Source: Glycomyces lechevalierae
GTDB lineage: Bacteria > Actinomycetota > Actinomycetes > Mycobacteriales > Micromonosporaceae
Length of the DNA stretch: 64,000 nucleotides
Assembly: GCF_027622945.1 (NCBI RefSeq)
Contig: NZ_JAPZVQ010000021.1
Location: 1 to 64,000, forward strand
Direction of reading: 5' to 3'
Position 1 is the first letter of the stretch. Every line of letters begins with the position of its first letter. Below the pieces are notes generated by a model. It did not search any database. It worked only from the letters and a program-made list of their open reading frames with translations, and was not told the DNA's origin. This document shows, piece after piece, positions 1 to 64,000 of this stretch. The position numbers and the translations under genes were made by a program.

Positions 1-204
1 GGCGCACGGCAGGTGCTGTCGGTCAAGAGCGGCGGGGATCGGCAGCCGGCCGCCTCCTCGAACGCCCACTCCCCGACCGCGGCGTCCGCGACTCAGGTGA
101 GGAACGCGTCTGAGACGTCGGCGGTCGCGGCGTTCATCGCGGCCGTCTCCGTCGGCAGGCGCGCGCCCGCGCGAGCGGCTTACCGGTTGTCGTAAACCCG
201 TGGG
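1..204. other. Left-edge stretch with no supported gene
   Basis: I see no convincing gene here. Short open frames exist on both strands, but none has a ribosome binding site or a recognisable product. The segment lies downstream of the minus-strand SMP-30-like gene and ends in GC-rich self-complementary sequence near position 160-180. It could hold the end of a gene that begins outside the window, but nothing in the sequence proves that. Confidence 0.4.
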
Positions 205-1179
205 TCAGTAGCGGCGAATGGTGAACTCGTCGCTCGTGCCCGCGCCCGAGAGCAGGGCGGACAGGTTCCCGTAGACCGTGTAGACGGCGCATCCGGCCGC
301 CGCCGCGGTGGTCGCCTGTTCGGGCGCGGCCTGCACGGCGAGTTCGTCGGCTTCGTCCAAGTCGCGGTCGAGTCTGAGGCGGTGGACGGCGTTGGCGCCG
401 TCGCCGCCCAGGGTGTTCGTGACCGCGACCAGGGTGCGGCCGTCCCAGGTGAGGCCGTCGACGCCGGTCAGGTCGGCGTCGGTCGCGACGCGTTCGACCG
501 TGTCGGGGTCGTCGACATCGACGGTCCACAGTGACCCGTCGCCGTAGTTGCCGATGACGAGCTTCCCGCCCCGGTACACGATCCCGTTGGCGCCGAAGCC
601 GCCCGGAGCCGCGAGCGCCGGGTCCTCGACCAGGACTGACGCGTCGCCGTCGGGCTCGACCTCGTAGACCAGCCCGGCGAGGGTGTCGGTGACGTACGCG
701 GTGCCGTCGGGCGCGATCGCGACGTCGTTGGCGGCGTGGGCTTCCGCGTCCGGCGCGAGGGCGTCGAGATCGATGTAGTCAACGCGTTCGCCGGTCGCGA
801 GGTCGTAGACGCCGAGCCCGGCGGTGCGCTGCACCGTCTCCGGGGAGGTGCGCTCGCTCATCCCCAGGTCGCCGTCGGTGACGAGGACCAGGCCGCGACG
901 GCGGTCGACGCCGAGGCCGAAGGTCGAGGTCAGGTCGGGGTCGTCGACGAGGGTGGTGGTCGTGCCGTCGGCGTCGACGACCGAGACGGTGCCGTGCCGG
1001 ACCGAGGAGACGAGGAACGCGCCCCGGCCCGGGTCGTAGGCGATGCCTTCGGGGTGGAGGCCGGCGGCGCGGGCCTCGATCACGTCGGGGAGGTCGGCGT
1101 GGGCGGTCGCGGCGGCGGGCGACGCGAGGATCGCCAGTGCGGCGACGGCGGCGGCCAGGATCGGTTGTTGCGGGCGCAC
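205..1179 (-). CDS. Secreted SMP-30/gluconolactonase-like beta-propeller protein
   Basis: About 324 residues. It opens with an Arg/Pro stretch and an Ala/Leu-rich signal peptide (roughly residues 5-28, ending near AHA), so it is probably exported. The rest carries repeated strands of the form xxGIAYDP, TYVTDT and GLTWDG, as in SMP-30/NHL-type six-bladed propellers (superoxide dismutase-like or gluconolaconase-like proteins). No substrate can be assigned. I chose the GTG at 1179 because AAGGAG lies 6 nt upstream; the ATG at 1194 would put that Shine-Dalgarno sequence inside the gene. It is divergent from the XRE-type regulator, which may control it. The family call is good; an enzymatic role is not established. 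Confidence 0.7.
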   Translation of the reverse strand: MRPQQPILAAAVAALAILASPAAATAHADLPDVIEARAAGLHPEGIAYDPGRGAFLVSSVRHGTVSVVDADGTTTTLVDDPDLTSTFGLGVDRRRGLVLVTDGDLGMSERTSPETVQRTAGLGVYDLATGERVDYIDLDALAPDAEAHAANDVAIAPDGTAYVTDTLAGLVYEVEPDGDASVLVEDPALAAPGGFGANGIVYRGGKLVIGNYGDGSLWTVDVDDPDTVERVATDADLTGVDGLTWDGRTLVAVTNTLGGDGANAVHRLRLDRDLDEADELAVQAAPEQATTAAAAGCAVYTVYGNLSALLSGAGTSDEFTIRRY

Positions 1180-1290
1180 TCTCGGCTCCTTCATGATTGG
1201 CGGTGGCTCGGCTTCAAGCCTGGCCGGGCCGGAGGGGCGCGGATCGGTGCTCCTGATGCTGGTACTGCGACTGCTAGGAACGGCGGGGCG

Positions 1291-2133
1291 ATGGACGAGG
1301 CGCAACGGACGGCGCTGGCGGATTTCCTGCGCAGCAGGCGGGCGCGGCTGCGGCCGGAGGACGTGGGGCTGGCGCCGGGGGCGCGGCGGCGCACGCCGGG
1401 ACTGCGGCGCGAGGAGGTCGCCGTGCTGTCCAATGTGGGCACTACGTGGTACACGTGGCTGGAGCAGGGCCGGGACATCAACCCGTCGCCCGAGATCCTT
1501 GCGGCCCTGGCGCGGGCGCTGCGCCTGGACGAGCCGGGCACCGACTACCTGTTCCGCCTGGCGGGTCAGGTTCCGCCGCGGATGGCCAGCGAGTGCGGCG
1601 TGGTCCCCGAAGGGCTGCTGCGGCTCATGCACGCCCAGCACCCGGCGCCGGCGGTCGTGTTCGACGACGCGCTGGAGATCGTGGCGTTCAACGCCGTCGC
1701 GGACGCCCTCTACCAGTACTCGGAGTTCGCCCCGGAGGACCGCAGCGGAGTGTGGATGTTCTTCGCGGCCAAGCGGTTCCGGCACGAGACCGTGGACTGG
1801 GAGCGGCACGCGCGGCGGCTGCTCGGGGAGTTGCGGGAGGCGTTCGCGCGCGACCCGAAGCCGCGCATCGGCCGCACGCTGGAGCGGTTGCGCTCGGACT
1901 TCCCGGAGGCGGCGGTCTGGCTCGACGAGCACGAGGTCGCGCACCGGGGCGCGGGCGTGGAACTGCATGTGCGCCATCCGGAAGCGGGCGAGCTGCACAT
2001 GGAGCAGATCGTGCTGCACTCGGCGGAGGCGCCGGGCCTGCAGCTCGTCGTCAAGCTGCCGAAGGCGGGCACGGACACGGCGCAGCGGCTCGAGCGCCTG
2101 ACGGCGGACCGCGCGCTCGCCTCCGCCACCTGA
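1291..2133 (+). CDS. XRE-family regulator with MmyB-like ligand-binding domain
   Basis: 280 residues. The N-terminal helix-turn-helix covers about residues 8-70 and includes TPGLRREEVA and a WYTWLEQGRDIN-type segment. That segment is the hallmark of the XRE proteins that carry a C-terminal MmyB-like ligand-binding domain (about residues 100-265 here, with VAFNAVADALY and WERHARRLL). Members usually bind a small hydrophobic ligand and control an adjacent, often divergent, gene. Here the divergent neighbour is the secreted SMP-30-like gene, with about 110 bp between the starts. ATG at 1291 is preceded by AGGAA about 10 nt upstream. The specific ligand is unknown. Confidence 0.85.
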   Translation: MDEAQRTALADFLRSRRARLRPEDVGLAPGARRRTPGLRREEVAVLSNVGTTWYTWLEQGRDINPSPEILAALARALRLDEPGTDYLFRLAGQVPPRMASECGVVPEGLLRLMHAQHPAPAVVFDDALEIVAFNAVADALYQYSEFAPEDRSGVWMFFAAKRFRHETVDWERHARRLLGELREAFARDPKPRIGRTLERLRSDFPEAAVWLDEHEVAHRGAGVELHVRHPEAGELHMEQIVLHSAEAPGLQLVVKLPKAGTDTAQRLERLTADRALASAT

Positions 2134-2154
2134 TCCTTTGCGCCCTATTGGAAG

Positions 2155-2535
2155 CTACGGCTTCGGGCGCGGTCCGACCGGGTCGTAAGGGCGTTCGACG
2201 ACCTCCTCGGTCTGGTCGGCGAGGAGGCCGCGTTTGCGGTTGAGGTCGGCGATCTGCTCGTCGAGGCGTTCGAGGGCGCCGCGCATGACCTCGTGCGAAT
2301 GGTCGCAGTGGAGCAGGCCGTCCTCGGTCGCGCAGGGGATGAGGTGCCTGATCTCGCGGGTGGACACGCCCGCTTCGAGCAGCTTGCGGATCTGTTCGAC
2401 CCGTGTCGGGGCGTCCTCGGGGTAGCAGCGGTAGCCGTGCGAGTCCCGTCCGGGGAGCAGCAGCTCCTGCTCTTCGTAGTAGCGCAGCAGCCGGGTGCTG
2501 ACCCCGGTGCGGCGCGACAGCTCACCGATCAACAT
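2155..2535 (-). CDS. MerR-family transcriptional regulator
   Basis: 126 residues. It starts MLIGELSRRTGVSTRLLRYYEEQ, the winged-helix DNA-binding region of MerR proteins, followed by a dimerisation helix (about residues 75-115) and a short Pro-rich tail. There is no cluster of Cys or other obvious metal ligands except C69 and C75 in an IPCATEDGLLHCDH segment, which is common in MerR proteins of this size. ATG at 2535 has a GGAGGT site upstream on the minus strand. The gene is divergent from an alpha/beta hydrolase, with a perfect dyad between them, so it most likely regulates itself and the hydrolase. Confidence 0.9.
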   Translation of the reverse strand: MLIGELSRRTGVSTRLLRYYEEQELLLPGRDSHGYRCYPEDAPTRVEQIRKLLEAGVSTREIRHLIPCATEDGLLHCDHSHEVMRGALERLDEQIADLNRKRGLLADQTEEVVERPYDPVGPRPKP

Positions 2536-2561
2536 AGTGACCTCCGACACAAGTGTGTGGC

Positions 2562-2588
2562 CTTCACACTGATGTGAAGTCATAACGT
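2562..2588 (+). promoter_or_regulatory. MerR-type operator and -10 of the hydrolase gene
   Basis: A perfect inverted repeat CTTCACA / TGTGAAG with a 4-bp centre spans 2562-2579 in the gap between the MerR gene and the hydrolase gene. A -10 hexamer TAACGT (2583-2588) follows directly and lies 7 nt before the hydrolase ATG. That gives a leaderless transcript, with the dyad in the -35/-10 spacer as expected for a MerR-activated promoter. The -35 is poor (around 2557-2563), which also fits activation. Binding is inferred. Confidence 0.65.
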
Positions 2589-2595
2589 CGCCGCC

Positions 2596-3363
2596 ATGAC
2601 GAACATTTCCACGCGGCTTCCCGCGCTCACCACCGAAGTCCACGGCACCGGCCCCGGCATCGTCCTCGCGCACGGCGGCGGCGGCCGCATCGAGTCGAAC
2701 TTCGGCTCGCTCCTCCCGCTGCTCGCCGAGGGCCACACGGTCACCGCGTCCTCGTACCCGGCGGACGACACGGTCCTCGACCTCGACTCGCTCGCCGACG
2801 CCCTCGTCGCGGAGGCGGCGACCGAGCGGTTCACGATCATCGGGTTTTCGCTCGGCACGGCCGTCGCGGTCCGCGCCGCCGCCCGCCACCCCGAGCGGGT
2901 CCGGGGCCTCGTCCTCGCGGCCGGGATCGCGCGGGCCGACAACCGGACGCGGCTCGCCCTCGACCTGTGGCGCGCGCTGCTCGCCTCGGGCGACCGGGAT
3001 GCGTTCGCGCGCTTCGTAGTCGGGTCGGCGTTCAGTCCCGAGTTCGTGAACGGCCTGACCGAAGCCGACCTCGCGGCCACTGTGGACATGATCGCGTCGA
3101 ACATCCCGGGCGGGACGGCCGCGCAGGCGGCCCTGATCGCCACGGTCGACACCACCGCCGACCTGCCCGGCGTCGCCGTCCCGACGCTCGTGGTCGGAGC
3201 GAGCGAGGACCTCCTCGTGGACCCGGCCAACCACCGGTTCCTCGCCGAGCGCATCCCCGGCGCCGAGTACGCCGAGGTCAAGGCCGGGCACGTGTTCATG
3301 GCCGAGCAGCCGGACGCCTGGCACAGCCTGGTCCTGGACTTCCTCGAACGCCACGGCCTCTGA
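2596..3363 (+). CDS. Alpha/beta-hydrolase fold protein
   Basis: 255 residues with no signal peptide, so cytoplasmic. The expected catalytic triad is visible: Ser85 in GFSLG, an Asp near residue 205 in the GASEDLLVDP strand, and His232 in AGHVF. An HGGGG segment at residues 26-30 can supply the oxyanion hole. The substrate is not evident; small esters, epoxides or C-C bonds are all possible in this fold. It is driven by the divergent MerR-type promoter and ends in a strong hairpin terminator shared with the convergent LuxR-family gene. Confidence 0.85.
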   Translation: MTNISTRLPALTTEVHGTGPGIVLAHGGGGRIESNFGSLLPLLAEGHTVTASSYPADDTVLDLDSLADALVAEAATERFTIIGFSLGTAVAVRAAARHPERVRGLVLAAGIARADNRTRLALDLWRALLASGDRDAFARFVVGSAFSPEFVNGLTEADLAATVDMIASNIPGGTAAQAALIATVDTTADLPGVAVPTLVVGASEDLLVDPANHRFLAERIPGAEYAEVKAGHVFMAEQPDAWHSLVLDFLERHGL

Positions 3364-3380
3364 AGCGGCCCAACAGGAGT

Positions 3381-3410
3381 GACGGCGCCCGCGGCGACGC
3401 GGGCGCCGTC
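3381..3410. terminator. Bidirectional hairpin between convergent genes
   Basis: A perfect 13-bp stem (arms GACGGCGCCCGCG and CGCGGGCGCCGTC) closes a GCGA tetraloop between the hydrolase gene (plus) and the LAL regulator (minus). There is no long T tract, which is usual in high-GC actinomycetes. Confidence 0.75.
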
Positions 3411-3413
3411 GCG

Positions 3414-3497
3414 CTACAGGCCCGGCTCCGCTGCCTAAAGACCCAGCTTCGCTGTCTAGAGGCCCAGCTCCGCTGTCTAGAGGCCCAGCTTCGAGAG
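3414..3497 (-). repeat. Four 21-bp tandem repeats that duplicate the 3' end and stop codon of the LAL gene
   Basis: On the minus strand the last 21 nt of the LAL gene (3477-3497, encoding LSKLGL and TAG) are followed by three more units of the same length: 3456-3476, 3435-3455 and 3414-3434. Each unit stays in frame and ends in TAG; the units would encode TAELGL, TAKLGL and AAEPGL if a stop were read through. The units differ by a few substitutions, so the duplication is not brand new. Confidence 0.9.
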
Positions 3498-6203
3498 TTC
3501 GTTCCGCGAGGCCACGCCGAGCTTCGGGTACGCCTTGTACAGGTGGTATCCGGCCGTGCGGGGGCTGAGGAACAGCTGCTCGCCGATCTCGCGGTTGCTC
3601 AGGCCCGCCGCGGCGAGCCGGACCACTTGCAGCTCTTGCGGAGTGAGCTTGTCCGCGAGGTCCGGGGCGGCCTCGATCGGGCCCGCGTCGCCGGCGGCGC
3701 GCAGTTCGCGGCGCACGCGTTCGCTCCACGGCTCGGCCCCGAGCCGCTCGAACACCGCTGCGGCCGAACGCAACCGGGTCTTCGCCTCGTTGACGCGCCG
3801 GGCCCGGCGCAGCCACTCCCCCAGGATGAGGTCGGTGCGGGCCGTCTCGAACGGATAGCCTTCGTCCATTCTGTGCATCTCGGCGGCGCGTTCGTAGTGC
3901 AGGCCGGCGTCGGCCTCGCCCGCGAGCAGGCCCCGGCAGCGTTCGACCTGCGCCAGCAGGTGCGGCTGCCCGGTCGCCTCCGCCCACAGTGCGAACCAGG
4001 CGAAGACGTCCGCGACCCGCTCCGGCTCGCCCGCGCGCACCGCCGCCTCGACGGCGACCGGGACGAGCGTCAACGCGTCGCCCGGCGCGTTCGACTCGAG
4101 GTGCGCCAGGAGCCGGTCGAGCGCTTCCTCGTTGCGGCCCAACGAGAAATCGAGCAACGCGAGCGGCGAGTCGATCGCGACCACCGTGTCCCCGGGCGAA
4201 TCCGCCTCGGCCGCTTCGATGAGCGCGCGCGTGCGCGCCTCCTCACCCCGGTACGCGGCCGTCATCGCGAGCACGTGCGCCCGCGCCTTCACCGGCCCGA
4301 TGCGGTGCCCCAGCTCGATCGAGAGGTCCATCGCGTGCTCGGCCAGCGCCTCGGCGTCCCGCCACCGGCCGCGCCGGAACTCGGTGACGGCGTGGAGGAC
4401 CAGGGCCCGCGGGAGCGCCCCGGCGGCGCCGCGTTCGCGGGCGACGCGGATCGTGTGCGAAGCGGTCTGCTCGGCGGCGTCGATGTCGCCGATGAGGAGC
4501 TGCCACCAGGCGACCATCGCCCGGTTCTCGGGGGTGACGGACTCGCCGAAGCCGACGTGGATGTCGATGAGCCGCCGCAGGGCCGCAACGGCATCGGCGA
4601 CGGTGATCGTGCAGGAGCGGTTGAACCCGGCGACGGCGGCGGCGAGGTCCGCGACCCACGCGGAGTGGGCGATGCCGAGGCGCGCGGCGTGGTCGGCGGC
4701 GACCTCGGCGCGGGTGAAGTCCCCTGCCTGCCAGGTGAGTTCGACCGCGCGGAACAGCGGGTAGCCGGCCGATTCGGGCTCGGCGGCCGTGTAGTGGTCG
4801 GCGGCCTGCATGTACAGCCGGTAGGCCTCGCGGATGTCGTTGTCCCAGGACGCGACGATGGCGACGATGAGGGTGGCGCGGGCGAGCAGCGCCCGGTCGT
4901 CCGTGTAGCGCAGGATCTGCCCGTAGAGGGCTTTCGCCTTGGGGCCGTTGCCCGCAGCGAGGGCGGCCTCGGCCGCGCGCAGGAGGCGGCGGGCGCGTTC
5001 GCGCGGGTCGGAGGTGAAGGACGCGGCGCGTTCGAGGACGACGTGCTCGACGCCGTGGCCGCCGCAGGCGCCGATGCACTGCGCGGAGGCCTCGAGCGCG
5101 GCCGCGACCTCCTCGTCCGGGCCGGTCGCGGCGGCGGAGAGGTGGGAGGCGCGCCGGTAGTCGTCGGGGCCGATGACCTCGGCGAAGACGCGGTGGACCT
5201 CGATGCGGCGGAACAGGGGCGCGCCCTGGTAGGCGGCGGTGCGGATGAGCGGGTGGCCGAAGGTGAAGCGGTCGCCCTGGAAGCGCACGAGGTCGTCCGC
5301 CTCGGCGGGCGCGAGGTCGGTGAGCTGCGCGCCGAGCTTCCCGGCCACGTCGAGGACGAGCCCGGTGTCGGCCGTGTCGTCCGCGGCGATCACGAGCAGC
5401 AGCGTGCGCGTCGGCTCCGGGAGCCGGTCGATGCGGTCGCCGAAGACCTGCTTGAGGCGGCTCGTCGTCGAGCGCCGGCCGGTCCAGTCGGCGGCGAGGC
5501 GCACCTCGGATTCGACCAGCGGCAGTTCGAGGAGCGCGAGCGGGTTGCCTTCGGCGGTGCGCAGGAGCAGGCCGCGGTCGGCGTACGGGTGGCCCGCGAG
5601 CCGCTCGGCGAGGAGGGACGCGGCGGCCTCGTCGTCCAGCGGACGCAGCCGCATCTCGTCGAGCCCTGGCGTCGGGAAGTCGGGGGCGTAGCCCTCCCGG
5701 ACGGTGAAGATCATCAGCGCCGCTTCGGCAGCGAGGCGTTTCGCGATGAACAGCAGGACGTCCGCCGAGTCCGGGTCGAGCCAGTGGGCGTCCTCCACGA
5801 CGCAGAGTACGGCCTGGTGCGCGGCCGCCTCGGTGAGGAGGCTCAAAGCGGCCAGGCCCACCGTGAATCGCAGGTCGCCGGGGGGCGCCTCCTTGTTCGG
5901 GGCGGGGTCGAGGCCGAGGATGCGGGAGAGGACGCACGCGTGGTGCTCGGGGATCGACTCGAGATGCCCGGCGAGCGGCAGCAGCAGCGCCTGGAGGCCC
6001 GCGAACGACCAGGCGTGCTCGGACTCGACGCCCGTGCAGCGCAGGACCGTCACGTCACCGGCCCGGTCGGCGAGGGCCGCGACCAGGCTCGACTTGCCGA
6101 TGCCGGCCTCGCCGCGCACCACCAGCGCCGAGCCGCGGCCCTCGCGGGCGGCGGCGAGGCGGTCGGCGAGGGCGGCGGTCTCGGTGTCGCGTCCGTACAG
6201 CAC
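3477..6203 (-). CDS. Large ATP-binding LuxR-family (LAL) regulator 1
   Basis: 908 residues. An N-terminal AAA/NTPase domain carries Walker A GEAGIGKS (31-38) and a Walker B-like strand LCVVEDAHWLD (about 133-143). A long helical, TPR-like middle follows. The C-terminal LuxR helix-turn-helix covers about residues 850-905 (LTPQELQVVRLAAAGLSNREIGEQLF and SPRTAGYHLYKAYPKLG). Length and order are those of LAL (MalT-like) activators, which often sit in secondary-metabolism or catabolic clusters. GTG at 6203 is the first in-frame start; no strong ribosome binding site is seen. It is a paralogue of the gene at 8745-11552. Its 3' end is tandemly duplicated with in-frame stops. The target genes are unknown; the FMN reductase and MFS genes lie between the two paralogues. 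Confidence 0.9.
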   Translation of the reverse strand: MLYGRDTETAALADRLAAAREGRGSALVVRGEAGIGKSSLVAALADRAGDVTVLRCTGVESEHAWSFAGLQALLLPLAGHLESIPEHHACVLSRILGLDPAPNKEAPPGDLRFTVGLAALSLLTEAAAHQAVLCVVEDAHWLDPDSADVLLFIAKRLAAEAALMIFTVREGYAPDFPTPGLDEMRLRPLDDEAAASLLAERLAGHPYADRGLLLRTAEGNPLALLELPLVESEVRLAADWTGRRSTTSRLKQVFGDRIDRLPEPTRTLLLVIAADDTADTGLVLDVAGKLGAQLTDLAPAEADDLVRFQGDRFTFGHPLIRTAAYQGAPLFRRIEVHRVFAEVIGPDDYRRASHLSAAATGPDEEVAAALEASAQCIGACGGHGVEHVVLERAASFTSDPRERARRLLRAAEAALAAGNGPKAKALYGQILRYTDDRALLARATLIVAIVASWDNDIREAYRLYMQAADHYTAAEPESAGYPLFRAVELTWQAGDFTRAEVAADHAARLGIAHSAWVADLAAAVAGFNRSCTITVADAVAALRRLIDIHVGFGESVTPENRAMVAWWQLLIGDIDAAEQTASHTIRVARERGAAGALPRALVLHAVTEFRRGRWRDAEALAEHAMDLSIELGHRIGPVKARAHVLAMTAAYRGEEARTRALIEAAEADSPGDTVVAIDSPLALLDFSLGRNEEALDRLLAHLESNAPGDALTLVPVAVEAAVRAGEPERVADVFAWFALWAEATGQPHLLAQVERCRGLLAGEADAGLHYERAAEMHRMDEGYPFETARTDLILGEWLRRARRVNEAKTRLRSAAAVFERLGAEPWSERVRRELRAAGDAGPIEAAPDLADKLTPQELQVVRLAAAGLSNREIGEQLFLSPRTAGYHLYKAYPKLGVASRNELSKLGL

Positions 6204-6285
6204 GCGTCAACGGTACCGCCGCCCGCGGCGCCCACACAGGTCCGCGGACCGGTCCTAAGACGTATTGCCTAGACCCGCCGGGGCT

Positions 6286-6888
6286 TTAGAAAGGGCTGGG
6301 CATCGGGGTCGCGTTGCGGGCGTTCGTGAGCGCCCGGCCCCACCAGTGGAGCTCGTCCAGGAGGGTCTTCGCGGCCGGCTCGGACTCGTCGAACTTCGTG
6401 AACTCGCCGCGCTCGTCGAAGTGCTGGTAGAAGCGCGGGAACGCGATCGAGTTGCGGATCGTCATGGTGCGCAGCTCGGGGAAGATCTGCCGCAGGTGCT
6501 GGGCGGCGTTCTGGCCGCCGGTGATCTTGCCGCCGTAGGTGATCATCGCGACCGGCTTCGCCGCCCACTCGTTCATGTAGTAGTCCACCGCGTGCTTCAG
6601 GGACGCGGGGATCGACATGTTGTACTCGCCCGAGACGACCACGAACGCGTCCGCGCGGTGCAGCCGCTCCGCGAGCGCCGCCACCGGCGCGGACTGCTCG
6701 GCGTCGGTGTTCCACATGTCGTTCTCGGACAGGTGCTGCGGCAGGTCCGCGTCCAGCAGGTCGATCAGGTCGACGTCGAAGCCGCCGTGCCGCTCCGCCA
6801 CGCCCGCGATCCACTTCGCGGGGGCCGGGGCCCACCGGCCCTCGCGGGTCGACCCGATGATCACGCCGAGATTCAGCTTGTCGCTCAT
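6286..6888 (-). CDS. NADPH-dependent FMN reductase-family protein
   Basis: 200 residues with a flavodoxin-like fold. The N-terminal GVIIGSTREGR loop binds the FMN phosphate, and the SGEYNMSIPASLKHAVDYY segment (about residues 83-101) is the second FMN-contact signature of the NAD(P)H:FMN/quinone/azo reductase family. It probably reduces a quinone, azo or metal substrate in the cytoplasm. ATG at 6888 follows a GGAAC stretch. The gene is divergent from the MFS exporter at 7059 across a 170-bp gap, so the two may be co-regulated in a detoxification role; that link is inference. Confidence 0.88.
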   Translation of the reverse strand: MSDKLNLGVIIGSTREGRWAPAPAKWIAGVAERHGGFDVDLIDLLDADLPQHLSENDMWNTDAEQSAPVAALAERLHRADAFVVVSGEYNMSIPASLKHAVDYYMNEWAAKPVAMITYGGKITGGQNAAQHLRQIFPELRTMTIRNSIAFPRFYQHFDERGEFTKFDESEPAAKTLLDELHWWGRALTNARNATPMPSPF

Positions 6889-7045
6889 GGTGGTTCCGTT
6901 CCTTCATCGCTCGATGCTTGCGGGAACGAAGCTACGGACGGATCGACCAGGGGCACATCCGTCGACCGACTGGCGCGCGACCAGTCGCATCGTGCGATTG
7001 GCTTCAACGGTCGCTTGACAGATGCGCCACCAGGGGGAACGGCCT

Positions 7046-7051
7046 TACGGT
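7046..7051 (+). promoter_or_regulatory. -10 hexamer of leaderless MFS transcript
   Basis: TACGGT lies 7 nt before the ATG at 7059, with no Shine-Dalgarno sequence between. A TTGACA at 7015-7020 is too far away (25-bp spacer) to be its normal -35. Confidence 0.5.
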
Positions 7052-7058
7052 TGCCGCC

Positions 7059-8462
7059 ATGAGCACCACCGAAGCGGAGCCCGGAGCCCGCCCCGAGACC
7101 CCCGCCGCCGCACCGGCGGCCACCACCCGCTGGGCGGCGATCATCGCCGTCGGCTTCTCCCAGCTCGTCGTCGCCGGCGCGATGTCGAGCATCGCGGTCG
7201 CCCTGCCGCTCATCCGCACCGACTTCCACGTCACTGAGGCCGCCACCGCCTGGGTCCTCCTCGCCTACGCCCTCCCCGTGGGCGCCGTCGCGATCGCCGC
7301 CGGACGCCTCGCCGACCGCGCCGACCTCCGCGCTGTCGCCGTGTTCGCCATGAGCGCCTTGACGATCGCGTCCGTCGCGGCCGCCCTCGCCCCCACCTTC
7401 TGGCTCCTCCTCACCGCCCGCGCGGTCGGCGGCCTGCTCGGCGGGCTCCTGTTCGGCATGACCGGGAAGATCGTCGTCTCCTCCTCCGCCCCCGAGCACC
7501 GCGGCCGCGCCATGTCCGTGATCGCCCTGCTCATGACCGTCGGGGGCATGGGCATGGTCGGCGCCGGCGGCTTCGTCGTCGCGGCCTTCGACTGGCGCGG
7601 CCTGTTCTGGGTGTTCGCCGCGATGGGCGTCGCGGCCGTCGCCGCCGTCGCGATCTCGGTGCCCAGCAACGGGACCGGCCTGCCCCGGCCCGACCGGGCG
7701 CTCTTGGTCGACACGGCCACTTCGGGCGGCGCGATCGCCGCGTTCCTGCTGGCCTTCGAATACGTCGACACGGCCCCTTGGATCGCCTTGGGCGCGTTGG
7801 CCGTCAGCGTCGTCCTGGGGACGGTGTGGGTGCGGCAGCCCTCGTCGGCGCCGACGGTGGCGCTGGTGCGCTCGCCCGCGCTGGCCGGGGCGCTGCTGAG
7901 CCTCACGCTGCTGTCGACGGTCACGGGGCTGTTGAACTTCAGCCTCCCGTTCCTGCTCACGGACGTGCAGGGGGCGCGTCCGGAGCTCGTGTCGACGGTG
8001 ATGCTCACGTTCATCGGCGGTGTCGCGCTGATGACCCCGGTCGCGGGCTGGCTGGCGGACCGGTTCGGGCCGGGGCGGGTGTCGCTGGCGGCGGCGGGCC
8101 TGGTCGTGGTGGCCGTGGTGCCGCTGCTGTTCGTGGACGCGGGCACGGGCCTGGTCGATTTGGGCGCGCGGATCGGGTTGCTGGGCTTGGCGTTCGGGGT
8201 GTTCACGAGTCCGATGAACACGCTGCTGCTGGCTTCGGCGCCGGCCGAGCAGGCGGGCACGGCGGGCGCGTTCATCGCGACGACGCGGACGATCGGGTCC
8301 TCGCTCGGGCCGGTCCTCGCGGCCCTGGCCTGGGGTTTGGGCGCTACTGCCGTGGACGGCTACCGGCTCTCGGCGTGGACCGTGGCGGCCGTGCTGGTCG
8401 TGGGCGCGGCGCTGCAGGTGACGACGAAGCCGTGGCGGACCCCGGTCCCGTCGGCGGCGTGA
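7059..8462 (+). CDS. MFS transporter, DHA2-like drug exporter
   Basis: 467 residues, mostly hydrophobic, with roughly 12-14 membrane helices. The loop after helix 2 has AAGRLADRADLRAVAV, the MFS motif A (G-x-L-[AS]-D-x-x), and a second GWLADRFGPGRV copy opens the second half (about residue 330). A motif C-like GGMGMVGAGGFV lies in helix 5, as in proton/drug antiporters. The short soluble N terminus is Ala/Pro rich. The inferred role is export of a toxic compound. It is divergent from the FMN reductase. The 3' end including its TGA stop lies inside a 54-bp tandem duplication. Confidence 0.88.
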   Translation: MSTTEAEPGARPETPAAAPAATTRWAAIIAVGFSQLVVAGAMSSIAVALPLIRTDFHVTEAATAWVLLAYALPVGAVAIAAGRLADRADLRAVAVFAMSALTIASVAAALAPTFWLLLTARAVGGLLGGLLFGMTGKIVVSSSAPEHRGRAMSVIALLMTVGGMGMVGAGGFVVAAFDWRGLFWVFAAMGVAAVAAVAISVPSNGTGLPRPDRALLVDTATSGGAIAAFLLAFEYVDTAPWIALGALAVSVVLGTVWVRQPSSAPTVALVRSPALAGALLSLTLLSTVTGLLNFSLPFLLTDVQGARPELVSTVMLTFIGGVALMTPVAGWLADRFGPGRVSLAAAGLVVVAVVPLLFVDAGTGLVDLGARIGLLGLAFGVFTSPMNTLLLASAPAEQAGTAGAFIATTRTIGSSLGPVLAALAWGLGATAVDGYRLSAWTVAAVLVVGAALQVTTKPWRTPVPSAA

Positions 8463-8563
8463 CGCCTGAGGTGTGCGCCTCCTTCTCGTTCGCTACCGCT
8501 TTCGAGTGCGGCGTAACGCCTGGAGCGCGCGTCTCCTTCTCGTTCGCTACTGCTTTCGAGTGA
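8456..8563 (+). repeat. Two 54-bp tandem units covering the MFS stop codon
   Basis: Units 8456-8509 and 8510-8563 match at about 46 of 54 positions. Unit 1 contains the MFS TGA stop (8460-8462); unit 2 repeats it as TAA (8514-8516) in the same frame. Both share a CTCCTTCTCGTTCGCTAC core. Confidence 0.88.
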
Positions 8564-8572
8564 AGATCGACG

Positions 8573-8599
8573 CCCGGGCCCGGATCGGGCCCGGGTCTT
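8573..8599 (+). terminator. Terminator of the MFS gene
   Basis: Perfect 10-bp stem (arms CCCGGGCCCG and CGGGCCCGGG, loop GAT) followed by TCTTG. It partly overlaps the start of the dispersed repeat copy. Confidence 0.75.
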
Positions 8600-8690
8600 G
8601 TCGTACCCCCGCGGAACGATCGAACGGCGCGACAGTCTCTTCCCCTCCAGTGGTGGGTGGGGGCTGTGGACGGCAGATCGGCGGGACTCC
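8588..8690 (+). repeat. Dispersed intergenic repeat, copy 1 (5'-divergent)
   Basis: This segment shares the order of blocks seen at 47288-47399, 57961-58080 and 60810-60931: a CCGGGT..ACCC-type hairpin with a TTGTCG loop, a variable stretch, CTTCCCCTCCAGTGGTG, a GGGTGGGGG run and a GGACGGC block. The 5' block with TCGGGTGACA is not recognisable in this copy. It lies between the convergent MFS and LAL genes. Confidence 0.75.
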
Positions 8691-8744
8691 AGGTCGGCGG
8701 GAGGGCAACTCGATCGAGCGGAATGCAGGGCGGGTCGGGCCCGC

Positions 8745-11552
8745 CTACAGGTCCAGCTTCGCGAGCTCCGTCCGCGACGAGACGCCGAGCTTCGGGTAGG
8801 CGTTGTACAGGTGGTATCCGACCGTGCGCGGGCTGACGAACAGCTGCTCGCCGATCTGGCGGTTGGTGAGCCCGTCGGCGGCGAGGCGCACGACCTGCAG
8901 CTCCTGCGGGGTCAGCAGTTCGGCGAGGTCGGGCTTGGACTCGACGGCCGTCGAGTCGCCGGCGGCGCGCAGTTCCCCTTGGGCGCGTTGGGTCCACGGC
9001 ACGGTGCCGAGCCGCTCGAACACCTCGGTGGCCTCGCGCAGGTGCGCCCGCGCCTCGTTGATGCGCCGCACCCGCCGCAGCCATTCGCCGTACAGCAGCT
9101 CGGTGCGGGCCCGCTCGAACGGGTCGATGTCGTCGGCGCGGTGCAGCTCCACGGCCCGCGCGAAGTGCGTCCCGGCCTCGGCCTCGGTCGCGAACAGCGC
9201 CCGGCAGCGCTCGACGAGCGCCTCCCAGTAGGAGCGGCCGGTCGCGTCGGCCCAGTCGGCGAACCAGTCGAACGCCTCCTTGACCTCGGCGAGCCGCCCG
9301 GACCGGAACGCGGCCTCCACGAGCGTCGGCACCTGCATGAGCACCTCCATGGGCGTCACGCCCTCGGCGATGCGCAGCAGCCGCTCGAACGCGGCCTCGT
9401 AGCGGCCGAGCCCGAGTTCCAAGAGCCCCAACGCGGTGTCGGCCGGGATCACGGAATCCTCAGGGGCGTCCTGGATCGCGGCGGCCACGAGCTCGCGGCA
9501 GCGGCGCTCCTCGCCGCGGATCGCGGCGATCGGCAGCAGCACCCAGATGCGGCCCTGCATGAGCGCCCGGCGGTCGTTCTGCTCGTGCGCCAGCTCGATC
9601 GCGCTGGACGCGGACGCCTGCGCGTCCGCATACCGTCCATAGTGGAACTGCGTCTGGGCCTGCACGAGGAGCGCCTGCACGAGCGGGCTCAGGGCGCCGC
9701 GCTCACGGCAGGCCCGCACCTGCTCGGCCGCCGCCTGGTGCGCGGCGGGCACGTCTCCGGCGAGGAACCGCCAGCGCGCGGCCAGGACCTGGTCGAATGC
9801 CTGGAAGTCCTCATGGAGCGGCTGGTAGTAGTCGTAGAGGGAGCGCAGCGCGTCGACCGCTTCGCCGGCGGTGTCGTCGGGCTGGCGGTTGAGGCCGGCG
9901 GCGGCGCGGGCGAGGCGGCGCACCCAGGCGTTGTTGGAGCCGCCGTACTTGGAGGCGAGCCCGGACGCGTACTTCACTTTCGCGAAGTCCCCTGTCTCCC
10001 ATGCGTTCCAGACGCCGCGCAGGAGGGGGTAGCCGGTGTTCTCGTGGCCGGTGGCGGCGTAGTGCTCAGCGGAGTCCATCCACACGTCGAAGCCCTTGGA
10101 GTTGCCCGCCCAGGAGAGGATCGTGGCGCGGATGAGGGCGGTGCGGGCGAGGAGCACGTGGTCGTCGGTGAGGCGCTCGGCGGCTTCGGCGAGTTCGACG
10201 GCCTTGCCGGTCATGCCTGCGGCGTAAGCGCATTGGGCGGCCTCGGTGAGGCGGCGGGCGCGGCGGCACGGGTCGGGGGTGAAGCTCGCGGCGCGTTCGA
10301 GGGCGGCCATCTCGGCGACGCAGCCGCCGCGTTCGGCCTCATAGGACGCGATCGCCTCGAGGGCGGCGGCGGCCTTCTCGTCGAGTCCCGTTGTGGCGGC
10401 GGCGAGGTGGCGGGCGGCGCGGATGTCGCCGTCGCCGAACGCCTCGGAGAGCGCCCGGTGGGCTTCGATGCGGCGGGCTCGCGGCGCCGAGTGGTAGGCG
10501 GTGGAACGGATCAGGGGGTGGACGAACTCGATGCGGCCGCGGTGGTACCGCAGCAGGTCGTCCACTTCGGCCGGTTCGAGGTCGGCGAGGCTCGCGTCGA
10601 GTTTCGCGGCGGCCTCGGCGATCACGGCGGTCTCGCCGGTCTCCTCGGCGGCCGCGAGCAGCATGATCGTGCGGGTGCTCTCGGGGAGGGCGATGATGCG
10701 CTCGGTGAACGCCTGCTTGATGCGCGAGGTCGTGGAGTAGCGGCTGTTGGAGGTGTCGGCGCGCAGCAGCGACTCCTCGTTGTCGGCGGCGGGGAGCTCC
10801 AAGAGCGCCAAGGGGTTCCCTTCGGCCATGCGGAGGATCCAGTCGCGGCCGGTGAACGGGATCTCGTCGGCGCGCATGTCGAGGATCGCCTGGGAGGCGT
10901 CGAGGTCGAGCGGGCCGAGGGTGAGCTCGGGGATGCCGGGGGCGGGGAAGTCGGGGGCGAAGCCGTCGCGCACGACGAGGACCATCGTGATCGACTCGGT
11001 CGAGAGTCGCCTGGCGGCGAACAGGAGTGCGTTCGTGGAGTCGCGGTCGAGCCAGTGGGCGTCGTCGATGACGACGTACACGGGCTGCTTCGCGGAGGCG
11101 TCCACGAGGAGGTTCAGGAGCGCGAGGCCGACCTGGAGGGAGTGGGCGCGGCCGGTGCCGTCGCCCATGCCGAGGGCGGTGCGCAGGGCTTCGGCCTGGG
11201 CCGCGGGGAGGCGGTCGATGCGGTCGAGCAGCGGGTGGAGCAGCATCTGCAGTCCCGCGTACGACCAGGTGTGCTCGGCTTCGACGCCGAGGGTGCGCAG
11301 GACGGTGAAGCCTTCGGCGCGGGGGATGACGGCGTCGACGATCGCGGATTTGCCGATCCCCGGTTCGCCGCGGACGACGAGCGCGCCGCCGTGGCCGACG
11401 CGGGCGCCGTCGAGGAGGGCCTGGATCGAGTCGAGTTCGGCGTCGCGGCCGTACAGGACCGGGCGGTCGGCGTGGTCCGCCTCGTCCAGGAGCGCGGGGG
11501 CTCCCGGGAGGGCGTCCTGGCGCGCGCGCGTGGTCGGGGCGATCGGTTTCAC
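8745..11552 (-). CDS. Large ATP-binding LuxR-family (LAL) regulator 2
   Basis: 935 residues from the GTG at 11552, which has GGAG 5 nt upstream; an in-frame ATG at 11618 has no ribosome binding site. Walker A GEPGIGKS is at 62-69, a Walker B-like VYVVIDDAHWLD strand follows near residue 165, then a long helical middle and a C-terminal LuxR HTH (LTPQELQVVRLAADGLTNRQ, SPRTVGYHLYNAYPKLG). It is paralogous to LAL regulator 1 and ends TELAKLDL, but without the tail repeats. Neighbours are the MFS gene (convergent) and a half-size MFS-like gene (divergent). The inducer and regulon are unknown. Confidence 0.9.
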   Translation of the reverse strand: MKPIAPTTRARQDALPGAPALLDEADHADRPVLYGRDAELDSIQALLDGARVGHGGALVVRGEPGIGKSAIVDAVIPRAEGFTVLRTLGVEAEHTWSYAGLQMLLHPLLDRIDRLPAAQAEALRTALGMGDGTGRAHSLQVGLALLNLLVDASAKQPVYVVIDDAHWLDRDSTNALLFAARRLSTESITMVLVVRDGFAPDFPAPGIPELTLGPLDLDASQAILDMRADEIPFTGRDWILRMAEGNPLALLELPAADNEESLLRADTSNSRYSTTSRIKQAFTERIIALPESTRTIMLLAAAEETGETAVIAEAAAKLDASLADLEPAEVDDLLRYHRGRIEFVHPLIRSTAYHSAPRARRIEAHRALSEAFGDGDIRAARHLAAATTGLDEKAAAALEAIASYEAERGGCVAEMAALERAASFTPDPCRRARRLTEAAQCAYAAGMTGKAVELAEAAERLTDDHVLLARTALIRATILSWAGNSKGFDVWMDSAEHYAATGHENTGYPLLRGVWNAWETGDFAKVKYASGLASKYGGSNNAWVRRLARAAAGLNRQPDDTAGEAVDALRSLYDYYQPLHEDFQAFDQVLAARWRFLAGDVPAAHQAAAEQVRACRERGALSPLVQALLVQAQTQFHYGRYADAQASASSAIELAHEQNDRRALMQGRIWVLLPIAAIRGEERRCRELVAAAIQDAPEDSVIPADTALGLLELGLGRYEAAFERLLRIAEGVTPMEVLMQVPTLVEAAFRSGRLAEVKEAFDWFADWADATGRSYWEALVERCRALFATEAEAGTHFARAVELHRADDIDPFERARTELLYGEWLRRVRRINEARAHLREATEVFERLGTVPWTQRAQGELRAAGDSTAVESKPDLAELLTPQELQVVRLAADGLTNRQIGEQLFVSPRTVGYHLYNAYPKLGVSSRTELAKLDL

Positions 11553-11740
11553 GGCGGCTCCATCCTCAGGACGACCGGGGACCCCTCCAGGGTAGCCACG
11601 GGCCACGACAGTTCGCATCTGTCATTCGACTGGGGTCGACTGGGGCGGCCGCCACCTGGTAGAACGCGCGCGCCGACCGGGTTCGGTTCCCGGTAGCCGG
11701 GGCCAGTCGTCCGACCGGGGCGCATCGCCGGAACCGGCCG

Positions 11741-11746
11741 TAGCGT
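11741..11746 (+). promoter_or_regulatory. -10 hexamer of leaderless transcript
   Basis: TAGCGT lies 7 nt upstream of the ATG at 11754; no Shine-Dalgarno sequence is present. Confidence 0.5.
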
Positions 11747-11753
11747 CATCGGC

Positions 11754-12389
11754 ATGACCGCAGTGATTCCGACCCGGACGCCAAGGGGCGCAACGCCGAA
11801 GCAGGGCACCCTCCGCTGGGCGCCGGCGCTTTGGGCGGCCTACGCGCAGGCCGTGGCCTTCGCCGCCGCCGCTGTGACGGCCTTCCTGGTCACCGACATC
11901 GCCGCCGAGTTCCAGGCCTCGCCGGGGACGCGGCTGTGGCCGCTCGGCGCCTTCGCCCTCGGCCTCGTCGTCGCGGCGAACACGACCCGCCGCACCGGCG
12001 CCCTCGGCCGCGCCCGCTACACCGGCGCGATCGCCTTGGGCGCGTTGGCACTCGGTGCCACCGCCCTGGCCCTTGCACCTGCTTTCGGCTTCGCGATCGG
12101 CGCGGCCGGCGCGTTCGGCGTCGCCGTCGGCACCGCGATCGCCCTCTCGGGCCGGGTCCTGACGGCGGCCGAGATCGGCGACGGCTCGGCCTCGGTCGCG
12201 CTCTCGGCGGCGGCCCTCCTGACCGGCATCGCGGCGGGGGTGGGCGCCCTCTTCGCGGCGCCGCTCTACGGCTGGCGCGGGGTGCTCGGCCTCGTCGTGG
12301 TCGCGGCGGTGCTGGCGGCGTGGAAGTTCGCGGAATATGTCCCGGATGATGACGCCGCGTTAAGAGAATGTGACGTGAGATTCGTCTGA
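11754..12389 (+). CDS. Half-size (six-helix) MFS-like membrane protein
   Basis: 211 residues. It reads like the N-terminal half of an MFS carrier: LWAAYAQAVAFAAAAVTAFLV as helix 1, a charged loop, and about five more helices ending GWRGVLGLVVVAAVLAAW, which matches the end of helix 6 in drug-type MFS proteins. Full-length carriers are about 400-480 residues. The second half is absent and the following 340 bp contain no matching frame, so this is either a truncated carrier or a small protein of its own. Motif A is not obvious. It is divergent from LAL regulator 2 and may be under its control. Confidence 0.65.
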   Translation: MTAVIPTRTPRGATPKQGTLRWAPALWAAYAQAVAFAAAAVTAFLVTDIAAEFQASPGTRLWPLGAFALGLVVAANTTRRTGALGRARYTGAIALGALALGATALALAPAFGFAIGAAGAFGVAVGTAIALSGRVLTAAEIGDGSASVALSAAALLTGIAAGVGALFAAPLYGWRGVLGLVVVAAVLAAWKFAEYVPDDDAALRECDVRFV

Positions 12390-12733
12390 GTTTCCCTTAT
12401 GCACATGGGAACTCTGAGGTTTCGATGTCACGATGAGTCCGTCCGGGTATTCGGAGGTTTTACCCGGCACGCGGGCACCGGCCGTCCTGTGGCGGTGTCC
12501 GAACACAGAAGGCCCCGGGGAGGTTCGAGACCCCGGGGCCTTCGCCATGTCCCCGGACTCTTCGCCTGTGCTGTGCCGCAGGATCCTGAGCATTCACAGC
12601 CCTCAGCCCCGCGGCCCAAGACCGCCCGCGATGGCTTCAGAACGCCACCTCCGACGCACCGAACCGCAGCTCTCGGCCCTGCCATTGCCCGCGCCCACTT
12701 CCTGAAGGCGACTTCAGGCGGCTTTAGCCTGGC
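12390..12733. other. Intergenic stretch without a supported gene
   Basis: Between the half-size MFS gene and the HMG-CoA lyase gene. Apart from the terminator at 12509-12542 I see no gene. Open frames on both strands lack ribosome binding sites, and the local base use is less biased than in the neighbouring genes. Confidence 0.5.
12509..12542. terminator. Bidirectional hairpin terminator
   Basis: A 12-bp perfect stem (arms AAGGCCCCGGGG and CCCCGGGGCCTT) around a 10-nt loop, followed by TTCG. It can serve the upstream plus-strand gene. Confidence 0.75.
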
Positions 12734-13651
12734 TTAAGGTTTCGGCGTCAGACTCGTCCTAGGTCCGGCACGAAGGACGCCGGACTCGAGCGGACGGCCC
12801 ACGATCTCTTGGGCGAGTTCGGCAGTGCGGATGAGGGCATCCAGATCCACACCGGTCTCCACACCCATGTCGTGGAGCATGTGGACCACTTCCTCGGTCG
12901 CCACATTGCCGGAAGCGCCCGGAGCGAACGGGCAGCCGCCGATCCCGCCGACGCTGGCGTCGAACTCCACGACGCCGCGGTCGAGAGCAGTGAGGAGGTT
13001 TGCCAGGGCGGTCCCCCGGGTGTCGTGGAAGTGCATGAGCATCGGCAGCGAAGTGCCGACACCACCTTGAACTGCGTCGAGCAGTTCCGTGACGCGGCGA
13101 GGGGTCCCCATACCGGTGGTGTCGCCGAACGCGACTCGACCGGCCCCCGCGGCCTCGGCCGCCTCGACGATCCGGGCGACCTTCGCGGGAGCGATGTCGC
13201 CTTCAAAGGGGCAGCCGAAGCTCGTGGCGATGATGACCTCGATCGAGGCCAGGTGCTCGCGCGCCAGGCTGCAGATGTCGGGCAGCTCGGCGAGCGACTC
13301 GGCCACGCTGCGCCCGATGTTGGCGCGGTTGTGGGTCTCCGAGGCCGAGACGACGACTTCGACGGCGGAGAACCCGGCGTCGAGGGCCCGCTCGACGCCG
13401 CGGCGATTCGGGGCGAGGGCGCTGTAGCGGATGCCGGAGTGCTTCTCGACGGCCGCCCACACCTCGGCGGCGTCGGCCATCTGCGGCACGGCCTTCGGAC
13501 TGACGAAGCTGACCGCCTCGATCCGGGACAGGCCGGTGCGCGACAGCGCGTCGATGAGCCGGATCTTGTCCGCGGTCGGCACAGGAGGCTCGTTCTGCAG
13601 GCCGTCGCGAGGGGCGACCTCACGCAGTGAGACCCGATCGGGCTGGTGCAT
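12734..13651 (-). CDS. mvaB: Hydroxymethylglutaryl-CoA lyase
   Basis: 305 residues, the usual length. It cleaves HMG-CoA to acetyl-CoA and acetoacetate, typically in leucine and branched acyl-CoA breakdown. The family signatures are all present: LREVAPRDGLQNE at the N terminus (catalytic Arg and metal Asp), MHFHDTRG (metal His pair) and the VGGIGGCPFAPGASGN loop with the flexible-loop Cys. GGAGG precedes the ATG at 13651. No other leucine-degradation gene (acyl-CoA dehydrogenase, carboxylase) is adjacent in the window, so the operon context is missing. A TetR-family gene lies upstream on the same strand beyond a repeat-rich gap. Confidence 0.93.
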   Translation of the reverse strand: MHQPDRVSLREVAPRDGLQNEPPVPTADKIRLIDALSRTGLSRIEAVSFVSPKAVPQMADAAEVWAAVEKHSGIRYSALAPNRRGVERALDAGFSAVEVVVSASETHNRANIGRSVAESLAELPDICSLAREHLASIEVIIATSFGCPFEGDIAPAKVARIVEAAEAAGAGRVAFGDTTGMGTPRRVTELLDAVQGGVGTSLPMLMHFHDTRGTALANLLTALDRGVVEFDASVGGIGGCPFAPGASGNVATEEVVHMLHDMGVETGVDLDALIRTAELAQEIVGRPLESGVLRAGPRTSLTPKP

Positions 13652-13924
13652 TGCTCACGCCTCCCCGTGGCCGCGACCTGTTGCGGCCCACCAGCCCATG
13701 CTAACCCCCGATCCCGAAATACGGGACGGACGCCAACATGAAAGGAGGTCCCGACCCGACCGCCGAGCGACAAAGCCCGGCAATCAGACCAAGCGCCGCA
13801 ACACACGCAGCCGATCTCCAACACGGCCGCGAGCCAGCGAGCGCACACGCGAACAACGGTGGTGGTGAGCGGGCGGGTGGGGTGGGGGGCGGGGGGGGAG
13901 GGGCCCCAAGGCCCGCGCGCGGAC

Positions 13925-14100
13925 GGCCGGGATCAAGCCAGTGTGGTGGGGCCAGGGTGGAGGGGCCCGCAGGCGGCTGGCCGGATCGAGCCAGTGCGGC
14001 AGGGCCAGGCGGGAGGGCCCCCGCAGGCGGCTGGCCGGATCGAGCCAGTGCGGCAGGGCCAGGCGGGAGGGCCCCCGCAGGCGGCTGGCCGGATCGAGCA
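13925..14100. repeat. 54-bp minisatellite, three full units plus a partial unit
   Basis: Units at 13925-13978 (diverged), 13979-14032 and 14033-14086 (identical to each other), then a partial unit 14087-14100. The unit begins GGCCGGATCGAGCCAGTGCG and ends CGCAGGCGGCT. It sits in a 500-bp gap (13652-14151) between mvaB and the TetR gene; the rest of that gap shows G-rich runs near 13870-13905 and no supported gene. The unit is a multiple of three and stays open in several frames on both strands, but none has a good start context. Confidence 0.92.
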
Positions 14101-14151
14101 GCGAAGGCTGGCTCTGCGCGAGCACCCGTGGGCAACCGCCCAACAAGGCGG

Positions 14152-14739
14152 CTAGCCGGGGTCGAGGGCCCGCAGCGCTGCCGCTCGCAGCAAGGCGGCG
14201 GTCTCGTCGGCGCTGACCTCGTCACCCAGGGAGAGGTACGGCGTCGAGTTCATGAGGCCGAAGGCGCCGTGCGCGAGGACGCGCGCCTGCTCGGGTTGGA
14301 GGCCGGGCCGGAGGCGGCACAGGACGCCCACCCACTCCTCGACGTACACGCGCTGGAGCTTGCGCACCTGCCGGCGCGGCTCCTCGGGCAGCCGGTCGAG
14401 CTCGTGCAAGTGCAGGATGACGATCTCCGGCGAGTCGATCACGACCTCGAGATGGAAGTCGACCAGCGCCTCGAGCGCGGCCTGCGGGTCCTCCGAGTGC
14501 AGCGACGCCCAATGCCGCCCGCCCGCGAGCAGCCGCTCCGAGACGGGGATGAGCGCGTCCGCGAGCATCTGCTCCTTGCCGCCCTTGAAGTGGTGGTAGA
14601 GCGCCGGCCCGGTGATGGAGGCGGCCGCGCCGATGTCGTCCATCGATACGCCGTGGTATCCGTGCTTGGCGAGCAGCTTGACGGCCACATCGAGGATCTC
14701 GCGGCGGCGCTTGGAACCGCCCCTGTTATCGCCATTCAT
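14152..14739 (-). CDS. TetR-family transcriptional regulator
   Basis: 195 residues. The N-terminal HTH (about residues 10-57) has the typical REILDVAVKLLAKHGYHGVSMDDIGAAA and ITGPALYHHFKGGKEQM run. The C-terminal part (80-190) is a helical ligand-binding domain. ATG at 14739 has GAGGTG upstream; an earlier in-frame start at 14796 lacks one. TetR proteins next to acyl-CoA genes often sense acyl-CoA esters, and mvaB lies downstream on the same strand, but the 500-bp repeat-rich gap makes a link uncertain. Confidence 0.9.
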   Translation of the reverse strand: MNGDNRGGSKRRREILDVAVKLLAKHGYHGVSMDDIGAAASITGPALYHHFKGGKEQMLADALIPVSERLLAGGRHWASLHSEDPQAALEALVDFHLEVVIDSPEIVILHLHELDRLPEEPRRQVRKLQRVYVEEWVGVLCRLRPGLQPEQARVLAHGAFGLMNSTPYLSLGDEVSADETAALLRAAALRALDPG

Positions 14740-14983
14740 GTCCACCTCGATGAGGCTACTCGCGCGTACTCGCCCGAGCAGGGAGCAAAAGCCCACTTTC
14801 GGGCTGGGCGCAAGGTGTGAATCGCGTCCGGACGCGGGTCGGCCGCACCCCGTTCCCGGAGTGCGGCCGACGTGTCGAGCAGTGGCAGACCTGTGTGCGA
14901 GGCCCCGCTGACGCGGTGCTTCGCCTTGCCGCCGTTGGAGAACCGCTACGAGAGACCAGACACATCGCCTCCCGGGGCGGCCC

Positions 14984-15853
14984 CTACGGCTCGTTCGGCG
15001 GCATCGGACGCTCGGTCTCGATCCCGGACCCGGCGCTCGTCCCGTGCGGCCGCGCGCCTTCGGCCATCGCGCCGCCTCTGGCGCCCGCCTCGCCCATCGT
15101 GCCCGCCGCCGGGGCCTGGGTGTCGGCGGCCTTGCCGTACCGGCCGGAGCTGTACGTCTGCGACATCGACGCGGTCGCGTCGCCGCCCATGTCGGTCTTC
15201 ATCTTCGTGGCCTCGTTCTCGACGGTGCCGAGCATCCGCTCCCAGCGCTGGCGCATCGGCCCGACGAGGCCGCCGCCCACGCCGACGATCGTCACGCCGG
15301 CGATGATCGCGAGCACGGTCCACATGATCGGCGTGGTCACCGTCGTGGCGATGCCGACCTGGCCGAACGCGGCCACCGCGCCGAAGAACACGATCGCGAC
15401 CTGGCAGATGCGCGCCACGGTGTTGCCGTAGCTCGCTCTGCTGAGCGTGCCGCTGACCAGCCCGTACACGGCGTTGGCGATCGCGAAGGCGACCACGACG
15501 ATGATGAGCGCGATGAACAGCTGCGGCAGCCATGCCACGATCTGGTTGAGCAGGGTCGAGACCGGGTTGTTCCCGAACGCCCCGAACGCGAGCTGCAGGG
15601 TGAACAGCAGCAGCGCGTAGTACACGAGTCTGCCGAGCAGGTCGCTCAGCTCGAATCTGCCGGTGTAGCGGCGCAGCCCGGATCGCTCGCCGGCCCTGTC
15701 GAGGCCGACCTTGTTGAGCAGCTTGCCGACGAGTTTGCCGATCCACTTGGCGACGATCCAGCCGATGACGAGGATGGCCAGGAACGCCAGTGCGCGCGGC
15801 AGAAACTCGACGACGTTGTCCACCATGTTCTGGAAGCTCTGCGAGATGTCCAT
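14984..15853 (-). CDS. Small mechanosensitive-channel-like membrane protein (CmpX/TM-helix repeat type)
   Basis: 289 residues with about five membrane helices: 17-40, 70-95, 105-130, 145-170 and 178-200. The pattern FLPRALAFLAILVIGWIVAKWIGKLVGKLLNKVGLD is the conserved TM-helix repeat of the CmpX/MscS-related family, and an LSRASYGNTVARI segment and a Gly-rich GVGGGLVGPM end follow. The C-terminal 85 residues are a soluble, Ala/Gly/Met-rich low-complexity tail. The inferred role is in envelope stress or osmotic protection. The gene stands alone and is followed by dcd upstream on the same strand. Confidence 0.8.
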   Translation of the reverse strand: MDISQSFQNMVDNVVEFLPRALAFLAILVIGWIVAKWIGKLVGKLLNKVGLDRAGERSGLRRYTGRFELSDLLGRLVYYALLLFTLQLAFGAFGNNPVSTLLNQIVAWLPQLFIALIIVVVAFAIANAVYGLVSGTLSRASYGNTVARICQVAIVFFGAVAAFGQVGIATTVTTPIMWTVLAIIAGVTIVGVGGGLVGPMRQRWERMLGTVENEATKMKTDMGGDATASMSQTYSSGRYGKAADTQAPAAGTMGEAGARGGAMAEGARPHGTSAGSGIETERPMPPNEP

Positions 15854-15952
15854 CCCCGCAGGTTAAGCCGGTGAACATCCCGATTCTGGCGGTTTGCGCG
15901 AGAAACACCGGACACCGGTGTAACTCGAAACGCCCATTGCGGACATCGTGCC

Positions 15953-16528
15953 CTACGTGGGCCAAGTGCGCCAGTGCATCCAGGATTTCGACGGGGTCGG
16001 CCCGCGCTGGTCCTGGTAGCGGGAGAAGTTCGCGCCGGCGCCGTACGGGTGCTCGGCGGGGCTGGTGAGCCGGAAGACGCAGAGCTGCCCGATCTTCATG
16101 CCCGGCCAGAGGGTGATGGGCAGGTTCGCGACGTTGGAGAGCTCGAGGGTGACGTGCCCGGAGAAGCCCGGGTCGATGAACCCGGCGGTGGAGTGGGTGA
16201 GCAGGCCGAGGCGGCCGAGGCTGGACTTGCCTTCGAGGCGCGCGGCGAGGTCGGCGGGGAGGGTGATGACCTCGAGCGTGGAGGCGAGCACGAACTCGCC
16301 GGGGTGGAGCACGAACGGCTCGTCGTCGGCGACCTCGACGGCGGAGGTGAGGTCGTCCTGCTGCTTCGAGGGGTCGATGTGGGTGTACTTCTGGTTGTTG
16401 AAGACCCTGAAGCGGCGGTCGAGGCGCACGTCGATGCTGGAGGGCTGCACGAGTTCGTCTTCGAACGGCTGGATGCCGAGGCGGTCGTTCTTGACGGCAT
16501 CGAGGATGTCGCGGTCGCTAAGCAGCAT
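15953..16528 (-). CDS. dcd: dCTP deaminase (probably bifunctional, dUMP-forming)
   Basis: 191 residues, the family length. It supplies dUMP for thymidylate synthesis by deaminating dCTP, and in actinobacterial forms also hydrolyses dUTP. Signatures are [12 protein letters not shown] at the start, the [27 protein letters not shown] active-site region and the TLELSN strand with the catalytic Glu. ATG at 16528. The C terminus is slightly atypical (ends [10 protein letters not shown]). It is followed upstream by the GT-C gene on the same strand with a 62-bp gap. Confidence 0.95.
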
Positions 16529-16590
16529 GCGCTCAGGTTAGTGCCCGGCCCGAAGACGCAGCTCAACGGGCTCGGTAAGGCGTGCGCGGC

Positions 16591-18753
16591 TCACGATCCG
16601 GCGGGCGGGAGGGCGTAGCCGACGGTGCCGAGGTCGACGAACTCCCAGCCGTCCGGGGCGAGGGCGGCGCATTCGTCGAGGTCTTCGGCGCAGACGATGG
16701 CGTCCATGCTCGCGGGGTCGGGCGGGGTCTCGCCGGGGACGACGGATTGGAGCGCGAAGATCTCGGTGTCGGCCGGGAGCAGGATCCACCACGGGTATTC
16801 CCAGGAGTCGTTGCCCTGCACGAGGCCGACGCGTTCGGGGTCGACGGCCGCGACGGCGGCGGCCGCCTCTTCGTACTGGGGGAGCCATTCGCGGCGGCGC
16901 ATGAAGCGTTCTTCGAGGTCGCTGAGGCTGAAGACCGACCAGGTCCCGGCGAGGCGGCGCGGGTAGCCGTAGGCGACGGTGAGGACGCCGGCGAGCGAGG
17001 CGGCGACGGCGACGGTGGTGACGAGGGCGATCGCGGCGCGGCGGCGGCCCCGGTCGCGGGCCGTGGCGGCGAAGCCCTTCACGAGCCCGGCCGCGAGCAG
17101 GCCTGCGGCGGGCGCGCCGAGGACGACGAGGAACATGACGAGCCGGTTGACCCAGGGCTGCCAGGAGACGGTGCAGACGACGCCGATGAAGGCGACGGCG
17201 ACCGCGGCGGCGTAGGCGCGGCGCAGGCCGGGGCCTTTGGCGGTGAACCAGACGAGTCCGGCGAGGGCGGCGAGGCCGGTGATCGGGAACGCGGCGCGGT
17301 CCTCGTCGGGGTACCAGGCGCGCACGGGGAACTCGGTGGAGCCGAAGGTGATCCGGGGGTCGTTGGGGTCGACGCCCATGAGGTTCGCGAGGCCGTTGAC
17401 GGCCGCCGCGAACCCGTCCGAGAGCGGGAACAGGGGCGTGTCGAGGTTGGTCTGGGCGATGCGCAGGCCGTTGATGAGGAGCAGGCGCGCGTCGGCGGTC
17501 TGGACGCCGATGGATTCGCGCAGGATCTCGGGGCCGAGCGGGTGCCCGAAGGCCTGGTGCATGCGCAGGAGGAAGGGCCCCGCGAGGATCAGGGCGAGGG
17601 CGAGGACGGCGAGGGACGCGGCCACGGTGGCGGCGCGGGCGGTCGCGGCGCGTGAGGCGTCGGCGCGGGAGCACCGCTGGGGGCTGCGTCCGCACAGGCA
17701 GGGGCGGCGGCGGTGGCCGTCGCGCACGAGTCGGCCGATGCCCCAGACGAGGAGGAGCGGGGCGGCGGCGAGGAGCCCGGTGCTCTTGGTGACGGCGATG
17801 AGCCCCAGGGCGAGGCCGAGGTAGACGGCGTCGGTGCGGGGCGCGGTGACGCGCAGGAGCGCGCCGGTGTCCCCGGGCCGGGTGAATTCGTCGAGCGCGA
17901 TCGTGGCGAGGCAGGCGACCCAGGCGGCGGCGACGAGGTCGACCTGGGTGCTGGAGGCCTGGAGCAGCACTTCGGGGGTGGTGGCGAGGAGGAACACGGT
18001 GGCGAGCTGGGCGACGGGGCCGCCGCCGAGCTGCGCGGCGATGCGGGAGGCGGCGAGGGCCGCGCCGACTGCGGCGAGGAGCTGGAGGAGGTTGTAGGCG
18101 CCGTCCCCGCCGGCGAGGAGCCGCAGGTGGGTGAGGAGGTATTCGGAGCCGGGCCCGATGTCGACCTGCCGGTGGATGTCCGTGGGGTAGACGGCGACGC
18201 TGGCGTTCTGGACCCAGTGCTCGATGCGCGGCAGGTGGTAGGTCTGGGAATCGAAGTTGTTGGGGGACGAGGCGATCGCGAGCACGGCGACGCTGATGGC
18301 GAGGATCGCGATGACGCAGCCGAGCGCCCACTGCCAGGCGGGGGCGGCCGCGGCGGCGGACTTGGTGCGCCGCCACGTGCGGCGGGTGGCGCCGCGGCGG
18401 GACCGGAGCTCTTCGCGGAGCGCGTCGAGGGGCTGGCCGCGGCCGAGGAGCCGCGCGAACGGCCCGGTGCCGTCGTCGGGGGTCATGTCCCGTACGCAGC
18501 GCACGAGCACGGCCGCGATGACGGCGGCGGTGGCGGCGAGCCAGGCGACGAGGACCGTAGCGGTGGTGAGCGCCGTGAAGGCGGAGGCGGCCTCGACGAC
18601 CGCGATCGCGTACGCCCCCAACAGGATCGCCGCCCGCACGACGGCGAGCCGGGCGGGCGCGAGGACGGCCCCGTCGCCGGGGCGGAGGGCGTAGGCGAGC
18701 GCCGGGAGCAGGATGAGGAGCCACAGGACGAGCAGCACCCGTCCATTCAACAC
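16591..18753 (-). CDS. GT-C type membrane glycosyltransferase
   Basis: 720 residues with roughly 12-14 membrane helices and two soluble segments. The first external loop contains SSPNNFDSQTYHLPRIEHW: an Asp followed by Y-H and R in the position of the catalytic Asp loop of GT-C (PMT/ArnT-like) enzymes that use polyprenyl-phosphate sugars. A C-terminal soluble part (about residues 620-720) is outside the membrane. The start is a GTG at 18753 inside a 13-bp direct repeat; no strong ribosome binding site is visible, and GTG at 18738 is an alternative. It is divergent from a polyprenyl-phosphate sugar synthase-like GT2, which suggests a donor-acceptor pair. Confidence 0.75.
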   Translation of the reverse strand: MLNGRVLLVLWLLILLPALAYALRPGDGAVLAPARLAVVRAAILLGAYAIAVVEAASAFTALTTATVLVAWLAATAAVIAAVLVRCVRDMTPDDGTGPFARLLGRGQPLDALREELRSRRGATRRTWRRTKSAAAAAPAWQWALGCVIAILAISVAVLAIASSPNNFDSQTYHLPRIEHWVQNASVAVYPTDIHRQVDIGPGSEYLLTHLRLLAGGDGAYNLLQLLAAVGAALAASRIAAQLGGGPVAQLATVFLLATTPEVLLQASSTQVDLVAAAWVACLATIALDEFTRPGDTGALLRVTAPRTDAVYLGLALGLIAVTKSTGLLAAAPLLLVWGIGRLVRDGHRRRPCLCGRSPQRCSRADASRAATARAATVAASLAVLALALILAGPFLLRMHQAFGHPLGPEILRESIGVQTADARLLLINGLRIAQTNLDTPLFPLSDGFAAAVNGLANLMGVDPNDPRITFGSTEFPVRAWYPDEDRAAFPITGLAALAGLVWFTAKGPGLRRAYAAAVAVAFIGVVCTVSWQPWVNRLVMFLVVLGAPAAGLLAAGLVKGFAATARDRGRRRAAIALVTTVAVAASLAGVLTVAYGYPRRLAGTWSVFSLSDLEERFMRRREWLPQYEEAAAAVAAVDPERVGLVQGNDSWEYPWWILLPADTEIFALQSVVPGETPPDPASMDAIVCAEDLDECAALAPDGWEFVDLGTVGYALPPAGS

Positions 18754-18773
18754 GACCAGGATTCAACACGACC
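18745..18773. repeat. 13-bp direct repeat over the GT-C start codon
   Basis: ATTCAACACGACC occurs at 18745-18757 and again at 18761-18773, separated by AGG. On the minus strand this gives GGTCGTGTTGAAT twice, so the GTG start context is duplicated. Confidence 0.85.
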
Positions 18774-18849
18774 CGTCCGGCCGATGCCGTCCTGGCATGA
18801 GCGCGTTATGGTTGTGCAATCTTGTTCGATCCGCGGGGATGGAGCAGCA

Positions 18850-19545
18850 ATGCTGTTGTCGATTCTCGTTCCGGTCTTCAATGAGGAACGCCTCGCTGCC
18901 GGAACGTTGAAAGAGCTGCTCGCAGTGGAGTTCCCCTGCGAGACCGAGATCGTTGCCGTCGACGACGGCTCCCGCGATCGCTCCTGGGAGGTCCTCCAGA
19001 CCTTTGAGGACAATCCGCGCGTGCGGTTGATCCGCCACGAGCGCAATAAAGGCAAGGGCGCGGCGATCCGCACCGCCGTGAAGGCCGCGCAGGGCGACTA
19101 CGTCGTCGTGTTCGACGCGGACGGCGAGTACGACGCCGGCGACCTCCCCCGGCTCTTCGCGCCGGTCCTCGACGGCAAGGCCGAGGTCGTGTACGGGTCG
19201 CGCTCGTTCGGCTCGCACTCGGCGTACTCGTTCTGGTACGTCATGGGCAACAAGGGCATCACCCTCGCCGCGAACATCCTCTTCAACTCCTACATCTCGG
19301 ACCTGGAGACCTGCTACAAGCTCCTGCCGCGCCAGATGTACATGGACCTGAACATCCGCTCGGGCGGCTTCGGCATGGAGGCCGAGCTGACCGCGAAGCT
19401 CCTCAAGCGCGGCATCCGCCCCTACGAGGTGCCGATCTCCTACACGGCCCGCAGCCGCGAGGAGGGCAAGAAGATCACCTGGACCGACGGCGTGCAGGCC
19501 CTCTGGCTCCTCGGCCGCGAACGCGTGCGCCGCAACCGCCGCTGA
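18850..19545 (+). CDS. GT2 glycosyltransferase, polyprenyl-phosphate sugar synthase-like (DPM1-like)
   Basis: 231 residues, a stand-alone GT-A catalytic domain. LSILVPVFNEE opens it, D38-D39 lie in VAVDDGSRD, and the metal-binding D89-A-D91 lies in VFDADGEYD; GSRSFG and DLETCYKLLP follow, as in dolichyl/polyprenyl-phosphate mannose or glucose synthases. There is no C-terminal membrane anchor, as in soluble DPM1-type enzymes. ATG at 18850 has GGAG 5 nt upstream. It probably loads a sugar on polyprenyl phosphate at the inner membrane face; the divergent GT-C protein is the natural user. Confidence 0.88.
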   Translation: MLLSILVPVFNEERLAAGTLKELLAVEFPCETEIVAVDDGSRDRSWEVLQTFEDNPRVRLIRHERNKGKGAAIRTAVKAAQGDYVVVFDADGEYDAGDLPRLFAPVLDGKAEVVYGSRSFGSHSAYSFWYVMGNKGITLAANILFNSYISDLETCYKLLPRQMYMDLNIRSGGFGMEAELTAKLLKRGIRPYEVPISYTARSREEGKKITWTDGVQALWLLGRERVRRNRR

Positions 19546-19650
19546 CCCTTCGCCGACCGGTCGGCCGACGGATGCGGCTACCGTCGATGCCTTCGTAGCG
19601 TCGTCCGGGACAGGCCGCCGCACCGGCGGCCCCGACCGAGGGGACACGCC

Positions 19651-20826
19651 ATGGGCGAGCAAGTGCGGCAATGGATCAAGGCCAACGCCCGGCCGGTCGA
19701 CGACCTGGAAGCCCTGCGCGGCGTCGTGGGCGACGCCGAGGTCGTCGCGTTCGGCGAGACCACCCGCGCGGCGACCGAGATCGACCGGTACCGGTTGCGG
19801 GCCTTGCAGTTCCTGGTCGAAGAGCTCGGTTTCAGGGCCCTCGCCATCAATGACGACGCGATCGTCGCCGAACGCCTCGACGATTTCGTCCGCGGCGCGG
19901 ACGACGACCCGGTCGTGGCGCTCGGCGCGGCCTGGCCGCCTTGGCGCACCGAGGAGACCATCGCAGGACTGCAGTGGATGCGCGCCTACAACCGCGAGCA
20001 CCCTGCCGATCCCGTGCGGCTCTTCGGCACCAATCCCGCAGGTGCCCAGGCCTACCACTACGACGCCGTCACCGACTACGTGCGCCGCACCGCCCCCGGC
20101 CGCCTCGACGAGCTCAAAGCGCACCTCGCTCCCCCGCGCAGCGCCCACAAGATCGACGAGCACGTGCAGCGCTTCCGCGGCGTCCACCCCGGCCGGCCCT
20201 TCGCCGCATCCGCCCGCGACGCCTACGCGCTCGTCGCGTCCCTCCCCGAGGATCCCGAACGCGACCACGTCCTGCGCTACGCCCGCATCATCGTGGACCA
20301 CCACTCCCACACGGTCGCAGCGGGAATCGACTTCGGCGCGGCCATGGCGACGTCCGCCGCCGAGATCCTTCGGGACTACGAGCGCACCGGCGCCAAGACC
20401 GTGTTCTGGGACGGCATCGCGATCACCGCGAACGCGGACGCGATGTCGGTCAAGATCGGCGGCGGCCAGTCGTTCCGGTCCGTCGGCGGCCACCTGCGCG
20501 GGCACTTCGGCGACAAGTACCGCTCGGTGATGATCGGCTTCGGCGAGGGCGAGATCCACGCCGGCGTCAGGGTGCCGGCCCCGCCCGCGGACTACGTCGA
20601 GGCCGACCTGCCGGACGGCGAGCCGTTCCTCCTCGACCTGCGCGCGGAGGCCCCGGACGAGGTCGCGGAGTGGCTGCGGGACAGCAGGAAGGTGCGGGTG
20701 ATCCCGGGCGTCTACGACCCCGCCGAGGACGAGCAGCACCACGTGGTCTCGCCGTCCTTCAGCGCCTGGTTCGACGCGGTCGCGTACTTCCCGCGGATCA
20801 CCCCGACCACGCTCCTGCGGCGCTAG
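19651..20826 (+). CDS. Erythromycin-esterase-family protein lacking the catalytic His residues
   Basis: 391 residues. Overall it follows the Ere (succinoglycan biosynthesis/EreA) fold: VVAFGETTRAATEIDRYRLRAL near residues 31-51 aligns with the active-site loop normally read as GE-x-THG-x-x-E. Here residue 39 is Arg where the general-base His should be. Later, VFWDGIAITANAD occupies the place of the W-A-H-N-x-H segment, also without His. Macrolide hydrolysis is therefore unlikely; the substrate is unknown. GAGGGGA precedes the ATG at 19651. The stop overlaps that of convergent lutC by 4 bp (CTAG). Confidence 0.72.
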   Translation: MGEQVRQWIKANARPVDDLEALRGVVGDAEVVAFGETTRAATEIDRYRLRALQFLVEELGFRALAINDDAIVAERLDDFVRGADDDPVVALGAAWPPWRTEETIAGLQWMRAYNREHPADPVRLFGTNPAGAQAYHYDAVTDYVRRTAPGRLDELKAHLAPPRSAHKIDEHVQRFRGVHPGRPFAASARDAYALVASLPEDPERDHVLRYARIIVDHHSHTVAAGIDFGAAMATSAAEILRDYERTGAKTVFWDGIAITANADAMSVKIGGGQSFRSVGGHLRGHFGDKYRSVMIGFGEGEIHAGVRVPAPPADYVEADLPDGEPFLLDLRAEAPDEVAEWLRDSRKVRVIPGVYDPAEDEQHHVVSPSFSAWFDAVAYFPRITPTTLLRR

Positions 20827-21422
20827 AGCAGCACCACGTCGAGGCGGCGCGGGCCGTGCACGCCTTCCACGCGCTGCAGCTCGATGTCGCTCGTCGCCGA
20901 CGGCCCGGAGATCCAGGTCTGCGGGGCCGTGCGGTCGAGCATCGGCAGCGCCTCGGCGAGGTGCCCCACGATCTGCTCGGGCCGGACCACCACCACATGG
21001 TGGTCCGGCACCAGCGTGATCGCCCTCCTGCCTTGGGCCGCACCGGTGTCGAGCATGATCGTGCCCGAGACGGCGACGGCGGCGGCGCAGCCGGTGAGGA
21101 CCGCGTCCATGCGGTCGAGGTCCGCAGTGGACAGACCGGTGTCGGGCGCGAACTCCGCCGCGCCGAGCCGCCACTCCGCGGGGAGGTCGGCGGGGACCAC
21201 GACGCGCTTCGCCTCACCGAGCGCTGCGGCGATCGAGTTCAGCCCATAGTGGACGTTCGCCTTGTAGTCGACGAGCCGGTCGACGAGCATCGCCGTGATG
21301 TCGACATCAGGATCCAGCGACCGCCGGTATTCGCGCGGCGGCTCGGGGGCCTCGCCCGCGCCGTCGAGAGCACGGCGCATCCGCGCCAGGATCTCCTCGC
21401 GGGCACGCTGCTGGGCGCTCAT
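20823..21422 (-). CDS. lutC: L-lactate utilisation protein C (LUD domain)
   Basis: 199 residues. A LUD domain protein, the third subunit of the LutABC L-lactate dehydrogenase complex that oxidises L-lactate to pyruvate. The family core is visible in VDYKANVHYG, VSGTIMLDTGAAQGRRAITLVPDHHVVVV and ISGPSATSDIEL. Its ATG (21422) overlaps the lutB TGA by 4 nt, so translation is coupled. It is the last gene of gntR-lutA-lutB-lutC. Confidence 0.92.
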   Translation of the reverse strand: MSAQQRAREEILARMRRALDGAGEAPEPPREYRRSLDPDVDITAMLVDRLVDYKANVHYGLNSIAAALGEAKRVVVPADLPAEWRLGAAEFAPDTGLSTADLDRMDAVLTGCAAAVAVSGTIMLDTGAAQGRRAITLVPDHHVVVVRPEQIVGHLAEALPMLDRTAPQTWISGPSATSDIELQRVEGVHGPRRLDVVLL

Positions 21423-22843
21423 CGCTGCCGCTCCTTCCACCAGTCCCGGAAGTCCTCCTTCGGCGGCAACGGGAGGTCCCGGCTCACCGTCCACCGCGAT
21501 CCGGGCCACGGCAGTCTGCGCAGGAATCCCTTGCGGCGCCACGGCATCGACCCGAACCGGGCGGCCCGCAGCGCGGCCCGCCACAGGGCCGGGCGGGCCA
21601 TCACGGCTCTCGCAGCGCCCATCGCGGCCTGCTCCCCCGCCTGGTGCGGGCCCCGCTGGCGCAGGTGCACGAGCACTTCGGGGATGTCGATCTTGACCGG
21701 GCAGACCTCGTAGCAGGCGCCGCACAGGCTCGAGGCGTACGGCAGGTCGTCGTGCCTGCCGGGCTCGAGCTGCGGCGCGAGGATCGCGCCGATCGGGCCC
21801 GGGTAGACGTGGCCGTACGCGTGGCCGCCGGTGCGCTCGTAGACCGGGCACACGTTGAGGCAGGCCGAGCAGCGGATGCACGAGAGCGCCTGGCGGCCCA
21901 CCTCGTCGGCGAGGACCCCGGTGCGGCCGTTGTCGAGGAGGATGACATGCACATCCTTCGGCCCGTCGCCCTCGCGGGCGCCCGTCCACACCGAGGTGTA
22001 CGGGTTCATCCGCTCCCCTGTGGACGAACGCGGCAGCAGCTGCATGAAGACTTCGAGATCGGCGAAGCTCGGCAGCAGCTTCTCGATGCCCACGATGCTG
22101 ATCAGCGTCTCCGGCATCGTGAGGCACATGCGGCCGTTGCCCTCCGACTCGACCACGACGAGCGAACCCGTCTCGGCCACGGCGAAGTTCGCGCCCGATA
22201 CCGCCACCTTCGCCGAGAGGAACCGCCGCCGCAGGTGCAGCCGCGCGGCCTCGGCCAGCGCGGCCGGCTCGTCGGTGAGACCAGTGGGCGCATCGCCCAT
22301 CTTCTGATCGAAGATGTCGCGGATCTGGGTGCGGTTGTAGTGGATCGCGGGCACGAGGATGTGGCTGGGCTTGTCCTCGGCGAGCTGGACGATGAGCTCG
22401 GCCAGGTCGGTCTCGTAGGCCTTGAGGCCGACCGCTTCGAAGTGCTCGTTGAGCTCGATCTCCTGGGTCGCCATGGACTTGACCTTGACGACCTCCTCGG
22501 CCCCGGCGTCGCGCACGATCCGGGCGGCGATCTCGTTGGCCTCCTTGGCGTCCCTGGCCCAGTGGACCTGTGCGCCGGCGGCGATCGCGTTGCGTTCGAA
22601 CTCGATCGCGAGTTCGGGGAGGCGGTGCTGCACGTCGGCCTTGATCGCGGCGGCGGCGTCGCGCAGGGCCTCCCAGTCGTCGAGTTCCCCGGCGACGTTG
22701 GCGCGCTTGGCGCGGATGGTGCCGGTGGCGTGGGCGAGGTTCTTGCGGAGCTGGGGCATGCCGAGGGCGACCTTGGCGGCCTTGGGGAACGGCGCGTCGG
22801 CGGGGATGAGCGAGGCGGCCGGGACGATCTCGTGGGTGCTCAT
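21419..22843 (-). CDS. lutB: L-lactate utilisation iron-sulfur protein B
   Basis: 474 residues. The N-terminal LUD-like domain (about 60-300) contains KSMATQEIELNEHFE and ETGSLVVVESEGNGRMC; the C-terminal ferredoxin-like part carries CIRCSACLNVCP (about residues 322-333) and CGACYEVCP (about 371-379), two [4Fe-4S] sites. A Trp/Arg-rich tail is the usual LutB end. It transfers electrons in the LutABC complex. It overlaps lutA and lutC by ATGA junctions. Confidence 0.95.
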   Translation of the reverse strand: MSTHEIVPAASLIPADAPFPKAAKVALGMPQLRKNLAHATGTIRAKRANVAGELDDWEALRDAAAAIKADVQHRLPELAIEFERNAIAAGAQVHWARDAKEANEIAARIVRDAGAEEVVKVKSMATQEIELNEHFEAVGLKAYETDLAELIVQLAEDKPSHILVPAIHYNRTQIRDIFDQKMGDAPTGLTDEPAALAEAARLHLRRRFLSAKVAVSGANFAVAETGSLVVVESEGNGRMCLTMPETLISIVGIEKLLPSFADLEVFMQLLPRSSTGERMNPYTSVWTGAREGDGPKDVHVILLDNGRTGVLADEVGRQALSCIRCSACLNVCPVYERTGGHAYGHVYPGPIGAILAPQLEPGRHDDLPYASSLCGACYEVCPVKIDIPEVLVHLRQRGPHQAGEQAAMGAARAVMARPALWRAALRAARFGSMPWRRKGFLRRLPWPGSRWTVSRDLPLPPKEDFRDWWKERQR

Positions 22844-23571
22844 GCGGCGCTCGCGAGGATTTCGGCGTAGTGGATGGGGCGCGGTCCGCGCCGTCCGGCG
22901 ACGCTTGCGGAGCCGGCCGTGCGCTCGAGCCTGCTGATGCCGCCGCCGATGTGGGTGAGGCACGAGTTGTCGGCGGCGGCGAGGTATTCGGCGCCGGTGC
23001 TCGAGGCGTGGCGGCACTTGTCGGCGAGCATCGCGGAGGAGACCTCGCTGTTCTTGAGGGCGAAGGTGCCGCCGAAGCCGCAGCACTGGTCGGCGGCGGG
23101 GAGGTCGACGAGGTCGATGTCCTGGACGGCGCGGAGGAGGCGGAGCGGCTTGTCCCCCAGGCCGAGTGCGCGGGTGCCGTGGCAGGTGGGGTGGTAGGTG
23201 ACGGTGTGGGGGAAGCGGGCGCCCACGTCTTCGACCCCGGCGACGTCGATGAGGAACTCGGAGAGTTCGTGCACGCGGCGGCCGATGTCGGAGCCGGTCA
23301 GGTGCGGGTACTGGTCGCGGGTCATGGCGGCGCAGGAGCCGGAGGGGGTGACGATCGCGTCGTAGTCGCCGAAGACGGCTTCGAAGGAGCTCGCGAGCGT
23401 CTCGGCGTCCTTCTTGTAGCCGGAGTTCGCGTGCATCTGGCCGCAGCAGGTCTGGGCGGCGGGGAAGTCGACGTCGTAGCCGAGTCGTTCGAGGATGCGG
23501 ACGACGGCTTTCGGCGTCTCGGGGAAGAGCGCGTCGTTGACGCAGGTGATGAACAGGGCTACGCGGGGCAT
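22840..23571 (-). CDS. lutA: L-lactate utilisation protein A (CCG-domain Fe-S protein)
   Basis: 243 residues with two cysteine-rich CCG domains: TCCGQMH (Cys42-Cys43) and QCCGFGG (Cys163-Cys164), each with the accompanying upstream Cys (residues 10, 80 and 130). This is the LutA/YkgE pattern; the protein binds Fe-S clusters in the lactate-oxidising complex. ATG at 23571. The gene is the first of lutABC, with 85 bp to the end of the GntR gene on the same strand, so all four are probably co-transcribed. Confidence 0.93.
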   Translation of the reverse strand: MPRVALFITCVNDALFPETPKAVVRILERLGYDVDFPAAQTCCGQMHANSGYKKDAETLASSFEAVFGDYDAIVTPSGSCAAMTRDQYPHLTGSDIGRRVHELSEFLIDVAGVEDVGARFPHTVTYHPTCHGTRALGLGDKPLRLLRAVQDIDLVDLPAADQCCGFGGTFALKNSEVSSAMLADKCRHASSTGAEYLAAADNSCLTHIGGGISRLERTAGSASVAGRRGPRPIHYAEILASAA

Positions 23572-23656
23572 GGCGTTCGCACCTCTGCTTCCTGGGTCGC
23601 GGCGTGCGAGGTCGGGCGGGCGGGTGCGGCGGCGCGGTGGCCGCGGCCTGCTTCGT

Positions 23657-24439
23657 TCATCGGTTCGCCTTGGCGCGCTTGGGCTTCGGGGTCGGTTCGG
23701 TGGTGCGGGCCGCTTCGAACGCGGCGCGGTGCCGGATCCGGGAGCGTTCGAGGTGGCGGCGCATCGCCTCCTCGGCGGCAAGCGGTTGCTGGCCAATGAT
23801 AGCGTCCGCGACCGCGAGGTGCTCCACCTCGGTCTCCCCGATCGAGTCGGGCTCGATGTAGGCGCGGTGCAGGTGCAGGTGGGCGTCGAGGCGGCGGATC
23901 GCCTTCGCGAGCTGCGCGCTGCCGCTCAGGGCGGCGACCGTGTTGTGGAAGCGGGCGTCGGCCTCGGTGAACTCGAGCTTGTCCGAGCCCGCGTCGGGCG
24001 TCCGTGCGGCGGCCAGCAGCGCGTTCGCCTCAGCTGCAGGGAGACCGGAGGCGTCGACCTGGGCGAGGCCGTCGCCTGGAGGGATTGAACGGAGCAGTGC
24101 GGGTTCGCGGATCTCCGGCGTCCCTCGCTCGGCCGCCCGCCTGGCGGCCCGGGGCTCGAGCATCATGCGGATCTCGAAGAGGTCGTCGAATTCGGCGGCG
24201 GAGAGCAGCGGCTCGACGGTGTACCCGCTCAGCGGCCGCCGGGCGAGCAGGCCCTCGGACTCCAAGCGCGCCAGCGCTTCGCGGATCGGCGTCTGCGAGA
24301 ACGCGAGCTGCTTGGCGAGCCCGTCGATGCTCAGCTTGGCCCCCGGCGCCAGCTCGGAGCGCATGATCCGGGACTTCAGCTCCGTGTAGGCCTCGTCCGC
24401 GAGCGTACGCTTCTCGGGGGTCGCTGATGTAGCCGTCAT
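23657..24439 (-). CDS. GntR-family regulator (FadR/FCD type)
   Basis: 260 residues. N-terminal winged helix: LADEAYTELKSRIMRSELAPGAKLSI, LAKQLAFSQTPIREALARLESEGLL (about 12-75). The C-terminal FCD domain (about 90-235) has the metal/ligand His and Asp positions in DDLFEIRMMLEP, DARFHNTVAALS and EHLAVADAI. The Lys/Arg-rich tail is basic. FCD regulators of this type commonly sense lactate or sugar acids (LldR, ExuR-like). Placed between lutABC and the fucose operon, it is the obvious regulator of both. ATG at 24439; GTG at 24445 is an alternative. Confidence 0.92.
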   Translation of the reverse strand: MTATSATPEKRTLADEAYTELKSRIMRSELAPGAKLSIDGLAKQLAFSQTPIREALARLESEGLLARRPLSGYTVEPLLSAAEFDDLFEIRMMLEPRAARRAAERGTPEIREPALLRSIPPGDGLAQVDASGLPAAEANALLAAARTPDAGSDKLEFTEADARFHNTVAALSGSAQLAKAIRRLDAHLHLHRAYIEPDSIGETEVEHLAVADAIIGQQPLAAEEAMRRHLERSRIRHRAAFEAARTTEPTPKPKRAKANR

Positions 24440-24446
24440 GCGCACA

Positions 24447-24458
24447 ATCCTATAGGAT
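24447..24458. promoter_or_regulatory. Perfect palindrome, candidate GntR operator
   Basis: ATCCTATAGGAT is a 12-bp perfect palindrome in the 91-bp gap between the divergent GntR-lut and fucose-type operons. It overlaps AT-rich -10-like sequence on both strands (for example GATAAT at 24456-24461), so a bound repressor would block both. This is the most AT-rich point of the local sequence. Confidence 0.65.
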
Positions 24459-24530
24459 AATGTCGCGACGGCATGGCTCAGCTCGGCAAGGGCCGCCGCA
24501 ACGCCCCTTTTGCTCCCATTGGAGGCCACC

Positions 24531-25520
24531 GTGGTCGGAGACCGGCACGCACTCCCCGCCCGCACGCTCGGCGACACGGACGTGTCCGTGACCGCCGTCG
24601 GACTCGGCTGCGCGCCGCTCGCAGGGCTCTTCACGCCCGTCGACCCGGCCGTCGCCGCCGCCACCGTCGACGCCGCCTGGAACGGGGGCGTGCGGCACTT
24701 CGACACCGCCCCGCACTACGGCGCCGGGCTCTCCGAGGAGCGACTCGGGAGCGCTCTCGCGGGCCGCCCGCGCGACGCGTTCACCGTGTCCACCAAGATG
24801 GGCCGCGTCCTCGTCGACCACGAAGGGCCCTGGGACATCTGGGGCGAGCCCAACGGCAAGGCCTCGTCCTTCGACTTCTCCTACCGCGGCACGCACGACG
24901 CCCACCTCGGCAGCCTCGAGCGCCTCGGCACCGACCGCGTCGAGATCGGCCTCATCCACGACCCGGACGACCACCGGGACGAGGCCCTCGCCGGGACGCA
25001 CAAGGCCCTCACCGAACTCAAGGCCGCGGGGCGCATCGGCGCCGTCGGGATCGGCATGAACTCCACCGAGGCCGCCGCCGATCTGCTCTCGCGGGCCGAT
25101 TTCGACGTGGCGCTCATCGCCGGGCGCTACACCCTGCTCGACCAGTCCGCCCTGGACCGGCTCTACCCCCTCTGCGTCTCGCGCGGCGTCTCAGTGATCG
25201 CCGCGGGCGTCTTCAACTCCGGGATCCTCGCGGACCCGAAGCCGGGAGCGCGGTTCAATTATGCGGAGGCGGACCGACGACTCGTGGAGCGTGCGCAGGC
25301 GATCGCCGCGATCTGCGACCGGTACGACACCCCGCTGCGCGCGGCCGCGCTGCAGTTCCCGGCCGCCCACCCCGCCGTCGCGTCGATCCTCGTCGGCGCG
25401 CGCAACCCCGAAGAGGTCGACGACGCCCTCGCGATGTACGCCCACCCCATTCCCGGCGCGCTGTGGCGAGACCTCAAGCGGGCCGGGCTGCTGGCCGAGG
25501 AGGCACCCGTACCGTCATGA
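24531..25520 (+). CDS. Aldo/keto reductase, probable L-fucose (6-deoxyhexose) 1-dehydrogenase
   Basis: 329 residues, a TIM-barrel AKR. Catalytic residues are visible: Asp58 and Tyr63 in RHFDTAPHYG, Lys89 in STKMG and His143 in GLIHDPDDH. The closest family by motif is D-threo-aldose/L-fucose dehydrogenase. In context it would oxidise L-fucose to its lactone with NAD(P)+. GTG at 24531 has GGAGG 5 nt upstream and is preferred over the TTG at 24510. It is the first of five genes with overlapping starts and stops. L-galactose or D-arabinose are other possible substrates. Confidence 0.85.
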   Translation: MVGDRHALPARTLGDTDVSVTAVGLGCAPLAGLFTPVDPAVAAATVDAAWNGGVRHFDTAPHYGAGLSEERLGSALAGRPRDAFTVSTKMGRVLVDHEGPWDIWGEPNGKASSFDFSYRGTHDAHLGSLERLGTDRVEIGLIHDPDDHRDEALAGTHKALTELKAAGRIGAVGIGMNSTEAAADLLSRADFDVALIAGRYTLLDQSALDRLYPLCVSRGVSVIAAGVFNSGILADPKPGARFNYAEADRRLVERAQAIAAICDRYDTPLRAAALQFPAAHPAVASILVGARNPEEVDDALAMYAHPIPGALWRDLKRAGLLAEEAPVPS

Positions 25521-26365
25521 GCGCTCCCGTGATCGACGCGCACCACCATCTGTGGACCGCCGACTACCCCTGGCTCGCGAGCGAACCGGAGCTCGCGCCG
25601 ATCCGCCGCGACTACGGCGTCAACGACCTCCGCGCCAACCTGAAGGACGCCGGGGTCGACCGCACGATCCTGGTCGAAGCGGACTGGGGCCACCCGTCCG
25701 AGACCGTCGAGTTCCTGCACCTCGCCGGGGCCGTGGACGAGATCGCCGGGGTCGTCGGCTTCATCGACCTCCTCGACCCGCACCTCGCGAACACCTTGTC
25801 GCGCTATGCGAACCACCCCCGCGCCCGCTTCCTCGTGGGCCTGCGCGACCAGGTCCAGGGCCGCCCCGACCCGGACTTCCTGGCCCGGCCCGAAGTGATC
25901 ACCGCACTCAGGGCCGTCGCGGGCACCGTGCCCACCTTCGACCTGGTCGTGCGTGTGGACCAGCTCCCGGCCGCCGCGAAGGCCGCCGCCGCCGTCCCCG
26001 AGCTCGGGTTCGTGCTCGACCACCTCGGCAAGCCCCAGGTGCGCGACGGCGACGCCGGCCTCAAGGCCTGGCGGGAGGCCGTCACTCCGCTCGCCAAGCA
26101 GCCCAACGTGACCGCGAAGCTCTCCGGGCTCGTCACCGAGGCCGACTGGCGGCACTGGACCCCGAACGACCTGCGGCCGTTCGTCCAGACCGCCCTCGAA
26201 CTCTTCGGACCCGACCGCCTCATGTTCGGCTCCGACTGGCCCGTCTGCGAACTGGCCGCCACGTACACCCGCGTCAAGGACGCCCTCACCGAAGTCCTCG
26301 GGCGCACCGACCCGGACGTCTTCGGCGGCACCGCCGCCCGGACCTACCAGCTAGGAGAGTCATGA
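25517..26365 (+). CDS. Amidohydrolase-2 family lactonase, probable L-fucono-1,5-lactonase
   Basis: 282 residues, TIM-barrel amidohydrolase. The metal-binding HxH is in VIDAHHHLW (residues 5-13), with a downstream His in LDHLGKP and the C-terminal Asp in MFGSDWPVCE. These match sugar lactonases of the COG3618 group that open L-fuconolactone or L-rhamnonolactone. ATG overlaps the aldo/keto reductase stop (ATGA), so the two successive enzymes are translationally coupled. Confidence 0.88.
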   Translation: MSAPVIDAHHHLWTADYPWLASEPELAPIRRDYGVNDLRANLKDAGVDRTILVEADWGHPSETVEFLHLAGAVDEIAGVVGFIDLLDPHLANTLSRYANHPRARFLVGLRDQVQGRPDPDFLARPEVITALRAVAGTVPTFDLVVRVDQLPAAAKAAAAVPELGFVLDHLGKPQVRDGDAGLKAWREAVTPLAKQPNVTAKLSGLVTEADWRHWTPNDLRPFVQTALELFGPDRLMFGSDWPVCELAATYTRVKDALTEVLGRTDPDVFGGTAARTYQLGES

Positions 26366-27192
26366 AGTACCTGCGCATCGGACAGCCCGGCCTCGAGACC
26401 CCCGTGGCCCTCGCGGACGGCAAGTACTACGACCTCTCCGGGCCGATCGGGGACATCGACGGCGAGTTCTTGGAGCGCGGGGGCATCGCGACCACCGCGG
26501 GCTTCCCCGAGATCGACATCGCGGGGCAGCGCATCGCGCCGCCGATCGCCAAGCCCGCCGCGATCGTGTGCATCGGCATGAACTACGCCGCGCACTGCGC
26601 CGAGTCCGGCGCCGAGCCGCCCGCCGAGCCGGTGGTGTTCTACAAGCACCCCAACACGATCGTGGGCCCGCAGGACGAGGTCCAGATCCCCCGGAAGTCC
26701 ACCCGCACGGACTGGGAGGTCGAGCTGGGCGTGGTCCTCGGCAAGCGCGCGTCCTATCTGGAGTCCGAGGAGGCGGCGCTCGACTGCATCGCCGGGTTCG
26801 TCGTCGCGAACGACCTCTCCGAGCGCGAGTTCCAGATCGAGCGCTCGGGCGGCCAGTTCTCGAAGGGCAAGGCCTGCCCCACGTTCACCCCGCTCGGCCC
26901 GTACCTCGTCACCCCTGACGAGATCGACGACGTGCAGGCACTGCGCATGTGGTCCAAGGTGAACGGCGAGATCCGCCAGGACTCGAACTCGAAGGACATG
27001 ATCTTCTCGGTGGCCCGCATCATCCACCACATGTCCCAGTTCATGGCCTTCGACGCGGGCGACCTGCTGCTCACCGGCACCCCCGAGGGCGTCGCGCTCT
27101 CCGGCCGCTTCCCGTACCTCAAGGCCGGCGACGTCGTCTCCGTGGGCATCGAAGGCCTGGGCCACACCGAGAACCCCACGGTGCAGGCGTGA
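26362..27192 (+). CDS. Fumarylacetoacetate-hydrolase-family protein, probable 2,4-diketo-3-deoxy-L-fuconate hydrolase
   Basis: 276 residues. The N-terminal 60 residues are the small FAH lid domain; then [26 protein letters not shown] and the metal-binding acidic residues of [11 protein letters not shown], with [12 protein letters not shown] near the end. In the oxidative L-fucose route this family splits the diketo acid to pyruvate and L-lactate. ATG overlaps the lactonase stop (ATGA). It could instead act on another acylpyruvate, but the operon partners favour this role. Confidence 0.87.
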
Positions 27193-28478
27193 CGATCACG
27201 GCCGTGGACGTCATCGACGTCCGCTTCCCGACCTCGCGCAGCCTCGACGGCTCGGACGCGATGAACCCCGATCCCGACTACTCGGCCGCCTACGTCGTGC
27301 TCCACGCCGACGACGGCCGCGAGGGCCACGGGTTCACGTTCACGATCGGGCGCGGCAACGACATCTGCTGCGCCGCGATCGAAACGCTCAGCGAGTACGT
27401 GATCGGCGCCGATGTGGACGGTCCGGCCGCGCTCGGCGACCTGTACAGGCGGCTCACGCACGACTCGCAGATCCGCTGGCTCGGCCCCGAGAAGGGCGTC
27501 ATGCACCTCGCGGCCGCCGCCCTGGTCAACGCCGCGTGGGACCTCGCCGCGCGCCGCGCCGGGCTGCCGCTGTGGAAGTACCTCTCCGGGCTCACCCCCG
27601 AGGAGATCGTCGCGTGCGTCGACTGGCGGTACCTCACGGACGCCCTCACTCCCGAAGCGGCCCTTGCCATCCTGCGCGAGGCCGAGGAGGGCAAGGCCGA
27701 GCGGATCGCCGAGATCGAGCGGGACGGCTACCCGGCCTACACCACCTCCCCCGGCTGGCTCGGCTACGACGACGAGAAGGTCGTGCGCCTCGCCCGCGAG
27801 GCCGTCGCCGAGGGGTACACGCAGATCAAACTCAAAGTGGGCGCGGACCTGGAGGACGACCGCCGCCGCTTCGCCGCCGCGCGCTCGGCCGTCGGCCCCG
27901 GCATCCGGATCGCGGTCGACGCGAACCAGCGCTGGGACGTCGACCAGGCCGTGGAGTGGACGAAGGCCCTCGCCGAGTTCGACCCGTGGTGGATCGAGGA
28001 GCCCACGAGCCCGGACGACGTGCTCGGGCACGCCGCCATCCGCAAGCGCCTGGCCCCCATCAAGGTCGCGACCGGCGAGCACGTCCACAACCGGGTCATG
28101 TTCAAGCAGCTGCTCCAGGCCGGCGCGATCGACTTCCTCCAGTTGGACGCCGCGCGCGTCGCCGGCGTGAACGAGAACCTGGCGATCCTGCTGCTGGCCA
28201 AGCACTTCGGCGTCCCGGTCTGTCCGCACGCGGGCGGAGTGGGCCTGTGCGAACTCGTCTGCCATCTGTCCATGTTCGACTACACCTCGGTCAGCGCGAC
28301 CATGGACGACCGCGTGATCGAGTACGTCGACCACCTGCACGAGCACTTCACCGCGCCCACGGTGATCGAGAACGGCCGCTACCGGGCCCCGACCGAACCG
28401 GGCTTCTCCGCAGAGATGAAGCGGGACAGCCTGATCCGGTTCTCCTACCCGCATGGTCCTGAATGGAGGAGCAACTGA
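27189..28478 (+). CDS. L-fuconate dehydratase (enolase superfamily)
   Basis: 429 residues, the family length. Enolase-superfamily catalytic residues are present: Lys214/Lys216 in IKLKVG, metal ligands Asp244 (VDANQRWD), Glu270 ([10 protein letters not shown]) and the Glu of GEHVHNR, and the general His347 in [11 protein letters not shown]. The [18 protein letters not shown] loop is characteristic of L-fuconate dehydratase. It removes water from L-fuconate to give 2-keto-3-deoxy-L-fuconate. GTG start overlaps the preceding stop (GTGA). Confidence 0.93.
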
Positions 28479-29215
28479 TGACCGGCTTCGAAGGCCTGAC
28501 CGTCGTGATCTCCGGAGGCGCCTCCGGCATCGGCGCCGCGACCGCTGACGCGTTCGCCGCCCGCGGCGCGAACGTGGCGGTGCTCGACCTCAACGCGAAC
28601 GAGCGGCACTGGTCCCACAAGTGCGACGTGGCCGACGACAACCAGGTGCGCCTGGCCGTCGCCGCCGCCAAGGAGCACTTCGGGGGCATCGACATCGTGG
28701 TGAACAACGCCGGGATCGGCGCGGTCGGCACCGTCGAGGAGAACTCCGACAAGCAGTGGTTCCGCGTCCTCGACGTGAACCTCCTCGGCATGGTCCGCCT
28801 CTCCCGCGCGTGCCTGCCGCACCTGCGCGAGTCCGCGGCCCCGGCGATCGTGAACACCACCTCGATCGCCGCCCTCACGGGCCTGGTCAACCGCGCCCTC
28901 TACTCGGCGTCGAAGGGCGCGGTCCACTCGCTCACCCTCGCGATGGCCGCCGACCATGTGGCCGAAGGGATCCGCGTCAACTGCGTCAGCCCCGGCACGG
29001 CCGACACGCCGTGGGTGCAGCGCCTGCTCGACCAGGCCGAGGACCCGGCCGCCGAGCGCGCCCGGCTCGAGCAGCGCCAGCCGACCGGCCGCCTCGTGAG
29101 CCCCGAGGAGGTCGCGGCCGCGGTCGTCTACCTCGCCGACCCCCACAACAAATCGCTCACCGGCACGAGCCTCGCGGTCGACGGCGGCCTCGCCGGACTC
29201 CGCATCGTTCGTTAG
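28478..29215 (+). CDS. Short-chain dehydrogenase, probable 2-keto-3-deoxy-L-fuconate dehydrogenase
   Basis: 245 residues, classical SDR. Cofactor motif GGASGIG (13-19), NNAGIG, and catalytic Tyr142-x3-Lys146 in YSASK. DLNANERHW after strand 2 with an acidic Asp suggests NAD+ preference. It would oxidise the C4 hydroxyl of 2-keto-3-deoxy-L-fuconate before cleavage by the FAH-family enzyme. A GGAGGA site lies inside the end of the dehydratase gene and the ATG overlaps its TGA. It is the last gene before the terminator. Confidence 0.88.
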   Translation: MTGFEGLTVVISGGASGIGAATADAFAARGANVAVLDLNANERHWSHKCDVADDNQVRLAVAAAKEHFGGIDIVVNNAGIGAVGTVEENSDKQWFRVLDVNLLGMVRLSRACLPHLRESAAPAIVNTTSIAALTGLVNRALYSASKGAVHSLTLAMAADHVAEGIRVNCVSPGTADTPWVQRLLDQAEDPAAERARLEQRQPTGRLVSPEEVAAAVVYLADPHNKSLTGTSLAVDGGLAGLRIVR

Positions 29216-29269
29216 AGCATTATTCGCTAAGATTCCATTAGGGAACATTCGAGTTCTCTTGCAGCACAA

Positions 29270-29299
29270 GGGCGCAGCGGATTCACTTCCGCTGCGCCC
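29270..29299 (+). terminator. Terminator of the fucose-type operon
   Basis: An 11-bp perfect stem (arms GGGCGCAGCGG and CCGCTGCGCCC, 8-nt loop) about 55 nt after the SDR stop, followed by AGTTGCTTTTC. Confidence 0.8.
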
Positions 29300-29458
29300 A
29301 GTTGCTTTTCCGCCCGGATAGAGCGTTGATTCACAGCAGACATCCTGCGCCCCATCAGGACGCGTTATTGGAGCGCGCGGAAGACCGCAAACCAGCGGTA
29401 TTCGTGCCGGAAACCGATAATGCGGCGTAACGAGCGCCGCCGGGCGAAAGGGATATCC

Positions 29459-29905
29459 ATGAGCAGCGAGAACACGACCACGATGAAGCGCCGCCTGGCA
29501 TCCGGCGCGGCCATGGCCGGCGTCGCCGTGATCGCGGGTCTGGGCCTGACCGCCGGGTCGGCGCAGGCCGAGTCCACCACCGAGGCCGAGACCAGGGCCG
29601 GCGGCTGCGCCGACAACTACGTCTGCATGTGGGAGGACTCCAACTACAGCGGCGACAAGTGGGTCAACTGGCGCGTCGGCTCGGTCGGGACCGTCTACGA
29701 GGTCGACGGCTGGGACGGCGACAACGAGATCTCCTCGATCTCGAACGAGTCGGGCCGCACCCTGAAGCTCTACGCGGACGACGGCGCCACCGGCGCCTGG
29801 ATCTGCTTCGGTCCCGAGACCGACGTCCGGAACCTGAGCGACCTCGGCGGCGGCCGCAGCTTCAACGACCAGATCGAGAGCTTCAAGGTCGTCTCCGCCT
29901 GCTAA
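29459..29905 (+). CDS. Secreted peptidase-inhibitor family I36 protein
   Basis: 148 residues. Signal peptide: a basic start, KRRLASGAAMAGVAVIAGLGL, and an AQA cleavage site near residue 38. The mature part is small (about 100 residues) with four Cys and repeated aromatic strands (NYVCMWEDSNYSGDKWVNWRVG; GAWICFGPET; FNDQIESFKVV), the beta/gamma-crystallin-like pattern of actinomycete I36 inhibitors such as SMI. It probably inhibits a metalloprotease outside the cell. ATG at 29459 follows AAAGGGA. It is a monocistronic gene; the upstream 160 bp are AT-richer than the neighbourhood. Confidence 0.85.
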   Translation: MSSENTTTMKRRLASGAAMAGVAVIAGLGLTAGSAQAESTTEAETRAGGCADNYVCMWEDSNYSGDKWVNWRVGSVGTVYEVDGWDGDNEISSISNESGRTLKLYADDGATGAWICFGPETDVRNLSDLGGGRSFNDQIESFKVVSAC

Positions 29906-29969
29906 CCGCCTGAACCGTGCCGCGGCGGCAAGGCGCCGCCGCCGCGACACCTCGGACCGCAATGCGAGA

Positions 29970-30001
29970 GGCCGCCTCGGGAGGGTGTTCCCGGGGCGGC
30001 C
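29970..30001. terminator. Hairpin between convergent genes
   Basis: A 13-bp stem with one G-T pair (GGCCGCCTCGGGA with TCCCGGGGCGGCC), loop GGGTGT, between the I36 inhibitor gene and the AraC-family gene. A weaker hairpin precedes it at about 29920-29945. Confidence 0.75.
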
Positions 30002-30009
30002 TTCACCGT

Positions 30010-31002
30010 TCAGGCAGTCGTGAGGCGGAAGCGGTCGCGGTAGGCCGTCGGCGTCGTGTCGAGGACGCGGCGGAAGGCCCGGACCAGGGTGTCCGTGGTC
30101 CCGAACCCGCAGGTGGTGGCGACCCGGTCGAGGGTGTCGTCGGTGGTCTCCAGACGGTTGCGCGCCGCCTCGACCCGCGCGGACTCGATGTAGGCGCGCG
30201 GGGTCATCCCCAACTCGGACTTGAAGATCCGGGTGAGCTGGCGCTCGCTCACGTGCGCTTCGGCGGCCAGGCCCGCCACGGTCAGCGGCTCGGCCAGATG
30301 CCGGGTGATGAAGTGGCGCAGCAGGTCCACGCGCCGCGTCGTCGACACCGGCGCGAGGGAGACGCTGAACTGGCTCTGCCCGCTCGGCCGCTTCAGGAAC
30401 ATGACGAGTTGCCGGGCGACCTTGAGCGCCAGCTCCTCGCCGAAGTCGTCCGCGACCAGCGCCAGCGAGAGGTCGAGGCAGGCGGTGAGCCCGGCGCCGG
30501 TCCAGATGTCGCCGTCGCGGATGAAGATCGGGTCGGCGTCGACCTCCACCTCCGGGTGCTCGGCCGCGAGCTGGGCCGCGGTCGACCAGTGGGTGGTGGC
30601 GCGGCGGCCTTCGAGCAGGCCCGCGGCGGCCAGCACATGGGCGCCGACGCAGACGGACGCGACCCGGCGCGTGCGCCCGGCGAGGCGCCGGACCCATTCG
30701 ACCACAACGGGATCGGCGAGGGCGCGCACCCGCTTCGCGCCGTCGACCTCCACCGAGCCGGGCACGATGAGCGTGTCGATCGAGCGCCGCGCGACCTCCT
30801 CGAAGGTGGCGTCGGGCAGCACGCGGACCCCGGCCGAGGTCCGCACCGGGTCCATCGTCGCGGAGGCGAGCACGACCTCGTAGCCGGTGTCGGCCTCGAG
30901 TTCACGGCGCAGCAGCGCGAACACCTCCGGCGGGCCGGTGACGTCGAGCAGGTCGATGCGGTCGAAGAGCACGACGACCACGAGTCGCTTGGCGGGGCTC
31001 AC
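30010..31002 (-). CDS. GlxA-family transcriptional regulator (DJ-1/PfpI plus AraC HTH)
   Basis: 330 residues. The N-terminal 180 residues form a DJ-1/PfpI (amidotransferase-like) domain with LVVVVLFDRIDLLDVTGPPEVF and the elbow Cys in SVCVGAHVLAAAGLL. The C-terminal 100 residues are an AraC-type double HTH (LTVAGLAAEAHVSERQLTRIFKSELGMTP and FGTTDTLVRAFRRVLDTTPTAYR). GTG at 31002 has GGAGG upstream; the frame stays open to 31068 but without a ribosome binding site. It is divergent from an isochorismatase-family hydrolase, a frequent GlxA pairing, and likely controls it. Confidence 0.9.
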   Translation of the reverse strand: MSPAKRLVVVVLFDRIDLLDVTGPPEVFALLRRELEADTGYEVVLASATMDPVRTSAGVRVLPDATFEEVARRSIDTLIVPGSVEVDGAKRVRALADPVVVEWVRRLAGRTRRVASVCVGAHVLAAAGLLEGRRATTHWSTAAQLAAEHPEVEVDADPIFIRDGDIWTGAGLTACLDLSLALVADDFGEELALKVARQLVMFLKRPSGQSQFSVSLAPVSTTRRVDLLRHFITRHLAEPLTVAGLAAEAHVSERQLTRIFKSELGMTPRAYIESARVEAARNRLETTDDTLDRVATTCGFGTTDTLVRAFRRVLDTTPTAYRDRFRLTTA

Positions 31003-31030
31003 GGCTCCTCCGTTCCGGGCGTCGGCAACT

Positions 31031-31069
31031 GATGTCGGTTTCTGCACCTTACCCGTCATTGCCGACATC
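31031..31069. promoter_or_regulatory. Inverted repeat in the GlxA/isochorismatase gap
   Basis: GATGTCGG (31031-31038) and CCGACATC (31062-31069) form 8-bp arms 23 bp apart, that is about three helical turns centre to centre, as for a dimeric AraC-type regulator or loop. A TAGCGT hexamer (31081-31086) follows toward the plus-strand gene. Confidence 0.5.
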
Positions 31070-31143
31070 GGCGAATCGCCGTAGCGTTGGCACCGGCCCC
31101 TTCGAGCGGCCTGAAACCCACGTTCACCAGGAGGAACACCGCC

Positions 31144-31734
31144 ATGCCCTCACCCACGCTCCGCACCCTCGCCGGCGCCGACGAGACCCCCGCCGCGCTC
31201 GCCGACGCGACGCTGATCCTCGTCGACTACCAGAACACCTACACGCGCGGCGTCATGGAGCTGACCGGCTGGCGCCCCGCGCTCGACAACGCCGCCGCCC
31301 TCCTCGCGGCCGCCCGCGAGGCCGGGACGACCGTGATCCACGTGCAGCACGACGGCGGCGAGGGCTCCCACTACGACATCCGCACCGACCTCGGCGCGAT
31401 CCACCCCGCGGTCGCACCCGTCGACGGCGAGGCCGTCGTGGTCAAGGGCGCCCCGAACTCCTTCGTGGGCACCGAACTCGGCGAGCTGGTCGACGCGGCC
31501 GGGCACACCGACGTGATCGTCATCGGGTTCATGACCCACATGTGCGTCACCTTCACCGCCGAGGGCGCGGCCCTGCGCGGCAACCGCCCGACCGTCGTCG
31601 CCGACGCCTGCGCCACCCGCCCCCTCGCCACGGCCGTCGCCGAAGTGACCCCCGAGCAGCTGCACGCCAGCGCCCTCGCCACGATCGCCGACGCCTACGG
31701 CGTGGTCGTCCCCACCGCCGCCCACCTCAAGTAG
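31144..31734 (+). CDS. Isochorismatase-family cysteine hydrolase
   Basis: 196 residues. The catalytic triad is visible: Asp28 in ILVDYQN, Lys101 in VVKGAPNSF and the nucleophile Cys134 in FMTHMCV, with the cis-peptide segment just before it. Such enzymes hydrolyse amide or vinyl-ether bonds of small metabolites (nicotinamide, isochorismate, N-carbamoyl compounds); the exact substrate cannot be read. AGGAGGA precedes the ATG at 31144. It is followed by a perfect hairpin. Confidence 0.88.
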   Translation: MPSPTLRTLAGADETPAALADATLILVDYQNTYTRGVMELTGWRPALDNAAALLAAAREAGTTVIHVQHDGGEGSHYDIRTDLGAIHPAVAPVDGEAVVVKGAPNSFVGTELGELVDAAGHTDVIVIGFMTHMCVTFTAEGAALRGNRPTVVADACATRPLATAVAEVTPEQLHASALATIADAYGVVVPTAAHLK

Positions 31735-31742
31735 CGACTCGT

Positions 31743-31772
31743 CGATGCGGCGCACCTCGTTGCGCCGCATCG
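31743..31772 (+). terminator. Hairpin downstream of the isochorismatase gene
   Basis: A 12-bp perfect stem (CGATGCGGCGCA with TGCGCCGCATCG, loop CCTCGT) begins 8 nt after the stop. There is no T tract. The following 200 bp to 31975 contain no supported gene. Confidence 0.7.
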
Positions 31773-31975
31773 ATACCGCCTTCGCGCCGCCAGCCGGTGT
31801 CGGTGCCGGCCTCGGACACCCGCCCGCGCAGCGGTCGCCGTGCCCGCCGACCACCTCGAGCGGAACGCAGCGGACTCGGCCGCGCCGATGGTGGACACGG
31901 CCGGGTTCGAGCGGCAGTCAGCCAGCGCCCAGGCGCTGCTGCGGGCCCTGACTACTGCGCCATCTGGCGGGACGC

Positions 31976-32491
31976 TCAGCCGCCCGCGCCCGCGCCCGGG
32001 GCCGAAGGCCTTGGGGCGGTGTCCTTCTCGCCGATCGCGGCCGCGACTTCCTTGATCGCGCTTCGGATCAGGTCGCCGTACGGCCCCTCGGGCAGGGCCG
32101 GGGCGGCCTGGTCGGCCGCGTCGATGTGGGCTCGGGCGGCCTCAAAGGAGCCGAGGCGGCGGTAGTCGTCGGCGAGGTTGAGGTGCAGGGACGGGTAGAA
32201 ACCGGCGATCGCGAGCCCGGCGTGATGGGCTTGCACGCGTTCGTCGGTCGCGGCGTCGGCGGCGTCGAGGGCCCGCACGTCCCAGGCGAGCGCCTGCGCG
32301 GCGTCCTCGTAGAGGTCGGCCGTCGAGTGCGCGAGCGTGCACCGGTGCAGAGGATCGCCAGTGACGCCGATCCGCGTCCACAGGTCGAGCATCGCCTCGC
32401 GGGCGGCGGCGGTGTCGCCGTTCTGGCCTCGCATCACGGCCTGGCCGATGGCGTCCATGATCGGGTCGGGAGCGGCGGGAGTTTCGGTCAC
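31976..32491 (-). CDS. Small tetratricopeptide-like protein
   Basis: 171 residues, almost entirely helical. Pairs of helices such as LHRCTLAHSTADLYEDAAQALAWDVRALDAADAATD and FYPSLHLNLADDYRRLGSFEAARAHIDAADQAAPAL have TPR spacing (W/Y/A/P positions); the tail is Ala/Gly/Pro rich. No enzyme motif is seen; it is probably an adaptor or a family of unknown function widespread in actinobacteria. GTG at 32491 lies in a GTCACGG/CCGTGAC inverted repeat (32487-32509); a longer open frame to 32572 has no good start context. Confidence 0.65.
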   Translation of the reverse strand: MTETPAAPDPIMDAIGQAVMRGQNGDTAAAREAMLDLWTRIGVTGDPLHRCTLAHSTADLYEDAAQALAWDVRALDAADAATDERVQAHHAGLAIAGFYPSLHLNLADDYRRLGSFEAARAHIDAADQAAPALPEGPYGDLIRSAIKEVAAAIGEKDTAPRPSAPGAGAGG

Positions 32492-32592
32492 GGGCCCATG
32501 GTCCGTGACGGGTACGACATTGCTCCCCGACCTGTCATATCGCGTGGCGCTATTCGGTCCTGTGTGCAGCAACCGATAGGAAGGATCCCGCC

Positions 32593-33054
32593 ATGACCGA
32601 CTTCCAGGCCATCGCCGACCGCGTCGAGATCGAGGCGCTGCGGGCCGAGTTCTCCGACGCGACCATGATGCGCGACTACGACCGGCTCGCCTCGCTCTTC
32701 ACCGAGGACGGCGCGCTCCGCATGCCGAACATCCCCGTCGAACTCGTGGGCCGCGGGCAGATGCTCGCGTGGGGCCGGCTCGCACCCACCAAGTGGCGCT
32801 ATTTCATCCAGACCTCGCATCCGGGCGTGATCGTGCTCGAAGGCGACACCGCTACCGGGCGCACCTACATCCAGGAGCTCATCGAGCTCAATGACGAGAG
32901 CGGCCACCAGAACATCGCGATCTACCACGACCGCTATGCGCGGACCGCGGACGGCTGGAAATTCTCCGAGCGGGTCTACGAGGTCCGCTACCGCGACGAC
33001 GCCCCGCTCGACGGCGAGGGAGCCATCGTTTCCGTTCCGGCGCAAGGTGTCTGA
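32593..33054 (+). CDS. SnoaL/NTF2-like domain protein
   Basis: 153 residues. A single cone-shaped alpha+beta barrel of the SnoaL-like type: EIEALRAEFSDATMMRDYDRLASLFTEDGALRMP at the start, then TGRTYIQELIEL, NIAIYHDRYARTADGWKFSERVYEVRY. Such proteins act as small isomerases, hydratases or dehydratases; no substrate can be read from the sequence. AGGAAGGA lies upstream of the ATG at 32593. It is divergent from the TPR gene. Confidence 0.85.
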   Translation: MTDFQAIADRVEIEALRAEFSDATMMRDYDRLASLFTEDGALRMPNIPVELVGRGQMLAWGRLAPTKWRYFIQTSHPGVIVLEGDTATGRTYIQELIELNDESGHQNIAIYHDRYARTADGWKFSERVYEVRYRDDAPLDGEGAIVSVPAQGV

Positions 33055-33165
33055 GTCCGGATCGCGGCGGCCGTGACCTGCGGTCGCGCGTCGCGGAGAC
33101 CGATCGGAGGTGGTAGCGGCCTGAACGCGGGGGACCTGGAGGGAGCGCCGGGTCACAGTCGCGGA

Positions 33166-33171
33166 TAGGCT
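33166..33171 (+). promoter_or_regulatory. -10 hexamer of leaderless transcript
   Basis: TAGGCT lies 7 nt upstream of the ATG at 33179, with no Shine-Dalgarno sequence. Confidence 0.5.
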
Positions 33172-33178
33172 GGGAAGC

Positions 33179-33919
33179 ATGGATGCTGCGTCGTTTCTCC
33201 GCCATTTCCGGCGCGAACTCGACGCGTTCGGCGCCTGCCTGGCCGGCGGTGACCTGGACGCGCCGATCGAGCACGGGGACGAGGTCCGGACCCTCGCCGA
33301 ACTCGCCGCGCACGTGGGCACCGCGAACCTGTTCGCCGCCGCGGCCGTGACCGACTGGGACGGCCGGCCCGAGCCGCCCGACGGGACCCCGCCGAAGGTC
33401 CCCGAGGACCGGTACGAGCTGACGCGCTGGGTCGACGGCACCGGCGAGGTGCTGCTCATGGCGCTGGACATCGACCCCGAGGCGCCTGCGTGGGGCTACT
33501 ACACGCCGCCGACCGCGGGCTACTGGCAGCGCTCGCGCTCGGTCGCGATGATGCTGCACCGGTGGGACGCGGAGCGGGCCATCGAGGGGACGGGCACCGG
33601 CGAAGCAGGCAGAGCCGAGGCGGGCCCGCTCGACCCCGAGCTGGCGTGCGAGGGGATCTCCGAGGTCTTCGACGTGCTGGCGCCCCGGCAGATCGGGCGC
33701 GGGAAGGCCTGGCCGCCGGACGTGTGCATCCGCTTGGAGGCCACGGACACCGACGACTGGTGGGTCTTCGGCCCCGGCGAGCCGGTCGCCGACATCCGGG
33801 GCACCGCAGGCGATCTCCTGCTCCTCCTGCGCGGCAGGCGAACCCCTGCCGACGACGTCTTCCACTGGACCGGCGATCGCAACGCCGCCCTCGCAGTCCT
33901 CAAGGGCCCCTTGACGTAA
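33179..33919 (+). CDS. Mycothiol-dependent maleylpyruvate-isomerase-like protein (DinB/MDMPI fold)
   Basis: 246 residues. N-terminal four-helix metal-binding domain: FLRHFRRELDAFGACLAGGDLDAPI, LAELAAHVGTANLF (His ligand) and MMLHRWDAERA (His and Asp/Glu ligands), followed by a C-terminal MDMPI alpha/beta domain (DVCIRLEATDTDDWWVFG, GTAGDLLLLLRGR). The family covers mycothiol-dependent isomerases and proteins of unknown function in actinobacteria. It is a stand-alone gene. Substrate unknown. Confidence 0.8.
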   Translation: MDAASFLRHFRRELDAFGACLAGGDLDAPIEHGDEVRTLAELAAHVGTANLFAAAAVTDWDGRPEPPDGTPPKVPEDRYELTRWVDGTGEVLLMALDIDPEAPAWGYYTPPTAGYWQRSRSVAMMLHRWDAERAIEGTGTGEAGRAEAGPLDPELACEGISEVFDVLAPRQIGRGKAWPPDVCIRLEATDTDDWWVFGPGEPVADIRGTAGDLLLLLRGRRTPADDVFHWTGDRNAALAVLKGPLT

Positions 33920-33944
33920 GAACGGGGGGCGAGGGCTTCGCGGC

Positions 33945-34310
33945 TCAGACCCCGCTCGGGGTCGCGGCCGCGATGACCTCGTCGAGGATGTCGCGGGTCC
34001 GGAGCATGTCGGCGATGGCGCGGTCGATGCGTTCGCGTTCGGCCATGAGCTCCATCGCGAGTGTGGCCGTGGCCGACTCGTTGGGGCCGCCGTCGTGGTC
34101 GTGCATGCAGGGCAGGATCGAGTCGATGGTGCGGCTGTTCAGCCCCGCCGCGTACAGCACCTGGATCCGGATCACCCGGTCGACCGCCCGCTCGGGGTAC
34201 TCGCGGTGCCCGCCCGGGGTACGTTCGGAGGCGAGCAGGCCCTGCTCCTCGTAGTAGCGCAGCGACCTGACGCTGACGCCCGTCCGGCGGGCGAGTTCCC
34301 CGATTCGCAT
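33945..34310 (-). CDS. MerR-family transcriptional regulator
   Basis: 121 residues. MRIGELARRTGVSVRSLRYYEEQGLL and GGHREYPERAVDRVIRIQVLYAAGLNSRTI are the MerR winged-helix; a dimerisation helix (80-110) and a short tail follow. Segment LPCMHDHDGG could bind a ligand or metal (Cys and His residues). ATG at 34310; GTG at 34322 is possible. It is divergent from an old-yellow-enzyme gene whose promoter has MerR-type geometry, so it probably activates that gene on electrophile or oxidative stress. Confidence 0.92.
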   Translation of the reverse strand: MRIGELARRTGVSVRSLRYYEEQGLLASERTPGGHREYPERAVDRVIRIQVLYAAGLNSRTIDSILPCMHDHDGGPNESATATLAMELMAERERIDRAIADMLRTRDILDEVIAAATPSGV

Positions 34311-34328
34311 GGCGTGCCTCACAATCCC

Positions 34329-34360
34329 TTGAATCTGACATTGGTGTCAGGTTCTACGGT
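34329..34360 (+). promoter_or_regulatory. MerR-type promoter with 20-bp spacer and dyad
   Basis: -35 TTGAAT (34329-34334) and -10 TACGGT (34355-34360) are 20 bp apart, longer than the usual 17. The spacer holds the perfect dyad CTGACA / TGTCAG (4-bp centre, 34335-34350). This over-long spacer with a centred dyad is the signature of MerR-activated promoters. The -10 is 6 nt from the ATG at 34367, giving a leaderless mRNA. Confidence 0.75.
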
Positions 34361-34366
34361 ACCGGC

Positions 34367-35539
34367 ATGACGTACGAAACCGCATCCTCCGCAACCGCTC
34401 CTTCCGAGACCGCCCCCGAATCCGCGGTCCAGCGCCTCTTCGAGCCCGCCCGCATCGGCGCGCTCGACCTGCCGAACCGGCTGGTCATGCCGCCGATGAG
34501 CCGCAACCGCGCGGCCGCCGGCGGCGTCCCCACGCCGCTCATGGCCGAGTACTACGCGCAGCGCGCCTCCGCCGGCCTCATCGTCGCCGAAGCCAGCTCC
34601 CCCAGCCAGGTCGGCTACACCTACCCCGACATCCCCGGCATCTTCACTGAGTCTCAAGTGGACGGTTGGCGGCAGGTCACCGACGCCGTGCACGCCGCCG
34701 GCGGCCGCGTCTTCCTCCAGATCGAGCACGGCGGCCGCATCGGCCACCCCGACACCAGCGGCCTGATCCCCTTGGCGCCCTCCCCGATCGCGCTGCCCGG
34801 GTACATCCACACTCCGAAGGGCCACGGCGAACCCGTCGTCCCCCGCACCATGACCACCGAGGACATCCGCGACACCGTCGCCGACTTCGCCGCCGCCGCC
34901 CGCAACGCGATCCGCGCCGGCGCCGACGGCGTCGAAGTCCACGCCGCCAACGGCTACCTGCTCAACCAGTTCCTCGCCACCAGCACCAACCACCGCACCG
35001 ACGAGTACGGCGGCTCGATCGAAGGCCGCATCAAGTTCGTGGTCGAGGTCGTCGCGGCCGTCACGGCCGCGATCGGCGCCGAACGCACCGGCCTGCGCCT
35101 CTCGCCCGGCAACCCCCACAACGGGATCGAGATGGACGACGCCGACGAGCTGTTCCCCGCCCTGCTCGACGCCCTCGCCCCGCTCGGCCTCGCGTACCTC
35201 CACCTCGCGTACGCCAGCCCCACACCGCTGTTCGCGGAGCTGCGCCGACGCTGGCAGGGCGTGCTCATCGCCAACCCCTCGAATCCCGAGGCGCCCGAAG
35301 CGGATCCGATCCCCGCGGACGGGGGGCTGGCCGCGGCGGCGCGGATCCTGGAGGCGGGCGCGGACCTCGTCGCGATCGGCCGCCCGTTCATCGCCAACCC
35401 GGACCTGCCCGAGCGGCTGCGGGGCCGCGCGCCCCTCAATCCACTCCGTACCGACCTGCCGCTGTACGGCGGCGGCGCGGCAGCCTACACGGACTACCCT
35501 GTGATGAACGCCTCCGACACGCACCCGGTTTCGGCTTGA
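34367..35539 (+). CDS. Old yellow enzyme family alkene reductase
   Basis: 390 residues, FMN-binding TIM barrel. The substrate-anion-binding His and Asn and the proton-donor Tyr are in VEVHAANGYLLNQFL; STNHRTDEYGGSIEGR, LSPGN and AIGRPFIANPDLPERL are the other OYE signatures. It reduces activated C=C bonds of enones or nitro compounds with NADPH, commonly as electrophile detoxification. Expression appears to be MerR-controlled. The N-terminal 20 residues are Ala/Ser/Thr-rich and not conserved. Confidence 0.93.
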   Translation: MTYETASSATAPSETAPESAVQRLFEPARIGALDLPNRLVMPPMSRNRAAAGGVPTPLMAEYYAQRASAGLIVAEASSPSQVGYTYPDIPGIFTESQVDGWRQVTDAVHAAGGRVFLQIEHGGRIGHPDTSGLIPLAPSPIALPGYIHTPKGHGEPVVPRTMTTEDIRDTVADFAAAARNAIRAGADGVEVHAANGYLLNQFLATSTNHRTDEYGGSIEGRIKFVVEVVAAVTAAIGAERTGLRLSPGNPHNGIEMDDADELFPALLDALAPLGLAYLHLAYASPTPLFAELRRRWQGVLIANPSNPEAPEADPIPADGGLAAAARILEAGADLVAIGRPFIANPDLPERLRGRAPLNPLRTDLPLYGGGAAAYTDYPVMNASDTHPVSA

Positions 35540-35731
35540 GCCGCAGGCGATGCCGGTCACGGCCACGGTCACAGGGGCGTCTCGGTGGAACGTGACCGGT
35601 ATCGCGGAGTATCGGTGCAGCTCAATCAGGCTGCGTCCCAAACCACACCATATATACCGACCTGATAACAAATTCGGTCCAGTTCGGGTGTGGCGGCATC
35701 AAAATTCACTTTCGCAGGCGAACATCCATCT

Positions 35732-36826
35732 ATGCCTTCTGAATCGAACCGGTCGACGACCGCGCGCAGGAGCGCGGGGATCACGGACCGAGGTGTGACT
35801 GTCCGTGACGATGCGTTCGTCGGACAGATCATCACGCCGCTGCGCCGCTACATCCCCGTGGGCTGGTTCGACTGGGAACCGTACGGGAAGCGCCCCAAGA
35901 GCTGGTGGCCCGACCTCTTCATGTTCCTGGGCTTCCTCGCGCTCGCGTTCTTCGTGAGCTACCCGTCGTGGCTCGTGCACCTCGACCTCGAGGTGCGCCT
36001 GTGGGCCGTGGACGCCAACGACCTCGAATGGCTGACCGCGGTCGCCAGGGGCGGGGCCGAGTTCGGCCAGGCGCGCACGGTGGCCACGGTGACGCTGCTC
36101 ATCGCGATCTGGTGCGCGCTGCGGTCCCGGTCGATCCGGCCGCTGCTGATGTACGTCATCTCGTTCATCACCCTGGCGAGCATCCTCGGCCTCAAGCACC
36201 TGCTGGGCCGGCCGCTCTCGCAGCACCCGTTCAAACTGCTGGAGGTCTCGCCCGAGGGGCCGATGCTCTTCACCTACCACGCGGAGGGCGGCGGCGCCAT
36301 CGTCGACGCGACGGCGTTCCCCTCCGGGCACGCCGTGAACTCGATCCTGCTGTTCGGCCTCATCGTGATGCTCATCGGCCACGTCATCCCCGCGTGGGCG
36401 CGCTGGGCGCTGCTCATCGCCCCGCCGGTCATCGTCTTCACCTCGCAGGTGTACCTCGGCCAGCACTGGCTCTCGGACGAGCCGGCCGGGTTCCTGCTGG
36501 GCCTCATCATCATCCGCAGCGCCAAGCGCGTGCCGTGGCACACGATCCCGCTCGGCCCGCTCAAGGTCTTCGACCCGGCGACGCGCCGCACCATCCTGAT
36601 CTCGGTGCTGCTCATCCTCGGCGTCATGCTCACGCCGACCCTGCACCTGATCCCGGCGCTGATCTCCGCCGCGGTCCTGCCGACCCTCGGCCTGATCTGG
36701 CTGTGGCTCAGCACGAAGGCGAAGCAGCACCGGGAGGCGCTCGAAGCGGCCGAGGCGGAAGGGCCGGGTCCCGAAGGGGACCCGGAGATCCCTAGCCAGC
36801 CGTCAGATAGTCACCCGAAAGCTTGA
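35732..36826 (+). CDS. PAP2-family membrane phosphatase
   Basis: 364 residues with about eight membrane helices. The PAP2 motifs are visible: KHLLGRP (motif 1, shortened), PSGHA with the catalytic His, and SQVYLGQHWLSDEPAG as motif 3, with Gln where most members have Arg. The C terminus is acidic and Pro-rich. It probably dephosphorylates phosphatidate, undecaprenyl diphosphate or a similar lipid. The upstream gap has AT-rich promoter-like sequence (35645-35680). ATG at 35732 is chosen; GTG 35690 and GTG 35795 are possible. Its 3' end overlaps purM by 35 bp on the opposite strand. Confidence 0.82.
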   Translation: MPSESNRSTTARRSAGITDRGVTVRDDAFVGQIITPLRRYIPVGWFDWEPYGKRPKSWWPDLFMFLGFLALAFFVSYPSWLVHLDLEVRLWAVDANDLEWLTAVARGGAEFGQARTVATVTLLIAIWCALRSRSIRPLLMYVISFITLASILGLKHLLGRPLSQHPFKLLEVSPEGPMLFTYHAEGGGAIVDATAFPSGHAVNSILLFGLIVMLIGHVIPAWARWALLIAPPVIVFTSQVYLGQHWLSDEPAGFLLGLIIIRSAKRVPWHTIPLGPLKVFDPATRRTILISVLLILGVMLTPTLHLIPALISAAVLPTLGLIWLWLSTKAKQHREALEAAEAEGPGPEGDPEIPSQPSDSHPKA

Positions 36827-37871
36827 CGCCGGCGTCGCCCTCGGCCACCTCGCCGATGGTCCAGGCCTCGACGTGGCGGGCGGTGAGCACCGCCAGCGAG
36901 CGGTCCACCTGGTCGGGGGCGACGATGGCGACCATGCCGATGCCCATGTTGAAGGTCCGCTCCATCTCCTCGGCGCCGATGCCGCCGATGCGCTGGACGA
37001 CGTCGAACACGGGGTTCGGGGCCCAGGTGCCGCGGTCGACCTCGATCTGGAGGCCCTCGGGGACGGACCGCACGAGGTTCCCGGCGATGCCGCCGCCGGT
37101 GATGTGCGCGAAGGCGTGCACGTCGCACTCCTTGGCGAGCTCGAGGCAGTCCTTGGCGTAGATGTGGGTCGGGGTCAGCAGCTCCTCGCCGAGGGTCCGC
37201 TGGTTGCCGAACTCGGGCACCACGGTGCCCAGGTCCATCTTGCCGACGCCGAACAGGGCCTCGCGCACGAGCGAGAAGCCGTTGGAGTGGACGCCGGAGG
37301 CGCGCATGGCGATCGCGACGTCGCCGGGCTTGACGCGCTCGGGGCCGAGCAGCTGGTCGGCCTCGACGACGCCCACGCCGGTGGCGGAGATGTCGTAGTC
37401 GTCGGGCTTCATGACGCCCGGGTGCTCGGCGATCTCGCCGCCGATGAGCGCGCAGCCGGCGTACCGGCAGCCGTCCGCGATGCCCGCGCCGATGTCGGCG
37501 ATCTTCTCCGGCACGACCTGGCCGGTGGCGATGTAGTCAAGGAGGAACAGCGGCTCGGCGCCGCACACGACGAGGTCGTCGACGACCATCGCGACGAGGT
37601 CGATGCCGACCGTGTCGTGGATGTCCATCTTCTGGGCGATGACGAGCTTGGTGCCCACGCCGTCGGTCGAGGAGGCCAGCAGCGGCTTCTTGTACTTCTC
37701 GGTGTCGAGCGCGAACAGCCCCGCGAACCCGCCGATGCCGCCGACCACCTCGGGCCGGACGGTCTTCTTGATCAAGGGCTTGAGGGCGTCGACCGCCCGG
37801 TCGCCGGCGTCGATGTCGACGCCCGCGGACTGGTAGGAGATGGTCCTCGGAGTGGTGGTGCCGCTGCTCAC
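36792..37871 (-). CDS. purM: Phosphoribosylformylglycinamidine cyclo-ligase (AIR synthetase)
   Basis: 359 residues. Fifth step of purine synthesis: FGAM plus ATP to AIR. Signatures: TISYQSAGVDIDAGDRAV at the N terminus, GGIGGFAGLF, LLASSTDGVGTKL and the HITGGGIAGNLVR loop. GTG at 37871 overlaps the purF TGA (GTGA), so purF and purM are translationally coupled. The 3' end overlaps the convergent PAP2 gene by 35 bp. Confidence 0.96.
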   Translation of the reverse strand: MSSGTTTPRTISYQSAGVDIDAGDRAVDALKPLIKKTVRPEVVGGIGGFAGLFALDTEKYKKPLLASSTDGVGTKLVIAQKMDIHDTVGIDLVAMVVDDLVVCGAEPLFLLDYIATGQVVPEKIADIGAGIADGCRYAGCALIGGEIAEHPGVMKPDDYDISATGVGVVEADQLLGPERVKPGDVAIAMRASGVHSNGFSLVREALFGVGKMDLGTVVPEFGNQRTLGEELLTPTHIYAKDCLELAKECDVHAFAHITGGGIAGNLVRSVPEGLQIEVDRGTWAPNPVFDVVQRIGGIGAEEMERTFNMGIGMVAIVAPDQVDRSLAVLTARHVEAWTIGEVAEGDAGVKLSGDYLTAG

Positions 37872-39385
37872 GCTGTGGTCCCTTCCCGCACTTGCGTGCT
37901 CGCTTCGGTCGATCGCTGGGTGCCGGGCTTCGCTGCCTGCGGCGCTTCCATGAGGTGCTTGCCGATGAGGTCGGAAGCGGGCAGTTCGATGGGGTACTGG
38001 CCGTCGAAGCAGGCCATGCAGAGCCGGGACGCGGGCTGCTCGGTGGCGCGGACCAGGCCGTCCATCGAGACGTAGCCGAGCGAGTCGGCGCCGATCTGGG
38101 CGCGGATGCCGTCGGTGTCGAGCGATCCGGCGATGAGCTCGGCGCGGGTGGCGAAGTCGATGCCGTAGAAGCACGGCCACTTGACCGGCGGCGCGGAGAT
38201 GCGGATGTGGACCTCGACCGCGCCGGCCTCGCGGAGCATCCGGACGAGGGCGCGCTGGGTGTTGCCGCGCACGATCGTGTCGTCGACGATGACCAGGCGC
38301 TTGCCCTTGATCTGGTCCACAAGCGGGTTGAGCTTCAGGCGGATGCCCAACTGCCGCAAGGACTGCGAGGGCTGGATGAAGGTGCGGCCCACGTACTGGT
38401 TCTTGGTGAAGCCCTGGCCGTAGGGGATCCCGGACTCCTCCGCGAACCCGATCGCGGCCGGGATGCCGGACTCGGGGACGCCGATCACGAGGTCCGCCTC
38501 GGCCGGGTACTCGCGGGCGAGGGTGCGGCCGACCTCGACGCGGGTGGCGTAGACGTTGCGCCCGGCCAGCTTCGTGTCGGGGCGGGCGAGGTAGACGTAC
38601 TCGAAGAGGCAGCCCTTGGGCTCGGGGTTCGCGAACCGGGTGGAGCGCAGGCCGTGCTCGTCGATGGTGAGCAGCTCGCCGGGCTCGACCTCGCGCACGA
38701 AGTGTGCGCCGATCGTGTCGAGCGCGGCGGTCTCGGAGGCGACGGCCCAGCCGGAGGCGAGGCGGCCGAGGACGAGCGGGTGCACGCCCTGCGGGTCGCG
38801 GGCGGCGTACAGCGTGTTCTCGTCCATGAAGACCAGGCAGAACGCGCCGCGGAGCTGCGGGAGCACGCGCTCGGCGGCCGCGGCGACGGACTCGTCCGGG
38901 TGCGCGGCCAGCAGGGCGGTGATCAGGTGGGTGTCGGAGGTGGTGGTGCCCATGTCGATGCCCAGCCGGTCGACCTCTTTGAGGAGGTCGGCGGTGTTCA
39001 CCAGGTTGCCGTTGTGCGCCAAGGCGATCGCGGTGCCCGTGGAGGTGGACCGGATGGTCGGCTGGGAGTTCTCCCAGGTGGGGGCGCCGGTGGTGGAGTA
39101 GCGGGCGTGGCCGATGGCCAGGTGCCCCTGCAGGGGGGCGAGCGTGGACTCGTCGAAGACCTGGGCGACGAGCCCGAGGTCCTTGTAGACGACGGTGCGC
39201 GCGCCGTCGGAGACGGCGATGCCCGCGGCCTCCTGGCCGCGGTGCTGGAGCGCGTAGAGCCCGAAGTACGTGAGTTTCGAGACCTCTTCCCCGGGGGCCC
39301 AGATGCCGACGACGCCGCAGGCGTCGCGGGGGCCGGGATTGTCGGGATCGAGTTCCGTGGTGAGTCGACCGTCACCTCGGGCCAC
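37868..39385 (-). CDS. purF: Amidophosphoribosyltransferase
   Basis: 505 residues. First committed step of purine synthesis: PRPP plus glutamine to phosphoribosylamine. The N-terminal glutaminase begins after a 22-residue propeptide at Cys23 (ACGVVGIW), which must be exposed by cleavage; the C-terminal PRTase domain has VIVDDTIVRGNT. Cys residues compatible with the Bacillus-type Fe-S cluster are present (CLFEYVYLARP, CMACFDG). GTG at 39385. A 16-bp palindrome lies about 85 bp upstream. Confidence 0.96.
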   Translation of the reverse strand: MARGDGRLTTELDPDNPGPRDACGVVGIWAPGEEVSKLTYFGLYALQHRGQEAAGIAVSDGARTVVYKDLGLVAQVFDESTLAPLQGHLAIGHARYSTTGAPTWENSQPTIRSTSTGTAIALAHNGNLVNTADLLKEVDRLGIDMGTTTSDTHLITALLAAHPDESVAAAAERVLPQLRGAFCLVFMDENTLYAARDPQGVHPLVLGRLASGWAVASETAALDTIGAHFVREVEPGELLTIDEHGLRSTRFANPEPKGCLFEYVYLARPDTKLAGRNVYATRVEVGRTLAREYPAEADLVIGVPESGIPAAIGFAEESGIPYGQGFTKNQYVGRTFIQPSQSLRQLGIRLKLNPLVDQIKGKRLVIVDDTIVRGNTQRALVRMLREAGAVEVHIRISAPPVKWPCFYGIDFATRAELIAGSLDTDGIRAQIGADSLGYVSMDGLVRATEQPASRLCMACFDGQYPIELPASDLIGKHLMEAPQAAKPGTQRSTEASTQVREGTTA

Positions 39386-39468
39386 TGCAACTCCTCAGTT
39401 TGCTGGGCTGATTCGATGGCTCACGAGTTGCGCCAGTGCATGCACCGAGATGCCTGCAACTTCGCCAT

Positions 39469-39484
39469 CTGGCGGAACCGCCAG
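39469..39484 (-). promoter_or_regulatory. Perfect palindrome upstream of purF
   Basis: CTGGCGGAACCGCCAG (7-bp arms, AA centre). The overlapping CGCCATCTGGCGG (39463-39475) is also partly palindromic and recurs at 31958-31970. It is positioned as an operator for the purF-purM operon, but no known purine regulator site is recognised. Confidence 0.4.
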
Positions 39485-39655
39485 TCACAGTCTATCGGAC
39501 CTGCGGGAAGTCGCCACCGTCCAACAACGGGCGATGTGGGCCGGACCCCTCGTTGAAGAGGTGAAACTCGCCGCATACCGGCTGAGGGAGGCCTGTTTCA
39601 CCCGGCCGTGAACGTGGTCACCAAAGGCGCCGGCGGCCCCCTCCGGAACGCGGAA

Positions 39656-39684
39656 CGCCGTGCCGGGCGGGGCCCGGCACGGCG
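39656..39684. terminator. Hairpin terminator
   Basis: A 13-bp perfect stem (CGCCGTGCCGGGC with GCCCGGCACGGCG, loop GGG) about 22 nt past the stop of the minus-strand membrane-protein gene; CTTTCG follows on the plus strand. Confidence 0.75.
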
Positions 39685-39706
39685 CTTTCGTCTGTCGGAC
39701 TGGCGG

Positions 39707-41755
39707 TTACCAGGATCGGGGACGGTCGTCCCACTCGCCCCAGTTGCGGCGGTCGGTCCGCTTCGAGTCCGGGTCTTCGCCCTCGCGGTTCGGCTCGCTG
39801 CCGTACGGCGCGGGCGGCTGCTGCGGCTGGTCGCCGTACTGCGGCATCGCGCGGGTGGCCCCGAAGTCGCCGGTGGGCGGCGGGGGCTGCTCCTGCGGCG
39901 CGTACGGGTCGCGGCGCATCGACTGGCTCGAGTACGGGTCGCCGCTGTTCGGCGGCGCGCTCCGGGGGGCGCTCGGCGGGGCGCTCGGCGAGCCGTGTGC
40001 GCCGTAGCCCTGCTGGCCGCCCTGCGGCGCACTGTAGTTCTGCGAGCCGGGGCCGTACTGGGGCGCGCTGGGCGAACCCTGCGGGCCGTAGCTCTGGTCG
40101 CGCGGGGCGCTCGGCGCGCTGTAGCCCTGCTCCTGGGCCGCGTTGCCCGGGTGCGGGTCGAACATCGACCCGGTCGCGGGCGGCGGCGTCGGGGCCGGGT
40201 GCGGGCGCGTGGAACCCAAGTCGCCGTAGGGACTCGGCGAGCCCGCCGGGGACGGCCCCGGGTGCGGCCGGGTCGCGGCGGGGTCGGCATAGGGGTTCAC
40301 AGGCGCTGCGGGGTTCGGCGGGGCCGAAGGGCTCGGGTGCGGGCGCGTGGCGTCGCCGTACGGGCTCGGCGGCGCGGCCGGCGGCGGCGAGCCGAGGTTT
40401 GCCTGCGGCATGATCTGCGTGGCGTCGGAGGCGCCGGGCCCGCCGGGCTGCTTGACGACCGGGAGGATCGTGGTGCCGTCGGGGCCGACCTGGCCGCCGG
40501 GCATCCCGGGCGCGGCGCCGAAGCCGCCCTGCGGCATGACCTGCGTCGAGTCCGACCCGCCGTAGGCGGGCCCGAACTGGGTCGGCGCGGCCGGGGCCCC
40601 GCCGACGAGGCCGCCGGGGTGGATCATCGTCGGCGCGTCGGCTTCGGGGCCGGGGGCGGCCTGGTAGACGCCGGGCGTCCCGACCTGGGCCGCGGTCGGC
40701 GTGTGGTCGGGCGGGGTGTCGGAGGCGAAGGTCTCGCCGTCGTCGTCCTTGTCGTCCTTGCCGCCGCGCAGCAGGAAGAAGATGCCGACGATGCCGCCGA
40801 TGACCAGGAGCGCGCCGATGATGATGAGGAAGATGAGCGTGCCGGACATGCCGCCGCCGCTCTCCTTCGCGGCCGGGCTCGACTCGGCCTCGCTCGTGGC
40901 CGCGTCGGAGGTCGCCGCGTCGGTCGACGGCTCGGCGGCCTGGACCTTCGCGAGCGTGACGTTCAGCGTGTACGTCTGGCTGCCTTCGTTGACGGTGAGC
41001 TCTTCGTCCTTGTCCTCGAAGCCCTCGGCCGTGATGTGCAGCGTCATGTCGCCGGGGGCGATCGGCTTCGAGGCGTCGCCGGTGAACTCGTACTTGCCGC
41101 TGTCGTCGGTGGTGGCCTCGTGCTCGCCGCCCTCGCCGTCGGTCAGCTCGAGCTTGGCGCCCGGCACGGGTTCGGCGTTCGAGGTGACCTCGCCGCTGAT
41201 CGTGGAGACCGTGGAGACGGTGGCGGTGCCGACGACGCTGAGGCCGCTGGACTGGCTCTGGCCCTCGAAGTCGACCGTGAAGCTCCCGTCCGCGGTCTCG
41301 CCGCTCGGCAGCTCGGACTCGGTGACGGTGGAGACGCTGAAGGAGATGGTCCGCTGCCCGCCGGGCTCGACCTGCGCGCACTTGACCTTGTCCGCGTCCT
41401 CGCGGGTGCAGAGGCCGGCGCCGCCGTCGTTGTCGATCGCGGAGATGTAGTCGTTGAGCCCGTCGACCTTCGCCTTGATCGAGATGTCCTTGGGCTGCAC
41501 GGGGTTGTTGTTCATGACCGTGAACGAGATGACCGAGGCCTGCCCGCCCACGCTCACCGGGTTCGGGTTGAATCCCCCGTTGAACCAGCCGCCGACGTCC
41601 TGCGCGGCGGCCGCCTGCGGGAACGCGAGGAGACCGAGGAGCACACCGCCCGCCGCGGCGAGGCCGGCCAGGCGAGTGCGCAGGCCACCCCGTCTTCCGC
41701 GCCGGGACCGCGGGACGTTAGTCTGGGTCCCGCTCGGTTCGGCCGCTCCGGTCAT
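39707..41755 (-). CDS. Secreted/membrane-anchored protein with Thr-motif-rich cytosolic tail
   Basis: 682 residues. Signal peptide at about 25-52 (RTRLAGLAAAGGVLLGLLAFPQAAAAQ). The extracellular part has two beta-sandwich segments, the second a carboxypeptidase-regulatory-like or SdrD-like fold (about 185-270: ISGEVTSNAEPVPGAKLELTDGEGGEHEATTDDSGKYEF). A single membrane helix follows at about 303-328 and a 350-residue Pro/Gly/Gln-rich cytosolic tail ends the protein. The tail repeats a motif of the form D/G-A-T-Q/R-x-M/H-P at least eight times (DSTQVMPQ, DATQIMPQ, DATRPHP, GSTRPHP, GATRAMPQ and others). GGAGGGG precedes the ATG. Function unknown; probably an envelope sensor or scaffold. Confidence 0.8.
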   Translation of the reverse strand: MTGAAEPSGTQTNVPRSRRGRRGGLRTRLAGLAAAGGVLLGLLAFPQAAAAQDVGGWFNGGFNPNPVSVGGQASVISFTVMNNNPVQPKDISIKAKVDGLNDYISAIDNDGGAGLCTREDADKVKCAQVEPGGQRTISFSVSTVTESELPSGETADGSFTVDFEGQSQSSGLSVVGTATVSTVSTISGEVTSNAEPVPGAKLELTDGEGGEHEATTDDSGKYEFTGDASKPIAPGDMTLHITAEGFEDKDEELTVNEGSQTYTLNVTLAKVQAAEPSTDAATSDAATSEAESSPAAKESGGGMSGTLIFLIIIGALLVIGGIVGIFFLLRGGKDDKDDDGETFASDTPPDHTPTAAQVGTPGVYQAAPGPEADAPTMIHPGGLVGGAPAAPTQFGPAYGGSDSTQVMPQGGFGAAPGMPGGQVGPDGTTILPVVKQPGGPGASDATQIMPQANLGSPPPAAPPSPYGDATRPHPSPSAPPNPAAPVNPYADPAATRPHPGPSPAGSPSPYGDLGSTRPHPAPTPPPATGSMFDPHPGNAAQEQGYSAPSAPRDQSYGPQGSPSAPQYGPGSQNYSAPQGGQQGYGAHGSPSAPPSAPRSAPPNSGDPYSSQSMRRDPYAPQEQPPPPTGDFGATRAMPQYGDQPQQPPAPYGSEPNREGEDPDSKRTDRRNWGEWDDRPRSW

Positions 41756-41999
41756 CTACATCCCCTCCTGGGCATGTGCCATCCAGCGCCACTCGCGGCG
41801 ATCTGCCACGGGCGGGCACGACGAACCCACGGAAGCGGGTCGTCGTCGCCACTATGCCTGGTCTCATTTCGGTCACGGGACCGGGGTGCAGGCACTGCGG
41901 CGTTCATGCGGCGCCCGGTCGCCCGAGCGCGTTCGCTTGAGCACGCCCGTTCGGCGACGTGCCGTAACGGGCAGTCTAACGTGGTTCGGAGGTCTCCTC

Positions 42000-42359
42000 G
42001 TGGACGCTGTGGTCGATGCCATGGCCGCGATCGACAACGGTGAAGCGCCCGATCGGGAGACGCTGAAAGGCGCCGTCCGGGAGCTGCTGCAGGCGCTCGC
42101 GGCGAAAGCCCCAGGTCATACCGTGGAAGTGCGCGTCCCGCCGTACGGCGCGGTGCAGTGCGTCGAGGGCCCGCGGCACCGGCGCGGCACGCCGCCGAAC
42201 GTCGTCGAATGTCAACCGCTCGTGTTCGTGCTCCTCGCGACCGGCCGCAAGGGCTGGCGGGAGGCGCTCGCCGCCGGCGAGGTCTCGGCCTCGGGTCAGC
42301 GCGCCGACCTGAGCGACCTGCTGCCGCTCGCGGCGGCCACGGGGGAACCGCTCGGCTGA
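42000..42359 (+). CDS. Sterol-carrier-family (SCP-like) small protein
   Basis: 119 residues. A small alpha/beta domain with AVRELLQALAAKAPGHTVEVRVPPYGAVQCVEGPRHRRGTPPNVVECQP, the signature of the actinobacterial SCP_3-type family that commonly sits in the purine cluster. Its role is unknown; lipid binding is assumed from the fold only. GTG at 42000 has GGAGG 7 nt upstream and a TAACGT -10 at 41977-41982. It is convergent with purL. Confidence 0.85.
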   Translation: MDAVVDAMAAIDNGEAPDRETLKGAVRELLQALAAKAPGHTVEVRVPPYGAVQCVEGPRHRRGTPPNVVECQPLVFVLLATGRKGWREALAAGEVSASGQRADLSDLLPLAAATGEPLG

Positions 42360-42396
42360 GCCATTGCGTGAGGCCTTCTCCTTATTACTTATGCGC

Positions 42397-42428
42397 GACC
42401 GCCCCGGGGCCGAAGCCCCGGGGCGGTC
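42397..42428. terminator. Terminator between SCP-like gene and purL
   Basis: A 14-bp perfect stem (GACCGCCCCGGGGC with GCCCCGGGGCGGTC) closed by a CGAA tetraloop; serves both converging transcripts. Confidence 0.85.
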
Positions 42429-42443
42429 CACGTTCTTCCGGCG

Positions 42444-44720
42444 CTACTCGCCGAGCTGGGCGCCGATGCGGCCCTTCCAGGACGCTTCGAGTTCGGCGCG
42501 GCCGATGTCGAAGTGGTCCCGCAGGTGCAGGCCGTCGGTGTTCGCGTCGGTCACGCCGAGCGGCGTGATCGGCAGGGCGCGCTGCTCGCAGGCGGTGCGC
42601 ACGGCCAGTTCCTGGCCGCGCGGGATGACCACGAGCACCCGTCCGGAGGATTCCGAGAACAGGTACGTGAACGGGTCAGCGCCTTCGGGCAGGAGGATCT
42701 GCGCGCCGAGCCCGGAGTGGCAGATGGCCTCCACGAGCGTCTGCGCGAGCCCGCCCTCGGAGAGGTCGTGCGCGGCGGCGAGCTGCTCGGTCTCGGCCAG
42801 GCGGGACATGAGCTCGGCGAGCTTCATCTCGTGGTCGAGGTCGACGATCGGCGGGACGCCGCCGAGGTGGCCGTGCTTGACGGAGGCCCATTCGGAGCCG
42901 GAGAGCTCTTCGCGGGTCTCGCCGATGAGCGCGATGGTGTCGCCGGTCTTGCCGAGCCCCAGGGGGATGCGGCGGCGGACGTCGCCGATCACGCCGAGCA
43001 CGCCGATGACGGGCGTCGGGTGGATGGCGTCGCGGCCGGTCTGGTTGTAGAACGAGACGTTGCCGCCGGTGACGGGGATGTCGAGCTTCTGGCAGCCGTC
43101 GGCGATGCCGGTGACGGCCCGCTCGAACTGCCACATGACGTGCGGGTCCTCGGGCGAGCCGAAGTTGAGGCAGTCGCTGATGGCGATCGGGGTGGCGCCG
43201 GTGACGGCGACGTTCCGGTAGGCCTCGGCGAGCGAGAGCTGCGCGCCCACGTACGGGTCGAGCCGCGCGAAGCGGCCGTTGCCGTCGAGGGAGATCGCGA
43301 TGCCGACGCCGGTGGTCTCGTCCAGGCGGACGACGCCGGCGTCGTGCGGCGTGCCGAGGACGGTGTTGCCGAACACCGAGGAGTCGTACTGCTCGGTGAT
43401 CCAGGACTTGTCGCACAGGTTCGGGCTGGCGGCCATGTCGAGGACGGTCTGGCGGATCTCCTCATCGCTTGTGGGCCGCGGCAGGGTCTCGGCGCGGTCG
43501 ACGGCGATGAGCTGCAGGTCGTTCGGTTCGGCGATGGGCCGGTGGTAGACCGGGCCCTCGTCGGCGAGCGACTTCGGCGGGACGTCCACGACGGTCTGGC
43601 CGTGGAAGTCGATCACGAGGCGGCCGGTGTCGGTGACGGTGCCGATCTCGGTGGCGAGCAGGCCCCAGCGGCGCGAGCGCGCGAGGACTTCCTCGGCCTT
43701 GGCGGGGTCGACGATGAGGAGCATCCGCTCCTGCGACTCCGAGGCGAGGATGTCCTGCGGCTCCATGCCCTTGGCGCGCAGCGGGACCAGTTCGAGGTCG
43801 ACGTGCATGCCGCCGTCGCCGGCGGCCGCGGTCTCGCTGAGCGCGCAGGTGAGGCCGGCGCCGCCGAGGTCCTGGACGCCGACGACGAGGCCGGCGTCGA
43901 AGAGCTCGAGGCAGACCTCGATGAGCAGCTTCTCGGTGAACGGGTCGCCGACCTGCACGCTCGGGCGCGCGTCGTCCTCGCCCGATTCGGAGAAGGTGGC
44001 GGAGGCGAGCACGGAGACGCCGCCGATGCCGTCGCGGCCGGTCTTGGCGCCCAGCAGGATCACGGTGTTGCCGACGCCGCTGGCCTGCATGGACTGGAGG
44101 CGCGAGCGGGGCATGACGCCGACGCTGAGGGCGTTGACGAGCGGGTTGCCCTGGTAGCACGGGTCGAAGTAGGTCTCGCCGCCGATGTTGGGCAGGCCCA
44201 CGCAGTTGCCGTAGTGGCCGACGCCGTCGACCACGCCCGGGAGGACCCGGGCGGTGTCGGGGTGGTCGATGGCGCCGAAGCGGAGGGAGTCCATGACCGC
44301 GATCGGGCGGGCGCCCATGGCGATGATGTCGCGGATGATGCCGCCGACGCCGGTGGCCGCGCCCTGCTTGGGCTCCACATAGGACGGGTGGTTGTGGGAT
44401 TCGACCTTGAAGGTGACGGCGATGTTCTCGTCGATGGCGATCACACCGGCGTTCTCCCCGATCCCGGCCAGCAGGCGCGGGGTCTTCGGGTTCTTCTCGC
44501 CGAACTGGCGCAGGTGCACCTTGCTGGACTTGTACGAGCAGTGCTCGGACCACATGATCGAGTACATGGCGAGCTCGGACTGGGTGGGACGGCGGCCCAG
44601 GATCTCGCGGATCCGCTGGTACTCGTCCTCTTTCAGGCCCAGTTCGGCCCACGGCTGCTTCTCGTCCGGGGTCGCGTCGGCGACGCCGACCGTGTCGACC
44701 GCGACGTTGAGATGGCTCAT
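42444..44720 (-). CDS. purL: Phosphoribosylformylglycinamidine synthase, large subunit
   Basis: 758 residues, the size of the small-form PurL that works with PurS and PurQ. It converts FGAR plus ammonia and ATP to FGAM. Signatures include [42 protein letters not shown], the [13 protein letters not shown] motif and the [10 protein letters not shown] loop of the second half. ATG overlaps the purQ stop (ATGA). Confidence 0.97.
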
Positions 44721-45415
44721 CGGCTGACTCCACTGGTGTCGGCGGCCCCGGTGAGGTGGGCCAGGACGGAGGCGACGACGCCGAGCCCGTCGTCCGACGG
44801 GCCGGTCAGCTCGTCGACGGCGTGCTCGGGGTGGGGCATGAGGCCCACGACGTTCCCGGCCTCGTTGGTCACCCCGGCGATGTCGCGCATCGAGCCGTTC
44901 GGGTTGTCGAGGTACCGGAAGACCACGCGGCCGTCCGCCTCGAGCTCGTCGAGGACGGCCTCGTCGGCGACGTACCGGCCCTCGCCGTGCTTGGCGGGGA
45001 AGACCACTTCGGCGCCCGGCTGGTAGAGCCGGGTCCACGCGGTCCGCGAGGTCTCGACGCGCAGGCGCGCGGGACGGTTGCGGTAGCGCAGGTGGGCGTT
45101 GCGCACCAGCGCGCCGGGCAGCAGGTGCGATTCGCACAGCACCTGGAAGCCGTTGCACACCCCGAGGACGGGCATCCCCTGGGCGGCGGCGGCCTTCACG
45201 GTGTCCATCACCTGCGAGAAGCGGGCGATGGCTCCGCAGCGCAGCGAGTCCCCGTAGGAGAACCCGCCGGGCAGGAACACGGCGTCGACGCCCGCGAGGG
45301 CGGCGTCGTCGTGCCACAGCGCGACCGGCTCGCCGCCGGCCAGGCGCACCGCGCGGGCGGCGTCCCGGTCGTCGAGCGAGCCGGGGAAGGTCACGACCCC
45401 GATCCGCGCGCTCAT
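44717..45415 (-). CDS. purQ: Phosphoribosylformylglycinamidine synthase, glutaminase subunit
   Basis: 232 residues, class I amidotransferase. Nucleophile Cys87 in GVCNGFQVL and the partner His/Glu in GLMPHPEHA near residue 200. It supplies ammonia to PurL. Starts at ATG 45415, overlapping the purS stop (ATGA), and ends inside the purL start, so purS-purQ-purL is one coupled unit. Confidence 0.97.
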
Positions 45416-45657
45416 GCGCCCTCGATGGACAGCGAGAAGCTCTCGATGACCGGGTTGGCCAGGAGCTGGTCGGCGATCACGCGCGACTGCTCCTCGACGT
45501 TCTGGGCGTTCTCGTCGAACTCGATCTCGACGCGCTTGCCGATCCGCACCGACGACACGTCGTTGACGCCGAGGCGGGGCAGCGCCCCGAGGACGGCCTC
45601 GCCCTGGGGGTCGAGGATTTCGGACTTCAGCATCACGTCGACCACTACACGGGCCAC
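45412..45657 (-). CDS. purS: Phosphoribosylformylglycinamidine synthase subunit PurS
   Basis: 81 residues. [40 protein letters not shown] is the PurS core; it bridges PurQ and PurL. GTG at 45657 has AGGAG 8 nt upstream. A TATGCT hexamer on the minus strand (45699-45704) is a reasonable -10 for the purSQL operon. Confidence 0.95.
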
Positions 45658-45764
45658 GGGCGCACTCCTGTCGGTCACATGGACGGGACAACAGGGCAAG
45701 CATATTCACCGGCCCTGACCAGGGCCAGTGCCGAGCTACGAGGACGGTGCCAGGTCACAGCGAG

Positions 45765-47183
45765 TCATAGGATGTTTCCCGGCCGGTAGGACGCGGCCTC
45801 GGGGTGCGATTTCGCCGCCAAAGCCACTCTTTCGGCGACGCGGTCCACCTGATCGCCTGCGGCGCCGATGAATTCACCCGGATTCGCGACGAGCGCGTCG
45901 AGGCCGGCCCGGTCGAGGGGCAGGCGCGGGTCGGCGGCGAGGCGGTCGAAGAGGTCGTTCTCGCGCTGGCCGCTCTCGCGCATGGCGCGGGCGACGGCGA
46001 CGGCGTGCTCTTTGATGGCCTCGTGCGCGTCCTCGCGGCCCCCGCCCTGCTTGACGGCCGCCATGAGGACCTTTGTGGAGGTCAGGAAGGGGAGGTAGCG
46101 GTCGAGTTCGGCGCCGATGACGGCCGGGTAGGCCCCGAAGTTGTCGAGAATGGTGAGGAAGGTCTCATACAGGCCGTCGACGGCGTAGAAGAGGTCGGGG
46201 AGGGCGACGCGGCGGACCACCGAGCAGGAGACGTCCCCTTCGTTCCACTGGTCGCCGGCGAGCTCGCCGAGCATCGCCGCGTAGCCGCGCACGACGACGG
46301 CGAGGCCGTTGACGCGCTCGGAAGAGCGGGTGTTCATCTTGTGCGGCATGGCGGACGAGCCGACCTGGCCGGGCATGAAGCCCTCGGTGGCGAGCTCGGC
46401 GCCGGCCATGAGGCGGATCGTGATCGCGGCCGAGGAGGGCCCGGCGACGGCCTGGACGAGCGCGGAGCCGACCTCGTAGTCGAGCGAGCGCGGGTAGACC
46501 TGGCCGACCGAGTCCATGACGCGGTCGAAGCCGAGATGGTTCGCGACGCGGGTCTCGAGCTCGGCGAGTTTCGCGGTGTCGCCGTCGAAGAGGTCGAGCA
46601 TGTCCTGCGCGGTGCCGACGGGGCCCTTGATGCCGCGCAGGGGGTAGCGCTTGAGGAGGTCCTCGATGCGGTCGAGGGCGGCGAGGAGCTCCTCGGCCCA
46701 GGTCGCGAACCGCTTCCCGAGGGTGGTGGCCTGGGCGGGCACGTTGTGGCTGCGTCCGGCCATGACGAGGTCGCGGTGCTGGGCGGCGCGGGCGGCGAGG
46801 CGCACGAGGGCGGCGACGAGGCGGTCGCGGACCAGTTCGAGGGACTGGCGGACCTGCATCTGCTCGACGTTCTCGGTGAGGTCGCGGCTGGTCATGCCCT
46901 TGTGGATGTGCTGGTGGCCGGCGAGATCGGAGAACTCCTCGATGCGGGCCTTCACGTCGTGCTTGGTGACGCGCTCGCGCTCGGCGATGGAGGCGAGGTC
47001 GACCTGGTCGAGCACGCGCTCGTAGTCGGCGATGACACCGTCGGGGACGGTGACGCCCAGGTCGTGCTGGGCCTTGAGGACGGCGAGCCAGAGGCGCCGC
47101 TCGGCCTTGATCTTGCCGACGGGGTCCCAGATGTCGCGCATCGAGGCGGAGGCATAACGCTCGGCGAGCACATTCGCAGTCAC
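45765..47183 (-). CDS. purB: Adenylosuccinate lyase
   Basis: 472 residues. Fumarase/aspartase fold; removes fumarate from SAICAR and adenylosuccinate. The signature GSSAMPHKMNTRSSER (the flexible loop with catalytic Ser) and the upstream HQHIHKGMTSRDLTEN (His and Thr ligands) are present. GTG at 47183. It is encoded upstream of purSQL on the same strand with a 107-bp gap. A dispersed repeat copy lies upstream in the divergent gap with purD. Confidence 0.95.
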   Translation of the reverse strand: MTANVLAERYASASMRDIWDPVGKIKAERRLWLAVLKAQHDLGVTVPDGVIADYERVLDQVDLASIAERERVTKHDVKARIEEFSDLAGHQHIHKGMTSRDLTENVEQMQVRQSLELVRDRLVAALVRLAARAAQHRDLVMAGRSHNVPAQATTLGKRFATWAEELLAALDRIEDLLKRYPLRGIKGPVGTAQDMLDLFDGDTAKLAELETRVANHLGFDRVMDSVGQVYPRSLDYEVGSALVQAVAGPSSAAITIRLMAGAELATEGFMPGQVGSSAMPHKMNTRSSERVNGLAVVVRGYAAMLGELAGDQWNEGDVSCSVVRRVALPDLFYAVDGLYETFLTILDNFGAYPAVIGAELDRYLPFLTSTKVLMAAVKQGGGREDAHEAIKEHAVAVARAMRESGQRENDLFDRLAADPRLPLDRAGLDALVANPGEFIGAAGDQVDRVAERVALAAKSHPEAASYRPGNIL

Positions 47184-47287
47184 GCGGCAATGATGACACC
47201 CCGCGCGCACGGACCGGCATGGTCGGTCGCCGACGGTGACCCGCCCGGCGGCGGCTGCGGGCATACCCGCCCTAGTAAGGGTGGGTC

Positions 47288-47399
47288 ACTGTCAGACCAT
47301 CCCTAGCCCCCACCCACCCGGGGGACCGAACGTAGCTCCCACCGTCCCCGCCGGGTACGACGAAAACCCGGTCCCGGAGCGCCGATGTCACCCGAAAGA
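47288..47399 (-). repeat. Dispersed intergenic repeat, copy 2
   Basis: Read on the minus strand: TCGGGTGACA block, then the CCGGGT/ACCCGG hairpin with loop TTTCGTCGT, then CCCCCGGGTGGGTGGGGG and GGGATGG. It is oriented toward purB, whose start lies about 100 bp further on. The rest of the gap (47400-47575) carries an imperfect 18-bp direct repeat beginning GCGGTCCCGAAC at 47428 and 47477 and no gene. Confidence 0.75.
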
Positions 47400-47575
47400 G
47401 GACACGGCCGCGAACCACGCCGGGTGCGCGGTCCCGAACGCGCCAGCCGTGCGACCGCCGGGGCCGCGCCCGGCATGCGGTCCCGAACCCGCCACCCGCG
47501 CCGAAACCGCCCGCCGAGACCCCCTGAAGTCGCGGGCGCGCAGTCCCGAGTTGCGGGAACCACTCGGCGTGGCGG

Positions 47576-47604
47576 TTAACCTGCACGTATCCGCCACGTA
47601 AACT
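47576..47604 (+). promoter_or_regulatory. purD promoter, leaderless
   Basis: -35 TTAACC (47576-47581), 17-bp spacer, -10 TAAACT (47599-47604), then 6 nt to the GTG start at 47611. No Shine-Dalgarno sequence is present. Confidence 0.65.
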
Positions 47605-47610
47605 GACCTT

Positions 47611-48831
47611 GTGCGAGTACTCCTGATCGGCTCCGGCGGCCGCGAGCACGCCCTCGCGGCGTCGCTGGCCGAGGACGAATCCGTCACCAAGCTCATCTGC
47701 GCCCCGGGCAACCCCGGCATGGCCGCCCTGGGCGACTGCGTGCCGGTGAACCAGACCGACCCGGCCGCCGTGGCCTCCCTGGCGGTGACCTCCGCGGCCG
47801 ACCTCGTCATCGTCGGCCCCGAGGCCCCGCTCGTCGCGGGCGTCGCGGACGCGGTGCGCGCCAAGGGCATCCCGGTCTACGGCCCCAGCGGCGAAGCCGC
47901 CCTCATCGAGGGTTCGAAGGCCTTCGCGAAGGAGGTCATGGCCGCCGCGGGCGTCCCGACCGCCGCCGCGCGCGTCTGCAAGACCCGCGAAGAGGCCGAG
48001 GCCGCGCTCGACGAGTTCGGCGCGCCCTACGTCGTCAAGGACGACGGCCTCGCCGCCGGCAAGGGCGTCGTCGTCACCGACGACCGCGCCCAGGCCCTCG
48101 CGCACGCGCTCGAATGCGAGCGCGTCGTCATCGAGGAGTACCTCGACGGCCCCGAGGTCTCCCTCTTCGTCGTGAGCGACGGCACGCACGCGAAGGCGCT
48201 GCTGCCCGCCCAGGACTTCAAGCGCATCGGCGACGGCGGCACCGGCCCCAACACCGGCGGCATGGGCGCGTACACGCCGCTGCCGTGGGCCCCGGACGAC
48301 CTCGTCGCCGAGATCATGGAGCGCGTCGCCGAGCCGACCCTCGCCGAGCTCGCCGGGCGCGGCATCCCGTTCGTCGGCACCCTCTACTGCGGCCTGGCCC
48401 TGACCTCGAAGGGCCTCAAAGTCGTCGAGTTCAACGCCCGCTTCGGCGACCCGGAGATCCAGGCGGTGCTCGCCCTCCTGGCGTCCCCGCTCGGCAAGCT
48501 GCTGCACGCGGCCGCGACCGGCAAGCTCGAGGACTTCGGCAACCTGTGGTGGCGCGAAGGCGCGGCCGTGTGCGTCGTCGTCTCCAACGAGGGCTACCCG
48601 GGGACCACGGTCACCGGCCGCCCGCTCTACGGCGCCGACGAGGCCGGGGTCTTCCACGCCGGCACCGCGCTCGACGCCTCCGGCCAGCTCATCGCCACCG
48701 GCGGCCGCGTCCTCAACTGCGTCGGCACCGGCGCCTCGGTCGCCCAGGCCCGCCAGGAGGCCTACTCGCTCGCCGAGGGCGTCAAGCTCGAAGGCGGCTA
48801 CTACCGCAAGGACATCGCGGCCAACATCTAG
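47611..48831 (+). CDS. purD: Phosphoribosylamine-glycine ligase (GAR synthetase)
   Basis: 406 residues, ATP-grasp. Second purine step: phosphoribosylamine plus glycine and ATP to GAR. Signatures: LLIGSGGREHAL, the ATP-grasp loop YVVKDDGLAAGKGVVV, and FNARFGDPEIQ with LL-A-ATG. GTG start is placed at 47611 by a close -10. It is divergent from purB and ends in a strong hairpin. Confidence 0.97.
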   Translation: MRVLLIGSGGREHALAASLAEDESVTKLICAPGNPGMAALGDCVPVNQTDPAAVASLAVTSAADLVIVGPEAPLVAGVADAVRAKGIPVYGPSGEAALIEGSKAFAKEVMAAAGVPTAAARVCKTREEAEAALDEFGAPYVVKDDGLAAGKGVVVTDDRAQALAHALECERVVIEEYLDGPEVSLFVVSDGTHAKALLPAQDFKRIGDGGTGPNTGGMGAYTPLPWAPDDLVAEIMERVAEPTLAELAGRGIPFVGTLYCGLALTSKGLKVVEFNARFGDPEIQAVLALLASPLGKLLHAAATGKLEDFGNLWWREGAAVCVVVSNEGYPGTTVTGRPLYGADEAGVFHAGTALDASGQLIATGGRVLNCVGTGASVAQARQEAYSLAEGVKLEGGYYRKDIAANI

Positions 48832-48851
48832 GACCGCACCGCTGACACGAG

Positions 48852-48875
48852 GGCCGCGCCCGATCGGGCGCGGCC
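48852..48875 (+). terminator. purD terminator
   Basis: A perfect 24-bp palindrome (arms GGCCGCGCCC and GGGCGCGGCC) followed by TTCGCG, 20 nt after the purD stop. Confidence 0.8.
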
Positions 48876-49000
48876 TTCGCGTCGTCTCCGGGCGATGCCA
48901 TGCGATACCGGACATTCCCGGCTCGCGCAACTGATTCCGGGAGCCGACGGATGCACTGGGACGGCCGAGGCCGAACGAGGCTCGGACCAGGGGCGCGATA

Positions 49001-49022
49001 CCCGATAGTGAGCGCTATCGGG
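49001..49022 (+). promoter_or_regulatory. Inverted repeat upstream of the secreted-protein gene
   Basis: CCCGATAG and CTATCGGG (8-bp arms, 6-bp centre TGAGCG), about 80 bp before the start at 49100. Candidate operator; no regulator gene is adjacent. Confidence 0.4.
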
Positions 49023-49099
49023 CGGCGGCCTTCCTAGACTCTCCTTGACGGCCAGTCTGTTTGCCTCGCTGGATCGATTGCGAGCGAAAGGTGGCGATC

Positions 49100-50038
49100 A
49101 TGCGTCGCACCGATCATGCCCAGCCGGATCCCAAGGACCACAAGCCTTTCAGCACCGCGATGCCTCCGGGGCGCTTGCGGCGCTTGATGTTGGCGGCCGG
49201 AGTCGCCGTCCTCTTCCTCACCGCGGCAGCCAACGGCTGCGAAGACGGCTCCGAGCCCGGCACGGGAACCGGAACCGAGGAGGCCAGCGGCGGCGCCCCG
49301 TACAGCGCCCCGAACTCGTCACCGCAGGAAGCGAGTCGCACGCCCGCAGAAACGAGCGAGCCGCCTGAAACCAGCGAGGTCGAGACGAGCGAGGCCGAGA
49401 CCAGCGAGCCCGAAACAAGCGAGGCCGAGACCAGCGAGTCTCCCGAGCCCAGCGAAACCAACGAGGAACCGTCCGAGGAGACCGATACGGAGGACTTCTT
49501 CTCCCAGTTCTCGTCCTTCGAGCCCGTGACCCAATCGGGAACCGGAGACAGCGTGATCGATCTGCCCGCACCGCAGGGCATCATCACCGCGAGCCACAAC
49601 GGCTCGTCGAACTTCGCCCTCAGCGTCCTCGACTCGGGCAACGCGATGTCCGAGCTGCCCATCAACGTCATCGGCTCATATGAGGGCACCACGGCCTACG
49701 GCATGGACGAGCTCAGCGAGGACGCGGCGGCGCTGGAGATCGTCGCCGACGGCGACTGGGAGATCACCGTCGCCCCGGTGACCGACGCCCCCGAGTTCTC
49801 GGATTCCCAAGCCGCTCAGGGCGACGGGGTGTACCTGTACACCGGCGGGCCCGCCACCTGGGCGCTGTCGCACGACGGCGAGTCGAACTTCGCCATCGTC
49901 TACGTGAGCGATTCGCTCTTCGGCTCGGAGTTGCTGGTCAACGAGATCGGACCCTACGAAGGCACCGTCGCCGTCACGTCGGGCCCGGGCGTGGTGATCG
50001 TCATCGCCGACGGCGAATGGAGTCTGTCCCCGTCCTGA
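49100..50038 (+). CDS. Secreted protein, probably a lipoprotein, with Glu/Thr-rich linker and duplicated C-terminal domain
   Basis: 312 residues. A membrane/signal segment RRLMLAAGVAVLFLTAAANGC ends in a Cys that may be lipidated (lipobox-like, not perfect). Residues about 80-130 are a low-complexity linker with many ETSE repeats. The C-terminal part holds two related domains: SHNGSSNFALSVLDSG..ELPINVIGSYEGT and SHDGESNFAIVYVSDS..ELLVNEIGPYEGT. The linker probably spans the wall, with the domains outside. AAAGGTGG precedes the ATG at 49100. Function unknown. Confidence 0.75.
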   Translation: MRRTDHAQPDPKDHKPFSTAMPPGRLRRLMLAAGVAVLFLTAAANGCEDGSEPGTGTGTEEASGGAPYSAPNSSPQEASRTPAETSEPPETSEVETSEAETSEPETSEAETSESPEPSETNEEPSEETDTEDFFSQFSSFEPVTQSGTGDSVIDLPAPQGIITASHNGSSNFALSVLDSGNAMSELPINVIGSYEGTTAYGMDELSEDAAALEIVADGDWEITVAPVTDAPEFSDSQAAQGDGVYLYTGGPATWALSHDGESNFAIVYVSDSLFGSELLVNEIGPYEGTVAVTSGPGVVIVIADGEWSLSPS

Positions 50039-50049
50039 GCCGAGCCGGT

Positions 50050-51270
50050 TCAGCCTCCCAGCGGGCTCCGGGCGGACGGACACGACATGCACCGCGGGCC
50101 GCCTCGGCCGCTGCCGAGTTCGGAACCGGGGATCGTGAGGACCTTGATGCCCGCGCGCTCGAGGCGCGCGTTCGTGACCGTGTTGCGCTCGTACGCGACC
50201 GCCAAACCGGGCGCGAGGGCCAGGGTGTTGTTGCCGTCGTCCCACTGCTCGCGTTCGGCCGTCACCACGTCGCGCGCGCCGGTGTGGATGATCTCGATCC
50301 GATCCACGCCGATCGCCTCGGCCGCCGCGTCCAGGAACCGCCGCGGCCCTTCGATGTCGAGCGTCGCGCCGCCGTCGGCGCTGGTGAGTGTGTACGCCTC
50401 CAGGCGCTCTTCGGCCGGCGCGTACATGACCATGCGGTCGCGGTCGACCATCGTGCACACCGTGTCCAGGTGCATCGTCGCCCGCCGCTGCGCGATCGGG
50501 ACGACCAGCACCGTGTGGATCCGGCCCCGCCCGAACGCCTTGCGCGCCAAGCGCTCCGCGCCCGCGGGAGTGGTGCGCTCGCCGACGCCCACGGCCAGCA
50601 CGCCCGGCGCCAGCGCCAGCACGTCCCCGCCCTCCAGGTGCTCCAGCGAGGGGTCGTACAGCTTCGGCACGGCCGCGAACCGCGGGTGGTGGTGGTAGAT
50701 CAGGCCCGTCAGCGTCGTCTCGCGCCGCCGCGCTGGCATCGCCAGGCTGGTCACGGCCACCGCGTCGCCGATCCACACCGCGGAGTCGCGGGTGAACATC
50801 ATGTTCGGCAGCGGGTCGATCACGAACTCGGTGGGGCGCATCATCTTGTGCCGCAGCGAAGACGAGGAGCCGAACTCCTCTTTCGTCAAGCCCTCCACCA
50901 GGACCGCCGCGAGGCGCTCCGGTTCCAGGTCCGCGAGATACGCCGCGAGCTCGCGTCCGAGGGTCTGCCCCAGGCGCGGATCGGCCGTCACCGAGACGCT
51001 CACCGCCTCGCGCGCCTCCGGCAGCTCCAGGCACTCCGCGAGCAGCGCGCCCACGTACAGGACCTCGACGCCGTGCTCGAGGAGCGTGCCCGCGAACCGG
51101 TCGTGCTCGGCCTGAGCCCGCTCCACCCAAGGGATCCCGTCGAACAGCAGCGCCCCGTTGTTGCGCGGGGTCAAGCGGCGCAGCTCACCCCCGGGGCGGT
51201 GGAGCACGACGCTGCGCAGGCGCCCCACCTCGGAATCGACACCGAAAGCAGGCGCGTCATCAGCACTCAT
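50050..51270 (-). CDS. arcA: Arginine deiminase
   Basis: 406 residues. Converts arginine to citrulline and ammonia. The guanidino-binding fold residues are all present: [13 protein letters not shown] with Asp, GGDVL, the MHLDTV His and the nucleophile Cys394 in GGPRCMSCP. No arcB, arcC or arcD follows in the window, so the route may run through a separate carbamoyltransferase. ATG at 51270 is leaderless, with a TACCCT -10 on the minus strand. Confidence 0.95.
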
Positions 51271-51276
51271 GATCTG

Positions 51277-51282
51277 AGGGTA
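51277..51282 (-). promoter_or_regulatory. -10 hexamer of leaderless arcA transcript
   Basis: On the minus strand TACCCT lies 6 nt (CAGATC) before the ATG at 51270; no Shine-Dalgarno sequence. Confidence 0.5.
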
Positions 51283-51361
51283 GACGCGCGGGGGACGAAG
51301 ATCAACTTATCTCTGTTAACGTGGACAGACTGAGCGTTACGACTACCCCCGGGACGCCCAA

Positions 51362-51823
51362 TTGACGCAACTCGAACTCGTCATCCCGCTTCGGGCCTCC
51401 GCGCCCGGACCCGATGGCAGGAGGCTGGATCCGGCGCTGGCCCCCTGGCGCACCGCCGTCACCGCCAGCGCCGACGCCTGCCTGCTGCTCGCGGCCGACA
51501 CGCGGATCGTGGCCGTCTCCCGCGCCGCCCGGCGCGTGCTCGGTTTCGGTCCGGCGGTGGAGATCGACATGCCGCGGTTCCTGGACGCGGGCATCCGCTT
51601 CCTCGACTTCACGGCCGGCGCGCACCCGCTCGTCGACTCCGAGCTCGCCCGGCTCGCGCCCGTCCAGACGCTGCAGACCGACGCGCTCGAACGCAGTCTC
51701 ATGCGAATCGAGCACCGCGGCGTGCACCGCACGTTCGACGTGACGTCCTCGCCGCTCCACTCGCCGCCGCGCCTCGACGCGGTCGGCTCGCTGACGTTCA
51801 TGACCCCGATGGGACCCGCGTGA
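51362..51823 (+). CDS. PAS-domain-like protein
   Basis: 153 residues. A single PAS-like domain (about residues 30-145): ASADACLLLAADTRIVAVSRAARRVLGFG is the PAS entry, and HRGVHRTFDVTSSPL with VGSLTFMTPMG the closing strands. No kinase or output domain follows, so it is a stand-alone sensor or adaptor. The only possible start in frame before an upstream stop is TTG at 51362, which is unusual. It is divergent from arcA and converges on the MarR gene with a 13-bp gap. Confidence 0.6.
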   Translation: MTQLELVIPLRASAPGPDGRRLDPALAPWRTAVTASADACLLLAADTRIVAVSRAARRVLGFGPAVEIDMPRFLDAGIRFLDFTAGAHPLVDSELARLAPVQTLQTDALERSLMRIEHRGVHRTFDVTSSPLHSPPRLDAVGSLTFMTPMGPA

Positions 51824-51836
51824 GCGTCGTCCGCGT

Positions 51837-52310
51837 TCAGTCGTGACGGCGGGCTTCGCGGCGCGCGAGCGCCTGCCCTGAGGGGAAGGCGTTCGCGAAC
51901 TGGCGCAACAGGTCCAGGGTCTCGTCGAGCGGTCCGCCCGCGGTGAGTTCGTCGATCGTGTCGTGCAGGCGCTCCTCGATCTCCTTGACGCGGGCGGCGG
52001 TGTCGCGGCCGGTCTCGGTGAGGGTCAAGGTGATCCATCTGCGGTCGTCCGGGTCGGCTTCGCGGTGGACGAGGCCGGCGGCGACGAGGCGGTCGACGAG
52101 GCGTGAGGGGCTGCCGCCGGTCTCGCAGACCAGGAGTTCGCCGAGGCCTTGGAGGGTGAGCGGGGCGTGGTCGGCGAGGACCCGCACGACTTCACCCTGG
52201 GAGGGGGTGAGGCCGAGCGGGCGCAGTTCGGCCGCGAGCAGCCGGTTGCCTTCGCGTTGGATCGCGAGGACGAGGTAGCGGAATGCTTCAGCTCGGCGCA
52301 TGGGACCCAT
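51837..52310 (-). CDS. MarR-family regulator
   Basis: 157 residues. Winged-helix: LTPSQGEVVRVLADHAPLTLQGLGELLVCETGGSPSRLVDRLVAAGLVHREADPDDRRWITLTLTETG, flanked by dimerisation helices. Its start (ATG 52310, or 52301) lies inside the 3' end of the metallo-beta-lactamase-fold gene, so the two are translationally coupled. It is the likely ligand of the 27-bp palindrome in front of that gene. Confidence 0.9.
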   Translation of the reverse strand: MGPMRRAEAFRYLVLAIQREGNRLLAAELRPLGLTPSQGEVVRVLADHAPLTLQGLGELLVCETGGSPSRLVDRLVAAGLVHREADPDDRRWITLTLTETGRDTAARVKEIEERLHDTIDELTAGGPLDETLDLLRQFANAFPSGQALARREARRHD

Positions 52311-53181
52311 TGTGAGCGGTGAGCGCGCTCTCCAGGAGGGCGGCCGCGTTCGGGTCGTGCGCGGCGAGCACGGTGAGACCGGGGTGGTGTGCGCGCAGGG
52401 CGTTGACGTCGGCGACGGCTCGGGCCATCCGGCGCTTGTCGCCGGCGCCGGGGAGTTTCCCGGCGGCGAGGAGGTCGGCGTCGTAGGTGAGGTCGCCGAC
52501 CATGAGGAGCGGCGCTCTTCCGGGGCGGCGCACGAGCATCGAGAGTGAGCCGGGGGTGTGGCCGGGGGTGGGCAGGAGGGTGAGGGCGCCGTCGCCGAAG
52601 AGGTCGAGGCCGGTGGTGAACGGGGCGAGTTCGGGCTCGGCGAGAGGTTCGTAATCGACGGGTCGCCAGTTGAGGCCGGGCAGGTCGATGTGGGAGCGGA
52701 GGAGGCCGCGCGCTTCGGGGAGGGGTTTGGCGAGCGAGTCCCATTCGGGGCGGCTGAGGAGGAGTTCGGTGCTGCGGCCGAGCTCGCGGAGGCCGCCGAT
52801 GTGGTCTTGGTGGAGGTGGGAGATGACGGCCTTGTCGACGTCGGCGGCGCGGTAGCCGAGCTGGGCGAGTCGGGCGGTGAGGGTGTCGTCGGCGCCGATG
52901 TCGAACTTGGCGAGGCGGGAGTAGATGAGTCCGAGGGGTCCGGAGGGGAAGTAGGCGGGGTCGGTGACGGAGGCGCGGTCCTGTCCGGTGTCGAAGAGGA
53001 CGAGCCCGTCGCGGTGCTCGACGACGTAGACGTTGATGGGCCGGGGCGCGGTCCACCGGGTGGAGGTGAGCAGCCAGAAGTAGGTGTTCTTCCAGGTGGG
53101 GCCCACGTGTTCGGGGCGGATCGCGACGGATCCGGTGCTGATGGCGGCGACGCGGGCGATGGGGTCGGGCTGCGTTTCCAT
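52288..53181 (-). CDS. Metallo-beta-lactamase-fold hydrolase, lactonase-like
   Basis: 297 residues. The metal motif H-x-H-x-D-H is at His122-His127 (SHLHQDHIGG), with the later PTPGHTPGSLSM and the metal Asp in MVGDLTYDAD. Domain order matches AHL-lactonase/AiiA-like members, so quorum quenching or lactone/ester hydrolysis is possible. GAGGAG precedes the ATG at 53181. A perfect palindrome covers its promoter, and the MarR gene is coupled downstream. Confidence 0.85.
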   Translation of the reverse strand: METQPDPIARVAAISTGSVAIRPEHVGPTWKNTYFWLLTSTRWTAPRPINVYVVEHRDGLVLFDTGQDRASVTDPAYFPSGPLGLIYSRLAKFDIGADDTLTARLAQLGYRAADVDKAVISHLHQDHIGGLRELGRSTELLLSRPEWDSLAKPLPEARGLLRSHIDLPGLNWRPVDYEPLAEPELAPFTTGLDLFGDGALTLLPTPGHTPGSLSMLVRRPGRAPLLMVGDLTYDADLLAAGKLPGAGDKRRMARAVADVNALRAHHPGLTVLAAHDPNAAALLESALTAHNGSHAPS

Positions 53182-53198
53182 GGAGACTCCTCGAATAA

Positions 53199-53225
53199 AT
53201 GTCGTGTAATTAGATTACACGACAT
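53199..53225. promoter_or_regulatory. 27-bp perfect palindrome, candidate MarR operator
   Basis: 12-bp arms ATGTCGTGTAAT and ATTACACGACAT around a TAG centre, 17 bp before the hydrolase start. The AT-rich site overlaps the expected promoter, so a bound MarR dimer would repress the operon and its own gene. Confidence 0.8.
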
Positions 53226-53291
53226 CTCATTGTCGCGACTGAAGCATGAGACAGGTCACCATCGAAATCGCCGACCCGCGGTCGGCGCCGG

Positions 53292-55196
53292 TCAGTCGGC
53301 GTTGAGGTCGTAGACCACGGCCGTGTCCGTGCGCTCCACCTCGACCCCGTACGGGTCCAGCTCGGTGTCCATGCCCGCCCAGTCGCTCCCCGGCAGCGAA
53401 CCCGGGAGGACCACCACGGTCTCGATCCCGGCCTCGCGCAGGGACGTGATCGCGTCCTCGCCCGGGAAGCCCATCGACATCGACCGGATCCCCGCCTGCT
53501 CGTCGGGCGTGAACGCCGCGACGCCGTTCGCGACCTCCGGGAAGCCGTCGAGGCTCCAGTACTGGACCTTCGTGTCGTTCCCGCCCGCGGGCAGGAACAG
53601 CACCGGGCCCTCCAGTTCGGACATGTCGACCGGGGCCTCCGGCACCTCCGCGTACGGCGCGACGGTCAGCCCCTCCCAAAGGACCAGGCCGATCGGCAGG
53701 AACAGCAGCGCGTGCACCCGCTTGGGCGCCTTCACCTTCAGGCGCTTGTCCACACGGGCGCGGTGCGAGAGGTCGTCCGCCTCGTCGGCGATCCGCGTCA
53801 GCGTCCCCGCCGCGAGCACCGCCAGGATCAACGTCAGGTAGATCGCCAGGCGGCCCGGCGTGCGGATCGCGTCCCAGCCCGGCGCGTACTCGTACAGCAG
53901 CGCCCACGCCCACGAGCCGTCGTCGAGGAAGTTGGGGCCCATGGCGATCGCGAACACGACGGCGCCGCCGAGCGCGAGCCAGACCCGCTGCCACCCCGTC
54001 CAGCACGACCACACCAGGCCCGCCAGCGCCAGCGCCGCCAGCGTGAAGCCGACCAGCAGTGCCTGCTCGGGAGCCCACGTCAACTCCGCGCGCGCCGCCT
54101 CGTGCGCCGCGCCCCACACGCGCGACTCCTGCGGCGCGATGATGAAGCTCTGCCAAGTCGGGCTGAACCAGCTGATGTACTCGGCGTCGCGCACCGCCTC
54201 GGGGTAGGCGCTCGCGACCACGGCATGCTTGTCCGCGATCCACAGCACCCCGAGGCTGAACACGGAGCCGCCGATGCCGTTGGCGGCCAAGGTCTGCCAG
54301 CGCAGGCGCGGCCGCTTGGCCAGCCAGTGGAGCCCGACGACGACGCCGATGCCGAGCAGCAGGTACACGAACGGGATGCCGAGGCCGGCGCCGATCGCGA
54401 ACTGCCACAGGGCGGTGAGCCAGCCGGCGAGGATCCAGCCGGGGCGCTGGCGCTCCGGTTTGAACCCGCCGCGCAGGGAGTAGCCGTGGCCGCGGGCGAG
54501 CATCGCGAGGGCGAGCGCGATGCCGCCGCTGGAGAGCACCTGCAGGTGCCCGGCCTGGCCGAGTTTCCAAGGGGCGTAAGCGAAGGCGGCGGCGCCGACG
54601 GCCGAGCCGGCTACGCGGGCGCCGAGCTGGCGCAGGAGGGCGTACGCGCCGAGGAAGGCGAGGGCGAACGTGGCGATGTAGAGCACGTTGTAGACGACGA
54701 GCGCGCTGGTGGGGCTGGTGATGAGGAGCGCGGCCGGCGCGTAGCCCATGAGGGTGTCGGTGAAGAGGTACGCGTCGTCGAGGGGCCAGAAGCTGTTGGT
54801 GTCCCAGATCCCGGCGGGGTTCTCGCGGAGGGCGTGGCCGACCCAGCCGAGGATGTAGGTGAGGAGGAGCGGGTCGCCGGTGTCGTGGGGGATGCGGTCG
54901 TCGAGATGCTTGGCGAGGGGCCAGGTCATGGCGAGGGCGAGGAGGACGCTGGTGAGCCCGGCGATGGTCCATTCGCTGCGGGCGGCGCGGCGCAGGGCGC
55001 GGCCGAGGGCGCGCAGGCGGCCCGGCTTGACGGTCTCGGGCGGGTCCTCGCCGCCGGCGAAGCGCTGCCAGCGTTCGTGGTCGCGGATGCTGCTGTCGCC
55101 GGTGCCGGTCCGGGGGACCTCGTCCGCGGGGCGCGCGGGCGGGGTGGCCTCGGGCTCGCGCTCGGCGGGCTCGGTGTCGGGCTTGGTCGTCGCCAT
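53292..55196 (-). CDS. Polytopic membrane protein, GT-C/YfhO-like glycosyltransferase-type
   Basis: 634 residues from ATG 55196 (ATG 55235 is a possible earlier start). A Pro/Glu/Thr-rich cytosolic N terminus is followed by about 11-12 membrane helices and a soluble C-terminal domain (about 530-634). The first loop has DDRIPHDTGDPLLLTYILGW, an acidic segment in the position of GT-C catalytic loops, followed by FWPLDDAYLFTDTLMGYAP. Actual activity is unproven. It stands alone, next to the surface protein at 55418 on the other strand. Confidence 0.7.
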   Translation of the reverse strand: MATTKPDTEPAEREPEATPPARPADEVPRTGTGDSSIRDHERWQRFAGGEDPPETVKPGRLRALGRALRRAARSEWTIAGLTSVLLALAMTWPLAKHLDDRIPHDTGDPLLLTYILGWVGHALRENPAGIWDTNSFWPLDDAYLFTDTLMGYAPAALLITSPTSALVVYNVLYIATFALAFLGAYALLRQLGARVAGSAVGAAAFAYAPWKLGQAGHLQVLSSGGIALALAMLARGHGYSLRGGFKPERQRPGWILAGWLTALWQFAIGAGLGIPFVYLLLGIGVVVGLHWLAKRPRLRWQTLAANGIGGSVFSLGVLWIADKHAVVASAYPEAVRDAEYISWFSPTWQSFIIAPQESRVWGAAHEAARAELTWAPEQALLVGFTLAALALAGLVWSCWTGWQRVWLALGGAVVFAIAMGPNFLDDGSWAWALLYEYAPGWDAIRTPGRLAIYLTLILAVLAAGTLTRIADEADDLSHRARVDKRLKVKAPKRVHALLFLPIGLVLWEGLTVAPYAEVPEAPVDMSELEGPVLFLPAGGNDTKVQYWSLDGFPEVANGVAAFTPDEQAGIRSMSMGFPGEDAITSLREAGIETVVVLPGSLPGSDWAGMDTELDPYGVEVERTDTAVVYDLNAD

Positions 55197-55417
55197 GGGG
55201 TTCTCGCGGTCCTCGCTCGGTGCTGTCACGGACATCCTACGGACGGGCGCGCCGCCCGGTACGGGCGCATGAGGACGGATCGCGGGCGCGGCGGCGGATT
55301 CGGGGCGGGCGGGGCCGTCACCTTTCCCGGGGCCGCTCGTTGAACGGTGTTGAGACCTGATTCGCGCTGAGGATCCGGTCGTCATCCGGTCGAAGACGCA
55401 GTTGGAGAGACGCAAGC

Positions 55418-56359
55418 ATGGGAATTCACACCACGAAGCCCGGTAAGCAGTCCCGGGCCCAGACGCGTCCTCCGCTGCCGTACCCGGTGAACGACGGCCG
55501 GCTCGCGCCCGCGATCCAGGAGGCCATGGACCGGCGCGCGCACCGGCGGAAGTCGCGCCTGGCCGCCATCTCGGCGGCCTCGATGCTCGCGGTCGGCGGC
55601 GCTGCCGGGGTGAGCATCGCGACGGCGGACGAGCCGGAGTCGGGGAGCGACAGCGAGGTCGTGTTCAGCGGCGACTGCGGCACGCTCGGCCTGGTCTCGG
55701 CGTCCTCGGCCCCTGACGCCGCGGAGCTGACGGTCGAGCAGGGCTCGCAGGTGCGGTACAGCAACGACCTGGGCACCGACGCGAAACTGTATGTGGGCGA
55801 CGAGGTCTACGAGATCAGCCCGGACTCGAGCCAGGTGTTCGAGATGAACCGCTCGGCCGAGGTCGCGATGGTCCCGAACTGCCACGGGCTGTTCGCCGAG
55901 TACGAGTCGGCGCAGGTGCACGTGGTCGAGGCCCAGTCCGATGAGCAGGAGAACGAGGACGAGTCCGCCGGGGACGTGCAGCTGCCCGCGACCGGCGGCG
56001 ACGACGAGGACGAAGCGCCCCAGGACGACCCGCAGGACCACGGCTCGGGCGTCTCCGACGGTGCCGGCGAGGCCCAGCAGGGCCCGGACGCCGCGGACCC
56101 CGACGCCGAGGACCCGGCCGCCGCTGCAGAGGAGCCCGCGGTCGACGAAGAGGTGAACGCGTTCGGTCCGCCGCCGTCGAGCGACGGCTCCGACACGGGC
56201 GCCGACACCCCGGCCGTCGATGAAGAGGTCGTCGCGGTCGACCCGAAGGCCGTGGCCGACGGCGCGAACGGACTGCTCGCGCTCCTGGCCATCATCTGCC
56301 TGGTGGGTGTGGCCGCCGCGGTCACGCGCACCCTCCTCAAACAGCGGGCGACGGCATGA
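55418..56359 (+). CDS. Membrane-anchored surface protein with cupredoxin-like domain and acidic linker
   Basis: 313 residues. Signal/anchor at about 45-68 (RRKSRLAAISAASMLAVGGAAGVSIATA), then a small beta domain (about 75-175; FSGDCGTLG, GSQVRYSNDLGTDAKLYVGDEVYEIS, VAMVPNCHG). A long Asp/Glu/Ala/Pro linker follows, and a C-terminal membrane helix GLLALLAIICLVGVAAAVT with a KQRATA end. The layout resembles wall-spanning actinomycete surface proteins. GGAGAG precedes the ATG. An overlapping short frame at 56356 is not convincing. Confidence 0.75.
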   Translation: MGIHTTKPGKQSRAQTRPPLPYPVNDGRLAPAIQEAMDRRAHRRKSRLAAISAASMLAVGGAAGVSIATADEPESGSDSEVVFSGDCGTLGLVSASSAPDAAELTVEQGSQVRYSNDLGTDAKLYVGDEVYEISPDSSQVFEMNRSAEVAMVPNCHGLFAEYESAQVHVVEAQSDEQENEDESAGDVQLPATGGDDEDEAPQDDPQDHGSGVSDGAGEAQQGPDAADPDAEDPAAAAEEPAVDEEVNAFGPPPSSDGSDTGADTPAVDEEVVAVDPKAVADGANGLLALLAIICLVGVAAAVTRTLLKQRATA

Positions 56360-56607
56360 CGCCGGTCCCCGCCACGAGCCCGGCGCCGCAAGCCGCCGCG
56401 ACCGCTCCCGCACACGGTTCCCCGGCCCTGGCCCACGGCGCGCAGGCGTCGCGGGCGCAGGTCCACGGCGCGCAAGTCTCGCCGTGGGTGCCGAGCGGCC
56501 GGGTGCGGAACCGGCGCGACCGGCAGCCCGCGGCCCGGTGCCTCACCGGCCCCGACCAGGCCCGCGCTTCGCGGGCCGGACGGCCGAGGCGCGGTGCGGT
56601 GGAGTCT

Positions 56608-56692
56608 CCGTGAGGCACTGCGGTTCGGGCGCTCGTTGATGGTCATTTCCTCCCCAGGTCCCACTCCGAACGCCAGTCCCAGTGCCTCACGG
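56608..56692. other. Long inverted repeat with nested stem
   Basis: 13-bp perfect arms CCGTGAGGCACTG (56608-56620) and CAGTGCCTCACGG (56680-56692), 59 nt apart, with a nested GTTCGG (56623-56628) / CCGAAC (56666-56671). It lies in the 569-bp gap 56360-56928, which holds no supported gene, and is followed 23 nt later by a terminator. A structured RNA or regulatory element is possible. Confidence 0.6.
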
Positions 56693-56715
56693 CCCCGCCG
56701 ATGACAGGCCAGAAC

Positions 56716-56744
56716 GAAGCGCCCGCCCCAGTGGCGGGCGCTTC
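56716..56744. terminator. Hairpin terminator
   Basis: A 12-bp perfect stem (GAAGCGCCCGCC with GGCGGGCGCTTC, loop CCAGT), followed by GCCGTTGCC. Confidence 0.8.
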
Positions 56745-56873
56745 GCCGTTGCCGGGCGCGGACGTGCGAGAAACCTTGGAGAGAGCAGTATCACCGCGGT
56801 GATCCAGGCGGTGTTGTGCAACCGTTACTGAACTCTCAATCAACCCTGCTTGTGGTTGCTTCGAAGACTGCTT

Positions 56874-56879
56874 TAGCGT
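56874..56879 (+). promoter_or_regulatory. -10 of the beta-lactamase-like gene
   Basis: TAGCGT with a TTGTGG-like -35 at 56850-56855 (18-bp spacer). The 5' leader to the GTG at 56929 would be about 43 nt. Confidence 0.45.
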
Positions 56880-56928
56880 GGGCCGCAGCATTTCATTCGC
56901 GCCCCCGCACCGAAGTCAGGTTCCTGCT

Positions 56929-57900
56929 GTGACCTCCCAGCCCAAGCACGCCCCCTCGCGACGGCTCTGGCCCTTCCTCGCCGTCCCGGCGATCGCCGTG
57001 CTCATCGCGGCCGTCATCTACGTGGTCGACCTCTCCGGCGACGACGGCGGGACCGGCGGTTCCGCCGAGGGGACCCTGCCGGGGTCCCAGGAGTCGGTGG
57101 ACGACGACTCCTCGATGCAGCCTTCGGAGGAGGAGCTGCGCGCCGCCGCCCAGGAGCGGCTGCAGACTGACCTCGACGCGGCCGTCGCCGAATACGTCTC
57201 GGGGCTCGAGGACGAGAACTTCTACGCCTCGGTCGCGGTGGACGACGGCGAGTTCCAGCTCGCGTACGAGGGCGAGACGCAGCACGACACGGCGTCGATC
57301 GTGAAGGTCGAGATCCTCACGATGGTGCTCAAGGAGTACGGGACGCTCGACCAGGTGCCGGACTGGCTGCTCGACAGCGCCGAGGCGATGATCAAGGACT
57401 CGAGCAACGACGCGACGAACGACATGCTGTACGGCGGCACGTTCGACGACGGGCACGAGGCGATCCGCCAGGCGCACATCGACTTCGGGCTCGAGCACAC
57501 GAACCCGAACGAGACCGAGCAGTGGGGCAAGACCCAGACGACCGCGGTGGACCAGCTGCGGATGCTGGAGCTCGCGCTGTACGAGGACGTGCTCGACGCC
57601 GAGCAGGTCGAGTACGCGCGCTCGCTCATGGGGAACCTGTCGGAGTCGCAGCAGTGGGGCGTCTCGGCCGCGGCCGACGACGGCGAGACCGTGTGGATGA
57701 AGAACGGCTGGGACACACGCGATTCGATGGGCGGCGAATGGGTGGTGAACTCGATCGGCGTGATCAACGGCGAGACCGACCAGCCCATCAAGATCGCGGT
57801 CCTCACCGGCGGCTCGGCCACGCACCCCGAGGGCATCGACCGCGTCGAAGAACTCGCCCAGATCATCCGCAACGTCATCGACACCGACCCCTACGCGTAA
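56929..57900 (+). CDS. Membrane-anchored class-A beta-lactamase-like serine hydrolase
   Basis: 323 residues. One N-terminal membrane helix (about 14-33) anchors a soluble domain outside. The active-site S-x-x-K is Ser123-Ile-Val-Lys126 (TASIVKVE), a SNDATND segment takes the SDN position and KNGW the KTG position. This resembles class A beta-lactamase and PBP-related proteins of actinomycetes, but the SDN and KTG variants leave beta-lactam hydrolysis uncertain. GTG at 56929 is chosen; an upstream in-frame GTG at 56878 overlaps the -10. Confidence 0.8.
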   Translation: MTSQPKHAPSRRLWPFLAVPAIAVLIAAVIYVVDLSGDDGGTGGSAEGTLPGSQESVDDDSSMQPSEEELRAAAQERLQTDLDAAVAEYVSGLEDENFYASVAVDDGEFQLAYEGETQHDTASIVKVEILTMVLKEYGTLDQVPDWLLDSAEAMIKDSSNDATNDMLYGGTFDDGHEAIRQAHIDFGLEHTNPNETEQWGKTQTTAVDQLRMLELALYEDVLDAEQVEYARSLMGNLSESQQWGVSAAADDGETVWMKNGWDTRDSMGGEWVVNSIGVINGETDQPIKIAVLTGGSATHPEGIDRVEELAQIIRNVIDTDPYA

Positions 57901-57960
57901 CCGCTCCCCGCGCCGCGGTTCGCGGTCATTCGACCCGCCGCCACCGGACCACCGCCACAC

Positions 57961-58080
57961 TTTCGGGTGACACCTTCGCCCGCGAGCCCGGTTTCTGTCG
58001 GCCCCGGGCGGGAAGCTTGCGGCGGACGCTTCTTTCCCCTCTAGTGGTGGGTGGGGGTTTGTGGACGGCGGTTCGGCGGG
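57961..58080 (+). repeat. Dispersed intergenic repeat, copy 3
   Basis: Blocks in order: TCGGGTGACA (57964), GCCCGG..CCGGGC hairpin with TTTCTGTCGG in the loop (57986-58009), variable stretch with CGGCGGACG, TTCCCCTCTAGTGGTG, GGGTGGGGGTTTG, GGACGGCGG. It runs straight into the -10 (58085) of the GlcD-type gene. Confidence 0.85.
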
Positions 58081-58084
58081 GCCT

Positions 58085-58090
58085 TACCCT
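58085..58090 (+). promoter_or_regulatory. -10 hexamer of leaderless GlcD-type transcript
   Basis: TACCCT, 6 nt before the ATG at 58097; no Shine-Dalgarno sequence. Confidence 0.5.
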
Positions 58091-58096
58091 CGCGGG

Positions 58097-59461
58097 ATGA
58101 GCGATCTGATCTCCGCGTTGACCGCGGCCGGGCTCGAGCCGGTGACCGATGCCGATGTGCTGGCCTCGCATTCGGTGGACCGCGCCGCGCTGGTGCCGCC
58201 CGGGCGGGCCGTCGCGCTCATCCGGGCGCGGTCGACCGAGGAGGTCAGCGCCGCGCTCCGGGTCGCCGCCGAGTTCGGCACTCCCGTTGTGCCGCAAGGC
58301 GCCCGCACCGGCCTCGCCGGGGCCGCCACCGCCGTCGACGGCGCGATCCTCCTCGACGTCTCGCCGATGGACCGCATCCTCTCGATCGACCCCGTGAACC
58401 GCCTCGCGGTCTGCCAGCCCGGCGTGCTCAACGCCGCGATCACCCTCGCCGCCAGCGAATTCGGCCTCCGCTACAGCCCCGACCCGGGCTCATGGCAGAT
58501 CTCCACCATCGGCGGGAACATCGCCACCGCCGCCGGCGGCATGTGCTGCGTCAAGTACGGCACGACCCCGGAGTACGTGCTCGGCCTCGAAGTCGTGCTC
58601 GCCTCAGGCGAAGTCATGCGCTGCGGCCGCGACACCGCCAAAGGCGTCGCCGGGTACGACCTCGTGCGCCTCTTCTGCGGATCCGAAGGGACCCTCGGGG
58701 TCATCACCGAGGCCACGGTCAAGCTCTCCCCCGTCCCCGCCGGGCGGCTCACCCTCGCGGCCGTCTTCGCGACCACCGCCGACGCCGGCCGCGCCGTCAC
58801 CGCGATCATGGCGTCCGGGGCGCAGCCGAGTCTGCTCGAACTCATCGACAACGTGCACCTGCGTGCCCTGGAAGACTTGCGGCCCATGGGATTGCCGACC
58901 GAGGCGGCCGCGATGCTGCTCGTCGCCGCGGACTCCGACCCAGCCGAGGAACTGGCCGCGATCGAAGCGCTCTGCAACGAATCCGGCGCCTCCGAGGTCT
59001 ACCGCGCCACCGACGCCGAAGAGGCCGACGCGCTCCTCGAATCACGGCGCAGCGCCTACCACGCCATGGAGCGTCTGGGCACGGTCCTCGTGGACGACAT
59101 CGCGGTGCCGCGCTCGCGCCTCGCCGAAGCGCTCGACGGCGTCCAGGCCGCCGCGGCCAGGCACGGCGTGGTTATCGGCGTCATCGCCCATGCAGGAGAC
59201 GGGAACCTGCACCCCAACATCATCGTCCACCCCGAGGACCCGGCCTCGCTCGAAGCCGGCCGGGCCGCGTTCGACGAGATCCTGGAGATGGCACTCGCCA
59301 TGGGCGGCACCATCACCGGTGAACACGGCGTGGGAATACTCAAACGCGATTGGCTCGCAAAGGAAGTCGACCCGGTGAATCTCGCGGTGCAGCGACGGAT
59401 CAAAAGCGCGCTCGACCCGCTCGGCATCCTCAACCCGGGGAAAGTCCTTGCAGCTGGTTGA
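58097..59461 (+). CDS. FAD-linked 2-hydroxyacid oxidase/dehydrogenase (GlcD-type)
   Basis: 454 residues. FAD-binding (PCMH) domain: VVPQGARTGLAGAATAVDGAILLDVSPMDRI, QISTIGGNIATAAGGMCCVKYGTT, GSEGTLGVITEATVKL. The C-terminal FAD-oxidase domain has VIGVIAHAGDGNLHPNII and EHGVGILKRDWL. This is the architecture of glycolate, D-lactate and D-2-hydroxyglutarate dehydrogenases; the acid cannot be told from sequence. Leaderless ATG. It ends just before three hairpins. Confidence 0.92.
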   Translation: MSDLISALTAAGLEPVTDADVLASHSVDRAALVPPGRAVALIRARSTEEVSAALRVAAEFGTPVVPQGARTGLAGAATAVDGAILLDVSPMDRILSIDPVNRLAVCQPGVLNAAITLAASEFGLRYSPDPGSWQISTIGGNIATAAGGMCCVKYGTTPEYVLGLEVVLASGEVMRCGRDTAKGVAGYDLVRLFCGSEGTLGVITEATVKLSPVPAGRLTLAAVFATTADAGRAVTAIMASGAQPSLLELIDNVHLRALEDLRPMGLPTEAAAMLLVAADSDPAEELAAIEALCNESGASEVYRATDAEEADALLESRRSAYHAMERLGTVLVDDIAVPRSRLAEALDGVQAAAARHGVVIGVIAHAGDGNLHPNIIVHPEDPASLEAGRAAFDEILEMALAMGGTITGEHGVGILKRDWLAKEVDPVNLAVQRRIKSALDPLGILNPGKVLAAG

Positions 59462-59538
59462 AAGGCGCTGTGAGCGGCGGGGACTCACATTCCCTATGCG
59501 GCCGAGACGGTTTCGTGTCGTTCCTGTTACACGTTAAT

Positions 59539-59572
59539 GGGGCCGCAGCGCTTGCCCATTCGCTGCGGCCCC
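59539..59572 (+). terminator. Terminator 1 after the GlcD-type gene
   Basis: A 12-bp perfect stem GGGGCCGCAGCG / CGCTGCGGCCCC around a 10-nt loop, 78 nt after the stop. Confidence 0.8.
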
Positions 59573-59575
59573 GAT

Positions 59576-59597
59576 AAAGTGGAGGAGCTCCACTTTT
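59576..59597. terminator. Terminator-like hairpin 2
   Basis: A 9-bp perfect stem AAAGTGGAG / CTCCACTTT, loop GAG, with A and T runs on either side, so it can work in both directions. It is much more AT-rich than its surroundings. Confidence 0.65.
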
Positions 59598-59605
59598 CAT
59601 TGGCA

Positions 59606-59640
59606 CCAGTAGGGCTGTGCCCGATTGCCCTTACTGGTTT
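59606..59640. terminator. Terminator-like hairpin 3
   Basis: CCAGTA-GGGC pairs with GCCC-T-TACTGG (one bulge, 11-nt loop) followed by TTTTG. Third hairpin in 100 bp. The rest of the gap to 59793 has no supported gene. Confidence 0.55.
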
Positions 59641-59793
59641 TGTGCCCCCGGATTGTTCCGTGCCTCCCGGAAGACTGCCCATGTCCGTCCGTTTGGCTTG
59701 TCGGCGTGACCGGAACACTCATTACTATGAGGACCGTCTCTGGGCGTGGCCTGTACTGAGGCTGGGAAGAACCTGGGAAACGATGTCAAACCG

Positions 59794-60648
59794 TTACTCG
59801 GGGACCTCGAAGCCGGCGAGTTTGTCCAGCTCAGCCGTGATGTCGGGGCGCTGATCGACCACTTCGCCGTCGATCTGGGTGATGAAGGCCACACCTCGTA
59901 CGGAGGAGCTGAGCCACGCCGCTTCGGCGTTCTTCAAGTCCCGCACCGAGATCAGCTTCTCGACGGTCTTCAATCCCGCCTTCGGCGCCTGCTCCAGCAG
60001 GTACGCGCTCGTCGTGCCCGGCAGGATGCCCGCGGAAGTCGGTGTCGTGCAGAGGGTGTCGCCCTCCAGCCACAGCAGGGACGAGGTCGGGCCCTCCAAG
60101 GCGAACCCGTCGGCCGAGACCCACAGGGCGTCGTCCGCGCCCTGGGTCTTCGCCCAGCGGGTCACCGCCATCATCGACGCGTACGAGAGTGCCTTGACGC
60201 CGCCTAGAAGCCACGGGGCTTCACCCCGCGCGTCGGCATTCACCCCCAAGGTCGCAGTGGCGATCTTCAGGCCGTCCCGGCGCGGCAGGATCCGTTCGCG
60301 CGGAACGGGATCGACCGTCGCGTAGACGGTCGGCGGGCCGCCGTGCTCGCGGCCGCGGGTGGCGACCAGGCGCAGCGCGCCCTCTCCGTCGGCCCGCTCG
60401 CGCCAGGCCTCCAGGGCCTGCTCGGCGAGCTCGGCCATGTCCTCCTTCGCGGGGAGCTCGAACTCCATGCGGCGCGCGGAGTTCGCCATGCGGTCGAGGT
60501 GCTCCGAGAGCAGGAACGCCTGCCCGGCGCGGACGTTGATGGTCTCGAAGACGCCGTCGCCGCGGAGGACTCCGAGGTCGTCGGCGCACAGGAGCGGCGC
60601 GTCGGAGTCGACGACGCCGCGGTGCAGTACTGCGGTCACTAGTGCCAT
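59794..60648 (-). CDS. Aminotransferase class IV, aminodeoxychorismate lyase-like
   Basis: 284 residues, fold type IV PLP enzyme. The PLP Lys is in GGVKALSYAS; GDGVFETINV, the Arg of MANSARRMEFELP and EGPTSSLLW follow the PabC/D-amino-acid/branched-chain order. PabC (4-amino-4-deoxychorismate lyase, folate synthesis) is the best fit given length and the folate-linked YgfZ nearby, but D-amino-acid or branched-chain transaminase activity is possible. ATG at 60648 has a weak GGAG 12 nt upstream. Confidence 0.85.
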   Translation of the reverse strand: MALVTAVLHRGVVDSDAPLLCADDLGVLRGDGVFETINVRAGQAFLLSEHLDRMANSARRMEFELPAKEDMAELAEQALEAWRERADGEGALRLVATRGREHGGPPTVYATVDPVPRERILPRRDGLKIATATLGVNADARGEAPWLLGGVKALSYASMMAVTRWAKTQGADDALWVSADGFALEGPTSSLLWLEGDTLCTTPTSAGILPGTTSAYLLEQAPKAGLKTVEKLISVRDLKNAEAAWLSSSVRGVAFITQIDGEVVDQRPDITAELDKLAGFEVPE

Positions 60649-60733
60649 GCGCTCATTGTGCTCCTCGGCCCGAGCCGGGCCGCCACGGCGAGGCACCGTG
60701 TCGAAGCGCGGCGTCGCGGCGCGGCATCGCCGC

Positions 60734-60778
60734 GGTGCGGCGGTGCGGCGGTGCGACGGTGCGGCGGTGCGGCGGTCC
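60734..60778. repeat. Tandem 9-bp repeat
   Basis: About five units of GGTGCGGCG (one with GGTGCGACG) in the 316-bp gap upstream of the aminotransferase gene. No gene is seen in the gap otherwise, apart from the dispersed repeat copy. Confidence 0.8.
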
Positions 60779-60809
60779 CGCCTCGCATCGGTCCGCCCGC
60801 TGCTCTGAA

Positions 60810-60931
60810 ACGCCCACCCGCCGTATAGCCGTCCTCAAACCCCCACCCACCACGAGAGGGGAAGATACTGCCGCCAGCGTCCCAGCCGGGTCCGACAGAA
60901 ACCGGCCCCCGGGCCGCCCTTGTCACCCGAA
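60810..60931 (-). repeat. Dispersed intergenic repeat, copy 4
   Basis: Minus-strand orientation, reading toward the aminotransferase gene: TTCGGGTGACA block, GCCGG..CCGGC hairpin with TTTCTGTCGG in the loop, CTTCCCCTCTCGTGGTG, GGGTGGGGGTTTG, GGACGGC. Its other end is about 20 bp from the -10 of the Fur-family gene. Confidence 0.85.
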
Positions 60932-60952
60932 CGTGTTGCTCCGCCAGCGCAG

Positions 60953-60958
60953 TACGAT
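60953..60958 (+). promoter_or_regulatory. -10 hexamer of leaderless Fur-family transcript
   Basis: TACGAT, 6 nt before the ATG at 60965; no Shine-Dalgarno sequence. Confidence 0.5.
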
Positions 60959-60964
60959 GCACCT

Positions 60965-61405
60965 ATGCCCACCGAAGCCGAGGCCGAGACCGAACTGGCG
61001 GGGGTGCTGCGCGCGAAGGGCCTGCGCATGACCGCACAGCGCCAGCTCGTCCTGGAAGCCGTCCGCGCGCTCGGACACGCGACCCCCGAGCAGATCCACG
61101 AGCGCATCCGCGGCCAGGTCGAAGGCGTGAACATCACCACTGTCTACCGCACCCTCGACCTGCTCGAAGAGCTCCAGCTCGTCTCGCACACCCACCTCTC
61201 CCACGGCGCCCCGACGTACCATCTGTCGGGCGACCGCGGCCACGCGCACCTGGTGTGCCACCGCTGCGGCCGGATCACCGAGGTCGACCCCTCCCTGTTC
61301 GCGAACGCGCGGGAGGAAGTCGCCGACAAATGCGGGTTCGTCATGGACATCGGCCACGTCGCCGTGTTCGGGACCTGCGCCGAATGCCTGGAGAAGGACG
61401 CATGA
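60965..61405 (+). CDS. Fur-family metalloregulator
   Basis: 146 residues. N-terminal winged helix LRMTAQRQLVLEAVRALGHATPEQIHERI..VNITTVYRTLDLLEELQLV; His-rich metal sites around HLSHGAPTYHLSGDRGHAHLVC; structural-zinc Cys pairs C98/C101 and C138/C141. It is likely a peroxide- or iron/zinc-sensing repressor; which one cannot be told. It is translationally coupled to ygfZ (ATGA). Confidence 0.93.
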   Translation: MPTEAEAETELAGVLRAKGLRMTAQRQLVLEAVRALGHATPEQIHERIRGQVEGVNITTVYRTLDLLEELQLVSHTHLSHGAPTYHLSGDRGHAHLVCHRCGRITEVDPSLFANAREEVADKCGFVMDIGHVAVFGTCAECLEKDA

Positions 61406-62490
61406 CCACGCCGTTGAACGACACAGCCGCCACCTCGCCGCTCCTCTCCCTGCCCGGCGCCGTCGCCCCCGAGAGCGGCGGGCGCACCGCCTGGCACTAC
61501 GGCGGTCCGCTCACCGAACAGCGCAAGGCGATGGAGACCGGCGCGGTCTTCGACCGCTCCGACCGCGACGTCATCACCGTCAGCGGGCCCGAGCGGCTGA
61601 CCTGGCTGCACTCGCTCACCACCCAGCACCTGACGAGCCTCAAGCCGCACCATGGCACCGAGGCGCTCGTCCTCTCCCCCACCGGCCGCGTCGAGCACCA
61701 CATGAACGTCTACGACGACGGCGAGACCACCTGGCTCGACACCGAGTCCGGCGACGGCGAAGCCCTGCTGAAGTACTTGCAGCTCATGAAGTTCCGCACC
61801 GAGGTCGAGATCGACGACGTCTCCGGCGCATGGGCGCTGGTCACCTGGACCACCGGCGGCGATCTGAAGGACGAGGCCCCGCAGGTGCAGTCCGTGCCGC
61901 CCGCCAAGTTCGTCCAGCGGGACCTCCTGCCGGTGCCGACCGCGGTCTACCCCGGTGCGGCCCACGCCGACGGAGTCGAAGGCTGGAGCCGCCGCACCGA
62001 CGCGCTCGGCGTGCCCACCCACGACGTGCTCATGCGCAGCGAGAAGCTCGCCGAGGACTTTGCCGGGGAGGACCCCCGGGAGAAGGCGCTCGCCGGGACC
62101 TGGGCCTGGAACGCCCTCCGCGTCGCTGCCGCCTTGCCCGCCTTCGGGATCGACACCGACGAGAAGACCGTGCCGCACGAGGTCCCGCACTGGCTCGAGC
62201 GCGCCGTGCACTTCAACAAGGGCTGCTACCGCGGCCAGGAGACCGTCGCGAAGGTGCACCACCTGGGGCAGCCGCCGCGCCGCCTCGTCATGCTCCACCT
62301 CGACGGGACGACCGAGCAGCCGCCCGCCTCGGGCACCCCGATCATGCTGGGCGACAAGCAGGTCGGCGTGATCGGCACCGCCGTGCAGCACTACGAGCTG
62401 GGCCAGATCGCGCTCGCACTGGTGAAGCGGAACGTCGCCGACGACACTGACGCGCGTCTCATCGTGGGCGATCAGGCAGCGCGCCAGTGA
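61402..62490 (+). CDS. ygfZ: Folate-binding YgfZ-type protein (Fe-S cluster maintenance)
   Basis: 362 residues. GcvT-like fold with the YgfZ signature K-G-C-Y-x-G-Q-E at 273-280 (NKGCYRGQETVAKVHHLG). The protein uses folate in repair or assembly of certain Fe-S enzymes. Its coupling to a Fur-family regulator fits an iron/oxidative-stress link. Starts at ATG 61402 overlapping the fur-family stop. Confidence 0.9.
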   Translation: MTTPLNDTAATSPLLSLPGAVAPESGGRTAWHYGGPLTEQRKAMETGAVFDRSDRDVITVSGPERLTWLHSLTTQHLTSLKPHHGTEALVLSPTGRVEHHMNVYDDGETTWLDTESGDGEALLKYLQLMKFRTEVEIDDVSGAWALVTWTTGGDLKDEAPQVQSVPPAKFVQRDLLPVPTAVYPGAAHADGVEGWSRRTDALGVPTHDVLMRSEKLAEDFAGEDPREKALAGTWAWNALRVAAALPAFGIDTDEKTVPHEVPHWLERAVHFNKGCYRGQETVAKVHHLGQPPRRLVMLHLDGTTEQPPASGTPIMLGDKQVGVIGTAVQHYELGQIALALVKRNVADDTDARLIVGDQAARQ

Positions 62491-62499
62491 CACTGCGGT

Positions 62500-62505
62500 T
62501 AGCCT
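62500..62505 (+). promoter_or_regulatory. -10 hexamer of leaderless asparaginase-like transcript
   Basis: TAGCCT, 6 nt before the ATG at 62512; no Shine-Dalgarno sequence. Confidence 0.5.
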
Positions 62506-62511
62506 CGCGGT

Positions 62512-63489
62512 ATGAGTGCTTCCTACCGCGGCGGCGAACCCGTCGCCGAGATCGTCCGGTCCGGCTTCGCCGAGAGCCTCCACCGGGGCAGCGTCGCCGT
62601 GACCGACCCGTCGGGGAACCTCCTCGCCTCGATCGGCGACACCGGTTCCCCGGTCTTCCCCCGTTCCTCCAACAAACCCATGCAGGCGCTCGCGATGCTC
62701 CGCGCCGGCTGGGCGCCCGGCACCGAGGCCGATCTCGCGATCGCCTCGGCGAGCCACCGCGGCGAGCCGTTCCACCTCGCGCAGGTCGCGTCCGTGCTCG
62801 GTGGCGCCGGGCTCGGCGAGGACCGGCTGCAGTGCCCGGCCGACCTGCCGAGCGACCCCGACGCCCGCAACGCCGTGATCGCCGCCGGCGGCGAACCCCG
62901 CCGCGTCTACATGAACTGCTCCGGCAAGCACGCCGGGATGCTCGCGGCCTGCGCCGCGAACGACTGGGACCTCGCGACCTACCGCGACCCCGAGCACCCG
63001 TTCCAGCGGCTCGTGATCGCCACCGTCGAAGAGCTCACCGGCGACACCGTGCAGGCCGTCGGCGTGGACGGCTGCGGGGCGCCCGTGCTGGCCGTGACCC
63101 TCGCCGGGCTCGCCCGCGCGTTCGCCCGGCTCGTCGAGGCCCCCGCGGGCTCGAACGAGCGGAAGGTCGCGGATGCCATGCGCACCAACCCGAAGCTGAT
63201 CGACGGCACGCGCGGCCCCGATCACCGCATGATGACCGCCCTGCCGGGTCTGCTCGCCAAGGGCGGCGCCGAAGGCGTCCATGTGGTCGCGGCGCCCGGT
63301 ATCGGCGCGGTGGCCGTCAAGATCGACGACGGCGCGGGCCGGGCCTCGACGCCCGTCGCGCTGCGCGCGCTCACCACGATCGCCGGGATGGTGATCCCCG
63401 CGGACGCCAAGCCCGAGGTCGACGCGCTCACCTGGCCGGAGGTGCACGGCGGCGATCAGGCCGTCGGGCGTCTGCGTCCGCTGCTGTAG
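62512..63489 (+). CDS. L-asparaginase II-like protein (Rhizobium AnsA type)
   Basis: 325 residues. The thermolabile asparaginase II family unrelated to E. coli types: SSNKPMQALAML, ASASHRGEPFH, MNCSGKHAGMLAAC, GVDGCGAPVLA and the GTRGPDHRMM segment carry the conserved Ser, Lys and Cys residues. It would release ammonia from asparagine. Leaderless ATG at 62512; 22 bp after ygfZ. Confidence 0.9.
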   Translation: MSASYRGGEPVAEIVRSGFAESLHRGSVAVTDPSGNLLASIGDTGSPVFPRSSNKPMQALAMLRAGWAPGTEADLAIASASHRGEPFHLAQVASVLGGAGLGEDRLQCPADLPSDPDARNAVIAAGGEPRRVYMNCSGKHAGMLAACAANDWDLATYRDPEHPFQRLVIATVEELTGDTVQAVGVDGCGAPVLAVTLAGLARAFARLVEAPAGSNERKVADAMRTNPKLIDGTRGPDHRMMTALPGLLAKGGAEGVHVVAAPGIGAVAVKIDDGAGRASTPVALRALTTIAGMVIPADAKPEVDALTWPEVHGGDQAVGRLRPLL

Positions 63490-63575
63490 TGGCCTGGGAC
63501 TCAAACGGGGCAATACCCGGTGGTGGCCTGGAGTAGGCGCAGGATAGTATCGTTCCGTCGCAAGTACTGACACTC

Positions 63576-63658
63576 GCGCGAGTGGCGGAATGGCAGACGC
63601 GCTGGCTTCAGGTGCCAGTGTCCGTAAGGACGTGGGGGTTCAAGTCCCCCCTCGCGCA
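63576..63658 (+). tRNA. tRNA-Leu (anticodon CAG)
   Basis: 83 nt. Acceptor GCGCGAG/CTCGCGC (7 bp), anticodon stem CTGGC/GCCAG with loop TTCAGGT (anticodon CAG at 63609-63611, reading CUG), a long class II variable arm TGTCCGTAAGGACGT and T-arm GGGGG-TTCAAGT-CCCCC. CCA is not encoded (CCG follows). Confidence 0.97.
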
Positions 63659-63665
63659 CCGACAG

Positions 63666-63694
63666 GGCCCGGAGGTTTCGACCTCCGGGCCTTT
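63666..63694 (+). terminator. tRNA terminator
   Basis: An 11-bp perfect stem GGCCCGGAGGT / ACCTCCGGGCC with a TTCG tetraloop, then TTT. Confidence 0.9.
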
Positions 63695-63797
63695 CGCTTT
63701 CCACGCCCGGCGCGAGCGGGAACACCCCGTGATCCTTCCGCGTTAGGCTCGGGAAGAGGAACCGGACAGTATCGAGACGAGTGGGGCCACATCGACC

Positions 63798-64000
63798 ATG
63801 ACTGAAGCGAACAGCAAGCCGGAGCAGGGCGAGCGCGAGTCGGACGAGCAGCCGTTCATCGTCGACGCCGAGGGCAACCCGATCACCGCCGAGGCTGAGG
63901 CGGACGCCGGGGACCGGTACGAGTCCGACCCGACGAAGCTCGTCCCCGAGCCGGCCAAGGTCATGCGCGTCGGTTCGATGATCAAGCAGCTCCTCGAGGA
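63798..64000 (+). CDS. bpa: Bacterial proteasome activator (Bpa), 5' part
   Basis: 67 complete codons visible; the gene runs off the right edge. The N-terminal acidic segment is followed by LVPEPAKVMRVGSMIKQLLEE, the start of the conserved Bpa (DUF2587) core helix. Bpa forms a ring that opens the 20S proteasome without ATP. A TAGGCT hexamer (63744-63749) is a possible -10. The C-terminal proteasome-docking end is outside the window. Confidence 0.9.
   Translation, partial: MTEANSKPEQGERESDEQPFIVDAEGNPITAEAEADAGDRYESDPTKLVPEPAKVMRVGSMIKQLLE

Follow-up and report, generated by a model that had tools for sequence, protein, structure and literature searches.

What recurs in four intergenic gaps of the 64,000-nt stretch of Glycomyces lechevalierae DNA analysed here (the window), and is it read as folded RNA or as DNA? 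Bacterial intergenic repeats are usually regarded as selfish DNA or folded RNA. The sequence-only reading proposed a dispersed family, either a structured RNA or a protein site, held together by a compensatory stem. All four proposed copies exist and stand above chance by a C-block pattern, blastn and a family model (Table 1). With the C-block pattern there are three matches in the window, each falling on a different copy of the four, where 0.07 would be expected. A blastn search with copy 3 finds itself and 13 further places in the genome at E < 1e-6; copy 2 reaches only E 0.08 in that search and E 2.1e-15 with the family model, which was built from copies including copy 2 itself. Copy 1, although real, starts 35 bp further left than proposed, with a degenerate left block (TTTCGAGTGA), and copy 2, said to share all blocks, carries the short form GGTCCCCCGGGTGGGTGGGGGCTAGGGATGG of block C and not CTTCCCCTCTAGTGGTG.

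The element is an intergenic DNA cassette of about 118 bases, present in dozens of copies in this soil actinobacterium and its sister species. The family model finds 31 copies in this genome, so that the expectation of many further copies is borne out. Within the genus, 19 of 22 genomes carry the element, with up to 47 copies each. These genus-wide counts come from scoring 150 first-look candidates per genome, and all copies were detected through similarity to early ones. Of the 150 family genomes searched, only three from other genera gave a match, a single weak one each. The earlier statement that no described element fits agrees with a comparison of the window with Rfam 15 at gathering scores, which returned only a tRNA, and the literature searched, which had few subscription papers, yielded no description of the cassette. 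A phage or plasmid origin was considered and gave no match.

Table 1. Positions of the four cassettes and their parts in the window.
Feature	Position	Strand	Remark
Copy 1, whole element (model coordinates)	8553..8674	+	convergent gap, MFS transporter gene / LuxR-type regulator gene
Copy 1, block B	8595..8622	+	one mismatch to pattern
Copy 1, block C, long type	8642..8674	+	
Copy 2, whole element (model coordinates)	47297..47398	-	divergent gap, purD / purB
Copy 2, block A palindrome	47386..47403	-	three mismatches to pattern
Copy 2, block B	47339..47366	-	one mismatch
Copy 2, -10-like TACGTT	47329..47334	-	28 bp after T of TGTCG position; read from sequence
Copy 2, block C, short type, with G-quadruplex motif	47297..47324	-	read from sequence
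Copy 3, whole element (model coordinates)	57960..58069	+	upstream of FAD-linked oxidase gene at 58097
Copy 3, block A	57955..57972	+	one mismatch
Copy 3, block B	57992..58019	+	one mismatch
Copy 3, weak -10-like GACGCT	58025..58030	+	read from sequence
Copy 3, block C, long type	58036..58069	+	
Copy 4, whole element (model coordinates)	60828..60933	-	divergent gap, class-IV aminotransferase gene / Fur-family gene
Copy 4, block A	60921..60938	-	two mismatches
Copy 4, block B	60874..60901	-	exact
Copy 4, -10-like TATCTT	60862..60867	-	30 bp after T of TGTCG; read from sequence
Copy 4, block C, long type	60828..60863	-	

Block statistics were collected on 216 unique fetched copies, compared with genus-wide counts that sum to more than 400. 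The copies fall into a short type, a long type and a type III. An operator-like palindrome, TCACnCkTTCGGGTGA, forms block A. Block B reads TTnnTGTCGnACCC-N7-A-N3-T-N-G, and a -10-like TAnnnT comes after it at a constant position. The block B pattern, passed by 209 of the 216 copies, requires three set bases (A, T and G; A and T only in one variant), and the invariance of these positions in pattern-based counts follows from that requirement; the same columns are also invariant in a 41-copy alignment made without it. In the short type, 115/128 copies have nAnnnT at 27-29 bp downstream of block B's T and 95/128 have TAnnnT there, while other offsets hold at most 8 copies each, except for the hexamer built in at +16. 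The signal is weaker in the long type, with TAnnnT at 27-30 bp in only 26/61 copies and nAnnnT in 46/61, against up to 11/61 at another offset, and none of the 8 type III copies has a -10-like hexamer at the fixed place. Block C is a G-run. The sequence-only reading suggested that it may fold as a quadruplex, and a bulge-tolerant pattern, run without a control, matches a G-quadruplex motif in 114 of the 128 short-type copies.

The first question is whether the cassette acts as a folded RNA. Complementary stems can be drawn by eye in some copies, and A-B spacers of the longer classes have a tendency to fold on themselves (mean z -1.57 in 55 copies, compared with -0.56 for the shorter ones in 138 copies). 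Across the family the compensatory stem finds no support. RNAalifold on 41 copies gave 8 pairs at -4.6 kcal/mol, one of them with two-sided change. At the TTTCTGTCGG loop, native stems were no more stable than those obtained by shuffling pairing partners between copies: -12.03 vs -12.09 (sd 0.26) for 81 copies, with 176/300 shuffles as low, and -12.17 vs -12.10 (sd 0.16) for 209 copies, with 68/200 as low. A covarying hairpin at this loop is thus rejected. The dispersed family and the protein-site alternative of the sequence-only reading are supported. Block A and block B also look complementary (CGGGTGACA / TGTCnnACCCG), but this pairing is weaker than shuffled in 200/200 cases. The lack of covariation in 41, 81 and 209 copies and of an Rfam match for the window copies, together with spacing that changes by DNA turns and gene contexts that do not place the cassette in the 5' leader of a regulated gene, make a structured regulatory RNA or a small RNA very improbable. 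For the RNA reading, absent covariation is an outcome that the sequence-only reading had itself listed as refuting.

The spacing of the blocks gives a different picture. The A-to-B distance, measurable in 193 copies, is 33-34 bp in 138, 43-45 bp in 51, 47 bp in two and 55 bp in two. With one representative per locus, where copies sharing a neighbour protein count as one locus, it is 33-34, 43-45 or 55 bp in 83/83 independent loci. All 29 longer-spacer loci lie within 1 bp of 44 or 55, vs 7.0 expected and a maximum of 17 in 20000 draws. The distances thus step by whole helical turns, and the spacing class differs between species at eight orthologous loci, one of them through a 47-bp reading. 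Orthologous copies keep blocks A, B and C while their flanks diverge: over 306 ortholog pairs, identity is 0.79 for A, 0.74 for B and 0.83 for C, compared with 0.37 and 0.35 for the flanks, and the A-B spacer has 0.57 (237 equal-length pairs). Such identities point to selection at fixed places. Because its parts keep helix-turn spacing, the cassette looks like a protein-controlled transcription switch and not like a folded RNA, and helical phasing of DNA sites, not RNA structure, accounts for the conservation.

The palindrome of block A has a second use. It has 92 matches in the genome at three mismatches or fewer, a few of them on both strands, vs 7 for a reversed control. At 6/6 fetched upstream sites of DUF222-type genes a hexamer nAnnnT begins exactly 31 bp after the block A anchor; the distance from palindrome to -10 is about three to five turns shorter there than in the cassette. 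Pfam DUF222 was confirmed in the four proteins tested. Its 16-mer TCACCCGnnCGGGTGA also lies between lexA and nrdR in 15/22 genomes. LexA itself was considered as the block A binder and rejected, because genomes that lack the palindrome still have a LexA with 94-97% identity (98% in genome G009).

Our best reading, in which we place about as much confidence as doubt, is a genus-specific, dispersed, activator-dependent promoter cassette read as double-stranded DNA. A putative activator X would bind the block A palindrome, block B would be the -35 region and TAnnnT the -10. With these assignments and an assumed -10-to-start distance, transcription would begin within the G-run of block C or immediately upstream of it, and a G-quadruplex could then form at the 5' end of the transcript or in the non-template strand. 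X and RNA polymerase would share one helix face. The predicted positions of X, about -73.5, -83.5 or -94.5, would be in phase with an X site at about -42.5 of the DUF222 genes, as in class I and class II activator geometry. The A-to-B and palindrome-to-hexamer distances fit such a helix-phased activator site relative to a core promoter. Several observations speak against the promoter reading: the predicted start is not on a fixed base and in the long type often falls in a C-run; the conserved A (B+17) and T (B+21) are not accounted for; the -10 is weaker in the long type and missing in type III; and G009 has 13 copies, yet no lexA palindrome.

Block B itself might be taken for a PafBC-type promoter of the RecA-independent DNA damage response. 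The available text of PMC5656591 gives the motif tTGTCRgtg - 8 nt - TannnT, which TTGTCGG and its distance to AnnnT equal, and a related site with TACGCT occurs at recO. However, the first base of this hexamer is never T (it is G, A or C in 189/189 short- and long-type copies), and about 12 bp further downstream there is a better -10. For these two reasons it was rejected as the main reading, and we regard it as very improbable. In another genus, the gene that follows a lone B-like site had been labelled AlkA-type by eye; it had no Pfam match and the label was dropped.

Gene direction also counts against the promoter reading. As proposed earlier, three of the four window copies point toward the start of the next gene, at 156 bp (purB), 29 bp (FAD-linked oxidase) and 181 bp (class-IV aminotransferase), and copy 1 lies between convergent genes. 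By eye, these three genes seem to own separate start-proximal -10 elements. Gene contexts were assigned to 206 of the 216 copies with gene calls from a simple custom script, not a standard gene finder (copies below 28 bits, from other genera or lacking called neighbours were dropped), and only 106/206 have a downstream gene in the same direction, which rejects a leader or riboswitch of that gene. The 85 independent loci comprise 32 convergent, 22 tandem sense, 17 tandem antisense and 14 divergent gaps. Since copies occur in every kind of gap and in both senses, the cassette probably works autonomously, as a small transcription unit, instead of serving one neighbour as its promoter. The same indifference to gene direction favours the main rival, which we consider unlikely: a chromosome-architecture site, with A, B and C bound by a complex of nucleoid, segregation or replication proteins and the -10-like hexamer present by coincidence. 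Phasing would suit any protein pair on one DNA face, the bare palindrome is found between convergent genes as well, and copies are unevenly distributed (none at E < 1e-5 on the 804-kb contig C1, four on the 87-kb C14). This rival has difficulty with the constant offset of TAnnnT and with the promoter-like position of the palindrome upstream of DUF222 genes.

REPIN, ERIC, BOX and Correia elements are intergenic repeats with inverted-repeat ends, and a duplicated target is among the features compared here. A non-autonomous mobile repeat of REP, MITE or mobile-promoter type, spreading and merely tolerated, would suit the dispersal in three subfamilies, the five closely similar type III copies within one genome, the frequent position between convergent genes, the 0 to 3 copies in six sister genomes and the presence or absence of copies at orthologous sites. 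Against it, 186 copies gave no consistent target-site duplication, the best of about 2100 cells tested being scattered and holding 1 to 10 copies; the consensus ends, read by inspection, are neither complementary nor inverted repeats; and the blocks persist while flanks are lost. We therefore doubt it strongly, although mobility and function can both be present together.

The helical-turn steps, seen also between orthologs, are evidence from natural evolution for a dispersed repeat that is read by proteins on one DNA face. The cassette also defines a testable regulon of the elements, DUF222 genes and lexA-nrdR, with one putative activator. A more speculative step, to which we attach little weight, is that 13 to 47 copies would form a genome-wide array of transcription units, each self-contained, switched by the activator and starting in a G-quadruplex. 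Because their operator is common to DUF222/HNH genes and the lexA-nrdR region, these units might produce G4 or R-loop structures in response to a signal such as DNA stress.

The CRP consensus site differs from TCAC-N8-GTGA. CRP-type promoters are nevertheless comparable: in the available part of PMC6301791 they have class I/II geometry and 10.5-bp periodicity, with an activator site near -42 or upstream in helical-turn steps. Unlike them, the cassette is repeated and dispersed, its palindrome is not a CRP site and its activator is putative. PafBC or RecA-NDp promoters of actinobacteria, as far as described in the accessible sections of PMC5656591 and PMC11804915, share TGTCGG and the spacing to an AnnnT hexamer, whereas the cassette lacks T at the hexamer start and has an extra downstream -10 and an upstream palindrome. 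With REPIN, ERIC, BOX and Correia repeats (compare PMC3116915 and PMC2759123) it has size range, intergenic dispersal and subfamilies in common, but not inverted-repeat ends (by inspection) or a duplicated target, and its internal spacing is quantised. Mobile promoters (Matus-Garcia 2012, as cited in the available text of PMC8049555) are likewise short repeated intergenic DNA with an apparent promoter and a presence that varies between species. The cassette differs from what that text describes by showing no clear preference for driving a neighbour, by being kept block-wise at orthologous loci, and by having an operator with helix-phased spacing and a G-run at its predicted start.

The four copies of an intergenic repeat described in the sequence-only reading are borne out, with small corrections to the left end of copy 1 and the C block of copy 2. 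Used as a blastn query against its own genome, copy 3 matched 14 places at E < 1e-6, itself included. The covariance-model search proposed in that reading, run with a sequence-only model (R1) made from 41 copies, extended the family to 31 copies in the same 5.6 Mb genome (E < 1e-5) and, with an E cut-off of 0.001, to 19 of 22 genomes from this genus, at most 150 candidates being scored per genome. At these settings 16 genomes hold 13-47 copies each, G015, G012 and G021 hold 1-3, and G001, G003 and G020 gave none. Among 150 genomes of the family, filtered more strictly than the 22, 18 had a match, 15 from the same genus and three others with one weak match apiece; blastn against 60 relatives added a weak match in G026, likewise outside the genus. 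Plasmid and phage collections gave no match, viral contigs none by the exact A-to-B pattern, and no description of the cassette was found in the literature searched. Distribution along the chromosome is uneven: the largest contig seen, C1 (804 kb), has no copy at E < 1e-5 and C14 (87 kb) has four.

Cassette blocks and places of related features (G000, genome of the window; C, contig; L, fetched locus)
Feature	Place	Sequence or remark
Copy 1	8553-8674	+ strand
Copy 2	47297-47398	- strand
Copy 3	57960-58069	+ strand
Copy 4	60828-60933	- strand
Tandem repeats adjoining copy 4	60720-60778	short, GGTGCGGC-like, seen by eye
Block A		TCACnCkTTCGGGTGACA
Block B		TTnnTGTCGnACCC-N7-A-N3-T-N-G
Block C, long type		CCCCTCTAGTGGTGGGTGGGGGTTTGTGGACGGC
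Block C, short type		CCCCGGGnGGGTGGGGGTTAGGGATGG
Block C, type III		third type; A-B spacer also with a conserved TTACGACGGTAAGAA-like stretch
Second motif, G000	C10:23559, C15:83578, C16:53234, C23:252587, C30:209323, C32:118121 (L413, L420, L421, L422, L427, L428)	TGTCGnACCC-N7-A-N3-TTG or TCG, about 4 bases, CGGGGG
recO start region, G000	C30:207696 (L427, about 1497)	TGTCGGACCC-N6-TACGCT, a few bases before the GTG start
TCACTCTATCGGGTGATG, G000	C3:1010, C7:995, C21:776, C12:567844	about ten places, several near contig ends

Across 81 copies, the conserved stretch reaches about 5 bp beyond CTTTCGGG on the left and about 3 bp beyond GGAYGGC on the right. In 306 ortholog pairs, identity is 0.79 in the palindromic block A, 0.74 in B and 0.83 in the G-run of C, versus 0.37 and 0.35 in the flanks; it is 0.57 in the A-B spacer (237 equal-length pairs) and 0.45 in the -10 stretch, for which the alignment used a rigid offset. 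Of 128 short-type copies, 115 have a -10-like nAnnnT at 27-29 bp past the T of TGTCG, and in 95 the hexamer is TAnnnT; any other offset, the built-in one at +16 excepted, has nAnnnT in at most 8. Long-type copies show nAnnnT at 27-30 bp in 46 of 61 and TAnnnT in only 26 of 61, other offsets holding up to 11 of 61 nAnnnT; none of eight type III copies has a -10-like hexamer at that place. Of 128 short-type C blocks, 114 contain the quadruplex-capable G-run suspected earlier as a strict four-tract motif, versus 0 of 256 control windows taken from these copies. The 61 long-type blocks all fit, but only when one-base bulges are allowed, a looser pattern run without a control, and the motif occurs in none of eight type III blocks.

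Identity with a PafBC promoter was considered and rejected as the main reading; the cassette fails the -10 test for such promoters. The start region of recO is PafBC-like, with a layout that would suit a leaderless gene. The second, shorter dispersed motif, in which block A is not obvious and the base before the A is non-T as in the cassette, is possibly a sister family.

The A-to-B distance was measured between TTCGGGTGA of A and TGTCG of B, using the unique best match with no more than 2 mismatches in the range 22-69 bp; it is 33-34 bp in 138 of 193 copies, 43-45 in 51, 47 in two and 55 in two. When each independent locus is represented once, all 83 fall at 33-34, 43-45 or 55. The 29 loci with extra spacer all lie no more than 1 bp from 44 or 55, versus 7.0 expected were lengths from 36 to 60 equally likely (maximum 17 in 20000 draws). 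The class varies between species at eight orthologous loci, one of which depends on a 47-bp reading in G005; at the FAD-oxidase site the distance is 34 in G000, G014 and G005 and 44 in G002 and G017.

The palindrome also occurs outside the cassette. Block A with up to 3 mismatches matches the genome 92 times, part of these being the elements themselves and a few being counted on both strands; the reversed control has 7 matches. With one mismatch, TCACYCGNNCGRGTGA occurs 34 times in G009, 13-37 times in each of the 15 remaining element-rich genomes and 4-14 times in each of the other six; controls occur 0-2 times (4 in G020). It is found upstream of DUF222 genes, Pfam PF02720 being present in 4 of 4 proteins tested and HNH in the one read far enough. 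At all six fetched sites of this type, these four plus two laid out alike, CAnCAT or TAACAT starts exactly 31 bp past the block-A anchor; two further sites matching the layout search pattern lack such a hexamer, and no gene is called behind them. Elements share this operator at anchor-to-hexamer distances of 62, 72 or 83 bp; the additional 31, 41 and 52 bp, as read from the sequence, are close to three, four and five helical turns. If transcription starts 12 bp downstream of the first -10 base, palindromes would be centred at -42.5 before DUF222 genes and at -73.5, -83.5 and -94.5 in elements. For E. coli CRP, an excerpt of PMC6301791 gives -41.5 for class II, -61.5, -71.5/-72.5 and -81.5/-82.5 for class I, and a 10.5-bp periodicity.

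Fifteen of 22 genomes, each of them element-rich, carry the perfect 16-mer TCACCCGnnCGGGTGA in the lexA-nrdR gap (L445, L450-L471), and 14 of 22 carry the perfect 18-mer, with T and A added. This palindrome differs from the LexA-box-like site nearer lexA, which is kept in nearly all genomes. It is absent from G009 (13 copies) and from six genomes with 0-3 copies; in G020 the upstream stretch is unalignable and possibly comes from another region. TCACTCGATCGRGTGA is flanked by the 3' ends of convergent genes named by eye as an XRE-type regulator and a methyltransferase-like gene (L442, L472, L473, L479). The TCACTCTATCGGGTGATG places are probably copies of one upstream region repeated across a multicopy DUF222 gene family; the one fetched precedes such a gene.

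A covarying stem had been proposed for the repeat, and this did not hold. Stability is the same after the 5' arm is shuffled between copies, and RNAalifold predicts 8 pairs in 41 copies, one with a two-sided change; the covarying hairpin was rejected. Pairing of A with B was rejected as well: the blocks appear complementary, yet they pair less stably in native than in shuffled combinations. Against simple shuffles, A-B spacers of the longer class show some self-folding (mean z -1.57, 55 copies) and the 34-bp class less (mean z -0.56, 138 copies), and a local hairpin may exist inside the longer spacers. On these predictions the cassette fails the structured-RNA tests made.

There is, in our estimate, an even chance that the cassette is an activator-dependent promoter. 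A putative activator X would bind block A, block B would serve as a non-standard -35 region and TAnnnT as the -10, and transcription would start in or near the G-run of block C, which might itself form a quadruplex. The cassette would presumably function autonomously. What the data demonstrate directly are its sequence, the spacing of its blocks, its retention and the operator it has in common with other sites.

Neighbouring genes sort 206 copies into 85 loci. At the ispH site 12 of 22 genomes have the cassette, its sense constant although the subfamily differs; at the purB-purD site it is present in 12 of 22, and in G002 (PurB 98% identical) it is missing there along with most of the gap. Copies lie in convergent (74), tandem sense (62), divergent (44) and tandem antisense (26) gaps, the loci in 32, 22, 14 and 17, respectively. 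Convergent gaps seem favoured, because among 23 window gaps of 120 bp or more only 4 are convergent, a small comparison, and in general the cassette is not the promoter of one particular neighbour. The main rival is a chromosome-binding function without transcription, which this placing would suit and the -10-like hexamers at a fixed offset speak against; we consider it rather unlikely. Spread as a mobile repeat would be compatible with either the promoter or the chromosome-binding reading; a mobile repeat that is just tolerated appears quite improbable as the whole explanation, and the cassette failed the test for target-site duplication. Among known systems, the cassette is akin to mobile promoters and to other repeats dispersed between genes, and the predicted geometry of the activator-dependent promoter would be like that of class I activator promoters.
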